A stretch of 64,000 nucleotides of DNA. It comes from Owenia fusiformis (taxonomy: Eukaryota; Annelida; Polychaeta; Sabellida; Oweniidae). Positions within the stretch are counted from its first letter, which is position 1; the number at the start of each line of letters is the position of its first letter. The stretch is from assembly GCA_903813345.2 (NCBI GenBank), contig CAIIXF020000005.1, forward strand, positions 13,829,375 through 13,893,374. Reading direction: 5' to 3'. The position numbers were made by a program, and so were the translations under genes. The notes below the pieces were generated by a model. That model saw only the letters and a program-made list of their open reading frames with translations. It made no database searches and was not told the origin of the DNA. Positions 1-64,000 of this stretch are shown here, piece after piece.

Positions 1-184
1 GTTGATAGCCATATTTTCCTGAATGTGACATCGAGATATTATGGCATTTATGAGTGGTAAAACATGAAAAAAAGCATTTTCATTTAAAATTAGCATATGA
101 TTTGAATTGATGCCAAGAAATGTATTAGTTAACTGTATCCGTTTTACATCCATTGCAGTTGGCTACATTATAAGACAAGGCATT

Positions 185-340
185 CACATGCAAAATGTCA
201 ACACCTGCCATTTGTTACAGACACCAACTGCCAAACACCAACTGCCAAATGATAAACACCAACCACTGAACACCGTCCACAAAAAAGTTTGAGACCATAA
301 CAATATGTCACCACTTGTGGTGGTGACATAAAAATGATCA
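185..340 (+). repeat. Dispersed hairpin-ended repeat, copy A
   Basis: One of three diverged copies in the window (others near 58690-58825 and 63773-63886). Shared landmarks in order: a TTTGYTACAGACRCC block, a stretch of CCAAC/CGAAC-type direct repeats, a CCACAAAAAA(G) or CTAAAAACG block, and a terminal hairpin of the form GTCACCAC-loop-GTGGTGAC followed by ATAA. In this copy the hairpin arms are at about 325-345. A hairpin near one end suggests a non-autonomous Helitron-like or SINE-like element, but the CTRR end of classical Helitrons is not visible, so the family is unassigned. Nothing genic was seen in 1-624. Confidence 0.7.
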
Positions 341-714
341 TGGAAAATTGTATTTTTTTTAAAAAGTAGGAACTTCTGAGGTTATTAGAAAATTGGAAGA
401 CAAGGAAGGATTCTGGCTTTAAGATATTAGGGTTATAAATTGCAATGAAACTAAAACAAAACATTCTTTTTCTCAAATATTTGTAATTTATATTCGGTTG
501 AGTTTACGAATTTAGAATATAAATAATTTCTATAGTTTTTTGTGGGGTGTAGTTCATGTATGTGTCGTTGAAATCGAACGCGATTTTCACTGATATAGCT
601 GTATGGTGAATAGCTGTCTGGTAAATAAGGCTGTTAGGTTTATACTTATCATTCTGGCTTTTGGCGCCTCACGATAAACTTCTCCAGGCTTGTCATTACG
701 CACACGCAAACAGC

Positions 715-1464
715 ATGGACAATCCTGCCACGTTGGAAGACGTGTCCAAGCTGATAAACGAACAGTTTTCAAAATTTAAAAAGGACTTAAAGGAAGACAA
801 TGAAGAAAATAATTCCAGACTCCTGAAGAAACTGAAGACGGACGACAGTTTCACGTTCAAAAAGAAGGGACACAAAGTTCAACATGACTTCAACGTCAAA
901 GTACAAGCCACCATGGAACGTTCCCAGAATTTCCTGGAGAGAGCTTCTCAGATCGACGTAGACGGTGACGCTCAAACTGACCTTTTACAACAGGCACACA
1001 ATGATCTTCAAGAAGGTATTGATTTGATTATTTATCGTAATAAACTCATTAAAATGGCTGATATGTCAGAAGCCGGTTGGAAAACTGTAGAGGAATACGA
1101 TAGACAGCCTCTTGCTAGTGATTTAGAAGACGATAAGCGTATAAGGTCAGCCGATAGAGACGCAATTAGAAAAATGCGTTCTAAATCAAGATACTCGCGT
1201 AGGAGTTTTTCTTTCAGAAACCGGGGTCGCTACTCGGATCATCAGTCCTACAACCGTGAAGAAGGGTTCCAGTACGGCCAAGGCAGAGGCTACCAATCGG
1301 GCTACCAAACGGGCTACCAAAGCAGATATGGTTGGCGCGCTCGATCCGGGGGTAGAGGACCGCAATACAAGCCAGGCGGATGTTGGACCTGCGGGGAGTT
1401 GGGGCACTGGGCCGACACGTGTACAGCGGGACAGAAAATCCCTACCACTGACAGCACGCGCTAG
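715..1464 (+). CDS. Gag-like protein with C-terminal zinc knuckle
   Basis: This is the first ORF of the retrotransposon. The frame is open from 625; the first ATG is at 715, giving about 249 residues. The first part is lysine- and glutamate-rich and looks helical. The second part is basic and rich in Arg, Gly, Tyr and Ser, with two adjacent tandem GYQ-type repeats, suggesting nucleic-acid binding. Near the C-terminus is a CX2CX4HX4C zinc knuckle (CWTCGELGHWADTC, about 1381-1422), typical of retroelement Gag proteins that package RNA. It overlaps the next ORF by more than 130 bases in another frame, so RT is probably reached by frameshifting or reinitiation. It could also be called simply ORF1. 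Confidence 0.8.
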   Translation: MDNPATLEDVSKLINEQFSKFKKDLKEDNEENNSRLLKKLKTDDSFTFKKKGHKVQHDFNVKVQATMERSQNFLERASQIDVDGDAQTDLLQQAHNDLQEGIDLIIYRNKLIKMADMSEAGWKTVEEYDRQPLASDLEDDKRIRSADRDAIRKMRSKSRYSRRSFSFRNRGRYSDHQSYNREEGFQYGQGRGYQSGYQTGYQSRYGWRARSGGRGPQYKPGGCWTCGELGHWADTCTAGQKIPTTDSTR

Positions 1465-3442
1465 TTCTTCAACAGAAAAGTTAAGTACAATTTCCGATAA
1501 AACCAGATTAGTTAATAAGATATTCGTGAAAGGCAATTTGAAAAAACACAAACAGTTCTGGTCAGAGATTAATGCAAACAGTTATGTTCAAGACATAATA
1601 GAAAACGGGTACAAAATACCATTCTCAAGTACACCTAATAGAATGTTTCTCAAAAACAACAGGTCCGCCTTAGATAACAAAGATTTTGTGTCAAATGAGA
1701 TAAAAGATCTGGTTATTTTGGGGTCTGTAAAAGAAGTCAAGCACATACCACACGTAGTTAACCCTTTAACAGTTGCAATTAACTCTTCTGGAAAGAAACG
1801 ACTCGTTTTAGATCTCAGGCACCCAAATCAATTTATTCAGCTAGACAGAGTAAAATATGAAGATATTACTACTGCAAAGAACTACCTTAATCAAGGCGAT
1901 AGTTTAATATCTATTGATGTGACGTCAGCTTATCACCACATAGATATCTGTCAAGGTCATCAATCTTTCTTTGGGTTTTCATGGGAAGAAAATGGTTCAA
2001 GAAAGTTTTATGAATTCAACGTTCTCCCATTTGGCATATCAACAGGTGGTCTAGTTTTTACCAAGGTTATGAAATGTTTGGTGACCCATTGGAGAAAGCT
2101 GGGGTTACAAGTCATTTTCTACTTAGATGATGGCCTATGTATTTCATCCAGTAGGTCACAATCCGTAACAGATTCGGCTTGTATCAAATCAGATCTAATC
2201 AATGCAGGTTTCGTTTTGAACGAGAAAAAATCAATTTTCGAACCTCAAAAATGTATTACTTGGCTAGGGTTTGATTTGAACATGGAGGACGGGAAAATTT
2301 ACGTTCCTACTTACAAAATTGAGGGTCTGAAATCTGCAATTAGTGGCTTATTGAGGCAGAAAAAGGTGAAATACAGACAAATTGCCGAAATTGTTGGAAA
2401 GATCATAGCTATGAATCAAGGTCTGGGGAAAATATGTCAGTTAATGACAAGATATCTAAGCATGAAAATAGCTGGCATAGTCAACTGGGAACACTTCACA
2501 ATTCTCTCAGTCAACGACAAAAACGAATTGTTTTTCTGGTTGAATGACATAGATAAATACAATGGGGTCAGTCTAGTAGAATATAGTATTCCTGAAAGAA
2601 TCGTTTTTTCCGATGCATCAGACTCTGCTGCAGCGGGCATTCTTGTGGGGGAAAATTCAAAAGAACGATGTTTGTTGAAATGGTCAGAAACAGAAAGTAG
2701 GAAAAGTTCAACTTTCAGAGAATTAAAAACAGTAGAAATAGTTCTAGATACTTTCAAAGAAACACTTGCGAGAAAAACTGTCTCTTGGTCAACAGATAAC
2801 AAGAATGTTGTGTCCATAACTAGTAAAGGTAGCATGATTCAAGAACTCCAAGATATCGCAGTTAAAATCTTCAAACAAAGTTCCGCATCAAATATTTGTC
2901 TGAATTTCCAATGGGTTCCCAGAGAGTTCAATGTCGAGGCAGATGCTCTGAGCAAAACATTAGATCCGGATGATTGGATTGTGCTGCCATCTATATTTCA
3001 TTTGTTGAGCAAAAGATATGGTATTCATACTATCGACAGATTCGCAAGTGAGAAAAATGCCCAAACTGTGAGATTTAATTCAAAATTCTCGGAGCCAAAA
3101 TCAGAAGGCGTAGATGCCTTTAGTTTCAATTGGTCTGGCGAGAGCAACTGGGTCGTGCCTCCCATTCAAGACATTGGTAGAGTCATCAAACACGTTAAAG
3201 TATGTAAAGCTATGGCAACTTTGATCGTACCAAAATGGCCATCCTCATATTTTTGGCCATTCATATGCAAAAATGGAAGTTTTGAAGACATAGTCATAGA
3301 TCATATCGAATTTTGCAATCCCATGAAAATTTTCAGACAGGGTCAGTTTAGAAATACAATCTTCGGCACCACCGCATTAAAATCTCATGTTTTGGCACTA
3401 AGATTGAATGGAAAGTTGGCAACACCGCAGAAGCAATTTTAA
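1328..3442 (+). CDS. Reverse transcriptase / RNase H of DIRS-type retrotransposon
   Basis: The frame is open from before 1256; 1328 is its first ATG, but the segment overlapping gag is unlikely to be meaningful and the recognisable protein begins near 1509. The RT motifs are intact: a template-grip block (RLVLDLRHPNQ), motif A with Asp (SIDVTSAYHH), motif B (LPFGIS), and the catalytic YLDD at 2120-2131. RNase H follows, with its four acidic positions in order (VFSDAS, TFRELK, STDNK, VEADALS). After RNase H comes the extension typical of DIRS elements (DRFAS...RFNS...DAF...W...NW..PP...VPKWPSSYFWP). The protein copies element RNA into DNA. No stop or frameshift is visible across this ORF, so decay appears recent. 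Confidence 0.92.
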   Translation: MVGALDPGVEDRNTSQADVGPAGSWGTGPTRVQRDRKSLPLTARASSSTEKLSTISDKTRLVNKIFVKGNLKKHKQFWSEINANSYVQDIIENGYKIPFSSTPNRMFLKNNRSALDNKDFVSNEIKDLVILGSVKEVKHIPHVVNPLTVAINSSGKKRLVLDLRHPNQFIQLDRVKYEDITTAKNYLNQGDSLISIDVTSAYHHIDICQGHQSFFGFSWEENGSRKFYEFNVLPFGISTGGLVFTKVMKCLVTHWRKLGLQVIFYLDDGLCISSSRSQSVTDSACIKSDLINAGFVLNEKKSIFEPQKCITWLGFDLNMEDGKIYVPTYKIEGLKSAISGLLRQKKVKYRQIAEIVGKIIAMNQGLGKICQLMTRYLSMKIAGIVNWEHFTILSVNDKNELFFWLNDIDKYNGVSLVEYSIPERIVFSDASDSAAAGILVGENSKERCLLKWSETESRKSSTFRELKTVEIVLDTFKETLARKTVSWSTDNKNVVSITSKGSMIQELQDIAVKIFKQSSASNICLNFQWVPREFNVEADALSKTLDPDDWIVLPSIFHLLSKRYGIHTIDRFASEKNAQTVRFNSKFSEPKSEGVDAFSFNWSGESNWVVPPIQDIGRVIKHVKVCKAMATLIVPKWPSSYFWPFICKNGSFEDIVIDHIEFCNPMKIFRQGQFRNTIFGTTALKSHVLALRLNGKLATPQKQF

Positions 3443-3444
3443 GC

Positions 3445-4000
3445 TGATAGCATTTGTTTGAAGCCTCCGAGGCGTATATTGATTGATATAAATCATTCTA
3501 TTACACAACCACCCCCCCCCCCCCCCCCGAGGCAATTACATTATGTTATTTGACCGACTGAATCTGCCGTCGAGGCAATGTTATGATATATTAAAATTGA
3601 AATGCCTCCGAGGCCACGATTTGAAATTCAAGGCAATTTTGAGGTATTTTGAAAGCCGCCGAGGCCAAAAAATGATTTGAGATGCTGACTAGGCATTACT
3701 ATATATACTTTGATATATGATTGGAGGCCGCCGAAGCTAGAATGAAAAAATAAGAGATGCCGCCGAGGCAATAAAATGTGTTGATTTAAGATTGGAGGCC
3801 GCCGAGGCTAGAAAGATAAAATAAGAGAAGCCGCCGAGGCAATATAATGTGTTGATTTAAGATTGGAGGCCGCCGAGGCTAGAAAGATAAAATAAGAGAA
3901 GCCGCCGAGGCAATATAATGTGTTGGTATATGATTGGATGCCGCCGAGGCTAGATTGATAAGATTCGAGAAACTGCCTAGGCTATAGTATAACAGATGTC
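3445..4000 (+). repeat. GCCGCCGAGGC-motif tandem block inside the retrotransposon
   Basis: Between RT/RNase H and the recombinase, a GC-rich motif (GCCGCCGAGGC and variants) recurs roughly every 35 bp in AT-rich DNA. From 3719 this becomes a regular 71-bp tandem repeat with units starting at 3719, 3790, 3861 and 3932. The earlier part (3445-3718) is a diverged version and holds a poly-C run at about 3512-3528. From 4000 to 4396 no coding sequence is visible. Possible roles are an internal structured RNA or recombination site, but neither can be shown here. Confidence 0.85.
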
Positions 4001-4489
4001 ACAAGACAGTTATGATTAATATTGTGTATGCATGTTTTTATATATGTAATTATTCGTATTTATATGAAAACGTTTGTTAATTCGTCATTCGATAATTCAA
4101 CAGTTGATTCATAGTTTAGATTAAAGATAATTATGCAAATCAGTACATAACTTCTTAGAGCATGAAACTGCAATTAAAATGTTCTGTAATTGTTTTAACA
4201 CAAATGCTTATATTAGCAGTTTACAGCAAAACGAAATACACGAGACAGATGGAACAATGCTGTAACATATTCTAGTTTATATTTTAGATGCTGTCACATC
4301 GCATTCTACAATAGAAGCATTTGTCGAAACAAGAATGGCAATTAATTTTTTGTTTTCATGTACTACTTAATTAGAAACATTCTACAATTCCAATAAGAAC
4401 ATGTTCAATATTTCAGGATCATTCAGCATGGCTTGGCTTCACTGCAACCTATTAAAGATCCACAACTAGCAGCACTATCGGTGGATTTA

Positions 4490-5428
4490 ATGTCTGAAAT
4501 CGCACATCACGGAACAAGTGACAACACGCAGAAAAAATACAATTGTTACTTTCAAAAATGGACAACATGGACCGAAAAATTTGACGAAGTAAAAGACATC
4601 ACAGGTGAACCAAAATTTATAGCTATCTTCATGCTTTCGCAAATGCAAAGCGGTTCTTCTCATCACGTACTTAGTGCTATCAAATCTAGTATTAGCTGGG
4701 TGCACAAGACGGCAGGTCTGAGTGATCCTTGTTCGTCGTCCTTGGTGTCTAATATTTTAGAAGCTTCAAAAAGACAATCTGGCAAGCCCGTTGTCAAAAA
4801 GGAACCGATCACAGCTGAAATGTTGACAAGACTAGCAGAATCGTTAAACGATAATAGCTCTCTCAAAGACTTAAGAAACGTTACTATATGTGTACTTGGC
4901 TTTGCAGCGTTCCTTAGATATGACGAGCTGTCAAACATAACGCTCGGGGACATTTCTTTTAAAGAGCATTACTTCACCATTTCAATTACCTCATCTAAAA
5001 CAGATGTATACAGGGAGGGAAATACTGTGGTAGTAGCTAAAACGGGAAATGTTACATGCCCGTTCAGGCTTCTTAAGCAGTATTGAAATGCTTTGAATCC
5101 TACCCAATCTCTCGGTGATGATCAATTTATTTTCAGAGGCTTATCTTTCAAACAAGGTAGATTCGTCGCCAGAATGGCTAATAAAAAGCTCTCTTATACC
5201 ACGGTCAGAGAACTTGTTTTGGCACATTTAAAAAGCATTGGGTTGGATCCAAAACTCTTCGGAGTACACTCTTTAAGATCAGGTGGAGCCACGGCAGCTG
5301 CCAACGCTTCGGTTTTAGACAGAAATTTTAAAAGACATGGGAGATGGAAAACAGAAACCGCAAAAGACGGGTACATAAAAGACGATCTCATTCACAGACT
5401 AGGTGTAACAATGAAACTTGGGCTTTAG
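4490..5428 (+). pseudogene. Tyrosine recombinase of DIRS-type element, one in-frame stop
   Basis: Integrase of the retrotransposon; it would join a circular cDNA to the target by tyrosine-recombinase chemistry. The frame is open from 4397, and the first ATG is at 4490. A TTTCAG acceptor-like site at 4411-4416 leaves open an upstream spliced start. The N-terminal half is a core-binding (SAM-like) region. Catalytic blocks follow: first Arg in AAFLRYDELSNI, HSLRSGG carrying the His-x-x-Arg pair, and GRWKTETAKDGYI with the Tyr nucleophile. A TGA at 5084-5086 interrupts the frame between the first Arg and the HxxR box, and the same frame then continues to 5428. The product would lack the nucleophile unless the stop is read through or is a sequencing error. 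Confidence 0.85.
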
Positions 5429-5568
5429 TTCACCTTGTAATTTCAAGATATATTTATCCTCACTTGCTCTAGTTTTCTGTACTGCGGCCACAAGCCTATT
5501 GCTTTTCTTGTAATCAAGTGTTGTGTTTATCTGAACGTAACCTGACAATTGGTATAGAACACAGTGTA

Positions 5569-5640
5569 TATTCTCTCATCACTACCCGTCATACAACATA
5601 ACACCAACTTTCAGTTTCAAGGAATGAGAGCACTTGGCAC
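5569..5640 (+). repeat. 72-bp split direct repeat, first copy
   Basis: Identical over 72 bp to 6238-6309, in the same orientation. It lies 141 bp after the recombinase stop. It corresponds to the B1 repeat expected in Ngaro-type elements. Confidence 0.85.
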
Positions 5641-6050
5641 CCGTGTTTATTAGTAGCGTTATCCCGCAAGACGGGGTTGACAAGACACAAATGTTTGTTC
5701 GATTGTCGAGGACTCATTGTGCGTAAAATGTATGTATACAGATCAAATTAACGTTAATAATCAAGCCTATATAAAGTATAATGATATCTCAGTGAATCCT
5801 AGAACTATTAATACGTATAAAGTGAATCTGATTGGCACCATTAAAACCTCTATTCTTATTATGAGAGACCGAGGACTCCTTACAAGCTTTAAAAAGAAAC
5901 CATCTTCATCTAAACTGAGGTTTCTTTGGAGATGAAAAGGTATGTCAATCAAAACCACTATCTACATGTATATTATTACTGAACAATACTCTTACAAGAG
6001 TTGATACATAATGTTTGAAATTTACGAATACAACACTGTAATGTGAATAT

Positions 6051-6234
6051 TAAAACGAAGTGTATGTGTTGACTACACGGTGACAAAGCTCAGAATGTCT
6101 TTCTATACACTCTACCTTCACCACGAAAACATCCACTCACTCACATAACTCTACATTGAACTGAACTCATCGTTCAGCCAATAGAAAGCATTTATGTTCT
6201 AAAGTCGCTACGCTCCACCGAACATAAATAGCCA
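6051..6234 (+). repeat. 184-bp exact dispersed repeat, copy 1, with terminal hairpin
   Basis: Identical over its whole length to 13981-14164. It sits inside the segment between the two 72-bp retrotransposon repeats and ends three bases before the second one. Its 3' end carries an inverted repeat (ATTTATGTTC / GAACATAAAT) around a loop containing GTCGCTACGCTCC. It is either part of the retrotransposon terminus, with the 13.98-kb copy being a fragment of another element, or a small insertion of its own. Confidence 0.85.
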
Positions 6235-6237
6235 TTC

Positions 6238-6309
6238 TATTCTCTCATCACTACCCGTCATACAACATAACACCAACTTTCAGTTTCAAGGAATGAGAGC
6301 ACTTGGCAC
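6238..6309 (+). repeat. 72-bp split direct repeat, second copy
   Basis: Identical partner of 5569-5640 (offset 669 bp). It corresponds to B2 and marks the likely right end of the retrotransposon. From 6310 to about 7320 no gene or clear repeat was seen; the small ORFs there look random. Confidence 0.8.
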
Positions 6310-7325
6310 ACAGAAAATCTAAAGAACGGGAAAGATATAGAACAATAAATTGATTATGTCAATTTGAATCCACAGATTCTAGATACCAACACTTTATAGA
6401 TAAAAGTATCAGTCTTCGGCAGAAATACTTATTCAACAATCCTGTCTTTAAATGTCGGTCAGTATTTGAATTATTTTACACTGAACCAATGCTAAAATAT
6501 AATGTCATCTCAATGTAAAGCAAAAAGCAGCAAACCCTAAGTTACACATTGCAATGTCTCCAAGAGGTATAAAGTTCAATGATCGTTTCGTGTTAGGAAG
6601 AATCATAACAAACAATGCTGTAACTGGCTCCGTCTGCGATTGTTTGAATATCAGTTCAAATGTCCCATCGCTGATATATTTGACTGATGTTGAATCACAA
6701 ATGTTATGAAGTCCATATGACGTACTGTATATCCATCCTATGTCAGATTTGACAACATATTTGTCACAAGGCAATTGTACATTCTTTCAGTTGTGTTAGT
6801 CAGCCCTTTAGCACAACGGTGCTTGCAACATCTGTGCCAAAATCCCTTAGTTCGGCATATAAACATCACTTTACTTTAATTACTGCTCTACCAGCCTGGA
6901 AATATATCCATTAACAAATTTTAAATGTATAATTACAACAATATCTTTAACAATAAATCTATTCGTGAACGACTCACTGATTTTCCAACAGCTCATCTGC
7001 AATTCAGCAATATCTAAAGAAAATTGTTCAATATAAATGGACACCATCCAGATCAAAATACCTGAAAAGTAATTGACCAATGAAATACATATAGAAATCA
7101 TCAGGTTGTATATTGCCTATCATGACATGTTTACCTGTGAATTGTAATTCTTATGCAGTGGTACATTACACACGTCTAAACTATAAACTTGTGTCAGCAT
7201 ATACATCGTAATCTCGCATATATAGAAATGTCGTTAGCAATTCTCATTTTGTGCACTATCATAATCTGGTGTATTCACGTGCATTTCTCAATATGCTTAT
7301 CTGAATATCTCTGCGAGTTTACCTA

Positions 7326-9190
7326 AACATCTCAATGTTTACCTGAACATCCCAATGTTTTTGCCTATACATTTCAATGTGTTTACATACACATCACATT
7401 ACATCTGTATATCCCGTATGTTTCAAGGATTTTCCAGTTTTCTTGCCCGCGCATTACAGTTTGCTAACCTTCAAACCACAGTGTGCTTACCTTCACATCA
7501 TATTGTGATTAACTGCAACCATGGTGTGCATATCTACACATCAAGATGTGCTTACCTACACATCACTGTGTACTTACTTGTACATCACGATGTGCTTACC
7601 TGCACATCACAGGGTGCTTACCTACACATTACAATGTGCTTGCCTACACATTACAATGTGCTTGCCTACACATTACAGTGTGCTTACCTACACACCACTA
7701 TTCTATTTACTTACCTGCACATCACGATGTGCTTACCTGTACATCACAGGGTGCTTACCTACACATTACAGTGTGCTTACCTACACATTACAATGTGCTT
7801 ACCTACACATTACAGTGTGCTTACCTACACATTACAGTGTGCTTACCTGCACATCTCGCTGTGCTTACCTGCACATCACTGATACCCTGCACATCATGAC
7901 GTGCTTACCTGCTCATCAAAGTATGCTACCCTGTACATCACGTTGTGTTACCCTGCATATCACGGTATGCTACCCTGCACATCGCTGTGTGCTACTCTGC
8001 ACATTACAGTGTACTTACCTGCACATCACAGTGTGTTACCCTGCACATCACGGTGAGCTAGCCTGCACGTTGCGGCGTGCTAATATACACATCACACTGT
8101 GTTACCCTGCACATCACGGTGTGCTAATCTGCACATCACGGTGTGCCAGCCTGCACGTCACGGCGTGCTAATATACACATCACACTGTGTTACCCTGCAC
8201 ATCACGGTGTGCTAACCTGCACATCACGGTGTGCTAGCCTGCACGTCACGGCGTGCTCATATACACATCACACTGTGTTACCCTGCACATAACGTTGTGC
8301 TAACCTGCATATCACAGTGTGCTACCCTGCACATCACGGTGTGCTAGCCTTCACGTCACAGCGTGCTTATATACATATCACACTGTACTAACCTGCACAT
8401 CACAGTGTGCTACCCTGCACATCACGGTGTGCTAACCTGCATGTCACGGCGTGCTAACCTACACAATAAAATGTGCTACCAATCACATAACTTTGTGCTT
8501 ACTTACATATCTCAGTTGGTTAACCTTCATATCACAGTGTGTTTACGTACACATCACAGTGGCTTACCTGTACGCGCCATGTTATGCATACATACACGTC
8601 CCGTTTTAATTTATCTGTACATCACAGTGTGTTTACCTGCATATAATGGTCTGCTTACGTTCAACTATCAGTGTGCTAACCTGCACGTAATGGTATGCCT
8701 GCCTTTATATTACGGTGTGCTAACATTCACATCACGTTGCATGTCACAATAATATGCTTACCTATGCATGCATCACAGTGTGGTCACCTGTAAATCAGTG
8801 TGTACGATCTGCAAATCCCATTGTGCTAGCCTATATATTACAATGTGCTTTCATGCACATCCCAGTGAGAGTACCTCTTCATCGCAATTTGATTGTATGA
8901 GCATTACAGTGCTTACATGTAGATCACAATGTGTTATCTTGTACACCACGTTATTCTTACCTGAATATCACTGTTTACCTCCACAGAAAAGTATCTTGAT
9001 ATGCTTACCTGCACCTAGTGATGTGCTTACCTGCATATCATGGCGTGCTTTCTTGCACGTCATTACCTGTCCATTCGAATATGCTAAGCTGTATAAGATG
9101 TTAATGAATGTTCTTACACAACCCAGTGTGCTTGTCTGTATAGCAATTGTGCTAAATGCGCAATACATGCATTTGCTAATATAAGCGTGC
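7326..9190 (+). repeat. 22-bp minisatellite, about 1.9 kb
   Basis: Tandem repeat of period 22, consensus roughly GTGCTTACCTGCACATCACA plus two bases. It is regular from about 7540 to 8470 and diverges toward both ends. Because 22 is not a multiple of 3 and the unit has few stops, all three plus-strand frames look open at once (for example 7355-7882, 7521-8171 and 7546-7899). These are not genes. The reverse complement of each unit contains GCAGGTAAGC, a near-consensus 5' splice site. From 9190 to 10780 no gene was seen. Confidence 0.93.
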
Positions 9191-10784
9191 ACATTATCTT
9201 CAATGTGCTGTATCAACAAACTAATATCTATGTCAAATAAACAATTGCTTTAACTATTTAGCCTGTGCCTGATTATACTGTAACTTTAAAATGAATCTTA
9301 AATCTTAAAGCAAATACATGTTAACTTTTACCACCAAAACGTGTGAATTAAACTAACTACTCTGACTTTACCCGGGTCTTGTTCCACAAAAGGATTGTTT
9401 GAAAACGCCTCTTTTTATGATTTTAAAAGCCTAAAGTCAAAATGTTAAGCTTTTGCAACTCTAAAGTTCTCATTGCATTACGTTTTAAAATTAATGAACA
9501 ACATTCTTGATGAAAGTTGTAGTTCGAAATCAAGCTTCACTGTCCTGTCATCTAGATCTACAAAAATGCTTTACGATTGTCTACCCTGGAATAAACTCTA
9601 ATCTCAACTCTATATTAACCTATAACATTTTTAAAAATGGGCACATCCAAATGCCTTCGTATTAAGTTTTGATAATCTGTCAACCACAATTCTAGTTTTG
9701 AAGATATTTCAAGTAAGCTTATAAAACTACTTTATACGTGTAACTCTTTCTACATTGAAATATTTTGCTTTCTTTTTCTGAACAATTACTGTGAGAAAAC
9801 TCACCTTTAAAAATAACGCCTGTGCAAGCACTATCAAACATCATCATCACCATCTTGTAAAGTCATTAAATAACTTATTATCTAGCCAAAAAGCGTTTTC
9901 CCAATCAAGCCTCTGTGTTTACGAGTTAGTAAAACATGTCGAGTCTTTGATTAACGTTTTTAACTAACTCCTATACGTTTAAACGTGTTTGATCTTTTCT
10001 GAAACCTGTATTTATTTGAAAATCTAATATGTCATTACTTGTTATCAAGTTGAAATTCTGAACATTGACCACTAAATTTGATCTTTCTACAAATTATTTC
10101 TTTTAACTGCCTGCTTTATATACCCTTTATTTTTTAAACGAATCGGTTCATCTAAAATAGCTATTGTGAAACAAACCTATCACTTTGAATATCAATCTCT
10201 CAGTTCTAATACCGAGGAAAAGAGCATAAAATACGAAAAGAACTTGTAAAGGCCTCCCAATTGAGGAAACACTAGAACATGTTGGTACAAGTACTTGTAC
10301 GTACATAGATGAAATCTACGAAGAAGACCTCTAAACAAATCTTGTAAGCACCGAACTACTGTCAGTAGAGATTTTACATTTTGGCATGCCAACCTAAGGT
10401 CCTTACCATGGCATGGGTGCACTAAGGTCCTATCACTTTTGGAAGAGTTTATTTTCATTCAAAAGGTAGTATAGGAGTCGATACATTTTATAAGCACAAC
10501 ATTTGAATACACACTCAGTGGAGTCAGTTACTTGAATAAAACCTAGACATTGCAAATAGTAATGTATTAGTATAGTATATAATTTATCAATTGTGCAAAA
10601 GACCCCATGCAGAACAGTTCTAGTGATAAAGACAATCTTCCCATTACAAACCAAAGGCTTTACCAAAATGCCCAAAAAATCACTATTGATTTTTCTATTA
10701 TTGCAGACATTTATGGTTAGTTTATTGACTTAATTTCACAAACAGGCACAATTCTAAAAAATCTTACTTGGAAATGCAAATTAA

Positions 10785-11451
10785 GGTGCTATGGAAGTTA
10801 ACAGGAAATGACAAAACAAAAAATGTCAAAACCATGCTGTATTTTGAAATTTTTTTGAACCAAGATAACAGAGTTCTGTTGGACCTCCAGTCAGTTTAAC
10901 TAGTTCAACATATTTACATGACCGGGAACACAAGGAAAATGGTCAGAATGACCATAAACATAATGAAATAACCTTTTCAGAAAATGTGCCCAATATATTA
11001 CTCTAAATGATACAATTTAAAAAAATTCATATCATTCTCAGAAAAAGAAAAAAAGAAAAAAACTGAGTTTAAAATCGATCTATTTTCCTTTTAACTACAG
11101 CAATTATTGTTTCAGACGATTTTTTAAAATTTCAAAGATTGTATCATTTAGAGCAATATATTAGACACATTTTCTGAAAAAAATCAAGAGATTCTGTTCA
11201 TTGACCTTTCCTGAGCACCTACTTTTAGCTATTTTTCACTTACATCTTCAGAGGGCTGAAAAAGGTTATTTCATCATGTTTATGGTCATTCTGACCATTT
11301 TCCTTGTTTTCCCGGTCATGTAAATATGTTGAACTAGTTAAACTGACTGGAGGTCCAACAGAACTCTGTTATCTTGGTTCAAAAAAAATTCAGAATCCAG
11401 CACGGTTTTGACATTTTTTGTTTTGTCATTTCTGTAAACTTACATAGCACC
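10785..11451. mobile_element. MITE/foldback element with ~190-bp inverted arms, TTAA flanks
   Basis: The left arm (10785 to about 10980) and right arm (about 11257-11451) are inverted copies with few differences. Termini are GGTGCTATG and CATAGCACC, flanked on both sides by TTAA (10781-10784 and 11452-11455), the target duplication expected for piggyBac- or Kolobok-type transposition. The interior has no ORF. A diverged second copy lies at about 29449-30262. Fragments of the same interior also occur near 12230-12480. Confidence 0.85.
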
Positions 11452-11479
11452 TTAAATTACAAATTAAAATGTGTTGCAT

Positions 11480-12170
11480 GAAACACATTGATGAATTTGT
11501 TCATACAAACTGGAGAAAGTATAGAATTGGGTTCTCCACTTTCAATGAACACATTTTTTGTACTTTCTCCTGCATGTATGAATAAATATTTTGTGTCCAT
11601 TCTCCAACATGCATGAGCAAATGATTTGTACTTTCTTCATTGTGCATGAACCAAAACATTGTTCATTCTAGCGTTGTTAATTAATCAATGTGTCAGAACG
11701 AATAAAATGTACCTAAACCAGTGAGTATGAACGAATTTAATGTACTACAATATCTATAATGTGTATGAAGAGACATTACGCTCTTTCTCCAGTATGGACA
11801 TGAACCAACACGCCTGTGTATATACTTTCTCCAGTATGTATGAACAAATATGATGTACTCCATTGTTTATGAACACACATTTTGTATGAACAAATACTAT
11901 GTACTTTCTCCAGTGTGTATGAACGTACAGAGTATTGGTTAAATAACTAGTGAAAGTACATAATATTTGCTCATACACACTGGAGAGTACATGATATTTG
12001 TCAATACACACAGTTAAAATTTATTGTTTCATATATACACTGGAAAAATATAAATAGTAGTCCATACACACATACACAGAAAGTAAATAAAACAATAAAA
12101 TATTGGTTTAGGCACATGGGAAATTAACCTAGTTTCGATTCATACATACTGGAGAAAGTATACACAGAGG
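11480..12170. repeat. Diverged short tandem repeats with orientation switch
   Basis: A motif resembling CTCCAGTGTGTATGAAC plus an AAATAT-TGTACTTT block recurs many times at irregular 35-60 bp spacing. From about 11540 to 11930 it reads on the plus strand. From about 11940 to 12160, and also at 11495-11520, it reads as its reverse complement. ORFs here are by-products of the repeat. Confidence 0.65.
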
Positions 12171-12479
12171 AGTGTGACTCAGAAAATGTGACTCAAAAAC
12201 AGTTAAAAGTTGGACTTTTAGAAAGGTCACCAGACAGAATCTATTGCATTTTTGAGAAAGTGTGCCAAATATACTATTTGAAATTATAGAAGCTTTTGAA
12301 AATTTGAATTCATTCCTAAAAATAGAAAAAATTAGAAACTGCTTTAGAAAGCAATCCATTCTCTTTTTATGATCACAAGTTTTGTTTCAGACAACTTTTC
12401 AAAATTTCAAAGCTCCTATGACATGTATGATTTAGAGTAATATATTGGGCACATTTTCTGAGAAGTCTTTCACATGATG

Positions 12480-13545
12480 TTTAGGGTAATTCATTCATAC
12501 AAACTAGAGAGAGTATGAGAATATTGATTAATCCAATCTGAGTAATATGATAGATAGTTGGTTCTTCAACTAGAGAGGTTTACTTAGATTTTGAATATCA
12601 AATAGATTTGGATCAAGTGTTATAAAGAATCTGATCTTCTTAACTTAACTTTGAGCATGCAGATAAATATTCAATGGATTTACATAAAATGCAGAGTTCC
12701 TGTGACAATGGCATTTATTTTTAATGATCAAGAAAGTACTTTGCACCCTCCCGCAAAATTAGGAAGAAGCGAAAGCTTTCATTCTGGTACACATCGCATC
12801 TAGAAACATGTCCGTGTGTCTATCATGTAAGAAGAGAGGGTCAAGGTATTCCACGATGGAGCATTTTGGAAACCTTTCTTAGAAATTGCTATGCTGAAAA
12901 TGGGCTATTGTTACTCGAGTCTCTAGCCAATTCTTCAGTGGCCATAGAATATGGTAAGGCTATCGGTATACACTATGCACAAGTAATGCAGATTGCTCCG
13001 ATTTTCACTACGGCGCCATGCCGATTGAGTATTTTGTTCAAATTGAATACAATATTGAACAAACGGAGCAAATGTGACCCAGGCATCAGTGTAGTATGAA
13101 TTTATTTTGTTAGGATGCCAGTCAGAGCTCTTGATGCAAGTACCAAGTTTGCAAACATGCATGTCAACCATGACCAATTAGAAAAGTGCACCCCTTCTAT
13201 ATGATAATATAAACCCTTCCAACACCTTGGTTTAGCTTTGGATCACTATGCTATCACTATGTGGCAGAAATGCATTCTGATTGGATATAAATGATCACAT
13301 GACTTAGTTCACCAAGGTATCAGGAGATGGCATGCCAAAATGTAAAATCTCTAGTAGTGTAAATCCCTGAAGAGATATCTAGCATTTCGAACAATAACAT
13401 AAGAAAACATAATAATTTAATTGGCTACTTAACTTATTCGTGATTGCAGTAGTCGTTGAGCTCATTGCTCCCAAAATGACCTTGATATGGCCCAGCTTCG
13501 CCGCATTGAAACCAGACATCGGTCATCATTGGTAATCATGCTCAC
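12480..13545. other. Non-coding stretch without a recognisable gene
   Basis: Small ORFs (for example 12866-13099) match nothing I recognise. A short motif around AGAGATTTTACATTTTGG plus GCATGCCA occurs at about 10370-10395 on the plus strand and inverted at about 13330-13355, suggesting another low-copy dispersed repeat. Confidence 0.4.
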
Positions 13546-13634
13546 CCCGGCACTGTCCGATACTATGTTGTCGTAAAACAAGTTGCGACCTCTTGAGTCT
13601 AGTGGTACATACTGTAGGACATCCAGAACTTTCT
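13546..13634 (-). CDS. Possible isolated coding exon, unknown protein
   Basis: On the minus strand a TTTCAG acceptor precedes 13634 and a GGG/GTGAGC donor follows 13546. The 89-bp segment between is open and reads KVLDVLQYVPLDSRG, then NLFYDNIVSDSAG. It lies in a longer open frame (13462-13671) that is richer in GC than its surroundings. I recognise no domain and see no partner exons. It may be an exon of a gene outside the window, a transposon relic, or chance. Confidence 0.22.
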
Positions 13635-13980
13635 GAAACGTAAAGGACCTCGAGAAAGCCTTTGTTACCAATTTTGTTATTTTATTTGAAGCTTCTTTTA
13701 CGCTTTTTTATATATAGATGTTGATAGTACTATCTGAGGTGATTGGAGTCATATTATTAACAGTTTATAACCAAAAGACATCTAACGTACCTGTTCAAAT
13801 TAATCAATTTATTTTTTCGTAATATAAAAGTTTTACCTTCTGTAATATTCTCCTCATATGACTGTGCTAAGTCAGCTGTTTCAACTATGTAGTAACGAGT
13901 AATATGGAGGTTTCTTCAAATGTGTCTTGAACTTTCGAATTAAATTCGACAAAAGTTGTCTAATCTGTTGGTTTATTGAA

Positions 13981-14164
13981 TAAAACGAAGTGTATGTGTT
14001 GACTACACGGTGACAAAGCTCAGAATGTCTTTCTATACACTCTACCTTCACCACGAAAACATCCACTCACTCACATAACTCTACATTGAACTGAACTCAT
14101 CGTTCAGCCAATAGAAAGCATTTATGTTCTAAAGTCGCTACGCTCCACCGAACATAAATAGCCA
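13981..14164 (+). repeat. 184-bp exact dispersed repeat, copy 2
   Basis: Identical to 6051-6234, including the hairpin at its 3' end. Flanking sequences are unrelated to those of copy 1, so the repeat boundaries are 13981 and 14164. Complete identity implies a recent copy or recent gene conversion. Confidence 0.85.
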
Positions 14165-15233
14165 GTATATTCAAATCACAAATACGATATCATACAATTA
14201 CAATAAGGGTCTAGTGCACTTTCCATTATGATATCCCCATGAACAAAATGAATCATTTTTAGGTGTAACATAAAGAATACAATGTCACATAATACTGTGG
14301 AAAATATTTGAGCGTTTGGACCCACATGAGCTGAGGTGGAGGTCATTTAGTTCAGCAAGGGTGTATTGACTTGCCATTGAATGGGCTCCATTGACTTAAC
14401 ATGTGGATATCATCAATTCCAATAGAGGCCATTGGTTTCTATTGATTTTCACAAAAATACCTAAAATACACTATGACCTGAATCGATTGCAAATTAAATT
14501 ATTTCACAGTATGACACAAATGATATATCACATCAGATGTGCAAATATAAAGTTTGCAATCGATTCAGGTCATACTTCAAATTAAAAGATTATACATTTT
14601 TTCCATAATTTCTTTCCTACAAAATGGCTATAGAAAAATGCTTCAAAAGCAACTTTTACACTAATGAAATCCCATACAACTTTGTAAATCCAAAGATTAT
14701 ACTTTTATGTTTCATTAATTAATAACATATTTGGATAATATGTTGGGATGTGTAGGATGCAAATGGATTTTGACAGACACAAAAAGACTTCTTGGTTTGG
14801 CATCTCTACCCCTGTACACTTTATGATTGAATATTGGCCCTAATAAGTGGCCCATTCATCAATACAGTGCTGAATATAGGTCAACAAGATACTAGTGTAC
14901 ATATACAGGGTGTCCAATAAATAAGGTGAAAGATATTGTAACTTTCTTAATATTGCACCAATCCTGATGAAATTTTCAGAGTTTGTAGCCCAAACCTTTT
15001 TACCTTTATTCTGTAAATTTAAAGCGTCTTCTATTTGATTGGCCAGAGTTGTGGTTGCTATAGAAACCAAAACAACAAAAAGGCGGGGCAAGTTTGTTTA
15101 CGTCACAACTTTCCAAAACATATTTATTCTTTCTGATACCTTTATTCATACTCCCAAGTCTATTACTACCACAAATACAACTACAGATACAATATAAAAA
15201 ACAGTCCATAAGTCCCATTGTTATGAAAATAAG

Positions 15234-15463
15234 CTATTCAGCATAATGTCCATCTCTAGCTATACACTTATTATGCCTATTCACCCTCTCTCTAAACACA
15301 CTTATGAACCCATTCTCGCCCATTTCCTGAAGTCTTGCTAAGACATGTGATCTGAGTTCATCAGTGCTTCCAAATTTATTTCCTCATAAGTCACGCTTGA
15401 GTTCTGCATATAAGTAAAAGTCATTGGGTGCAAGGTCTGGGGAATATGGAGGATGTGTAAGTA
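15234..15463 (-). pseudogene. Mariner transposase, C-terminal fragment (left arm)
   Basis: Translated on the minus strand from 15463, this shows HPPYSPDLAPNDFYL, the block holding the third catalytic Asp of mariner transposases (PYSPDLAPxDxxLF). After one in-frame stop (TGA at 15384-15386) comes a helical tail ending in NRHNKCIARDGHYAE and a natural stop at 15234. The N-terminal DNA-binding part and the first two catalytic Asp residues are absent. It is non-functional. Confidence 0.85.
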
Positions 15464-15508
15464 GGGATAGCCCCAGTGCCCTAATAGTTTCACTAGTGAG
15501 CATAGCTG

Positions 15509-15639
15509 TGTGTGAACTCAGATCAAATGTCTTAGTAAGACTTCAGGAAATGGGCAAGAATGGGTTTGAAAGTGTGTTTAGAGAGTGGGTGAATAGGCAT
15601 AAGAAGTGTATAGCTAGAGATGGACATTATGTTAAATAG
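15509..15639 (+). pseudogene. Mariner transposase, C-terminal fragment (right arm)
   Basis: The plus-strand copy in the right arm ends in NRHKKCIARDGHYVK and a TAG, closely matching the minus-strand fragment at 15234-15463. It is shorter and lacks the SPDLAP block. Its sequence differs from the left arm at several codons, so the arms have diverged since the palindrome formed. Confidence 0.8.
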
Positions 15640-17129
15640 CTTATTTCATAGCAATGGGACTTTAGGGCTGTTTTCATATTGTATTTGTTGTAGTAATAGA
15701 CCTGGGAGTATGAATAAAGCTATCAGAAAAAATAAATATGTTTTGGAAAGTTGTGACGTAAACAAACTTGCCCCACTTTTTTGTTGTTTCGGTTGCTATA
15801 GCAACCACAACTCTGACCAATCAAATAGAAGATGCTTTAAATTCACAGAATAAAGGTAAAAAGGTTTGGGCTACAAACTCTGAAAATTTCATCAAGATTG
15901 GTGCAATATTAAGAAAGTTACAATATCTTTCACCTTATTTATTGGACACCCTGTAAATGTAATAATAAAAGCAGTATATTTATTTTGAAAAATCAGATGA
16001 ATTTATTTTTTTCATGGGGAGATCATAATGGAGGGTGGAGGGTGCACTAGATCCTTTATGTCTTATAAATAAGTACTGCCTTTCCATCCATAATTGATGT
16101 TGATGAAGATTGTGTTTCCAGTTTGATTTATGAACAACATTCATGGTTTTATTTATTATGTTCATTATAATGTACAATGTGATTGATAATCAATTCACAC
16201 ACAGCTAGGTCTGAATATTAAACTCCAGCCAAATAGAGCCAGCACAATATTTCAACCTTTGTAACCCTTGCAAAAAGATTTTCTTGCAATAAAAATGTGA
16301 AAATAGCTTAGGGTACTTGTAAGCCAATCTGATTTTAAGGTAGATATGTCTCGATATTTTTCACTAATTTTCATGATTATAAATACCGATAATCAATGAA
16401 AGGGACAATATTTTCACATTTGTAATTGTATGTGTATGCATGGTCCATGTGTATGTTACCATAATTCTTTATATCCACTTAAAATGTCAAAAATATTGCC
16501 CAATCTATAATTATCAGATAATTCATTCATCACCAAAATTAGTAAAAATTATCAACATGCAGAACTACCTTAAAGAGTTTAATCTCTTACTCAGTCACAA
16601 TCATGTCAACCAAAACTGTACTCGTGTTACATAATATAGGATTATACAGCTTACCATACGTGTGCAATCTATATAGCATCCACACTGACATCTTTACAGA
16701 ATCATATATAATTTTTGAATATAAACTAACTCAACCCATTAAGGCGAGTACTAAAGAATTTGCTTACCTGCCATCTAAAAATCTGCTTGGAACTACCATT
16801 GGATTACCATGCCAAGAGAACCAAGAGAATATTCTAGGGATTATGGAATGCATTCAGCTTACATAATTTGAGAAATTATTGGCATACGTAAAACCTATTT
16901 AAAACAGCATTTATCGTATTCAAAAGCGCTGAGCATCATTGATTCCCAGCCCTCTGAAGTTTGAAAAATAAAAATACCTGGGTGTTAATCCATGGATTAT
17001 CTTTGAAAATGAGAAATATATTTTTGGATTACATGGTGTAATCTTAAAGTAAACAAAATGTTTTAAAGTGTATTGATGTTTTTTGGATGAAAAACATAAG
17101 CGAAATTCATGAAAAAAATCCCCCGATTC

Positions 17130-17585
17130 ATTCTACAAACAACTCGCCCCTCTTTTAATGGTTTTTTCATCGTATGAAAGTTTAGAAATTATTAGTTTTT
17201 TGGCATTCTGGGTAAATGTTAAGGCGGCAATTTCCGATTTTCCGTATTAGAAATTTGTCTGTCGAGGCTTATATTCAGGTTTACAACAAAACCATTTCAT
17301 GGATTCATCTGAAATTTTCAGGGATGTTACTACGCATGAAAGTTTAGAACTTATTAGTTTTTAGGCATTCTTGGTAAATGATAAGGCGGCCATTTTGAAT
17401 TTTCCGTTCTAAAATTCTGTCTGACAGGCTTTTCTATACGTTTCCAACCGAACTTTTTCAGGGATTCATTTGGAATTTTAGGGCTGTTTCCAGGTATGAA
17501 AGTCTACAATTTAGCTTTGGGAGATTCTGGGTAAATGTTAAGGTGGCCATTTTGGAATTTCCGGCCCGGAAACTGTGTGTGATAC
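17130..17585 (+). repeat. Three-copy tandem repeat, ~161-bp unit
   Basis: The motif TATGAAAGTYTA-AA followed by TTAG-TT-GCATTCTGGGTAAATGTTAAGGC (split here for length) recurs starting near 17173, 17335 and 17495. Each unit includes a GGATTCAT-TG-AATTT block and an AATTTCCG block. Units differ by roughly 15-25 percent by eye. No ORF is conserved across units. From 16060 to 17130 I saw no gene. Confidence 0.75.
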
Positions 17586-17892
17586 TATTTACTCTGTGTC
17601 TTGTTTCCCTTCCAATCCATTGTTACTTCCAATTCAAATATTTCATATTCCTAAATCGAGATAAGATGCAAATGACTTACAATTCACACGATCTTGTTGG
17701 TGAATGATCAATATCGTGTGAGTTCCAGTCAAAAAACGTTCGTTGTTTATCTCTACTTTTTCATGACTATTTTTAAATCTACGATATCTCGGGATGCTTT
17801 GAAGCTCTCCATATTTTAATTTTTTAGACGAAGTAAAAAATGAAAAAAAAACGTTCGTTCGATCATCACTCGCATTTGTATATGATGATATA

Positions 17893-19119
17893 CAGGGTGA
17901 GCCAGAAACAAAGTACATTTTCATGAAAGAAGATTCTAATTCTAAGAAAATGCACAATATACAGGGTGTCAAAAAAACAGCACTCCCCCCCCCTTTACAG
18001 CAAAATATATTTAATGTTAAACAGTGTTTCATATCCCATTTTAAAGACAATTCAATTCTGGAGTTACTTGAGAAATTTCAGCTTTGTATGATATAATTTT
18101 ACAGATTTACAGCTGATTATAAGTAGCTGGTATGGCCACCACTTGCTGCTCGAAAAGCAGCTAATCTGGATGAATATATATGATTCCAATGAAAATTCAA
18201 AGATAGGTTCAGCATTGCGTAATCCTTTAAGCACTTTCCTCATATTCTTCAGAAATAAATTCTTACTGTATCCATTTTCAAGAGGACCCCTATCCATCAA
18301 TTCTCCTACCCCGTCTTTCACAATTGAACCTATATGTTCAGCATAGGTTGATACCTGGGCTATTCCCTACAATAAGTTTTATTAAATGAAATTTGATGAG
18401 TAACTCCAGAATTAAATTATCTTTCAAATGAGATATGACACGCCATGTAACATTAAAGGGTTTTTTCTGTAGAGGGTGCCGTTGTTTTTTTGACACCCTG
18501 TATAATGTATTTGAACAAAACTAGTTGTTTTCGCAATATATAATGTACAATAGAGGTAGAGGAAGCAGGGGAAGAAACAAATGGTTTTAATAAGACAAGC
18601 TTATCCACACATCATATACTGTTGTAAAGCAACTACAAATATCCTTAAGTTGACACAATTTGAATTGATCTACCCTTCAAATTAAATGAACTTACATTTA
18701 TAGCAACCATACCCAGCGTCTGATCATGTAGATTCTAGGGGATATTATGGTATGATGGACATATCAAAAAAATGTTTTTAGTAAAAATGCCAATGAAATG
18801 AATTAGAAAAACATTTACAAGCAAACTATTTAAGAAATTTAAAAAAAAATTGAAATATACATGAGAATGGGCCTTAGGGCTTATATTCTTAGGTATTTTA
18901 TAATACAAAATTACTTTAAAAGAAAATTTATATTATCATGCATCCATTTCAAGAAAAAAGTTCAGCATTATTTCAAAAACAGATGAAATGATTTTTACTT
19001 TTAAACTAATGAGGTGGTGTTACTATTAAAACAACACATTGCTTCAATAAATTCTTGATAAAATGGAGATTTCTATAAATCACGAGTTGAGGTGTAATAC
19101 TTTTTTCTGGCCCACCCTA
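17893..19119. mobile_element. Outer mariner-like non-autonomous element, TA flanks
   Basis: Termini CAGGGTGAGCCAGAAA and TTTCTGGCCCACCCTA are near inverted copies flanked by TA (17891-17892 and 19120-19121). It contains a second complete element (17962-18500), so insertion was nested. It ends 75 bp before the acceptor of the protease exon at 19195 and therefore lies in that gene's putative intron. Confidence 0.75.
17962..18500. mobile_element. Inner Tc1/mariner-like element nested in the outer one
   Basis: Termini CAGGGTGTCAAAAAAACAGC and the matching ...GTTTTTTTGACACCCTG end are inverted and flanked by TA (17960-17961 and 18501-18502). A poly-C run lies near the left end. On the minus strand at about 18115-18165 the sequence reads RLAAFRAASGGHTSYL and then a stop, like the C-terminal GGH box of many mariner-type transposases. 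It is a deletion derivative. Confidence 0.78.
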
Positions 19120-19194
19120 TACATGAAACCTACTCATGTTGAAACTTATGTACTCCTATTAGTTTGTTTATTGGTTCAATTTTTGCCTTTTCAG

Positions 19195-20203
19195 GTTCAA
19201 AGAAGTAAAATCATTTGGAAGAGAATATTCCTTTTCAACTAAATCTTCCAGACTAATGATTAAACTTGAAAACACACCACAAACATCAACCACCAAAGAG
19301 ATGCTAAAATCAATGCTTGGTGAGAAGTATGACTTTGATTTTGCTGAATATATCGATCCTAACATTAAGCTGAGTGAGTTTGGTTGGTCAACTGGTTTTG
19401 TCAGTGATTTCTCCGAAGTTAAGGGCACGCTAGGCTCGTTCATTCATTTAAAAAATCGTGGTAACTTTGGTTCGCCCGATTCTCCAGTATCATCTCATTA
19501 TGCCCTTACATGCCGCCATGTCGTGCCAAATGTTAACATTGATGGAGAAGTACTCATAAAGCCAAAAGAGGGTCCAGTATACGTTTTAGGTCACCTCAAA
19601 TACGCCATTGATTTGCCTGATAGTGATACATGTGATACGAACCCTGGTAAATACGATATCGCAATGATCAGAGTATCAGACGAGATAGTAAATGCCCTGT
19701 TTAAAGATAACTGTGTTTGCGAATTAAGGTGTTTCTGCAAATCGGAGACATCACTTGGGAAATACGTCAAAAAAGTTGGATACGCAACGGACGTGACTTA
19801 TGGTGTCATAACAGGTATTGGCGGATCAATTCAAGTTAATCACCAATCAGGACAACGATGGGCACATAACGTCATGAAGTTCGTTGGCATAGATGAAAAT
19901 GGTCAACCTTCGGATTTAAATGGAAAACGGTTCCTTGACAATGGTGACAGTGGAGCTGTGGCCGGGATTTTAGGCAACAACAATGAAGAAAAATCAGATG
20001 TTGTAGCAATGCTATTTGCAATTGCTTCTGGTCAGGAGTATATTGACGTTGATCAACAGCAGAAACCTGTACATATGTCCTATGGGTTCTGTCTGGAATG
20101 CGCACTAGAGGAAATACGCTTAAAAAACGAACTTCCATTAAGAGATATTCAAGTAATGTGTCAAGGTGAACTATGCCGAGAAATTAAAATGGACACTTCA
20201 TAA
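19195..20203 (+). CDS. Trypsin-fold serine protease exon (PA clan)
   Basis: The open frame runs from a TTTTCAG acceptor at 19188-19194 to TAA at 20201-20203. The first in-frame Met is at 19256 (315 residues), but the frame is already open from the acceptor, so this is probably the last exon of a longer gene. The catalytic triad is readable with standard contexts: His in ALTCRHVV (residue 88 from the Met), Asp in YDIAMIRV (134) and Ser in DNGDSGAVAG (232). No signal peptide or pro-region is visible in this exon. Resemblance is to divergent, possibly intracellular, trypsin-like peptidases of invertebrates rather than secreted digestive trypsins. Upstream exons were not found; the 1.2-kb region before it is filled by nested transposons. 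Confidence 0.8.
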
Positions 20204-20239
20204 TGGTGCTGTATAGTATACAAGGTTTGATTCAGATAT

Positions 20240-23200
20240 TAGGGAGTTTAAGCTTGAACGAAACGAACGTGAACGAAAAAAATTTAAGCGATGCATTTGT
20301 ATGGGCAATTGGTCATGTGGGGTCAGTTAGCTGTTCAATTGCACTTGCTATATATAAAGCAACATTTTCCTGAAATAAGTATCATTAATACATATATTTT
20401 TGATATCTAACGAAGTGGTGTTGAAAAGTGGCCCCAGTTGAAAATAGCAGGCCTCGAAAATTTTGCTCATTTACATTGAGCTCTATGTTAATTTATCAAT
20501 CTTCAAAAGACCCCCTGCAGAACAGTTTTTGAATAATAATGCCCATTCTCCTATTATTTTACAATAACATGATTATCTACAAAATAAGAAGGGTTAAATT
20601 TTTTCTTTTACCTAGTTCCAAAGATATTGACGTTTGAATTTTGGAAATTCCCCATTGGCTGCCATTATAAACGGCTATCAATATGGCTTTGCTAAAGTGT
20701 CCTTTTCTCAAAAAGTCCACTGTGAATTTTTTTAATATTGCAGATTTCTATAGTTGATATATTGATTTTAAAAAAATCAAACAGGTACATTTCTAAAAAT
20801 TTGTTATTTTTGATATATTTAGCCGTTAAAAACTATAAAAACCTATATTGAGCCCCATGTTAATTTATCAATCTTCGAAAGACCCCCCGCAGAACAGTTT
20901 TAGGGTAATAATGCTCATTCTCCTAGTATGTTACAATAACATGATTATCTTCAAAATAAGAGGGGTTAATTTTTTTCTTTTACCTTATTCCAAAGATATT
21001 GACGTTTGAATTTTGGAAATTCCCCATTGGCTGCCATTATAAACGGCTATCAATATGGCTTTGCTAAAGTGTCCTTTTCTCAAAAAGTCCACTGAGAAAT
21101 TTTCTAATATTGCAGATTTCTATAGTTGATATATTGATTTTAAAAAAATCAAACGGGCACATTTCTAAAATTTTTTATTTTTGATATATTTAGCCGTTAA
21201 AAACTGTAAGAACCTATATTGAGCCCCATGTTAATTTATCAATCTTCAAAAGACTCCCTGCAGAACACTTTTAGAGTAAAAATGCTCATTCTCCTAGTAT
21301 ATTACAATAACATGACTATCTTCAAAATAAGAAGGGTTGAGTTTTTTTCTTTTATCTAATTCCAAAGATATTGAGGTTTTAATTTTTGGAAATTCCCCAT
21401 TGGCTGCCATTATAAACGACTATCAATATGGCTTTGCTAAAGTGTCCTTTTCTCAAAAAGTCCAATGTGAAATTTTCTAATATTGCAGATTTCTATAGTT
21501 AATATATCGATTTTAAAATAATCAAACAGGTACATTTCTTATTTTTGATATATTTAGCCATTAAAAACTATATTGCGCCCATTGATAATTTATCTATTTT
21601 CAAAAGATCCCCTGCAGGGCAGTTCAAAAGTGATAAGTCCATATTCCTAGGATGTTACAATAACACAACTCTCTTCAATATAAAAAGGATTACATTTTTC
21701 TTTTGCCTAGTTCCAAAGATATAGACGTTTGAATTTTGGAAAAAACATCAATTTGGCTGCCATTATAAACGCCTATCAATGTGGCTTTACTAAAGTGTCA
21801 TTTTCTCAAAAAAGTCCACTATGGAATTTTCTAATATTATAGATTTCTATAATTAATATGTTGATTTAAAAAAATCAAACAGGCACATTTCAGAATTTAT
21901 TTTATTTTTAATATATTTAGCCATTAAAAAATAAAAAATATATATATTGTGCCCCGTGTTAGTTTATCAATCTTCAACTAAATGGCTAAATATTTTGAAA
22001 AGAAGAACTTTTCAGAAAGGTACCTGTTCGATTTTTTTTGAAAAACAACATATTAACCATACAAATCTACAATATTAGGAAATTCCATAAGGGACTTTTT
22101 GAAAATAGGACACTTGAGAAAAGCCATATTGATAGCGGTTTATAATGGCAGCCAAGGGGTATTTCCAAAATTCAAAGGCAAATATCTTTGGAACTAGGTA
22201 AAAGAAAAAACTCTAACCCGTCTTATTTTGAAGATAATCATGTTATTGTAACAGAATGAGAGAATGGGTATTATTACTCTAAAACTGTTCTGCGTGGGGT
22301 CTTTTGAAGATTGATATATTAACATGGGGCTCAATATAGGTTTTTACAGTTTTTAACGGCTATTGTATATCAAAAGTAAGAAATTTTTAGAAATGTACCT
22401 GTTTGATTTTTTTTAAATCAGTATATCAACTATAGAAATCTGCAATATTAGAAAATTTCACAGTGAACCTTTTGAGAAAAGGACACTTTAGCAATGCCAT
22501 ACTGATAGCCGTTTTATAATGGCAGCCAATGGGGAATTTCCAAAATTCAGACATCAATATCTTTGGAATTAGGTAAAATAAAAAAATTAACCCCTCTTAT
22601 TTTGAAGATAATCATGTTATTGTAACATGCTATGAGAATGAGCATTATTACTCTAAAACTGTTCTGCAGGGGGTCTTTTGAAGATTGATAAATTAACATA
22701 GGGCTCAATATAGGTTTTTATAGTTTTTAATGACTAAATATATCAAAAATAAGAAATTTTTAGAAATGTACCTGTTTGATTTTTTTAAAATCAATATATA
22801 AACTATAGAAATCTGCGATATTAGAAAATTTCACAGTGGACTTTTTGAGAAAAGGACACTTTAGCAAAGCCACATTGATAGCCGTTTATAATGGCAGCCA
22901 ATGGGGAATTTCCAAAATTCAAACGCCAATATCTTTGGAAATAGGAAAAAGAAAAAAATTAACCCTTCTTATTTTGAAGATCATCAAGATATTGTAACAT
23001 CCTGGGAATATGGGCTTTATTTCTATAGAACTGTACTGCAGGGGGTCTTTTGAAGATTGATAAATTAACATGGGGCTCAATGTAAATTTTTCGAGGACTG
23101 CTATTTTCAACCGGGGCCAATTTTCAACACCACTTTGTTAGATATCAAAAATATAAGCATTAATGATATTAGGTCAAAAAATTGTGCTTTATATATATAT

Positions 23201-23262
23201 AGCAAGTGCAATTCAAGGGTTTTATTGTCATAACTGACTGCACTATACGTATAAACTCCCTA
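20240..23262. mobile_element. 3-kb foldback element built from opposed arrays of a ~370-bp unit
   Basis: Ends TAGGGAGTTTA (20240-20250) and TAAACTCCCTA (23252-23262) are inverted copies. A shared outer arm follows on each side (about 20300-20480 and 23060-23235). Between them, a unit with a TTAATTTATCAATCTTC anchor repeats forward at 20488, 20860, 21231, about 21585 and 21959 (spacing 354-374 bp). The fifth unit breaks near 21985. About three copies then run in reverse from 22005 to 23080. There is no transposase ORF. Long inverted repeats made of subrepeats recall Drosophila FB and sea urchin TU elements. A 3-bp ATT duplication is possible at the ends. Confidence 0.85.
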
Positions 23263-24082
23263 TTCGAGTTGCTGATATCTGCATACATTAAAAAATGTAT
23301 TGGAGCATGAGTCAAATAATTTTGTTACATATTACATCTCAAACGATCTTTGAATCAAATCACATGATGCAGTTTATGTCTAAATGTCGGTACGTATACA
23401 CAGAATTGCAAATATCGTAAGATTGATCATGACCTACAAAATTGAATATGTTGAGCTTTTTAATTTATCGTCTCAAATATATTTTGGAAGTTAAGCTTGC
23501 ATTTAAAATCCAAATAAAAACGTATAACACATTGAGCTCGTATATTTGCATACAGTTGTATATGTCTTGTTCAGGTTTGGTGTTTATGCTTCAAACGGGA
23601 GTGTGTACGTACATGTATATGGAAATGTTTTTTCTTATGTTTCCTAAATATGCGTAGCTTTATTAGTAAGATATTTTGGAGCTCAAACATGCATGGCATA
23701 CGTCACTTTCTTCGGAACATATATCTACTGTACATCGAAACCAAAAATGACAGCGTTGTGTTTATTAAACATGAGTATAATCATTCCCGTGGATACCAAC
23801 GTGTAATTTCAAATTTATCGTTTAGTACTAGTTCTTAACATGAAATTTAAACGCTGAAGCCTGAACAGGTATTCAAATGGTACAAAAGTAAGCGCGCAAT
23901 ACACAGGTCATTATCGTATGATCTGTAAAATGAATCCTTCTGATTGGTTAGTTCTTGTGCTGTACCAATCTGTATTGCTACTGAGATTGTCCTCATCGAT
24001 CATCGTCGCAGTACAGAAAATATTAGTACGGAGGGGACATTCTCAGTAGCAATACAGAGGATCACGCGATAAAAACGTTATA

Positions 24083-24698
24083 CAGGGTGGGCCAAAAAAC
24101 GCCACTTTTTTCAAAATGCTATAACTTTTTTAATTTTTGATACAAAATCATAATTTGCATTCCAAATGAAACTTGAGGTTGTTATCTAGCCATGTATCAT
24201 GAATTGAACACCTTTACTTGACTAAAATATGTCACCAGCGTCTCACTTAAACATGTGGTGTGCCATGAGAAATAAGCATAATTTGCAAAATGTTCCTGAA
24301 CTGATATGGCCTGATGATCGCCAAGCTAATAGTTCTGATGCAAACCCCAGTGAGTATAGGGTATGGGAAGGTCTCCAGGAGATTGTATGAAGGCACCCAA
24401 TCTAGAAAATTGCTCAACTAAAGCTGAGAATTAAGACAGGTTGAAAAAACTTAGCTAACATTTCATTGATACTGCTATATCAGCGAGACGACTAAAACTA
24501 AAATATATCATCAAATAGGGTGGCGGACCAATTGAACTCCTCTTTTAAATCAGATATAATCCAAGTTGAAGGACTTGTACCATAATATTAATACTAAGAA
24601 CCCCTGGCACTCTATAACTGCAAAAGTTGGGGTATGTAGGTTGGAAAATAAAAAAGTTATAGTGTCTTGAAAAAAGTGGCGTTTTTTGGCCCACCCTG
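24083..24698. mobile_element. Mariner-like element remnant, TA flanks
   Basis: Termini CAGGGTGGGCCAAAAAACGC and the inverted GGCCCACCCTG end are flanked by TA (24081-24082 and 24699-24700). The first ~35 bases of each end pair well. On the plus strand at about 24307-24390 the frame reads WPDDRQANSSDANPSEYRVW, a decayed form of the SPDLNPxDYxxW block around the third catalytic Asp of some Tc1/mariner transposases. No complete transposase remains. Confidence 0.82.
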
Positions 24699-24700
24699 TA

Positions 24701-24794
24701 GAATGATTTGAGGTGCAATACAGGATATATTCGTCTCGTGCCAATACGGAATTTCTCGAGCAGAATATATCCTGTATTGCACCTCAAATCATTC
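24701..24794. repeat. Perfect 32-bp inverted repeat with 30-bp loop
   Basis: Arms 24701-24732 and 24763-24794 are exact reverse complements. The loop carries two TCTCG motifs. It directly abuts the right TA of the mariner-like element at 24083-24698. From 23263 to 24080 and from 24795 to 25310 no gene was seen. Confidence 0.9.
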
Positions 24795-25324
24795 AATAAC
24801 TTATAATATTATTACATTACTGTTATATTCCTCACTCTCTTATTGGTCTCCATGTCCTACAAGTGACAAAAAATAACTAGCGAGATTTAACGGAAGTCAC
24901 GTGACTTCCGGTGAATATCAAATGATATTCAACGGTCATGACTTATACATCCCCGGGGTTGACTAAGTCCAGTGTAATTTTCATTTTATATATTCGATAA
25001 TAACCAAAATGGCAGACGGTAAACATAGGTTTCCAAATATTTCTGCAGAGGAAATTGATAGAATCCACGGAAATATTCATTCAGATAACCCATTGCAATG
25101 TTACAATTAATTATAATGCTAGCATGAAACCTTAAATTAAAAAACTACAATTTGGGAGTTGATATTTATTGACTATACAATTTAGTAGTTGATGTTTATT
25201 GTATTTATTGTTATATTATTAGAAGAAATATAAATGTATTTAAATGTTAACAAATGACTTATTTAATTAAAGAAGATGTTATGACAGTGATATAATAAAA
25301 CAAATATTTAATTCTATTTTCGGT

Positions 25325-25560
25325 GAATACCTTGTTATGCGGAATGTGGCATATATTCATGGTTGCGCGGTATTTGTAATACGGATGAATATGCCACCTG
25401 CGTATATGGCATATTCCGCAGGAGAGTATGGGATATTCCGCAGTGAATATGCGATACATTGATTTCAGTGAATATCCGATACTCACCTGCGGAATATGCC
25501 ATATACCATGGGTGAGTATGACATATAACGCAGGTGAAAACGTGATACAGAAAGCCACTT
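25325..25560. repeat. Palindrome-rich array of GCGGAATATGCCATAT-like motifs
   Basis: Variants of GAATATGCCATAT and CCTGCGGAATATGCC recur in both orientations about ten times within 240 bp. One exact 18-bp inverted pair lies at 25405-25422 and 25496-25513. There is no constant spacer length and no unit alternation, so it is not a CRISPR-like array. Small ORFs in several frames here are by-products. Confidence 0.7.
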
Positions 25561-25929
25561 GTGAAAGATGCACAGGTATTCACCTCAATAGAATGAAATA
25601 TTTCCTACACATTCAAATATTTCCGTGTACATAAACAAAGATATGTGATTCGTGTAAAACATTGAATTGCTATTGTAACAACCTGTGTTGTTATTTTTAT
25701 TATTCATAGCCTCTTTGGATAATTACAATAAATATAAAGGGTCATTAATTGCATTTTAGTGTATTTTGTGTGTAGCAAGGATGTTTTATTAGGGTAAGAT
25801 TACTTTTATGTGAAGGATATTTTCAATTTCAGTAATTGAACATGTGATTTTCTAGCTAGATAGTTTTTTAAAGTTCAATCTGCCACTTCAATTTCTGTTT
25901 CTGTTACATGTAAACACCACTTTTTGATG

Positions 25930-26345
25930 AGGGTAGAAACTTGGAGATATAATCCCAAATTAGACCTTCATGACAGAATTTGTTTAATGTGTGATATGTA
26001 GGAAGTTGAAAATAAAATACACTTTCTAATAGATTGTCCATTGTATAATGATTTTAAGATATGATGTTTTCACTTATATGTCAACATTGCATCCTTCTTT
26101 TGAAAATTCAACACATTTAGCAAAATATTGTTTAATTATGTGTGAGTGCAATGTTTACATGCTAGCAAAGCTAGTATATTGTATGATTAAACGACTTAAA
26201 TTATTTTTATTGTAAATTTTATTCAGTGTCTCATAAGTCGGCAACGGCTGGACGTGTACATATTACTATTTTACCTCTCCATAAGTATGTATATTTTAAT
26301 TGTTTTTAGTGTAAATTGTATACGTGAAACACTTAAATAAAGTAT
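25930..26345 (+). pseudogene. Non-LTR retrotransposon 3' remnant (ORF2 C-terminus)
   Basis: Reading from 25933 the frame gives VETWRYNPKLDLHDRICLMC, a stop codon, then EVENKIHFLIDCPLYNDF. This is the Cys-His box found at the C-terminus of many LINE ORF2 proteins (RxCxxC...VExExHFLxxCPxY). A later frame, reached by a frameshift, continues with a helical tail near 26095-26200. The AT-rich 3' part ends near an AATAAA at about 26336. It is a broken, 5'-truncated copy. Confidence 0.7.
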
Positions 26346-26502
26346 TTTAAACTAAAACTATAATCAAACCATATTATTTTGTATTATCATTTATGGAGTA
26401 GGACAATTTGATAATCGGTAAGTTAAAATAGAATAACAACCATCACACTCCCTAGTCTAGGCCATATGTACGCTACCATAGTATTTTTAACACCTTGTAC
26501 TT

Positions 26503-26508
26503 TTTATT
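26503..26508 (-). terminator. Candidate polyadenylation signal for the lectin-lyase gene
   Basis: AATAAA on the minus strand, 95 bp beyond the stop codon at 26603-26605. Another AATAAA lies at 26206-26211. The choice is inferred from position only. Confidence 0.45.
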
Positions 26509-26602
26509 ATGTCACGGCTGGGAGAGTGTGACCCCCGGTTGTTACACTTTTTAAACACCTTAATTAATATATAAAGTAAAGATTTTGGTCTTGACCACGG
26601 AG

Positions 26603-29600
26603 TTACAACCATCTTGCCCCAGTCGTTTCTCTGGTCCTTGGGGGATGGGTCATAGTCCAACTAACCACAGAAGGCCGATATATCCCAAGGGTATCATCAT
26701 ACACAAATCGAGGGTCAGTCTGGTTGATGCCATAGCCAAACTCTTCCTGGTTTTCAATTCTCCCAGTATGCATAATGTTTTCTATAAAAATCTGACCATT
26801 TGAATCTCGATGACGTATCAGGTATGCCCTGGACGAAAAACCTTGCTGCACGTTTCTGCTGTAGAAGTTGTCAGTTGGATAGTTTGCATCGGTATCGCTG
26901 CTTCCTGGAAGTGGTTGTGTGAATAGAAATTATATAACCTCGTACGATTTCTAAATACCATAGATTCATTAATAGACGTACATGATGGTTTTAGTGTCAA
27001 ACAACAGAAATTGATTATTGTTTGGTGTATACACGTAATTTATATGTAAGTGATAAGTGTAAATATATCTTATCCAAAAGCGATATTTGCCCAAAAATAA
27101 TTTATCCCCCCCCCACATCCCACAGATTCATTGAACTGGACTCACCTATGAGGAGGCAATTTTTGCAGTTCACCATCACATTCCTTTCAACTATACATTC
27201 ATCTGCCGACCTCCTGGACCCACTAGTATTGTCGCCACTGTGCATGCTGACACCTCCCCGAACGCCACCAGTCCCTCGTTCTAGCTCCATGTAATTGTTC
27301 AATATCATATGATTCCGTCCCATTACTCGAACACCTCCGCAACCAGACTTTTCACGACAGAGAAAATAGTTCCCCTCTACCAGTGTGTTATCTGTATGAC
27401 GTAATGTCACCAACGATGCACTCTCTTCGAATGTGTTATAGCGAATTACGTTGTGACTTGCCTTGACGGAGATTGACTCTATTTCTCCATCATATTGGTA
27501 GAAATAGTTAAACTCAACAATTGTGGAAGTATTATCAAACTCACACTGCTGGAGACCTTTATGAAGAAAATGAAAAGTGAAAACAATAGGTAGCCGTTTT
27601 GACTTGTAATCAAAGCATCAATGAAAAGTCCAAGTTACAACTTTTGAATCTAGATATGATTAAGCAACATATCATAGAGTTTTTGATTCTTTGCAATTGT
27701 CCATTGTCTGAGAACTAACACGTAAATAATTTACCAAACCCCATGCGCAGGCACAAAAAGAACATTTGAAAACACCAACACTAAGTTTGCTTACCTATTT
27801 GAATACCCTCACCATCATCAGCAGAAAGGGTAACCTCTCGAGGTCCAAAGAAATTGTGGGCAATCAAATGCCCACTTGAAGAAGGCTCGTTTGCATCGCA
27901 CTTGACTCTAACTAATTGACCCAATCCCTCTTTACCCATGAAGGAGTTCCAATCTATTACGTGGTCATCTCCCCAGATCTCTACCCAATGTTGTTTGGAT
28001 TCATCTGTCCTGGACCACCCAGTGAACGCTGAGTTGGTAAGGCGGCCATTACGACTACCTATGGTGTATAAGGGTAAGTTATGTGCATATATCCTTATTT
28101 TCAGGGTCCAGTCATCAACTCGCCGAACGTTTATACGTATACATTACATCGACTTACCCTTTTCAAATGTAACACCAGTTCTCAAATTGCTACCACTTCC
28201 ATCGAACCTCAACCCTCTGATTTCAACATGACTCCCTATTACTGAAATAGAAGAACGCCCGCGTAACACCGAACCTCCATCAGTCTCCGACATGAGGTAG
28301 ATCTTGTTTCCCGCTCCCTCTGCCCCAGACGCCGTTAACACAATCGCAGCGTCGTTCCAGTCCCCATCGCGCATGATCATGTAGTCTCCCGGCGTCATAG
28401 TCTCCTGGGCTAGTAAGATATCGAGACTGTTCGAAACTTGGAAAGCTCGGCCGTTTGGTCTTTCCCACTCCCCTCCTCCGCCACCAGGCACTATTGCAAC
28501 AATGAAAATGCTTCTGACCGTGTTTGGGCAAGATTAAACAATATTGAAAATGTAATGAGAGTCAGCAACGGGAGGTTAACAAATAATTAATATTGATATG
28601 TGTTAATTTTATCATTCCCAATACAAAAAGAACAGAACGAAAATACACGACTTTTCAATTTCATTTCACCTGTTCTCACCTTGACAACGGTACTCCACTC
28701 TCATAGTTCTGGGGACGTCTTGTGGGTTATCTGGGCAAGGGTCGCCGTTAATATCGTTATTCGCTAATATTGTACACCGCTGCCTATCTTGACATAGCTG
28801 ACGTACGTGGTCGAATGTGTCCACCCAACATTCTCGGGGAACAGTAACCTATGTAGCACAAATAATCACGTCAGCTTACATGTACTTTACTATTCACTAA
28901 AATAATTTTAATTGGACAGACATGACAAATATCTGTTTTTACAGATTAATCCCAACTAGTTAAAAATTTGCAATTATAATCATATTTTTATCTTTATCGT
29001 TATTTATGTCTTACCATATCAGCAGTACATATTCCTGATCTTCGTTTACGGCCATACCTCGATGCGAGGACGTGGAGCGCCTGACCACTCGGACAGCTGA
29101 TCGTTTTCTCTTCCCCCTCACATATCCAGGTGAATCGCTCTTCCTGCGCATGCGCACCAAAGATGCTAACAAGCCCTTAACATAAATAAGCATTGTCAAG
29201 GGACAAACGAGAATAATTACATTGTGCAAATCTTGAGCAGTCAATGGTCGTTTGGGCTCCATAGTCGCTCGTGGCATAATTCAAGTTACCTTGCAGGGGG
29301 AGATTTCCCAAAGATGAGCGTTGGTATTGGCACGTTAAATACTGGTAACCAATTTCATAAAGAGGTCTCGTTTGCCATTAAAATTGATCTCAGAATGTTC
29401 GATGTTGTTTAATGACTGTTCTCTACAAGTTAAGATGGATTAACTTTAGGTGCCATGGTACTTAACAGGAAATGACAAAACAGGAAGTGACAAAACCATG
29501 CTGGATTTTGAAGATTTTTTGAACCAAGATAACAGAGTTCTGTTTTGACCTCCAGTCAGTTTAACTAATTCAACACATCATTTACATGACCAGGATCATT

Positions 29601-30615
29601 TACATGGTCAAAATGACCCTTCCTAATCAAATGATGAAATATAACTTTTTCAGCCCTTTGAAAATGTGACTGAAAAATAGCTGTCCATGCTATAAACTTG
29701 CAATAGTCAATTAATTTAATGATTTATGAAAAAGTATTGGTTGATGCTATGGAATGAGCCTGTTGCGATTAATCTTGAAATTTTTGGATGTCAAACGAAT
29801 AAACCAAGGTTTTAAAGAATTTTAGTATTCCATCAATGGAGATTAGGCCCAAGATTTGACATAACTGGATAAGTCAAAGTTATTATTGTGGAAAACTTTT
29901 CATTGAATTCAAATATGATATTCAAAAGAAGGAAAAGTTAGTTGTAAAAGGTTAAAAGTGCAAATCTCTTAAAGTCTCATGAAAACGAGAATTGGCGAGA
30001 TTTCAAAGCTATATGGAACCTCGTCTATATTTTTCATAATTTCAAAGCTTGTATATATTGGGCAGATTTTCTGAAAAATTCAAAAGATCCAGTTCAGTGA
30101 CCTTTCCCGAGGTGCTACTTTAAGCTATTATTCAGTCACATTTTCAGAGGGCTAAAAAGATATTTCATCATGTTTAGAGTCATTCTGACCATATACATAG
30201 TGATCATGGTCATGTAAATGATATGTGGAACTAGTTAAACTGACTGGAGGTCAAAACAGATGTCTGTATCATTCTAATAGATATATTGGAAATTTAAAAA
30301 CATTCGTGCATTTAAACCATTCTGATAATGCACTCGGGCTTCGCCTTCGTGCATCATGTGTCCGAATTTGTACGTGCCCTCATGCTTTTAAATTTAGAAT
30401 GATATGTGCGATTATTTCTATTACTTAAATTGATTAATAATCAAACTAGAATGGCATTTTCAACTAAGACATTTCATTCTTGTTACACAACTGGTAATTG
30501 CATTCTAACAACGTATTGGTTTAAATTTAGAATTTGATTGATAAGATGTTTAAGAACTGCCCGTATATGATGACTTACCCAAAACAATCAATCCAAATGT
30601 AACGTTTATCATCAT
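26603..30615 (-). CDS. Secreted SUEL-lectin / PL6 polysaccharide lyase fusion (7 exons)
   Basis: Exons in transcript order: 30615-30579, 29175-29015, 28848-28680, 28490-28158, 28058-27795, 27556-27146, 26904-26603. All introns are GT/AG and phases agree (1,0,1,1,1,1), giving 558 residues. Residues 1-22 form a signal peptide (MMINVTFGLIVLG..., cleavage after AHA). Residues 24-122 are a SUEL/rhamnose-binding lectin domain with eight Cys and the signature motifs YGR (53-55) and DPC (102-104). From about 123 a PL6 beta-helix lyase follows: GDGDW-like early coils, NSFMGKEG, NFFGPRE, then GEIESISVK (Glu346, Glu348, Lys353) and LVTLRH (Arg374). The Lys-Arg spacing of 21 and the ExE seven residues before Lys equal chondroitinase B Lys250/Arg271 and its Ca ligands Glu243/Glu245. 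Predicted extracellular cleavage of alginate or dermatan-type glycans; substrate unknown. Confidence 0.9.
29449..30262. mobile_element. Second copy of the GGTGCTATG foldback family, right end lost
   Basis: The left arm (29449 to about 29650) matches the element at 10785-11451, and the right arm (about 30080-30262) matches its inverted partner. The last ~90 bases of the right terminus are missing, and a small palindrome (30267-30403) starts almost at the break. The copy lies in intron 1 of the lectin-lyase gene. Confidence 0.75.
30267..30403. repeat. Small palindrome with CGGGCTTCGCC loop
   Basis: Outer arms TATCATTCTAA (about 30268) and TTAGAATGATA (about 30393) enclose partly paired AT-rich arms and a central CTCGGGCTTCGCCTTCG. 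It resembles other palindromes of this window whose loops hold TCGC-type GC-rich motifs. Confidence 0.6.
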
Positions 30616-30897
30616 AGCACAAGGTCACTAAATGAGGACCTTCAATAAAAACCTACAGTAATGTAATGGGTGTGAAAACGCATATGTTCACAAATGTTCG
30701 TTCATGAGGTCAAAATTAATAGTATGTAGAATCACACATTAAGACTTTGAATAAACTCTTCGTGTCGCCTTTCTTATCCAACCGAACGCAATAAAGGCCG
30801 ATCGTGCGAAGATGGTTATGCAATGGGTCGATATAATGAGAAACGGTCAATAGATGTCATAAATAAAAGGCTCCTTGGGTCACATCATCTTACGATA

Positions 30898-30945
30898 AAG
30901 CATGGTCCGTCCGTCCGGCCGGCCGGCCGCCTGCCCGCCCTACTA
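30898..30945 (+). repeat. CCGG/GGCC low-complexity tract
   Basis: A short GC-rich run of GTCC and GGCC units in otherwise AT-rich DNA. No gene was seen between 30616 and 31680. Confidence 0.7.
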
Positions 30946-31680
30946 CAGGCTAACAAGAGATTTGCACATGAATTAGATCCAGAAAGTTAGCTCATCCTGA
31001 CCTTATGACCATACATGTGATTGTGTGGCAGAACATTGAGCAATACTTTTTTGATTGCAAGTTTTTACATCATTTACATTATTGTTTTACATTACTTAGC
31101 GTTTAGATTATTCTCTCGACTGGAGTCACTCGCAGGGTAGCCTACAGAATAATTAAGTATTCTTTCAAGTATTTTCACATGTTCCAAGCCTGATATATAG
31201 TGACTGATATCAGATGTCTCTCAGATCATTTTCATTTTAGAAACTTCTTAGAAAATAAATATTTACATCCCATTCTCACTTGTTTTTGTGTTAGCAGATA
31301 TTTAGAGCTGTTTCGTTTCTCTAGTTCCTTAATCCTTCAAAGCCACTGAATGAAACATTGTGATGTGCCGTTTATTCGAATGTAAATGATTATCTGAATG
31401 ACAAAACTTATTTCAAGCATGATATATAAAGTACCATTTCACAGATTTATTTCATGATAATTTCGAGCTTGATGTGATGTTTGTGAGACAATACCATTAT
31501 TCTAATGTTTTATTCCTTGGTCGTCTAGTTCAAGGATTTGAAAAACAATATGCTTGTTTTCAAAAATAGAAATAATTTAACCCTCTGTATCTGATACTCT
31601 TCTAAATACTCTCCATTGTTAGTAAGGGTGGTCTCACGCTCGATACTTGTCACGTGTGTATCAGACCTAAAGAACTCTTA

Positions 31681-32083
31681 CACCCCAGTCACATTTCCCA
31701 AGGCAGCCAGTACGCTCGCCTTAGAATTTCTGCGCTCTCATACTTTTGCATTCACATTTCCCACGGCAGCCGCACGGTGAATTTTAAATTTCTGTTGATA
31801 AATAATACTTTTTTCATTCTATTTACATCAGGACAATTTATAAATGTTATTCATAGTGCTAGCTAATGAAAAGTGATCGTGAAACATTGACAAATAATGA
31901 TTCAATCTTGTCGAGCCAGTTGATTTCTACGGGGACCTCAGAAATGCGGCCTGTAAAAAACTGGATACGCCGTACGGAGGCCGCAAGGCGAGCGTAGTTT
32001 TCCTACGCTCGCCGCAGAAATTAACTAATTTAATTGATCTGCGGTCGACGCACGTCCTCCGTACGACAAATGTGACTGGGGTG
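31681..32083. mobile_element. Harbinger-like MITE, TTA target duplication
   Basis: Terminal inverted repeats CACCCCAGTCACATTT (31681-31696) and AAATGTGACTGGGGTG (32068-32083) are exact. Both are flanked by TTA (31678-31680 and 32084-32086), the duplication typical of PIF/Harbinger transposons. The terminal sequence is partly repeated inside (an ACATTTCCC-CGGCAGCC block at about 31691 and 31751), and a GCGAGCGTAG hairpin lies near 31990-32015. There is no transposase. Confidence 0.88.
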
Positions 32084-32995
32084 TTAACCGAATTAGTTAC
32101 TGGGCCGTTAGTTACAACATAAAGTACCTATCTTAACACCAAGCAAAAAAGGAATTGAATTATATTTTGTAAAAAATGAAAAAGACAATATCACTCTATC
32201 GTGCCTTAAAAAGTTTAAAACAGAAAGGAAATGCCCATTGCATGGACTGGGTAATTTCCTTTTGAATAACGAAACATATCCCTGAAACTAATGTGTGAAG
32301 TTGGTGAAGAATGTGGTGTGAAAGTGGTTTAATATTTTAGATTTTTAGCTTTATTTCATGTTTGACTCAATAAAGAAAAATGAATGAAGTTTTGTTGGTG
32401 TTATTATGAAAAATAGTATACCCCAAGCCGGACAAATGTTTCAATGACAACCCGTGAAAATAGGCTTATTAGATACAGGGTAAGTCCTAAGTTTTGATTG
32501 TTACATTTTTGAATGAGTTTTGAAATCTGATTGATATCAATTAAGCTCAGTTTCCAAAATGTACCAAAACACAACAATACTAACTAGACATAAAGTCGTA
32601 TGGAGCGATTTCTTAGAATGGCGGGCCTTGCCCCAACGAGAAACTCGAGCGATTCGGAGCACAGGCGAAAATAAAAAGCATCTGTAAATAAAAGAAATTA
32701 TGTGATTCAACTCGGCACGGCATTCGGGTTAAATTGACAGGGTGTCAAGTTCAAGGTCACAATCCATTCTTGAGCAAATGCTGTTCAACATGTTTTGACA
32801 TTGTTTAGTGTTTATTACCGATAAATCCCCAGTAAATAGTTTTCTTTCAAAGCGACATGGAAGTAAAATGTTTTGCAGATTTGTCTTGCTGTTAGAAATT
32901 GTAAACATGTATTGGTAACCACGATAAACGCCAATTATAACTTCCTTAGACTCATGATAATGAAAGGGTTAACATTTAAGTACCGCGGGAGTTGC

Positions 32996-33003
32996 TATAA
33001 AAG
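32996..33003 (+). promoter_or_regulatory. TATA box candidate for the EMI-like gene
   Basis: TATAAAAG lies 103 bp upstream of the start codon at 33099, in a locally GC-richer stretch (TACCGCGGGAGT). Its position would place transcription start near 33025-33030 with a ~70-bp leader. Between 32084 and 32990 no gene was seen; a CAGGGTAAG at about 32477 may be a lone mariner-type end. Confidence 0.5.
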
Positions 33004-33098
33004 CAGATACATTTTGTGCGGATGCCATCACGGTTGGGACGAACCATCCAAAAGACTTGTTTTAAGAATTTGGAAAACGGCTGCATCGGGCTACAAAG

Positions 33099-36000
33099 AT
33101 GGCATCATCATTCAAGCTAGCAATTGTGGCGGTTATACTTGCAATACCTGTTACCGCTTCATATTTAGATGACGTCATCCCAGATGATTACCAAGATGAT
33201 TCGGGACCATTTGCGACGAGAAACAAACGTTCGAGTGTTTTTTTCCGGCCATGATCCCGAGGGAGAGGAGGTTCTAAACAGAATGAATGCAATCATGTCA
33301 AACACAAGTATTAGTGCTCGAAGTAAACGGATTTTGGAGGCAGCCATTGGTAACATTGGAAAAGGCAATACCGACTCCGCTCCTGAGATGCCAAGTTTTA
33401 GATCAAATTCTAGATCGGCTATTTTATCCTTGTCGTAAGTTTATTGTTCTTTTCTAGCTATTTTATGAGTATATGAGTACAGGTGGTCAAAAACATACAT
33501 CATACATCCATGATTTTATGTACAATGTATGGCATCAGGCCCGTAGCTAGAGGGGGAGTAGGGGGAGCGCCCTCCTCCCACCCTGGCTAGAAATTCTTTC
33601 AAAATCGTGTAGTTTTTCAAAATTCTGAACACTTTTCGCGTGATTTTTTAGCCAAAACTGTTAAAAAAGCTCCCCCTCCTGGCAAAAGTTGGACATTAAT
33701 ATTACATCTATAAGTAATTAAAATCCTGTTGATGATAAATTAATTTTGAACCGCTGACAATGTTTCCGTGCCAACGCTTAGTGTCTTTATTCTCCGCAGT
33801 TAAGAATTTCCTGATATGAATATTAGCCGTTAAGATTTGTAACTATTTGGAGACCAATGTGATACATTTAACGATTCCCTCGTCCCAGAGGGCAGATATA
33901 GTTGAGCAAACTAAGATCAAAAGAGTGACGCTATTTGTCCCACCATTAGAAAGGTGAACGTGTCAGAAATAAGAATATAGAAACATTGCGAACGTCTGCT
34001 TGTTAATTAGAATAAGGGTTAATCGAATAATGCTTTCATGAACAAGGGCCATTTTTTGAAAAATAATTGCTGAAATAATTTACTTTCCTTAGAATGGAAT
34101 TTCTTTTTGAGATGACCCTTGACCTCCAATGGCCTTTGACCTTGAAACCACTGAACCTCCGTTAGCAGGCCAGAACTTGGGAGAAATTGCGTCAATAATT
34201 TTTTATTAAAGAATGGACTTTCGCTTGGACATGCTTTCTCGTTTTAGGATAAATGCGTACACACCGCCTAGGCCCAACCTTCATGCTACCGAGTGCTGCT
34301 GTCAGGTAATATTATTGAAGAATAGCAAACTGTATAAAGAAGAAATAAGCGTCGTATCCTCTTTCATTTGTTCGTTCTTTTTCATGCGTTCATGTGTTTA
34401 GCAATGAAATAATTACTACATGTGAATGATATAAATTTCGGAAATTGATGTTCATGCCATCATCCACATACCATTCATCAGCACACGAATTTTATCTCAT
34501 TAAGGTCACAAGACAACTGACACCTTGAAAACGTAGTACTAAAAATGTCAGAATGATAAAAATGGCGGTGATTTATTAGAAGACTGGAACATTAATGATA
34601 AGACCTACAACTCGTAAATCACGTACGCTGAAATGATGTCATCTTAAATTCAGCAAGCTGATTGGCTAATCATGTTGACCTTGACACCAAATAAGAAATA
34701 GGGGTGTGCCAGAATTGACCAATTAATGGAGTTCGCTAGGAGATTGTTGGGCGGAAAGAACGCTTGGTGGCAATACTGCTTGAAGAAATCATCATATTAG
34801 ATATTTTGATTCTGTTTTAGGTAAACATACCACCATCAACCGAAAAAAGATCCTATGAAGTCCAAAAATATAGATACTCTTATAGAAGTGTAAGGAATGG
34901 TTATCGCAGTTGTGGCTGGTGGGGATGGGGGCGGTGCACCCAATATACTCATGTACAAGAGTAAGTTTGGCTTGCAGCACTGAATGCCATGTTCGCCATG
35001 TTCTTTGGCTGCCTTGCCTTCAAATGCTTCAGCTGTGTTACTTGTTCATCTTATTTCAATGAAACTTTAGATAGTCCTTATAATAATGCTCTTATGGACA
35101 CTTGTGCCTGAGATGTACTCTGTGTACATTTTTTTTAGCTGAGTCCATATTTCTGCACCACCCTGTATTTTTAAAAAGGTTTTCCATAAAAACTTCACCA
35201 AATATAGATATGAAAGGTCAAGTTCCAAAAGAGAAAGTCCAAATTTGACATCCCCATCAGTAAGCTTTACTAAGAAACATTGTCTATATAGGTTGTCAAA
35301 TGGCGTCGACCCTGAGCTATATAGCTACATGTATACCATTGGAAAGAGCATTTATTATGTGTTGTACATGATAAGCTCTCTTTAAATTTTATTAAATAGA
35401 TTGCATTAATATTTTGAACTTTCAGCCGTCACCCTTACACTCAAACAGTATATTACACAATCAAAGTGGCACGGTCTTGTCCTACTAGACTCCAAGTATG
35501 TTGTCGAGGTTATGTGGCCTATAAACGGTGTTGCACAAGTAAGTCTAACTGAACAGGTCACAAAACATTCATATGATACATTTACGATCGTATATAGCAC
35601 TTCAGTAGTGCTTTATCACAGGCCGTGTTTCTGTAGTTTATCAATACAAAAACTTGACGACCTGTTACTCTGAATGATTGTTTTAGATATTTTTTTAGAT
35701 TATTAGGAATCTGGGCTGATTTATGTATTTTCATTTCACTTTGTGTATTCTAAAGTACATCTTTGTGTTTTCCAAAGTGCCTCTTTGTACATTCTCAACT
35801 ATGACTATGAATTAATATTATTAACAACCATTTATCTGACATGGAAAGGAGTTTTGAGTTAAGATTTTTAGGCAATCAGTCTTTATTTTTTTTATCCCTC
35901 TACGTTTACCTCATTTCTGAGTTGGCCTTCATTTCAAGTATCTATGCGCATTTTTGTATGTTTATTCCAGATATCAAAGAGATGAAAAGGTTACTTGATC

Positions 36001-36101
36001 TGTTTGAAAGTCAGCGTGGACAGTTTGAAAGTCTTCGTGCGTTCCTAATATCACAGGGCCACAATCCAGATGCAGGTTGCCCCATGTCATGTGGACCTTA
36101 A
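33099..36101 (+). CDS. Secreted EMI-like domain protein, 5 exons, T-run frameshift
   Basis: Exons 33099-33434, 34248-34305, 34821-34960, 35426-35538, 35971-36101, all GT/AG. Phases agree (2,0,2,1) only if one T is removed from the seven-T run at 33238-33244; as written, exon 1 hits TGA soon after. With that allowance the product has 258 residues. It starts with a signal peptide (MASSFKLAIVAVILAIPVTA) and a basic RNKR site near 45. An ECCC cluster follows (about 127-130), then CGWWGWGRC (162-170), then SCP (195-197), CCRGY (203-207) and RCC (212-214). CGxxGWxRC...CCxGY is the EMI-type pattern of extracellular matrix proteins such as emilins and multimerins. The last exon encodes a helix (MKRLLDLFESQRGQFESLRA). 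An extracellular structural or adhesive role is inferred. Confidence 0.8.
33536..33690 (+). repeat. Dispersed repeat starting CAGGCCCGTAGC, copy 1
   Basis: It begins CAGGCCCGTAGCTAG, followed by G- and C-runs, AAATTCTTTCAAAATCGTG, a TTTT-GTGATTT block and a CTCCCC-CTGGCAAAAG block. It lies in intron 1 of the EMI-like gene. The copy at 36957-37138 shares the same order and ends in the inverted terminal sequence GGTTACGGGCCTG, so the element seems to have CAGGCCCGTA ends. Confidence 0.6.
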
Positions 36102-36556
36102 AGGAACACTAAACCCAAAAATTATTCATGCTGCCATACCCTAAAGGCAGGTTGCCCCATGTCATGTGAACCTTAGGAACAGTATACCCAAATATTATTC
36201 ATACTGACATACCCCAGAAGCAGGTTGCCCCATGTCATATGGACCTTATGTCAAGTTGACCTTAAAGGAACACTATTACCCAAATATTATCCATGCTGCC
36301 ATACCCTAGAGGCAGGTTGCCCCATGTCATGTGGACCTTAAAGGAACATTATACCCAAATATTATTTATGCTGACATACCCCAGATGCAGGTTGTCCCAT
36401 GTCATGTGGACCTTAAAGGAATATTATACCCAAATATTATCCATGCTGTCATACCCTAGAGGCAGGTTGCCCCATGCCATGTGAACCTTAAAGGAACATT
36501 ATACCCTAATATTATTCATGCTGACATACCCCAGAGGCAGGTTGCTCCATGTCAAA
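36072..36556 (+). repeat. 75-bp minisatellite with 150-bp dimer order, overlapping the EMI gene stop
   Basis: The GCAGGTTGCC anchor occurs at 36072, 36147, 36220, 36312, 36387, 36462 and 36537, mostly 75 bp apart (one interval is 92 through an extra insert). Units alternate between a CTGCCATACCCTAGAGGC type and a CTGACATACCCCAGATGC type, giving a 150-bp higher-order period. The first unit contains the last codons and stop (36099-36101) of the EMI-like gene. Later units repeat the same coding-like segment in the 3' flank. Confidence 0.9.
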
Positions 36557-36956
36557 GAAGAGAAAATATCTAAAAGGCTATTTTACTCTTTTGACGCAAA
36601 AGTAAAAATTAGTACATTAATTGATTACGGAGCGAGAATTTCAGTGAGATTTATATTGACACGCTGCTCATGCGATACTTCGCAAATTCATGCAGTATTA
36701 CATTTATAGAAAGCCAGTTAGAAAACTATATCTTATATTAAGCACTATTAGAGTCTCATCTATGTATCATAATTACATGACACAGTACATAAACTACATT
36801 ACGTATGAAATCATGCCTTCCAGGTTTTTTGTCGTTTCCCTTATAACATTTGACTTACCTTTATAAGTCGCCCTGTACCATGGACTTTCAAGATGGAAAG
36901 CCCATGTCTGAACTACTGTACTAACTGCCCCAACATACATTTTGAACTATGATATG

Positions 36957-37138
36957 ACAGGGGGGTCGCGGTTCGAGGGAACACAACCCCCCCCCCCCCC
37001 CGGCCAAAATTTCTAAATCATGCAGCTTTTCTGAGTACTTTTCAAGTGATTTGAAAAGTTGCCAAAAGATAGCTCCCCTGGAAAATCTCCACCCCCCCCC
37101 CCCCCCCCCCCCTATGGCAAAGGCTGGTTACGGGCCTG
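36957..37138 (-). repeat. Dispersed repeat with CAGGCCCGTAACC end, copy 2
   Basis: Related to 33536-33690. The right end reads GGTTACGGGCCTG at 37126-37138. It contains two long poly-C runs (near 36986-37002 and 37092-37112) that make the exact sequence uncertain. Confidence 0.55.
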
Positions 37139-39257
37139 TTACGGGCTTGTAATGAGTATATATCGTATCATATGGTCCCATATTATTTTCACGATACCAT
37201 GACACGCTATAACATCAAATCTCATATTATATCTATTTAAAAGATGGCAGTACAGTCAGTTGTTCAACGATAAAAAAAATAAACAACTAACCACGCTGCC
37301 ATCTTTCTATCAGCCTAGTATTCATTCCCAATAGACCCCATGTTACAAAATCACAAAAAGTAAAATATCTTTTTGTATTGGACACATAACATTTTCATTT
37401 GACTGGACATATTTTATTTTGCATAAATATTAGATACATGAGGGTGATATAAAAATTGAGCCACTTAAACATGAACATATAAGTTAAAGGGAACTTTCTA
37501 CTATACCCGCTATCCTATCCGAGAGAGCCACCTGGTGGTGAAACTGGTAACTACCTACTCGCATCTGCGTTATTATAATGTGATGTTAGTCTCAGGCTAA
37601 ACTAGCCAATGCTTGATACCACTCATATACACACTTGTCAATCTCGCCCCTATCTTTTCGAAAAATCTCTTTCGAAGCTGGAAGGAACATATTGATTGTC
37701 ATACAGATTTAATGAAACAAAATAACATTTTGCTTTAATTGAAAATTGTCTTGTTAATGCCTTTTTTATTTCTACATTCAAGGTCCAATGAATGGTAAGT
37801 ATAGAGAGCAGTAACAAACGTGTACCAATTTGTAACTTCCAGCATCAAGAGGTTGATTCGATTTTTATTGGTCAAAAATTTGAAAATTCGATGATGAAAA
37901 TCAATTTTTTCTACTTGCTTCTAGTCTTTGGTTATTTCTTAAATATGAACTAGAAATTAAATAATTATAATTTTCAAAATCTGATATTCTGATGAGATTG
38001 AGAACGGGTAGCGAGAACATAGTAAAAGTAAAGTAAAAAAATCACAACCACGTTTTTTGAAGTTCTTATTTAAAGGTTTAGCATGCATTAATGATGCGAT
38101 TGTGATGTTCAACATACACGATCGATCTATCGATGAAATATCTATCAGTTTTGCCAAGGCCAACATTTAATGATTCATTTCTGTTGTAGTTATATATATT
38201 TAGAAAACATTAAGAATAAAAAGCGAATTTTTATTTGAAAAAACAGTGACTAAGTATAACGGATTTAACCACAAAACCCCCGTAAACAAATACAAGTTTT
38301 AAAAAATTTTCATAAACGTAGGTAAAATGTAAAGATTCGGAATTAAACGCATTTGAACAGCAATTTTGACTTTATTCAAACTGAACAGAACACCATAGTT
38401 TTTACGTTGTCCGAAGCGCTCACCATGGCACGTTTGAAGACATCAAATGTGCCCAGATTGAGTACCAGTAAACAGTGAAGACGACAAAACGATTCCAGCT
38501 GAACTGAAGGGCTAAATGTTCGAGGTGTGGCAAGGTACAATATCCCGACAAACAGGTGTAGCAGCTCGTAATTAAACCATTCAATGCAATAACACTAATG
38601 AAAATAAACAAACGTGATGAGATGATAGGCTTGGAGTACAGATAAATGAAAGTGCACTTAATGACAATTGAGACAGTTATAAGAGATTTGAGAGTTCGGT
38701 GTTTGTTAAGGGAGAAGTAGACCCCTGAACGTGACAGATTTTAAAGACCACCAGCTTGTATAGATAGTTTAAGCCGATATTTTAATAACACTTAATTTAA
38801 TAACTCTCCATTTCTCAATGCCTATAACATCATTGGGATAGCAATAAAATAATGTATCAATCGGGTATCAATCCACTGTTTGTCATTTGCTGAATAAATG
38901 TTTGTCAACTCGTAGCACTTGACCAAAAGTAAATATAAGAAAACGTTCGACAGTTGCATCAAAGACTCGCAGACAACAGATGCGGATATTGAAAACTAAT
39001 GGAGGGAAGCTCGTAGATAAACCTTGCAATTCTATGAGTTTGTTTTCTTTTTTATTATCTGGAAATAGTCTGAACGATAATCCACGTACCTTACACCTGT
39101 TAAATTATAGGTATTGGCAACAATAATGATTCATCATCATTTCAATTAAATATCCGATCCGATTACCCAGAGAGAAAGAGGACATATTTTAAACATTTTT
39201 ATGTCCGATTGTGGCACTCATACATATTCGTTTATCGAATTAGACTAAGCTTCTTGG
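37139..39257. other. Non-coding stretch
   Basis: No splice-linked open frames, no recognisable protein and no strong repeat was seen. Small ORFs (37957-38166 and 38420-38611, both minus) have no domain. Confidence 0.6.
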
Positions 39258-39334
39258 TACCCTTTGCATTCGTTTGACTTCACTTCTTAAAAGAGAGCTT
39301 CGTCTAAGTTTAACTAGACTCTGCACGCAGGGTA
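39258..39334 (+). mobile_element. 77-bp mini-MITE with 9-bp target duplication, copy 1
   Basis: The element runs from TACCCTTTGC to GCAGGGTA. The 9-bp sequence GCTTCTTGG stands directly on both sides (39249-39257 and 39335-39343). A TTAAAAGAGAGCTTCG block lies in the middle. Two further copies (52290-52410 and 58300-58370) are each also flanked by their own 9-bp duplication. A 9-bp duplication fits Mutator-like or Merlin-like transposases. Confidence 0.92.
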
Positions 39335-39343
39335 GCTTCTTGG

Positions 39344-42100
39344 TTTAATGAATACAAAATCAATCGAATGCAAAATATAAATTTCAAAGATTGTCTAGAA
39401 ATACTGCCAAATGCAAATTTTTCAATTTAGTATAGCATCTTTTTTTGGACCCCGGGCTCCGACTCCCCATGTGAGGTGAGTAGTGGCCGGTCGCAACACC
39501 TTATGGCAAAACTATTTAAAATGCTAATATTATAGAAATATCATTATTTCCGTAATACAAGAATGCTAATAATACACATGCCAAATATAACGATGGTAAT
39601 AATGAGTGTTGCAACTTGCAACGATAATGATGTTCACAAAAAAACACGTTAAATGTTTATAATTGCTATTTAATAGGCATGGCACTGATGATAATGCCCA
39701 TAAAACCAAAGGCAGAGATTATAATGCTAGTATTAAAGCAAGGCAATGAATGATACTAAAGGTGACAACAATCAACACAAATCTACACAATGGTAATTTT
39801 GAACAAGTTGTTGATTTTGTAAATGCAAAACAGTATTCGGGTTCATTTTGTCATCTCGATGCATACAGATAAGTGAACATTCCAAAAGATCGATGACGGA
39901 AAATAAATAACTGTATTTGAAGAGTTAATATGTGACACCCCCCCCCCCCTCCCCCTCCCCATAACTGTTCAAATAGCTAATAGTTAATTTTGTAGTCTGT
40001 GATAAAATAATACATAAACTAAATGACATAACATATTCTTCAATTTAGAAATCGATTTCATTAAGAGAAAACGGAAAGAATGTGGAGTGTGTTGGCAGTG
40101 TTACACTTGACTCGTGTTTGTACAACACTGTTAAACGATACACCTGTCGTTTTCAAAAAACGTAATTAAATAAAATATAAAAACACCAATAAAATGTATT
40201 GTTAAGTTATTGTTTGATTCAAACTGCGGAATGGGGTTTCTGTTTGCTTAACATGGAGAGCTGGTGAATAGAAAGTAGGTATTTGATCTGTGGAAGTGAT
40301 TCCATAGACTAACAATGTTCCAGTGTGTACATATATCAGGTGGATACAGCTCACCTGTAATCCAAGTTATAAATCACAGGTATCATGTCGTCTTAACACC
40401 CAGGAATAAAATACAAACAATTTGAATCATCGCCATATGTACTGAATTGTTTATATATTATGTACTGTATGTGTATAAATCAATTAGTTAACTACATATT
40501 CACATATATCACAGACGTGACGTAAGATGAAAACAATAGGTGAAGCATGGCCATAACACAAGAAACATGATTTTGAAATAATTCACAATTGTATTCCTGG
40601 GGCCCCGGGTGTCGTCCGTTTATCATGTTTTGTGGGGAGAAGTTGTTATTGTTAGTATGTACCACTACCACATATTTAATAATTCATTGTATCTCAATCA
40701 GGGATATTATAATAGGGGTATGTTCTGTGGTAATGATAAGTAGGGAAAGTAACAGCTTTCCGATGGAGAAACACTATTTTGAACTTCATCTCATTAAAAC
40801 ATTTGGAATGGAAATTGATAAACAAGATTTCTACAATTAGTATAATTGAACACAGATTCGCTTTTAAAATAGCCCCCCCCCCCCCCTCCCCAACAACCGT
40901 TAATTACAAAAGATGGAAATATCAAAAGATACAAGGGGCGTTCAATGAATTCAATAAAATACAATGCAATGCAATACAATACATGCAATACATTCAATAT
41001 ACAATACAATACGATACGAAACAATACAATAAAATACACAACAATACAAAATACAAAAGAAAAATCCGCGATATACCAAACTATGATATCAGCATAAAAC
41101 CCTAAAACATTATCTATGGACTATAATATATAATCGACTATATGTTTATATAATCGGAATCCAATCATTCCTATGATGTTTGCGGCTGATGCCCATTGCA
41201 TAACCTAGTCCGTTTTTACCACCGAGCTAAAGTTTAATTATTTACCAAATTAGACCTTATCATTTGTTTAGTTTGCTGGATTTAATACAATCTAAGATGA
41301 CGGTATAATTGATTATTGAAAGGAGTAAAAGTTGTGGAGGAACGTGGACCGATTAAACGTGTAAAATGAAATGATTTGAGCATTTGAGCACCTGTTCCAG
41401 TATATCAATGAAAGATTACGCCAAATGGCAATAAATCCTAGTATGCGATCACACCAAAAGCATGTCCCGCTTTTGATACATTTGTTGAAATTAATTTGAC
41501 AACTTTTAAATGACTATTCAGGAAAATTGTTCTCAACTTAAAAATCTATTAACGTTCCAGTAGCTCGCTTTCACAAACCTAAATAGGTAAATAGAGAAAA
41601 ACATTTGAAATCCCGAACAGTGTGTGTAGAGTCAATATCAAAGAAAGTTATCCCTATGTATAAGCAGAGGATGTTGATCTAACCATTGAACACATTGATG
41701 GATAAAAATTACAGATATTATGCTTAGTTAAATGGTTAATAGTTGGCATTGAATAGTCAATCAGGATTGGACAACATCCTGTTTAGTTTTGATATTCATG
41801 AGATTTTCCTTTTCAAACATGAGAAGCGGGTCTTAAAATATCAACTTTACTTTCAAATTGCCCGACGTTTCGTATTTCTTAGGCTCTTAGAAATATATTT
41901 GGTGTAAGATTTAAGATCATATCGTAGGTACCATGTCTGCTCGTAGTTTATAACTCGAGTCTGTATTGGAGCGTATTACATGAAAAAATCGTATTGTCCC
42001 CGGGAAAAAATCGTATTGGAACGTTTAACCTATTTTTGGTTTTCCTGTTATTTAACTTAGCTAATTGATAAAAGCATTTTCAAAATGTAACATTTTAGAG
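39344..42100. other. Non-coding stretch with simple repeats
   Basis: Contains poly-C runs (about 39937-39950 and 40871-40884) and a degenerate ATACA microsatellite (40955-41060). ORFs at 40589-41105 are short, overlap these tracts and match nothing recognisable. Confidence 0.6.
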
Positions 42101-42116
42101 GAATGTATTATGGAAT

Positions 42117-42308
42117 AAATAGGTTATTTCTGGTCGGGATTAAATATGGGTTTCATTCCTCAGAAAATATGATAGTGACCTTGGGAAATATGATATTGAC
42201 ACTCGGTCGCTGCGCTCCCTCGGTCAATATCATATTACCCTTCGGTCAATATCATATTGTCTCTCGGAATAAAACCCATATTCAATCCCTCCCAGTAAAT
42301 AACCTATA
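42117..42308. repeat. ~190-bp palindrome with TCGCTGCGCTCC loop
   Basis: The left arm (ATAGGTTATTT...GGGATT...ATATGGGTTT) pairs with the right arm (AAACCCATAT...AATCCC...AAATAACCTAT). Inner arms repeat AATATGATATTGAC and GTCAATATCATATT, the latter twice. The loop is ACTCGGTCGCTGCGCTCCC. ORF 42103-42372 runs through it and is not a gene. Confidence 0.82.
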
Positions 42309-42434
42309 TAATAATATTTTAGATAATATACGATATAAAATATTTATATATAATATATATATCGTATATTAAGTACAATACAACGCAGTACAGTTAATAG
42401 TACAATACAATATAGAATAGTTCACTATTAGATT

Positions 42435-42770
42435 GTATTACATACCCAGCGAAGCATTTGTATTGAAGTCAATGGAGCTGAAGGTCGGCTATATATTCCT
42501 GCATAGCCGCCAAACCTTTTACCATGACAATCTTATGACGTCATCGGGACGTCATGTTTCATTTCTTCCTAATTTCACTCGCACACAGACACGTGGCGTC
42601 ATTGATATAACGTAGCCATGATATAAAAGTATGTAATACAACAGTTATGTCCGTATCATTGAATATATGCCTTCGGTCTGTCGTAATATAAGTTATAATC
42701 CTCGCAAGCTCGGGCTATATTGGTGACAGACCTCAGGCATATATTCAATGATAGGGACATAACTGCTAAA
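42435..42770. repeat. Two adjacent inverted repeats
   Basis: First pair: TTGTATTACATAC near 42435 with GTATGTAATACAA near 42629. Second pair: a GTTATGTCC-TATCATTGAATATATGCC arm from about 42643, paired with a GGCATATATTCAATGATA-GGACATAAC arm ending near 42768. The second loop contains CCTCGCAAGCTCGGGC. From 42771 to 43200 the DNA is AT-rich and without features. Confidence 0.75.
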
Positions 42771-43199
42771 TATAGTAAAATATATGAAATAATATGATAT
42801 AATATAATAACATAGTATAATATGATATGATATAATAAATGTCCTTGTAAAGAATATGTAAAGAAACCCTTATCTTATTCTGTGTATGAACATCGTATCA
42901 TCATGTGGATGAACAGCATTTCCTATGAATGAGCATCGTCGATTCAAAAGTATGGTGTTTACATTTACAATGTAAGAAAGTTAATCTAGTTAAATCTAGT
43001 TAATGAAAAATTTTTTTCAAAAAGCAGACCTGCAATGTCTCTTTTATAATCCGAATTATCTATAAAAAGAATTGAGATATCTCACCAAGTTATTGAAAAG
43101 ATTTTCAAAATGATTGCTATATTAAATTAAAGTAATAGCATAAAATAAAGTCAGAACTATTTCCTTTTAAGACAAAAGACATCAACCGTACGAGCATTT

Positions 43200-43355
43200 T
43201 GCTCATTGAATAGTTTTTATACGTCTAACATGTCTATAATTTTGTCATAATTTTGTACTTTTATTTTACATCACTGTACATATAAATTGTATCTCCATTT
43301 TATTATGGGCAATAAAGATATACAATACAATACAATACAATACAATACAATGCAA
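43200..43355 (+). mobile_element. Probable LINE 3' end with (ATACA)n tail
   Basis: AT-rich sequence ends in GGGCAATAAAGATATACAATAC and then five-base ATACA repeats (43321-43350). An AATAAAGATAT-type end followed by a short tandem tail is typical of several invertebrate non-LTR retrotransposons. No coding remnant is visible upstream. From 43356 to 44671 I saw no other gene; a CCAAT box-like site lies at about 44214. Confidence 0.5.
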
Positions 43356-44671
43356 TTACAATCACAAGGAATGTTGTAAGCAAAGCATATTTCGGCAATT
43401 TTGAAGATATTTTAAATGATCATTAAATCACGTAAAGCAATTATATTTCATTCGTTTATATATCAATACTTGAATGGATACTATTGTCAAAAAAATATTT
43501 TGCAAAAGAATGTGAAAAGTTTGAATCACTCGATTATCATATACACAGCCATCCAAAAATCAATTCGATCAAGAATTTCAAAACTGCTAAAATAATCATT
43601 CAAAACTAGCCTGAGTGGCAAGAAAAAATAACACTAGGCTCATTGAAAGTAAAATCTATTGAAATTATCTATACACGAAATTATTCTTCAATTTGATAGC
43701 AAATCAAACACAAACGTTTATAAGGAATACGACAAACAGAGAAAAAAGTAAGTCAATCGATCGATATCAGAGAACGTCAATGTCATAATCCAAAATGCAA
43801 CATCTCCCATGGTGATCTTGTCTGATGGGGTTGCTAATAGCCCGATATATTGGGTAGTTTGGAACATTTGAACGTCAGACATTTCATACAGTTATCTTAT
43901 GCCCATCTAGGTCTATGGAGGCACCCCATACTTAGTAACCGATGATGTAACAAGGTCGCAGTGACATATGAGTAAAAATTATTGCAGCAAAATAATTGAA
44001 TATGAATAAAAGTATTTATCACTCTCAGAGTCGCTAACCATACAGATGCTTGTGTTTCTAAATTAAAGTGATTGATATTATCATAACATAAAACAAAACA
44101 TTGAGCTGGTTGTAATCATAATTCTAACACTATGCTCATTATTAGCACGTTAGCACTTGATTGAATGGACAGCTACGCCCATTTCCTTTAAATGATACAT
44201 CATTCAATATTCGACCAATCGCAGGGCGCAATGGATTAACTCTATAGAGAATCGGCGATTCGATGTATCAAAACTGTTTCAACGTCTTCGTCTTTTTAAT
44301 AACTATCGAGGCATTCGATCAAGCACTCAGGAATCTCTTGAACAGCAAACATACTTGAAAAATTGGCAGAAACAAGCAGCAAAAGACAATACACCAAACG
44401 TCGTCAAAATACACAATGAAATAAAACTAACTAAAACCGTGAGTCAAGATTAGAAGTCAACAAGATACAACCAAAGACATTTACTGGAAGAATTTTCGGT
44501 CAGTTTTCAGATATTCTATATCATTAACCATATCATACTGTGTTTATTAATGATGGAAAACTGGACTAGATCACAAAACAGCATGCTATAAGAAGCTGTT
44601 GGGGATACAACCAACGAGACAAAAAGTGAAAAAGTCTAACTAAAAGGAAAGGAATCAATTTAGCTATTGAG

Positions 44672-46599
<1,928 letters not shown>

Positions 46600-47227
46600 C
46601 TTACCCCACACAACCCGACCTAAATGATTAAGAGTATAAAATATGTTTTTTATTAACAGAATAGAGCTAAAATCTTGACATATTTGTGAGACACGGGCGT
46701 GGTCAGATTCTCAAAAGAGCCGAGGCAATTTTAATTGGCGATTCAAAATTTAGTTTTTTGATACGTCTGAATTAATATTTTCTGGCTGACCCATTCCTGG
46801 TTACTCCCTTGTAAAAAAATATGTTTTTGATCTGTACTACGCTTATTACAAGTGTGTTATTTCAATTATTGAAATATATCATTTAGGCTATCCTGATCCA
46901 GGGAGCTGTTACTCAAGGAAATGTTATCATTTGATTCAAATATATTCCATCTTGCAATTGAACGTCAGAGTGTAAATTTATGTGATGTTACATGAAATTT
47001 ATCAGAATAACTAGGGGTTCGTTTTTTGGTACAATTGTAACGTATTCTGATCTACGTTTTCAGCTCTATATTGTTATTTACTGTAATGTAGAACTCACTT
47101 TCCGAGTAACGGACCCCTGTCTATTGTAACGGGATAACTTAAAGGTATTCTCTCAACAAATTACAGAATCATATCATTAAGCGTTTGTTTTAATTTGTTA
47201 CCTCAAAAATTATTTATGTTTAATGTA

Positions 47228-47233
47228 AATAAA
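47228..47233 (+). terminator. Candidate polyadenylation signal of NK1
   Basis: AATAAA about 630 bp after the NK1 stop, in AT-rich DNA without an intervening feature. It is assigned by position only. Confidence 0.4.
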
Positions 47234-47358
47234 ATATATTATGGAAACCAATCAGTTTTTTTTATTTATGAATTTCCTAATTCGAATTTTACTTCATACA
47301 ACAAGTTGTCCCCAGCACATTGAATATTTAAGTAAGTGTTGGAAATATTGTTTCATTA

Positions 47359-48166
47359 CCCTACTATCACACCAAACTAGTTCTCACTACGTTCTCGAAA
47401 ACGGGCTTCAACTGTGTACGAACGGACTGGACGTTCTAAGAACCGTTTGGGATCTATTTACAAACTTCATCGAACGTACTCGAACGGGTAGGTCCTCTAG
47501 AACTTAGACAATGCTCAAAATGTTCTCGTGGTCGTCACGTTCTACAATTAGAACGAGTGACAACGTACTAACGACGAGCTGGACGTACTACGAACGGAAC
47601 CGTCGTACTTCAATCCTACTAGGGACGTTTTAACAACGAGTTGAACTGTCTGAGGACGTGTTGAGAACGAGGTAGAACTCATTGCAAACGGGTTTAAACT
47701 GATTAAGAACGTATTTAACACTGCTTATGAATGAGTTAGCAAAAATATAGCTATCACACCAAACAAGTTGCCACTGCGTTCTTCAAAACTGGTTCTAAAC
47801 TATGTGCGAACGGAATGAACGTAGCTGCAACTTTCTAAGGTCTATTTACGAACTTTATGAACGTTCTCAGACGGGAATGTGATTTTAGAATTTTGAATCG
47901 ATTCAAAATTCGATTGCGACCATACCGTTCTGTTATCAGGTCATGATGACCTTCTAGACTAAGGGACGCGTTCTACGGCGTTGCACACCGACGTGGTGCG
48001 ACCTGAACGAATTGCGAACGAGATGGACGTATTGAAGACTGTTTAAGAACGAAGAAGCTAATTATGTCAGACATATTTCCCGACCACAGCCAGATTGAGC
48101 CCGTTTTACGACGTTTTCGTAGGACTGGCAAGAACGGGTAAGAACGAGTTTGGTGTGATAGGGGGG
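47359..48166. mobile_element. Harbinger-like element with TTA duplication, downstream of NK1
   Basis: Left end CCCTACTATCACACCAAAC and right end GTTTGGTGTGATAGGGGGG are inverted near-copies flanked by TTA (47356-47358 and 48167-48169). The interior is full of GTTCT/ACGTTC/GAACG motifs in both orientations. A second internal copy of the left end starts at about 47755 (CTATCACACCAAACAAG), so the element is a partial dimer or has a nested relative. No transposase is visible. ORF 47241-47507 overlaps it and is not a gene. Confidence 0.83.
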
Positions 48167-48169
48167 TTA

Positions 48170-51100
48170 GCAGCCAAGCATTATATAACTACAGGTAAAA
48201 TCTTTAGCCGTAGCCACCGTGGACGTTTCCAATAATCATAATGAGTGGATTGAGAAATATTCATTTTTATAGATATTTTTATTTAATGATACAACACATC
48301 TTTAATGTCATTCTGTAGAGACTATTATTAATAACACGATTGGTATGATGGTTGAATATATAAATTTTGAACTCTATTGATCGAGCAAAATTCAGAACGC
48401 TCAATCCACGCAACACGACACACATAAAAAACAGACTAAAGCCTTTTTATGTTTGATACTTTTAGATTCATTTTTATGTATTTTTATTCTTAGATGGCAA
48501 AAATATTGACACATTTTGGGATATATTTTCCTACTAATTTCAGCCCCTCCCATCCAATTTATGCAAATACGATCAAATAAAGGTGTTCTGATTGTAAATC
48601 TCTAAAAACTCATTAAAACGAGACTTTGACGAGATTTCAACGCTATGTAGCAAAGCCTCTATTGAAGCCTTGCAATACTTAAATGCCACTGAAATGATCG
48701 TTCCATTTAGAAAAAGCTATAAAACCAGCAGATTTGATTCTGATTTTAATTATTCTTTGAATGATTTAGCCGTACGACTCAGATCTTCAATGTTAGTTTA
48801 TGGTAGCATTATTTTACGGTAATTAGCAGTGCATCGGAGAGGCTAATAGCCAGATGTCGGTATTTAGTTGGCTTAACATACGCTTGAGCCACCTCACAAC
48901 TCCCACGGGAGATCAAACAGCGCATCATCACAGCTTAATTATAAATTTAGCATTTTGAGAATTTATTCAGTAGAATAATCCAATATTAGCGTGTATCGTG
49001 CTGTTAGAATTTAATTTTCGCGATGTCATGCAACGATTTCAACAGATTCTCGAAGAGAGGCACGAGAAGTTACTAAAACGACTCGTGACCACTTGCACTC
49101 AACTACTCGCAAGCTCTAATTTATTTAGAATAATAATTGATAATTTACGTTTTTATTTCGCATTTAAATTTTTAAAGTGGGTTGGTTCTGCCAGTACTTT
49201 AATGGTATACGGTTTGATAACTTTAATTGAATTTATAGCTCCGCGGTAATCCCTTAATTAGGGGTAAGCTATCCGCTCGCTTTGCGAAACCGTCGATGTG
49301 AAAAATTACAATAACTATATTGGGTATTAATTTCGTATAAATTATCAAATTACTTTGATTTCAAAGGACAAGGAATATCTTAATTTTCTAATTGGAGATT
49401 AGTGGCCTGGCTCTGAATAGCGCCGGATTATGCCGACTGATGATGTCATACGGCTTCTTTGGTATATACATACATGTACAGTACATGTAGATAATATCCT
49501 TATCAAAGACAACTTCATCTATTCCCTTTGAATAAGAGATAATCCTTTGAAAAGCATTAACCAATCAAGGAAAAAATCAATATCCGGGAAGTTACGCTTC
49601 GTGCGTGCGCTTATCCCAGATGTACTGCACGAAACGTCAAACCCCCGGGTATTGTAACGCCTTGAACCAATCGGATTTGGTCAATAAGAACTGAGCTACT
49701 TAACCAGAATGAAGTCGAAAATATCAAAAGTATAACTGCCATTTATTTCAAAGACCCCCCCCCCCAGATCAGACAGTACCATCATACAGTGGGCTTCTTG
49801 CTCACAGGTCATACCTGATTCGAGGGTTACTCGACTCGTCTTGCCGATTGGTACCACCAGCAAATGCTTACTGTATGACCCATATTATGTTAAACCCAGT
49901 AATTTAGAATTTATAGAAACTCACATTAGAGAAAGCTGTTCATTTAATATGTTAATTGTTTTAATTGTGTTTGATAGTTATATCTATATCCATTAGTATT
50001 GTCCCACGCGCTTTTTATAGCTTATACATTTTACGTTTATGCCTCAAAAACCAACATGATATGAAAAAATGAATTAGTTCTTAACAGCAGACGCGGACCT
50101 TTTGCCCTGGACAAGCCTAAGTATACCAGCCTTATCTCTTTACACAATCCAAACTTTTAGAAATTCATTTTATTTTAACTTTATTGATGTTTTACAATTT
50201 ATTTCTCTATCTGCTTAAGACTTCAAACAATTTCTTAGATCCCTTTAAAATAAGACTATAATTGGTTTAAGGAAGTCTGGAATTACGTTGCTTATAGAAG
50301 CTTAACAAAAATCCAAAAGGTAAATAGTGATCGACGGATAGCAATCTAAGTTAAGTTGTAACTGATACGAAATGTGCGCAAATGTGTGGAATATGCCTCA
50401 AAGAGGAGAAGAGGAGACATAGTACCGTCATACAAGCCTCTATTTTGACGCTATTTTTGATCGATTGAGAGCAACATATGTTTGATTTTGATCGCAATTT
50501 TCACTTTTGAGTTTAAAGGTCAATTTAAAAAAGGATAACTCGGAGATAATTTTTGATATGTTGATAAAGCGTCGCGTCGTCGATTTGCCATGTAAAAATA
50601 GCCACTCAAATTTATAAATTACAAAACGTTTCTTAGTCACGTGATTATAGGACCTACTTTGATTTATGGGTACGTCTCTTCTTCTTCTCAAAGACTAAGT
50701 ATTCCTCTTATCCCGTGTTAATAATGTTTTGTATTAGTTGACAATGTTTTAATACACACGATCTTACGAGGGTCACGCCGAAAAGACTCGGCTAAGATAT
50801 AAGTAAATAAATTGATACAAATTAAACGTGATACATTTTTAATTACATAGGACTGATTTTTATTTGCCGAGAATCGTGTGTGGTCTCCCGGAAAATGGAA
50901 AATAAACCGCCCTAAAATATTTACTTTTTATTTGACTGACCAATAAACTTTCTAATATTCGTTTTAAGCTATATTTTAACAAAGAATGCAAAATGTTATG
51001 AAATCAGTGTTGACATTTTAATCTGCTTTTTAAATATTGGAGAAGTAAAGTTTATGGTATATATGGATCATTTTACTGTCAGAATGACATATTCAAATAT

Positions 51101-51290
51101 TATATTATGCGTTTTGGTGTATGGATCTAGGAGAGAAAAAAAATTGATTTTCACCATTTTTACAAATCTGATAATATACACAAAAATGTTTACGTTTTTA
51201 GACCCGAAGGCAAAACGTATCCTCGGCTTGTTGTATTTAAAAAAATGAAAACATGTGCCATTCCTCAAGTTAATGTTCAAATGTTGCTGC
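48170..51290. other. Non-coding flank of NK1
   Basis: No gene seen. The open frame at 48998-49249 starts with a non-ATG codon and shows no domain; the ORFs at 50440-50691 and 51054-51382 likewise. A poly-C run lies at about 49756-49766. Several TAATTA-type homeodomain cores are present but are expected by chance in AT-rich DNA. Confidence 0.5.
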
Positions 51291-52289
51291 TCATATATTT
51301 TGATACTCATCTGATACGCATCTTTCTGTTTCACCTGAAACATGAAACATTTCAGCGCTGAGTCTAAGAAATAAGATGTCATGGTTTATCATGATGCTGC
51401 TCATAATAGTACGTTTTTTTCATTTTTCGGAATAATGTCAACGACTTATATCACTGTGACACAATCACAGGGCTTTTAATCCTTATTGTCACTTACCGGA
51501 CCTTACGAAAACAATCATCACAATTTCCTAAAAGCTACTTAAATCCCAAATCAATTTACGAGACAACGGGGCGAGAGTTATTATTATTTCGGGATTATGG
51601 GGCTAATCGAGTAGCCGTTGATATCCATGATACGAGGGTCTAAGTGGAAGAATAGAATCTAACGATTTCAAATTAATTCCATGATGAATAAAAGTTTGAT
51701 CGAATTATGGTGATAATTTGGGTTTCCATGTCCGTAGATGGTCCTGAATCAAACGATTCATTCGCTAAGGCGACATAATTGCCTCACTTTCCTTCTATTT
51801 CATGTAAATTAAGCATTATTTACGTCCTGCTATTACAATAAATACAAGTAGAAATACTTGGCTAATCTCGGGACACTAATTCTATGTCTTAATTTGTTTA
51901 AATTGCCGTTCGGAGATTTACCAATTCCCTACAATGATTCCGATGGCTGTTAGACTTCCATTAAGAATAGATTGATTCTTTTAAACCCAATGTGTTTAAC
52001 ATAACATCCAATTCCTGATGTCGGGTCCATTTAGAACATGATTGACGAGAGCATATTCAACTAAATGTGTTCGGTCTTTTGGGACACTTTCCCCTTTAAT
52101 GACAGACCGCACAGACTTCATTAACGATTCATTTTTTGTTTCTTGATTTTATAAAGTATCACTCTCCAAAACCATAGAGAGACAACAACCCGGGGCAAGT
52201 CATAATCTATCACTAGCTTGTCCCACATAACAGTTCTAGAATTAAAATACTATAGTAGTCGCACTGTGGGGTTTACAGCCTTTACTATC

Positions 52290-52410
52290 CACCCTGCGCG
52301 CAGAGTCTAGTCATGAAGACGAAGCTCTCTTTTAAGAAGTGAAGTCGAACGAATGCAAAGGGTGACGAAGCTCTCTTTTAAGAAGTGAAGTCGAACGGAT
52401 GCAAAGGGTA
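52290..52410 (-). mobile_element. Mini-MITE copy 2 with internal duplication
   Basis: Reverse orientation relative to the 39258 copy. The 9-bp sequence TTTACTATC flanks both sides (52281-52289 and 52411-52419). The terminal half (GACGAAGCTC to GCAAAGGGT) occurs twice in tandem, 46 bp apart, making this copy 121 bp long. Confidence 0.9.
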
Positions 52411-52559
52411 TTTACTATCCCTCGGAATACAAGCGTTTTGGTGAAGAGAGTCTCTGATAAACAGAATGACATACTAGAAGTCGCCATTCATCTCAAATAA
52501 TACTAAACTGAGGCGATGTAGACGATACATATGAATGTACAAGAGAAAAATGAATTCAG

Positions 52560-52762
52560 TACTAAGTTAAAAAGTAAAGTTGAATGTTCATGTTGTACAT
52601 GTTCCAATTATTGTATTTTTATAGTTCTGCTATCACAAGGTAGCACTTTTGACTTCTCAAAGTACCCAAAGTTGTGCTTATGTGTGCGAATTGTGATGTA
52701 TTGTAAATTGTAAATGAAAATTAAAGATAATAAATATATATATTAAAAAAAAAAAAAAAAAA
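52560..52762 (+). mobile_element. Possible retroposed sequence with 18-base poly-A tail
   Basis: A run of 18 A (52745-52762) follows an ATTAAA/AATAAA region at about 52720-52732, the arrangement left by reverse transcription of a polyadenylated RNA. The sequence before it has no recognisable coding content, and no target duplication was confirmed. It could also be a simple A-tract at the border of the next tandem array. Confidence 0.4.
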
Positions 52763-52764
52763 GA

Positions 52765-53520
52765 TGTTATGGAGTGAGAAACAGACAAAGTGCTAGATAG
52801 GTTGGCAGGCCATCATGAGAAACTATGGTTTTCTGTTTGTTCCTTTCTTCTGGTTGAAAAACAGAAATATGTTATGAGCATTAGAACGATGAAATGCATA
52901 TTGAAAAGAAAAGGTGCTAGATAGGTTGGCAGGTCATAATGAGAAACTATAGCCTTTGGTTTGTTCCTTTCTACTTGTTGAAAAACAGAAATATGTTATG
53001 AGTATCAGAACGATGAAAGGCATATTGAAAAGAAAAGGTGTTAGATAGGTTGGCAGGTCATAATGAGAAATTATGGCCTTTGGTTTGTTCCTTTCTAGAA
53101 AGTTCTAGTTGACATACAGAAAGATCATACTCATAGCATCTTTCTACCTGGAACATCCCAGAGCTGCGAAGAAATGAGATGCCATGGTTTATCATGATGC
53201 AGAAAGATGTAATGAGTATCAGAATGTTGAAAGGCATATTGAAAGGAAAAGTGCTGGAGAGGTTGGCAGGCCATCATGAGAAACCATTGTCTTCTATTAG
53301 TTCCTTTCCAGAAAGTTCTGGTTGAAAAGCAGAAAAATGATGTTGTGCCCGATGTTATCAGAATGTTGAAAGGTATATTGAAAGGAAAAGTGCAAGAGAG
53401 GTTGGCAGCCCATCATAATAAACCATGGTTTTCTGTTAGTTTCTTTCTAGAAAGTTCTAGGTGAAAAACAAAAGGATGTTATGTCCGATGTTATCAAAAT
53501 GTTGAAAAAGTGGTAGAATG
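52765..53520 (+). repeat. Tandem array, 124-139-bp unit
   Basis: The anchor GTGCTAGATAGGTTGGCAGG occurs at 52790 and 52914, with variants at 53038, 53251 and 53390. Units also share CATCATGAGAAACTATGG, GTTCCTTTCT and GAACGATGAAAGGCATATTG. A larger spacer (53100-53215) holds sequence also found at about 51295-51400 (GATGYCATGGTTTATCATGATG), so the array has a dispersed relative. ORF 53276-53464 lies in the repeats and is not a gene. Confidence 0.85.
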
Positions 53521-55183
53521 GTTGCATGAACCATTAAACAAAACTGATTTACAGTGAGGTATTTGTTAGGAAAGGAGGACTCTGATGAAGCGTTATGTGA
53601 AAAATCACTTATAACGTAGACTTCAAAGTCTGAAATGAAATATTTTGCCCCATGTCGTTTGATACACAAATCAAGAAAACAACCTAGATAGCAATTGTCT
53701 GACTAATATCGCTGATTTTTAATCATCATTTAGTGTGTTTAATTCGTATGAATGACATGACTTGAAGTTGCGATCCAATAAAATGGTTATTGGATTAGAT
53801 CTTCACTACAAACTAAACCCCCTTTAGTTGAAAGTGTTTTCGTTTAAGTCGTTTAGAGATGCTTTTGATGTAAAAAATCTGTTTGGCAAAACTGGATGAT
53901 TACACATAAACACATTGTAGTTTTCCTGGCTCGTACACTAAAGCTCTTAAGCCGAATTTTTGCCCCAAGAACGCGTTTCCTGTGATTCTTCCATATGGCA
54001 ACGTGACATAAGAAAATTGGTGTTTCGGATTTCTAATGATTCAATTTGTTGGTATATAAAATATAATATAACGAGAAATGACAATCTGAATGGAACAACA
54101 ATCCATAAAATTAGGAAAGCAAAAAGACTCATAAAACACAAAACATAAGGAAATGGAATAACGAAATTAATCATTTTATATCAACTTTAAATCACAAGTC
54201 CGATAAATGGTCTCAGATATGAAAACAATCCTAAAATAATTCGGGCTTCATCGCTACATCATAATTGACACACACATAAATGGTAATCAAGCCTTTGTTG
54301 TTGAGCCAGAACAAGGGTATATACGAGAAATCCATAGACTAATTTGCTCTAAATGATAGGCCCCCCTCAAGCAGAAAATTGTTCTTTGCCTGATAGAAAG
54401 CGACTTCTCCTAACCCAATGGATTAGTTGATTATCTACACCAATGAAATAATGATAATGCAAAATTTAATGGTCCGGAAAATAACCAAATTACTCAATCA
54501 TGGCAAGTTCATTTTTCAAAGAATAAGCAAATTGCCGTTTAGCAATTCTATTCTATTGGATTGCACAGAACGACTCCTTTGTATGGAGATATTTTCTTTT
54601 GTTTTTAACGTGTGCCACGGCCACAATTAGTTTTTCTAATTGATTTTTAAGAGAATATCGGTGCTAAAAGTTAAATTGAACAAAATGCTCTGTAATAAGA
54701 GTTTCAACCGCTAATTATAGTGGTAATTTTTTCACTGTTGCTTAGTTGTTACACGACGATCGTGATCAAATGGATGAAGTGCAAACCACTAAGATTATTA
54801 GATTAAAATCATGATATTCGGTTGAGTTGGACAAAGATAACATTTTTGTGCTAGAAAGAATTTCGAAATTTAAAGATAAAATCACTACCACTAAATTGTT
54901 TGTACACGAGTTCATTAGTTGTGAGGTTTGCAACAGGGTGTTACTAAATTATTTGTTACGATGTAATACCGATTAAGGATGACTTTTGGACAAATTTTAT
55001 CATGGTGAAAAACACAAATTTTTAGTTTCAAAATGTGAAGTTTTTATCACAACCGAGCGTTTCTGAGAATTTAAGAAAACGTAAATACTCAAATTTATGT
55101 TTTTGGGCGAAAATCTGATTTTTATATATGTGATCCCATGTAGGAGTTCCAAACCCACTTTTGTCAAAGAATGACCTTCATAT
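53521..55183. other. Non-coding stretch
   Basis: No gene or clear repeat was seen. Open frames at 53947-54174 and 54427-54630 are short and show no domain or splice context. Confidence 0.5.
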
Positions 55184-55671
55184 AGTAGCCCGGACAGAAT
55201 TGTTCAAGGGTCAATTTTTCTTTAATAACTTTTTTTAATTTTCAGTATTATCAACATCTGATTACATGTTTGAAAACGAGAGTAAAATTCTGACATACAG
55301 TACCTAAAAATATTTAAGGAACATCTCTTAAATTATTGATATTATAGGCATTCATAGTATGAGTGACGCCAATATAATTCACCATTTTGTCTCATATTTG
55401 TTCAGAAATGACGGCTTATTTTGTGAGCTTGAATGTTAAGTTAAACGTTAATATTTAAAATGTCATAGGTCTATAAAGTCATGTAGACTACTGCTGCTTT
55501 GGTATGAGGTAATGACTGCAATTAAAACCTTCTGTTTTAAATTGACGTGTATGTGTACAATTTCTTTGTATGTCAGAAATTTACTCTAGCTTTCAAATAT
55601 GTAATCAGATTTTGATAATACGGAAAAGGTTAAAGAAAATATGACCCTTAAACAATTCTGTTCGGGCTACT
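55184..55671. mobile_element. MITE with ~110-bp inverted arms
   Basis: The left arm starts AGTAGCCCGGACAGAATTG (55184) and the right arm ends CAATTCTGTTCGGGCTACT (55671). The pairing extends inward about 110 bp on each side with scattered differences. AT stands on both flanks. The centre (about 55305-55565) has no ORF. Confidence 0.83.
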
Positions 55672-55679
55672 ATGTACGG

Positions 55680-58299
55680 ATAAATTACGAATAACTATTC
55701 TCCGAATGCAAATGGTAACATTGGATCCTCTGGTGATTTTAGGTTTGTCATTTTTGATACACAGAGGTTATTTTTGCCCCTTAACGCAAACTTTAAAGAT
55801 ATTTACAATCATTTATTAAATGAACTTACTTATGTCTGAGATCTGCATATATGAGTTTGAGGCGGGTGCCTAAATATGTAACACCTTGTATATCAGCATT
55901 CACAGTCATTCACTAGAACGAGTGTACTTTATTTACGTTATTTTGTCTCAAAAAAGAGAAGATCGGTGTAAAGCGAGGCTACCATCTCCCGTGGGAGAAG
56001 CTTGACCAAAGTTTAAAATTAAACCACTGAGAGTGTAGAGGTTCCAAGTCATGTATATATTTAGATATACATCTTTGTTCAATGGACTTCAGAGATGGAT
56101 TGTACGCGATTCGATATGGAGTTCAATCAAAACCTTTGGTATAATCTCACAAGGGCACTCCTTTTTGCCCCTATGAGTGGTATGGGTATTCGGAAAACAA
56201 AGATAGACCGACCAGTCTAGGTTCTCAAATTTATGGGCATCCTGGGTCCAAAATCCACTTTAACATCCTTTTATCCCTCCCCCTCAAGGCCTCTAGATCA
56301 AGTATGCTCTAAGTGTCTTTATGGGGCCTCAAATTAAGGGATTTAGACCGCTATCTTATGTTTTAACTATTCATGAGTTGTGCCAGGGGATATTATCACT
56401 ACACCCGGTGGACATTTAAAACCGTTGTAATCTACATGTAATTTAGAATCAATAATAACACTTTAAAATTCAATTCTCTCAGCTATGGAGAAACACAGCA
56501 TTACTTTACTGTTCTGACACTTAACATTTGGTAAACGGAATTGTCTTGTAGATGAACACCTCCCCCATACAAGAACTTAATAAATAAATATGGAGGGTGT
56601 AGCATCTCTTTGAAAGTCTCTCGAGAAAGAGTCATCATACGAGAGACATTCGATTTCCAATGTCACATCTAGAGTAGTTTCGGTAAGATTTTGAGTGTGT
56701 ATAAATGTAGAAATAAAAAATAATAATTCAATACGCTCGGCATCGCCATTAACAATGGGATGATACTGAGATGCAATAATGCTGTAGAGTGTAGATCATG
56801 TTGCTCGTGGGTTGAATAGGTTTGCATAAGTCCCAAAGGAAAGGACCAAACATTGTTACAGAACATTGTTACAGAACACAGCAAGAAAAAGTAAACATCT
56901 AAGGATTACACCAGTCATAAGAAAAACAAATCCCAACTATCCCAAATCAAATTCTAACGTGAAAAGAGACAATGTCCCATACCCCATCCCCAACAATTTA
57001 TGAACCATTATCGCAATCCGATCGTGAGACCGTAACACCAAGTGCCAAGGGACATTTCACTCACACTGAAGTCATTACAATACATGTTAAAGAATAAATT
57101 GTAATTGATAACCAATGCTCATAGCATCAAAAGTAATTGTAGATACTATAGTATTTATGCAAGAGTTATTGTAGATACTATAGTATTTATGCAAGAGCAT
57201 TCAAATGATGTGGAATGGGTTTTTGCGCTTTTATAAAGTTTATATGATGTTCTATTTTTTCAGATATTGCTCTTTGTTCCTACTCGAAGGAAAGATTTCT
57301 CTCTGTTGTGATGTGGCCATTGAGAATTTGCACATTTTGTAAACCACGAGACGTTCACTAGGTGGCTTTTTGAACTTCAATCAAGTTCTTAAAATAAAAT
57401 TAAAATTAAAATAAAAAATGAGAACTCGAAACTAAAAGCAGGAAGTCGTAGTTATTTAGAATCCAAGTGTTCGCGGCTGATGTAAACCTCCATGGAAAGA
57501 AACCTATCAATCAAACTAACTAATGGTGGCCCATCATTCCACGTAAATAGAAAAAACCACTAGGGAGCGTGTAATTTGCCTCTCAATTAGGGAAATTAAT
57601 AGCCAACATATAATAGCGCGATAGAGACAAGACAACTCCCAATCCAGTATTTCTTAACTGTCTAAAGTAAGAGAACACGAGTCACCAGAGAATAAATCCT
57701 TCCATCCAGAGGAGGAAATACATTACCGTCACGCCAAGTATTTATCTCGGACCTTATTTGATTTGTCGATAGTATAAGGGATGCTGGAAGATATGAATTT
57801 CTCAATATTGATCGCCATTTTGAATTGACACTTCGAAATAAGAAAGTTTCACTTCTGTCTAGGTAATGTTATGACTATAAGACTATTAGATCAAAACGGC
57901 TAGTCGATCTGTCCTCAAATGACATGTTACCAGGTCATGTGATAAACTTGGATTTTGCCAATTATGGGATAAATCCTCCTCTTTTCATATCAATGCTGAG
58001 ATATATGCTGGATATATTGATATTGCAATAAAAAGTATCCATGTCCGATGATATATTGTTTATCTAGTTTTCTGTGTGGCATTGGTATTTTATGATTATG
58101 ATGATAGTAATAAATAAGCAAACCTCTCGTTGAAAACAATGTGACAACTTAAAAATTAAATGCATTTAAAAAAGTCTCATATGTTATAAATACTAAGTCC
58201 CCTCTTTTTCATTCCTTAATAATGGTTTGAATTAAAATAGTTGTGAAAAGTCAGCGTATTATTAATATGTATCCTATTTTACTTTTAAATCGTTACAAC
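55680..58299. other. Non-coding stretch, with one short tandem duplication
   Basis: A 32-bp unit is duplicated in tandem at 57136-57199 (ATTGTAGATACTATAGTATT plus 12 bases). Otherwise no gene, RNA gene or transposon end was recognised. Confidence 0.5.
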
Positions 58300-58370
58300 T
58301 ACCCTTTGTATTCGTTTGACTTCACTTCTTAAAAGAGAGCTTCGTTTAACTAGACTCTGCACGCAGGGTA
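58300..58370 (+). mobile_element. Mini-MITE copy 3 with 9-bp target duplication
   Basis: Runs from TACCCTTTGT to GCAGGGTA, same orientation as the 39258 copy, 71 bp. CGTTACAAC stands on both sides (58291-58299 and 58371-58379). Confidence 0.9.
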
Positions 58371-58689
58371 CGTTACAACATTCCCCTCTATATAAAATCA
58401 ATCCAAGAACGACATCGTATTTTGACAAGTACATTCATTATAAATGCATGTAATTAAAATCACTCCATAAAAAGTAGACACTGTAACAATGAAAATAGTC
58501 AAATAATGCGTTATTTTTTATTGGACGTCATCTTAATTACTGCAATTATTTTATTTTTTAGACTTCCCCCTCTTGTCTCATGTGTTCGCCCTCGGATATA
58601 TGTCCTCACAATAACTCTTATGTATTGGAAATGTTTGTAGTTGTCTATCTAGTTGATAACTGCTCATAATATACACATGAAGCAAGGTT

Positions 58690-58825
58690 TGAACAAGGCA
58701 TTAACATGCAATGTCACCACCTGTCATTTGCTACAGACGCCGAACGCCGACCTCCGGCTGCTGAACGTCGAATACCGTCCACAAAAAAGTCTATGACAAT
58801 GTATCACCACTTCTGATGATGACAT
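58690..58825 (+). repeat. Dispersed hairpin-ended repeat, copy B
   Basis: Same order as copy A at 185-340: CTACAGACGCC, a GAACGCCGACC-type block, ACCGTCCACAAAAAAGTC, then the hairpin region ATCACCACTTCTGATGATGACATAA, in which the arms have decayed. Confidence 0.7.
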
Positions 58826-61800
58826 AATAAACTACTAGTATTAGATGTAATTTATCCATGACAAACATAAAGAACTGATGCTTTTAATTGCAGTACTATA
58901 CATGGGATGCAACAAAAATGTATTTTGTACATGTACATGATTTTGAACATGATCCGGACACGTGATTGACGGAAGTGACTTTCAATGACGTTTACCCAAG
59001 CCATACAGAAGTTTTATCTGTTAATACTAGAATAATAGCTCTGTGTGTAGATTTAGTGTCTACAATGGGGCAGATCTATGGCGGAACAGATGCCATTCGA
59101 AATCATGGAAATTGGAAACAATAGATATTCCGGGTGACTTTCTTTTAATGTTAATTATGGGCGATCAGTTGGAAAATATCTAATGAGGTAGAGATCTAAT
59201 CGTCCGCAAACTTAAACAGAGGCATCACTTAGTTGGATTATAGTTAAATAGAGGAGCGTTCGAAATCTCATTATTTCTCAATAGAGTATACGAGAGTTCA
59301 AGAGAGATCTTCAGCTTCATTAGTTCACTGTTAAATTAGATGCGACTTCAATTATAATTTGCGCACGGCTCATTACGTGACGATATCTATTTTAGCCCGA
59401 TTCGTAGAAACAAACGACGCCTCCTATGTGTTTTATAGACATATTTCTATATAAGATATTAGATATAGATGTGGTATCATTTATCCATTTAGTGATGAGG
59501 AGATCAATTAATCTGGTGCCTTGGTGATCCAATCAAACGTTTATCTATCGTCATAATTGTCAGTAATAAATTAAAGCATAAAGGGCACCCTCGAAAGGGC
59601 ATTCAGCGAAGCCCTACAAATATACTATGCAAAGTAAAAAATATATATATACAGTATGATTAGATTACACTTACGTAACGAAAAACAGGAGTTTTAAACA
59701 TGTTAAAAACGGCCTGTCCACAAACTGTCTATTCTCATTTGATTCTGAGTTTAATGTGTTAATCTGGAATGAGTGGAAGTACGTACGTATCACAGGTCTT
59801 CAGGAAACCGCTTCATATGCAATGTATAGGTAATATTAGGTGTAGGCACATAAATGCATAGAGGGCGACGTTAAAAACAAAACGAAAATGTCCAGTGTTG
59901 ATTAAAGTCCCATAGATTAATCCAGTAGTGACATCTATTGGTTATGATGTCATTTTTAGTTGTTGGGTTGAATAGGATAACACAGCAACTGAATCCTCGT
60001 GAATCACGATGGGATAAAAATTGAATTTTTAGAACCTCTTGACAATTAATTTTGCTTACAAGCATTGCCGTCTGGAAAGTATAACTTCATAAATAAACGT
60101 AAATTCCTTGGTTCATCAAAAGGAGTTAGAATTTATCAGAAATGTCTATCCCGAATCTAACATTGGGTGTAACTGCGTAAAAGCACAGAAGACGGCGTTG
60201 GCAAAAAAAAGAAAAAAAGAAAACGCCTGCTGATTCAAAATTGAATTGCTTATTTTTGAATCGTGATTCTGTGACCACAAAAAAAATTTATGTATAAAGC
60301 AAAATGCCATGCTTATTGAACTGATTTATTGAGTTACGTGAAACTCTTTTAGAACTGCTGATTTCACACATGACTGGCTGGAGGGTCCCAAGAAAATCTA
60401 TAATAGCTCATGGCTACCGTTAATTATTCAGATTGTACACGAAATATTAAATTAATTGGGAAAACAATTTTCGATTATTTTCCTTAATTGAGTGCTTAGC
60501 CTCAATCTGTAAAGGTAATGCAAATATGAATTTTTGAGCGGATAGATTTTTGCCAGAAACGATTTATAAGTTGACAATAAACGCTATAATAGACCATTGT
60601 GTTTCTATTGTTTATACATGGCAAGCCTTAATAGATAACTCTAAGAATTGGAAAAGTGGATTATTTTGCTTCAAGTTTTAATTACAATCTAAGTCACAAC
60701 ACATACGTATTTTAGCATATATTTTCCGCATGAAACGTTAAATAAGAATAGCAAAATAATCAAAAATCTTGATATCGTAGAAGGCGTTCGGAGTGTTAAT
60801 AACCGTTGCTCATATATTTGGAATATAATTTCGCAAGATCGTTCTGAGCACTTTATACTAAATTAGAACAATTTAAGCGCAACCGTGCATAGCTTCATTT
60901 ATCTAGTAATAGGGGTCTCTGCGGTTCAAACGCCTCGGCTTAAATATTCACAAATTCAACCTATCGTGCCCCGATTTAGGAATTATGGTTCCGGGGCAAC
61001 AAATTAAGTTCAAATAGAAATGTTTCTACCCATAAAGATGAAGAACAATTGGCAGATCGGTGTGATCTGGAGTCTGGACTCCAATATTCTTCAGACGACC
61101 AACCATCTCATACCTAGATTATTTAAAGCGGGTCAACGACGTCGTGCAGGAGTGAAAGCGTGTCCCGTACAGAATGATGAAATGCAAAGTTTTAATAAAA
61201 ACAATTAAATGTAAAATCTATGTTTACCCCTATTTGAATAAAAAAAAATATTACGTCCAAACACATAGCGGGTGAGGCCCCAATAAAAATATGCCAAATA
61301 TACATGAGCAACGGTATACAATAATATACAAGGTAAATATGGGGCAATTTTACGATTATGTAAAATCGTGACCCGCATAAATGATTTTCATGTTCGATTA
61401 GGATCAATATACTACTCAAAATTGATGACATTGACAGGAATCGACCCTGAAACGCCAAGACTTTTTACATGGTTCTGTTTTCAACGTGTGACATTACACC
61501 CCATCACCTCCCATCAATTTGACAACCAGAGGTCCAATTCTGGATTGCTTATCAAAATTTGTTTATGTTTGGCTATTTGAATAAATTCATCAAAGTCATA
61601 AACTTCCGAACTAGTGTAATAAAAGGACCGGAATAAAGATTTAAATCATTCACAGACACGCTGTCCTATAAAGGTTTCCGATTACCAAACGTATCAAGGG
61701 GTGTAACGTCAAACCCTTCATACCGCTCGATGTTGCCCTACCAAATAATCTCCGTTGGCCGGTGGTGTGATATAACATATGGATAATGGTCAAAAACGAT

Positions 61801-63530
61801 ATCTCATAGCATATAAAACAATATAGAATAACAAATGATTGTTTTCCAATTCCGGAGCGGACACAAGAGCAAATGAACGCATAATTACTCCGACAAAATT
61901 CAATCAAAAAATAAATGAGCGAACAAGACACCATTTATTGATCTCCAAGTGCAAATATTTTTCCAGTATCCAAACAATAATGGGAAATCACAGGCTAATT
62001 AATACCTGATTGTTTAGTTTTAGGTATCTTTCAAGGAAAGAACGAGTGCTCCTTGGGGTTGTATTTCAAATGAAGGCGTTGGAGCGAAGCAAGAATCGCA
62101 AAACCCTTGCACGATTTTGTTGAAGAGATTTTGCCCAAAGTAAAATCTTGAGTTCTCTTGTATTGAAATGAGATTTTAAAATAGTCTAATGTCATTTAAA
62201 GTTTTCATGATCAGCATTATTTTTTAGGCTACCAACTTAGTAATGGAATCTTTTTCAGCTGAACTTAGTAATGGAATCTTTTCAAGCTAGAAAAAATATG
62301 AAAATAATTTCAATAAATGTGACTTATCCTTACTATCCGTTTCACACAGGCATGTGGACATTTTTATGTTCCAAAAACACATTTAAAGTTTGAATTTGAT
62401 CACAATAAACATCCCATTGGGGCGAGGGTAAGCACATTCGAATTTATATATCCCCGTGAATAAAATTCCACTGTACACGATTTAATTAAACTTAGTGTCA
62501 AAATAATTAGAACTAATCTTAACCCAGATTGATATAACTTTAGTTAATAAATCTGCTTAATGAATTAACTATTGCTTGGTTGAATTGGAAAGTCGATCCC
62601 AATTGCTGATTGTATAAACACCAGGGATCAATCCACAGAGGCCAGAACAGACAATTATCGGGCTTTTATTTTTATTATGAAATATCAATTTTCAAATCAC
62701 TGTAAACATCGGAAAGGCGAAATCAATTATGCCATTAAAACCAATGTTTACTCGTGGTTGTTTTGCCGTATAGTAATTACCGGGGATGGGAACGACAGGT
62801 ATGTCGCATAAAGTAAATTAATTTTTCGTTTACCTAGTAAATATATCAGATCATACGGGAACGATCGCCTTAAAATATAATTAATGATATTTATAAGTGA
62901 TCGTGATTGCGCAAAATGATACTAACATCTCTAAAAGTAACCCTTGGAAAAGAAAAAAACAACACTGACTCGTGGCTATAAAGATTTGAATTCCGATAAA
63001 ATCAAAGAAATTTTTTTTCACGAATTAAATTGATTAACCTGTTTTGGAATATTATTGATGACAATAGTGTGAAATTGAACTCAAATGGTCAAAACCAGGC
63101 ATGCGACAAGTTTCACCGAAATTACAGAAAAAAATATATATTTAGACTTTAATAGCATTGCCCAAATCTGTATTATATTTTATTTATCTTGATTTTCAAT
63201 TATATACAAATAAAATTTTAAAAAAATAAAAAGATACTTAGCCTTTGGGCAAGGCTAAGACTTTTAACTAAACTGTAAAATTGTTGCACATATTCCTTTC
63301 ATCTTTGCCTAGCCGATTTTTGTCTCCGTTATTTTTTCAAAATAAAGGTCATCATGCACCATTGCATCATGATTCTTTATTGAACTCAGGATGTTGAGAT
63401 TGAAACCTTATCATCTCTTATCATGCCAATCTATCAGTATAAATGTATATTGTTACTAATTAAAGCTTCGTTATTGAGCAACTGATTTTATATTATCGTA
63501 TTTACATGTCAAGGCAATATCTTTGAAATG
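58826..63530. other. Long non-coding stretch
   Basis: No exon-like frame with splice sites, no RNA gene and no clear transposon end was recognised. ORFs (59871-60065, 61020-61208, 61192-61458, 61368-61580, 61650-61934) are short and without domains. Confidence 0.5.
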
Positions 63531-63544
63531 CATCCTTCGGACGC

Positions 63545-63720
63545 TTTTTTCCTTTTTGCCCTTTCTTTGACCTTGAGAAGGTCATTGAAGGTCATATCTT
63601 AAATCTAGTCAGATTTGAACTTCTGATAACTTGTAGATAAAAAATTGGTCAAATTGAAACATGTTGAAAAAGACCTTTTTGACCTTTTTTGACCTTGAAA
63701 TGGTCAAATCTTAAATGTGA
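63545..63720 (+). repeat. TGACCTT/AGGTCA-rich segment
   Basis: TTTGACCTTGA and AGGTCA recur about seven times in 175 bp, including TGACCTTGAGAAGGTCA and TGACCTTGAAATGGTCA. Each is an inverted pair of the nuclear-receptor half-site AGGTCA. It directly precedes copy C of the hairpin repeat and may belong to it. A smaller cluster lies at 34108-34148. Confidence 0.5.
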
Positions 63721-63772
63721 AGTCAGATTTGGGAAGTCAGTCTAAACAGTATTTGTTAAGTTATTGGAAGTT

Positions 63773-63886
63773 TTAAGAATTTGTTACAGACGCCAACCGC
63801 CGCCCGTCGATCATCAATCGTCAACCGCCGCCACTAAAAACGGAGACCACAACAATATGTCACCACTTCTTGGTGGTGACATAAAA
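63773..63886 (+). repeat. Dispersed hairpin-ended repeat, copy C
   Basis: Shows TTTGTTACAGACGCCAACC, a CGTCGATC/CGTCAACC block, ACTAAAAACGGAGACCACAA, and an intact hairpin GTCACCAC-TTCTTG-GTGGTGAC followed by ATAAAAA. ORF 63764-63979 runs through it and is not a gene. Confidence 0.75.
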
Positions 63887-64000
63887 ACAGAGTGGATGAT
63901 GCCTTGGACGGTGAGATTGGAGAATGCTAAAATGAAACAAACTGGTATAAAGTGCGACATATCAGAGAGACATCTATAATTTGTAGTACAACTAATTATA

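Follow-up and report, generated by a model that had tools for sequence, protein, structure and literature searches.

The window, that is, the whole analysed stretch of 64,000 nucleotides (C5:13829375-13893374 of the Owenia fusiformis assembly), carries on its minus strand a gene of seven exons, which extends from 30615 to 26603 and is joined in frame. Its product combines a SUEL lectin domain with a lyase domain of polysaccharide lyase family 6 (PL6). Exons were placed by eye, and GT donors and AG acceptors were then listed up to 4 bases around each junction. Two GT-AG combinations resulted, one of which remains open from the ATG at 30615 to the stop codon ending at 26603 and encodes 558 aa. 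The features of the locus, with the basis of each, are:

30579..30615, minus strand: exon 1, carrying the start codon and the greater part of the signal peptide, ending in phase 1 (splice listing; signal peptide by inspection)
29532..30267, no strand assigned: MITE-like inverted-repeat element inside intron 1, of which the genome has further copies (genome matches)
29015..29175, minus strand: exon 2, remainder of the signal peptide (..AHA/Q), then the beginning of the SUEL domain with the YGR motif (splice listing, Pfam)
28680..28848, minus strand: exon 3, second part of the SUEL domain with the DPC motif, ending in phase 1 (splice listing, Pfam)
28158..28490, minus strand: exon 4, Gly-rich linker followed by the beginning of the PL6 domain (splice listing, Pfam)
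27795..28058, minus strand: exon 5, PL6 domain with N302 and R307 (splice listing, 65-row alignment)
27146..27556, minus strand: exon 6, catalytic core of PL6 with E346, E348, K353, R374, H375 and R398 (splice listing, structure matches, alignment)
26603..26904, minus strand: exon 7, C-terminal part of PL6, terminal G-x-x-W motif and stop codon (splice listing, alignment)
26503..26508, minus strand: AATAAA polyadenylation-like signal, about 95 bases beyond the stop (motif match only)

From the first to the seventh, the exons measure 37, 161, 169, 333, 264, 411 and 302 bases. According to their coordinates, introns 1, 3, 4, 5 and 6 are in phase 1 and intron 2 is in phase 0. A sequence-only reading of this DNA had proposed seven minus-strand exons joined in phase, and the one open GT-AG solution (30615-26603) bears this out; its coordinates, length of 558 residues, exon count and residue numbers match the splice and domain results. 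It had also named a signal peptide. The protein start, MMINVTFGLIVLGLVSIFGAHA/Q, is indeed signal-peptide-like, as judged by eye only.

The seven-exon gene and the fusion of SUEL with PL6 are almost certainly real. The opposite case, a wrong merging of a short SUEL lectin gene (exons 1-3) with a PL6 gene (exons 4-7), is highly improbable. In its favor, the model is built on genomic sequence, and a stop located a few codons past exon 3 makes a short SUEL isoform conceivable. However, exons 3 and 4 are separated by an intron of 189 bases with matching phases, and the first Met in the open frame of exon 4 is residue 154, already inside the PL6 domain; a separate lyase would therefore be left without its full N-terminus or a signal peptide.

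Near the C-terminus, the alignment shows that the protein is without some 35-40 residues which are present in bacteria and in a second PL6 gene of the same genome. A missing C-terminal exon was considered and rejected. A tblastn search of the whole window with the last exon of this paralogue had no significant match (best E 2.3), and in the alignment the window protein reaches the same terminal W motif with the gap preceding it, so no exon was added.

The lectin-lyase gene is a host gene. The assembly searched comprises 498,259,871 bases in 525 contigs, and the gene is located on a chromosome-sized contig of 42 Mb. The repeat of intron 1 has at least 137 match rows (itself included) on ten large contigs, with 40 of 3149 candidates scored, and a homeodomain exon is found 15 kb from the gene. 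All matches of PF14592, SUEL and the repeat in the genome fall on contigs C1-C12. Contamination or a bacterial insert is excluded by the chromosome-sized contig, the introns, the repeat copies and the nearby homeodomain exon, and on the same grounds the earlier description of an animal gene with six spliceosomal introns holds.

The lyase domain had been assigned to PL6 with the suggestion of an HMM check, and the Pfam profile Chondroitinas_B (PF14592, PL6) indeed matches residues 146-458 well over its cut-off of 24, with 166.5 bits (E 1e-48). An NCBIfam scan of the window protein listed no family. Among solved structures, the top matches are PL6 alginate lyases, namely 8bwk (156 bits), 7o77/7o7t (148) and AlyGC 5gkd (146), and the next ones are other PL6 lyases. 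Chondroitinase B (1dbg/1ofl), a member of the same family and the namesake of PF14592, matches far more weakly than the alginate lyases (53-54 bits), and the dermatan lyase Pedsa3807 (7o78) reaches 58 bits. By sequence, the protein resembles alginate lyases more closely than chondroitinase B, and the latter label is here a family name only.

The active site was read from the aligned sequences of 63 bacterial and 2 animal proteins (65 rows). The eight PL6 active-site positions, N302, R307, E346, E348, K353, R374, H375 and R398, are all intact in the window protein. The same residue is found in all 65 rows at each of N302, E346, E348 and R398, in 64 of 65 at K353 and at R374, in 61 at R307 and in 60 at H375. 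N302, E346 and E348 correspond to the Asn/Glu/Glu Ca site named for AlyGC. K353 and R374 align with the catalytic pair (Lys, Arg) of AlyGC, and their spacing of 21 residues, already pointed out from the sequence, equals that of K249/R270 in BcelPL6 (PMC6879350, in extract). According to the same extract, activity of BcelPL6 is lost when K249, R270 and H271 are altered, and Ca2+ is assigned the role of neutralizing the carboxylate (PMC6879350).

A different view is that of a secreted binding protein with an inactive lyase domain acting only as a scaffold. Of the 57 columns with at least 95% of one residue in the 63 bacterial rows, the window protein keeps 46 (the paralogue 48), and the 11 changed columns are in line with such a role, as is the lack of a C-terminal segment which the paralogue has. 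It is nevertheless improbable, as none of the eight positions examined (catalytic, Ca and substrate-Arg) has changed, among them the His lost in the paralogue. The product is probably a secreted, active lyase.

Its substrate would fairly probably be of the alginate type, even though PL6 subfamily does not predict substrate, as stated in an extract of PMC4954714. The other candidate is a glycosaminoglycan-like polymer of host or prey (dermatan sulfate type), with the enzyme serving in matrix remodelling or in digestion of animal tissue. Animals do produce dermatan-like polymers. Moreover, PL6 contains dermatan sulfate lyases (PMC4954714, in extract), but this substrate is made unlikely by the scores, which are 145-156 bits for the best-matching alginate lyases and 53-58 for chondroitinase B and Pedsa3807. 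Searches of the genome for two other lyase families, PF08787 and PF14099, had no match and say little, with no control detected in the first and one control under the cut-off in the second.

SUEL (RBL) domains are defined by eight cysteines and by the motifs YGR and DPC. The Pfam profile SUEL_Lectin matches residues 38-121 over its full length (1-80 of 80) with 43.4 bits (cut-off 31.4, E 4e-11). YGR (53-55), DPC (102-104) and the eight cysteines (31, 40, 62, 73, 85, 91, 104 and 121) were read in the sequence, in agreement with the SUEL domain and signatures first described. The SUEL part alone matches 5h4s with 109 bits over three repeats. It has the same eight cysteines, CEG, YGR and DPC as the L-rhamnose-binding lectins (5h4s, CSL3) and the RBL domain of latrophilin; it differs from them in its fusion to a lyase, in the replacement of GTYK and in an Arg in place of Lys120.

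In latrophilin-1, Glu42, Tyr63, Gly117 and Lys120 touch rhamnose, and binding was undetected in K120R and K120A (PMC2430599, in extract). In the alignment to 6ske, the rhamnose-site residues E32 and Y53 of the window protein are retained, GTYK has become DNPQDVPR and the Lys is aligned to Arg113. Eight of the 17 other SUEL matches of the genome, located in six fetched stretches, were read by eye, and all eight keep the Lys of the rhamnose site. The replaced loop and the conservation of this Lys in the other pieces therefore indicate that the ligand of the SUEL module is likely changed or absent; binding of galactose or rhamnose is doubtful. From the earlier claim of a new sugar-binding module, the SUEL domain fused to PL6 stands and the galactose or rhamnose binding is weakened by the replaced GTYK.

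The altered rhamnose site lowers the sugar-binding reading and leaves the membership of the domain in SUEL untouched.

The genome contains a second PL6 gene. PF14592 had four candidates, all of which were scored and matched; these exon pieces belong to two genes: that of the window and a paralogue at C7:7573505-7575731, on the plus strand, with three exons and 555 aa. The two proteins show 38% identity over 447 aligned positions. Pfam shows PL6 only in the paralogue, with no SUEL domain, and none of the 18 SUEL matches of the genome (that of the window included) is on C7. By eye, the exon that encodes the signal-peptide-like start of the paralogue also encodes lyase sequence. At the position of the active-site His (H375) the paralogue carries Ala.

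The introns of the PL6 part are positioned at codons 234, 322 and 459 in the window gene and at 259 and 457 in the paralogue, and none of them coincide; codon 457 has no aligned window residue, so only one of the two introns of the paralogue is truly comparable. All five are in phase 1 within a Gly codon. In twenty columns, both animal proteins carry a residue that no more than 3% of the bacterial rows have, while columns private to a pairing with any single bacterium number at most 5 for the window protein and at most 6 for the paralogue. Cys388 and Cys394 are among the 20; a disulfide bond between them is conceivable and would suit a secreted protein.

The bacterial relatives were collected as 106 loci, some genes being present twice (e.g., L011/L093 and L016/L104). 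In detail, six came from the ten plasmid records with PL6, 80 were retained of 96 confirmed in genome_contigs (a pattern-limited search) and 20 were fetched from phylum samples, in which matching genomes were 17 of 199 (phylum of G001, paralogue query), 40 of 395 (G006) and 10 of 82 (G004). Sampling of actinobacterial PL6 is thin, and the set is without planctomycete or verrucomicrobial rows. Identity to the bacterial loci found is 27-39%, the best being 39% over 340 residues (L099). In blastp the animal pair scores 283 bits to each other, and the best bacterium (L105) scores 202 bits to the window protein and 225 to the paralogue. A viral or phage route was set aside: no relative was found in viral_contigs with the window PL6, the alignment and the paralogue as queries (few short peptide patterns), and none in phages.

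Two trees were built. The first, quick tree comprises the animal pair and 65 bacterial rows, 67 in total, with L008 and L010 in and L009 and L084 out. The second has 65 rows (63 bacterial). Near-copies and close relatives had been removed from it by manual thinning, and L084 (partial), L009 (its frame cut by the end of the locus) and the long-branched L008 and L010 were left out. In the quick tree the animal pair forms one clade (99), within a four-row set with very long-branched Streptomyces and Vibrio rows. In the second, which is unrooted and has long branches, the pair is again one clade (100/100, branch 2.13); its neighbors are three genomes of the KSB1/Calditrichota phylum, and further non-Pseudomonadota rows belong to the same set. 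On these alignments the unity of the animal PL6 pair is firm, whereas the bacterial neighbors are unstable between the trees and the donor is not firm.

These results bear on the number of transfers. Two separate bacterial transfers, in place of one transfer and a duplication, would agree with the different chromosomes, the identity of 38%, the lack of any common intron and the incomplete bacterial sampling. This is quite improbable in view of the single, fully supported clade and of the 20 private shared columns with their cysteine pair. The PL6 phylogeny which had been suggested covers bacteria and the two genes of this animal, which are one clade in an unrooted tree.

The origin by transfer has to be weighed against an old eukaryotic or animal PL6 gene, which descended vertically and was lost in most lineages. 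With one eukaryotic genome compared, vertical inheritance with losses would agree with the data, and an old eukaryotic branch would equally place the animal pair distant from every bacterium in the tree. Against it, the paralogues are without any common intron, all 177 PL6 proteins of CAZy were bacterial in June 2016 (PMC4954714), and in 2024 PL6 was counted among the alginate-lyase families that are "essentially from bacteria" (PMC11468063), both sources being represented by extracts. Vertical descent is therefore unlikely, and, in a comparison covering bacteria and the animal's own genome, an origin from bacteria by transfer is likely. The horizontal acquisition proposed earlier is likely to this degree, the pair being one clade versus bacteria. 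The same extracts treat PL6 as bacterial, in keeping with the statement that the family is best known from bacteria.

The best explanation, and a probable one, is that a transferred PL6 gene was duplicated, gained introns and received a SUEL insertion, the product being a secreted enzyme of two modules. An intronless bacterial PL6 gene would have entered an ancestor of the animal and been duplicated, with both copies gaining introns separately. The unshared PL6 introns of a pair forming one clade are what a single arrival of an intronless gene, followed by duplication and separate intron gain, would lead one to expect. In this copy only, the SUEL exon pair would then have entered the phase-1 intron separating the signal peptide from the lyase.

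The SUEL unit (exons 2 and 3) is flanked by phase-1 introns and may therefore have entered by exon shuffling. Of the eight other SUEL pieces read by eye, the donor at the SUEL end is in phase 1 in six, one continues into a further repeat and one is unclear. The phase of the internal SUEL intron varies among the copies read, also by eye, and is of no help to the shuffling argument. Since a bare signal-peptide-lyase gene exists on C7, the simplest account is that a SUEL exon pair was inserted behind the signal peptide.

As for function, the lyase domain would bind a polymer of uronates, for which alginate is the likeliest candidate, whether derived from brown-algal detritus or from bacterial exopolysaccharide. 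Ca2+ held by N302, E346 and E348 would neutralize the carboxylate, K353 would remove the C5 proton and R374 (with H375) would aid the departure of the glycosidic oxygen, resulting in beta-elimination. The SUEL module may anchor the enzyme to a glycan surface, through a ligand that is probably not rhamnose.

Acquired carbohydrate enzymes are of a known kind in animals, and PL6 is treated as bacterial in extracts of PMC4954714 and PMC11468063. The bare lyase and the lectin-lyase form a testable example of an acquired bacterial enzyme fitted for secretion and targeting, by means of introns, a new cysteine pair and an inserted binding module. It is possible, and is put forward tentatively, that this is the first animal PL6 family, in which one acquisition, a duplication and phase-1 shuffling led to a lectin-targeted uronate lyase digesting alginate or microbial exopolysaccharide. 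If so, a bottom-dwelling animal would digest brown-algal alginate or microbial exopolysaccharide with an enzyme of its own. Activity on alginate would mean a further path for the carbon of brown algae, encoded by an animal.

Among the matches listed in the literature (titles and starts of abstracts), no animal PL6 or SUEL-PL6 protein was found, nor any animal PL6 in the extracts of PMC11960938, PMC10192322 and PMC8878817 (rotifer lectins). An automatic annotation of the lectin-lyase gene may well exist already. The closest known systems are the bacterial PL6 alginate lyases (AlyGC 5gkd, 8bwk, 7o77 and BcelPL6 6qps), with a common family profile, Lys and Arg 21 apart, Ca ligands and substrate arginines. 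In contrast to them, the window gene has spliceosomal introns and an animal lectin domain in front, and its protein has the Cys pair common to the paralogue and a shorter C-terminus, most bacterial frames being 730-950 aa. None of five bacterial PL6 proteins scanned (three as the matched stretch only) had a SUEL domain.

PL14 alginate lyases, which occur in molluscs, have a fold unrelated to that of PL6. The eukaryotic PL14 enzymes belong to a different PL family from the window gene, and both PL8 and PL14 alginate lyases are known from some eukaryotes (PMC11468063, in extract). A carbohydrate-cutting enzyme with a C-terminal lectin-like domain is found in the GH35 beta-galactosidases of plants (PMC13070324, in extract). 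These differ from the window gene in their enzyme class, in the opposite end of the lectin domain and in being from plants. The lectin-like domain of plant GH35 is SUEL-type, and the GH35 and PL6 lectin fusions are presumably independent.

An exon at positions 46033-46596 (+) of the window encodes a homeodomain (Pfam, E = 1.8e-22), which we take to be of the NK1/slouch type and which also found matches among solved homeodomains in the comparison with known structures. The exon places the window in an animal context.

Two further features concern the SUEL-PL6 gene and its paralogue:

Window 29532-30267: inverted-repeat element inside intron 1 of the SUEL-PL6 gene
L001 1336-3562 (C7:7573505-7575731): second PL6 gene of the genome, without the lectin

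The arms of the intronic element are 67 nt long with a complementarity of 91%. Scoring 40 of the 3149 candidates in the same genome gave at least 137 match rows for it, spread over ten large contigs; the element belongs to a large MITE-like family. In the second PL6 gene, the active-site His present in 60 of the 65 aligned rows is replaced by Ala, and therefore its activity or specificity may differ.

The profile search of the genome located two closely spaced SUEL matches in each of two other stretches (L114 and L115), which are predicted SUEL genes with tandem repeats. In L114, an additional repeat-like start lies downstream of one match.

A retroelement at window 625-3442 (+) carries zinc knuckle and reverse transcriptase matches in the domain profile search, together with weak RNase H-like and Dam-methylase matches, each under its cut-off; the domain order is reminiscent of DIRS-type elements.
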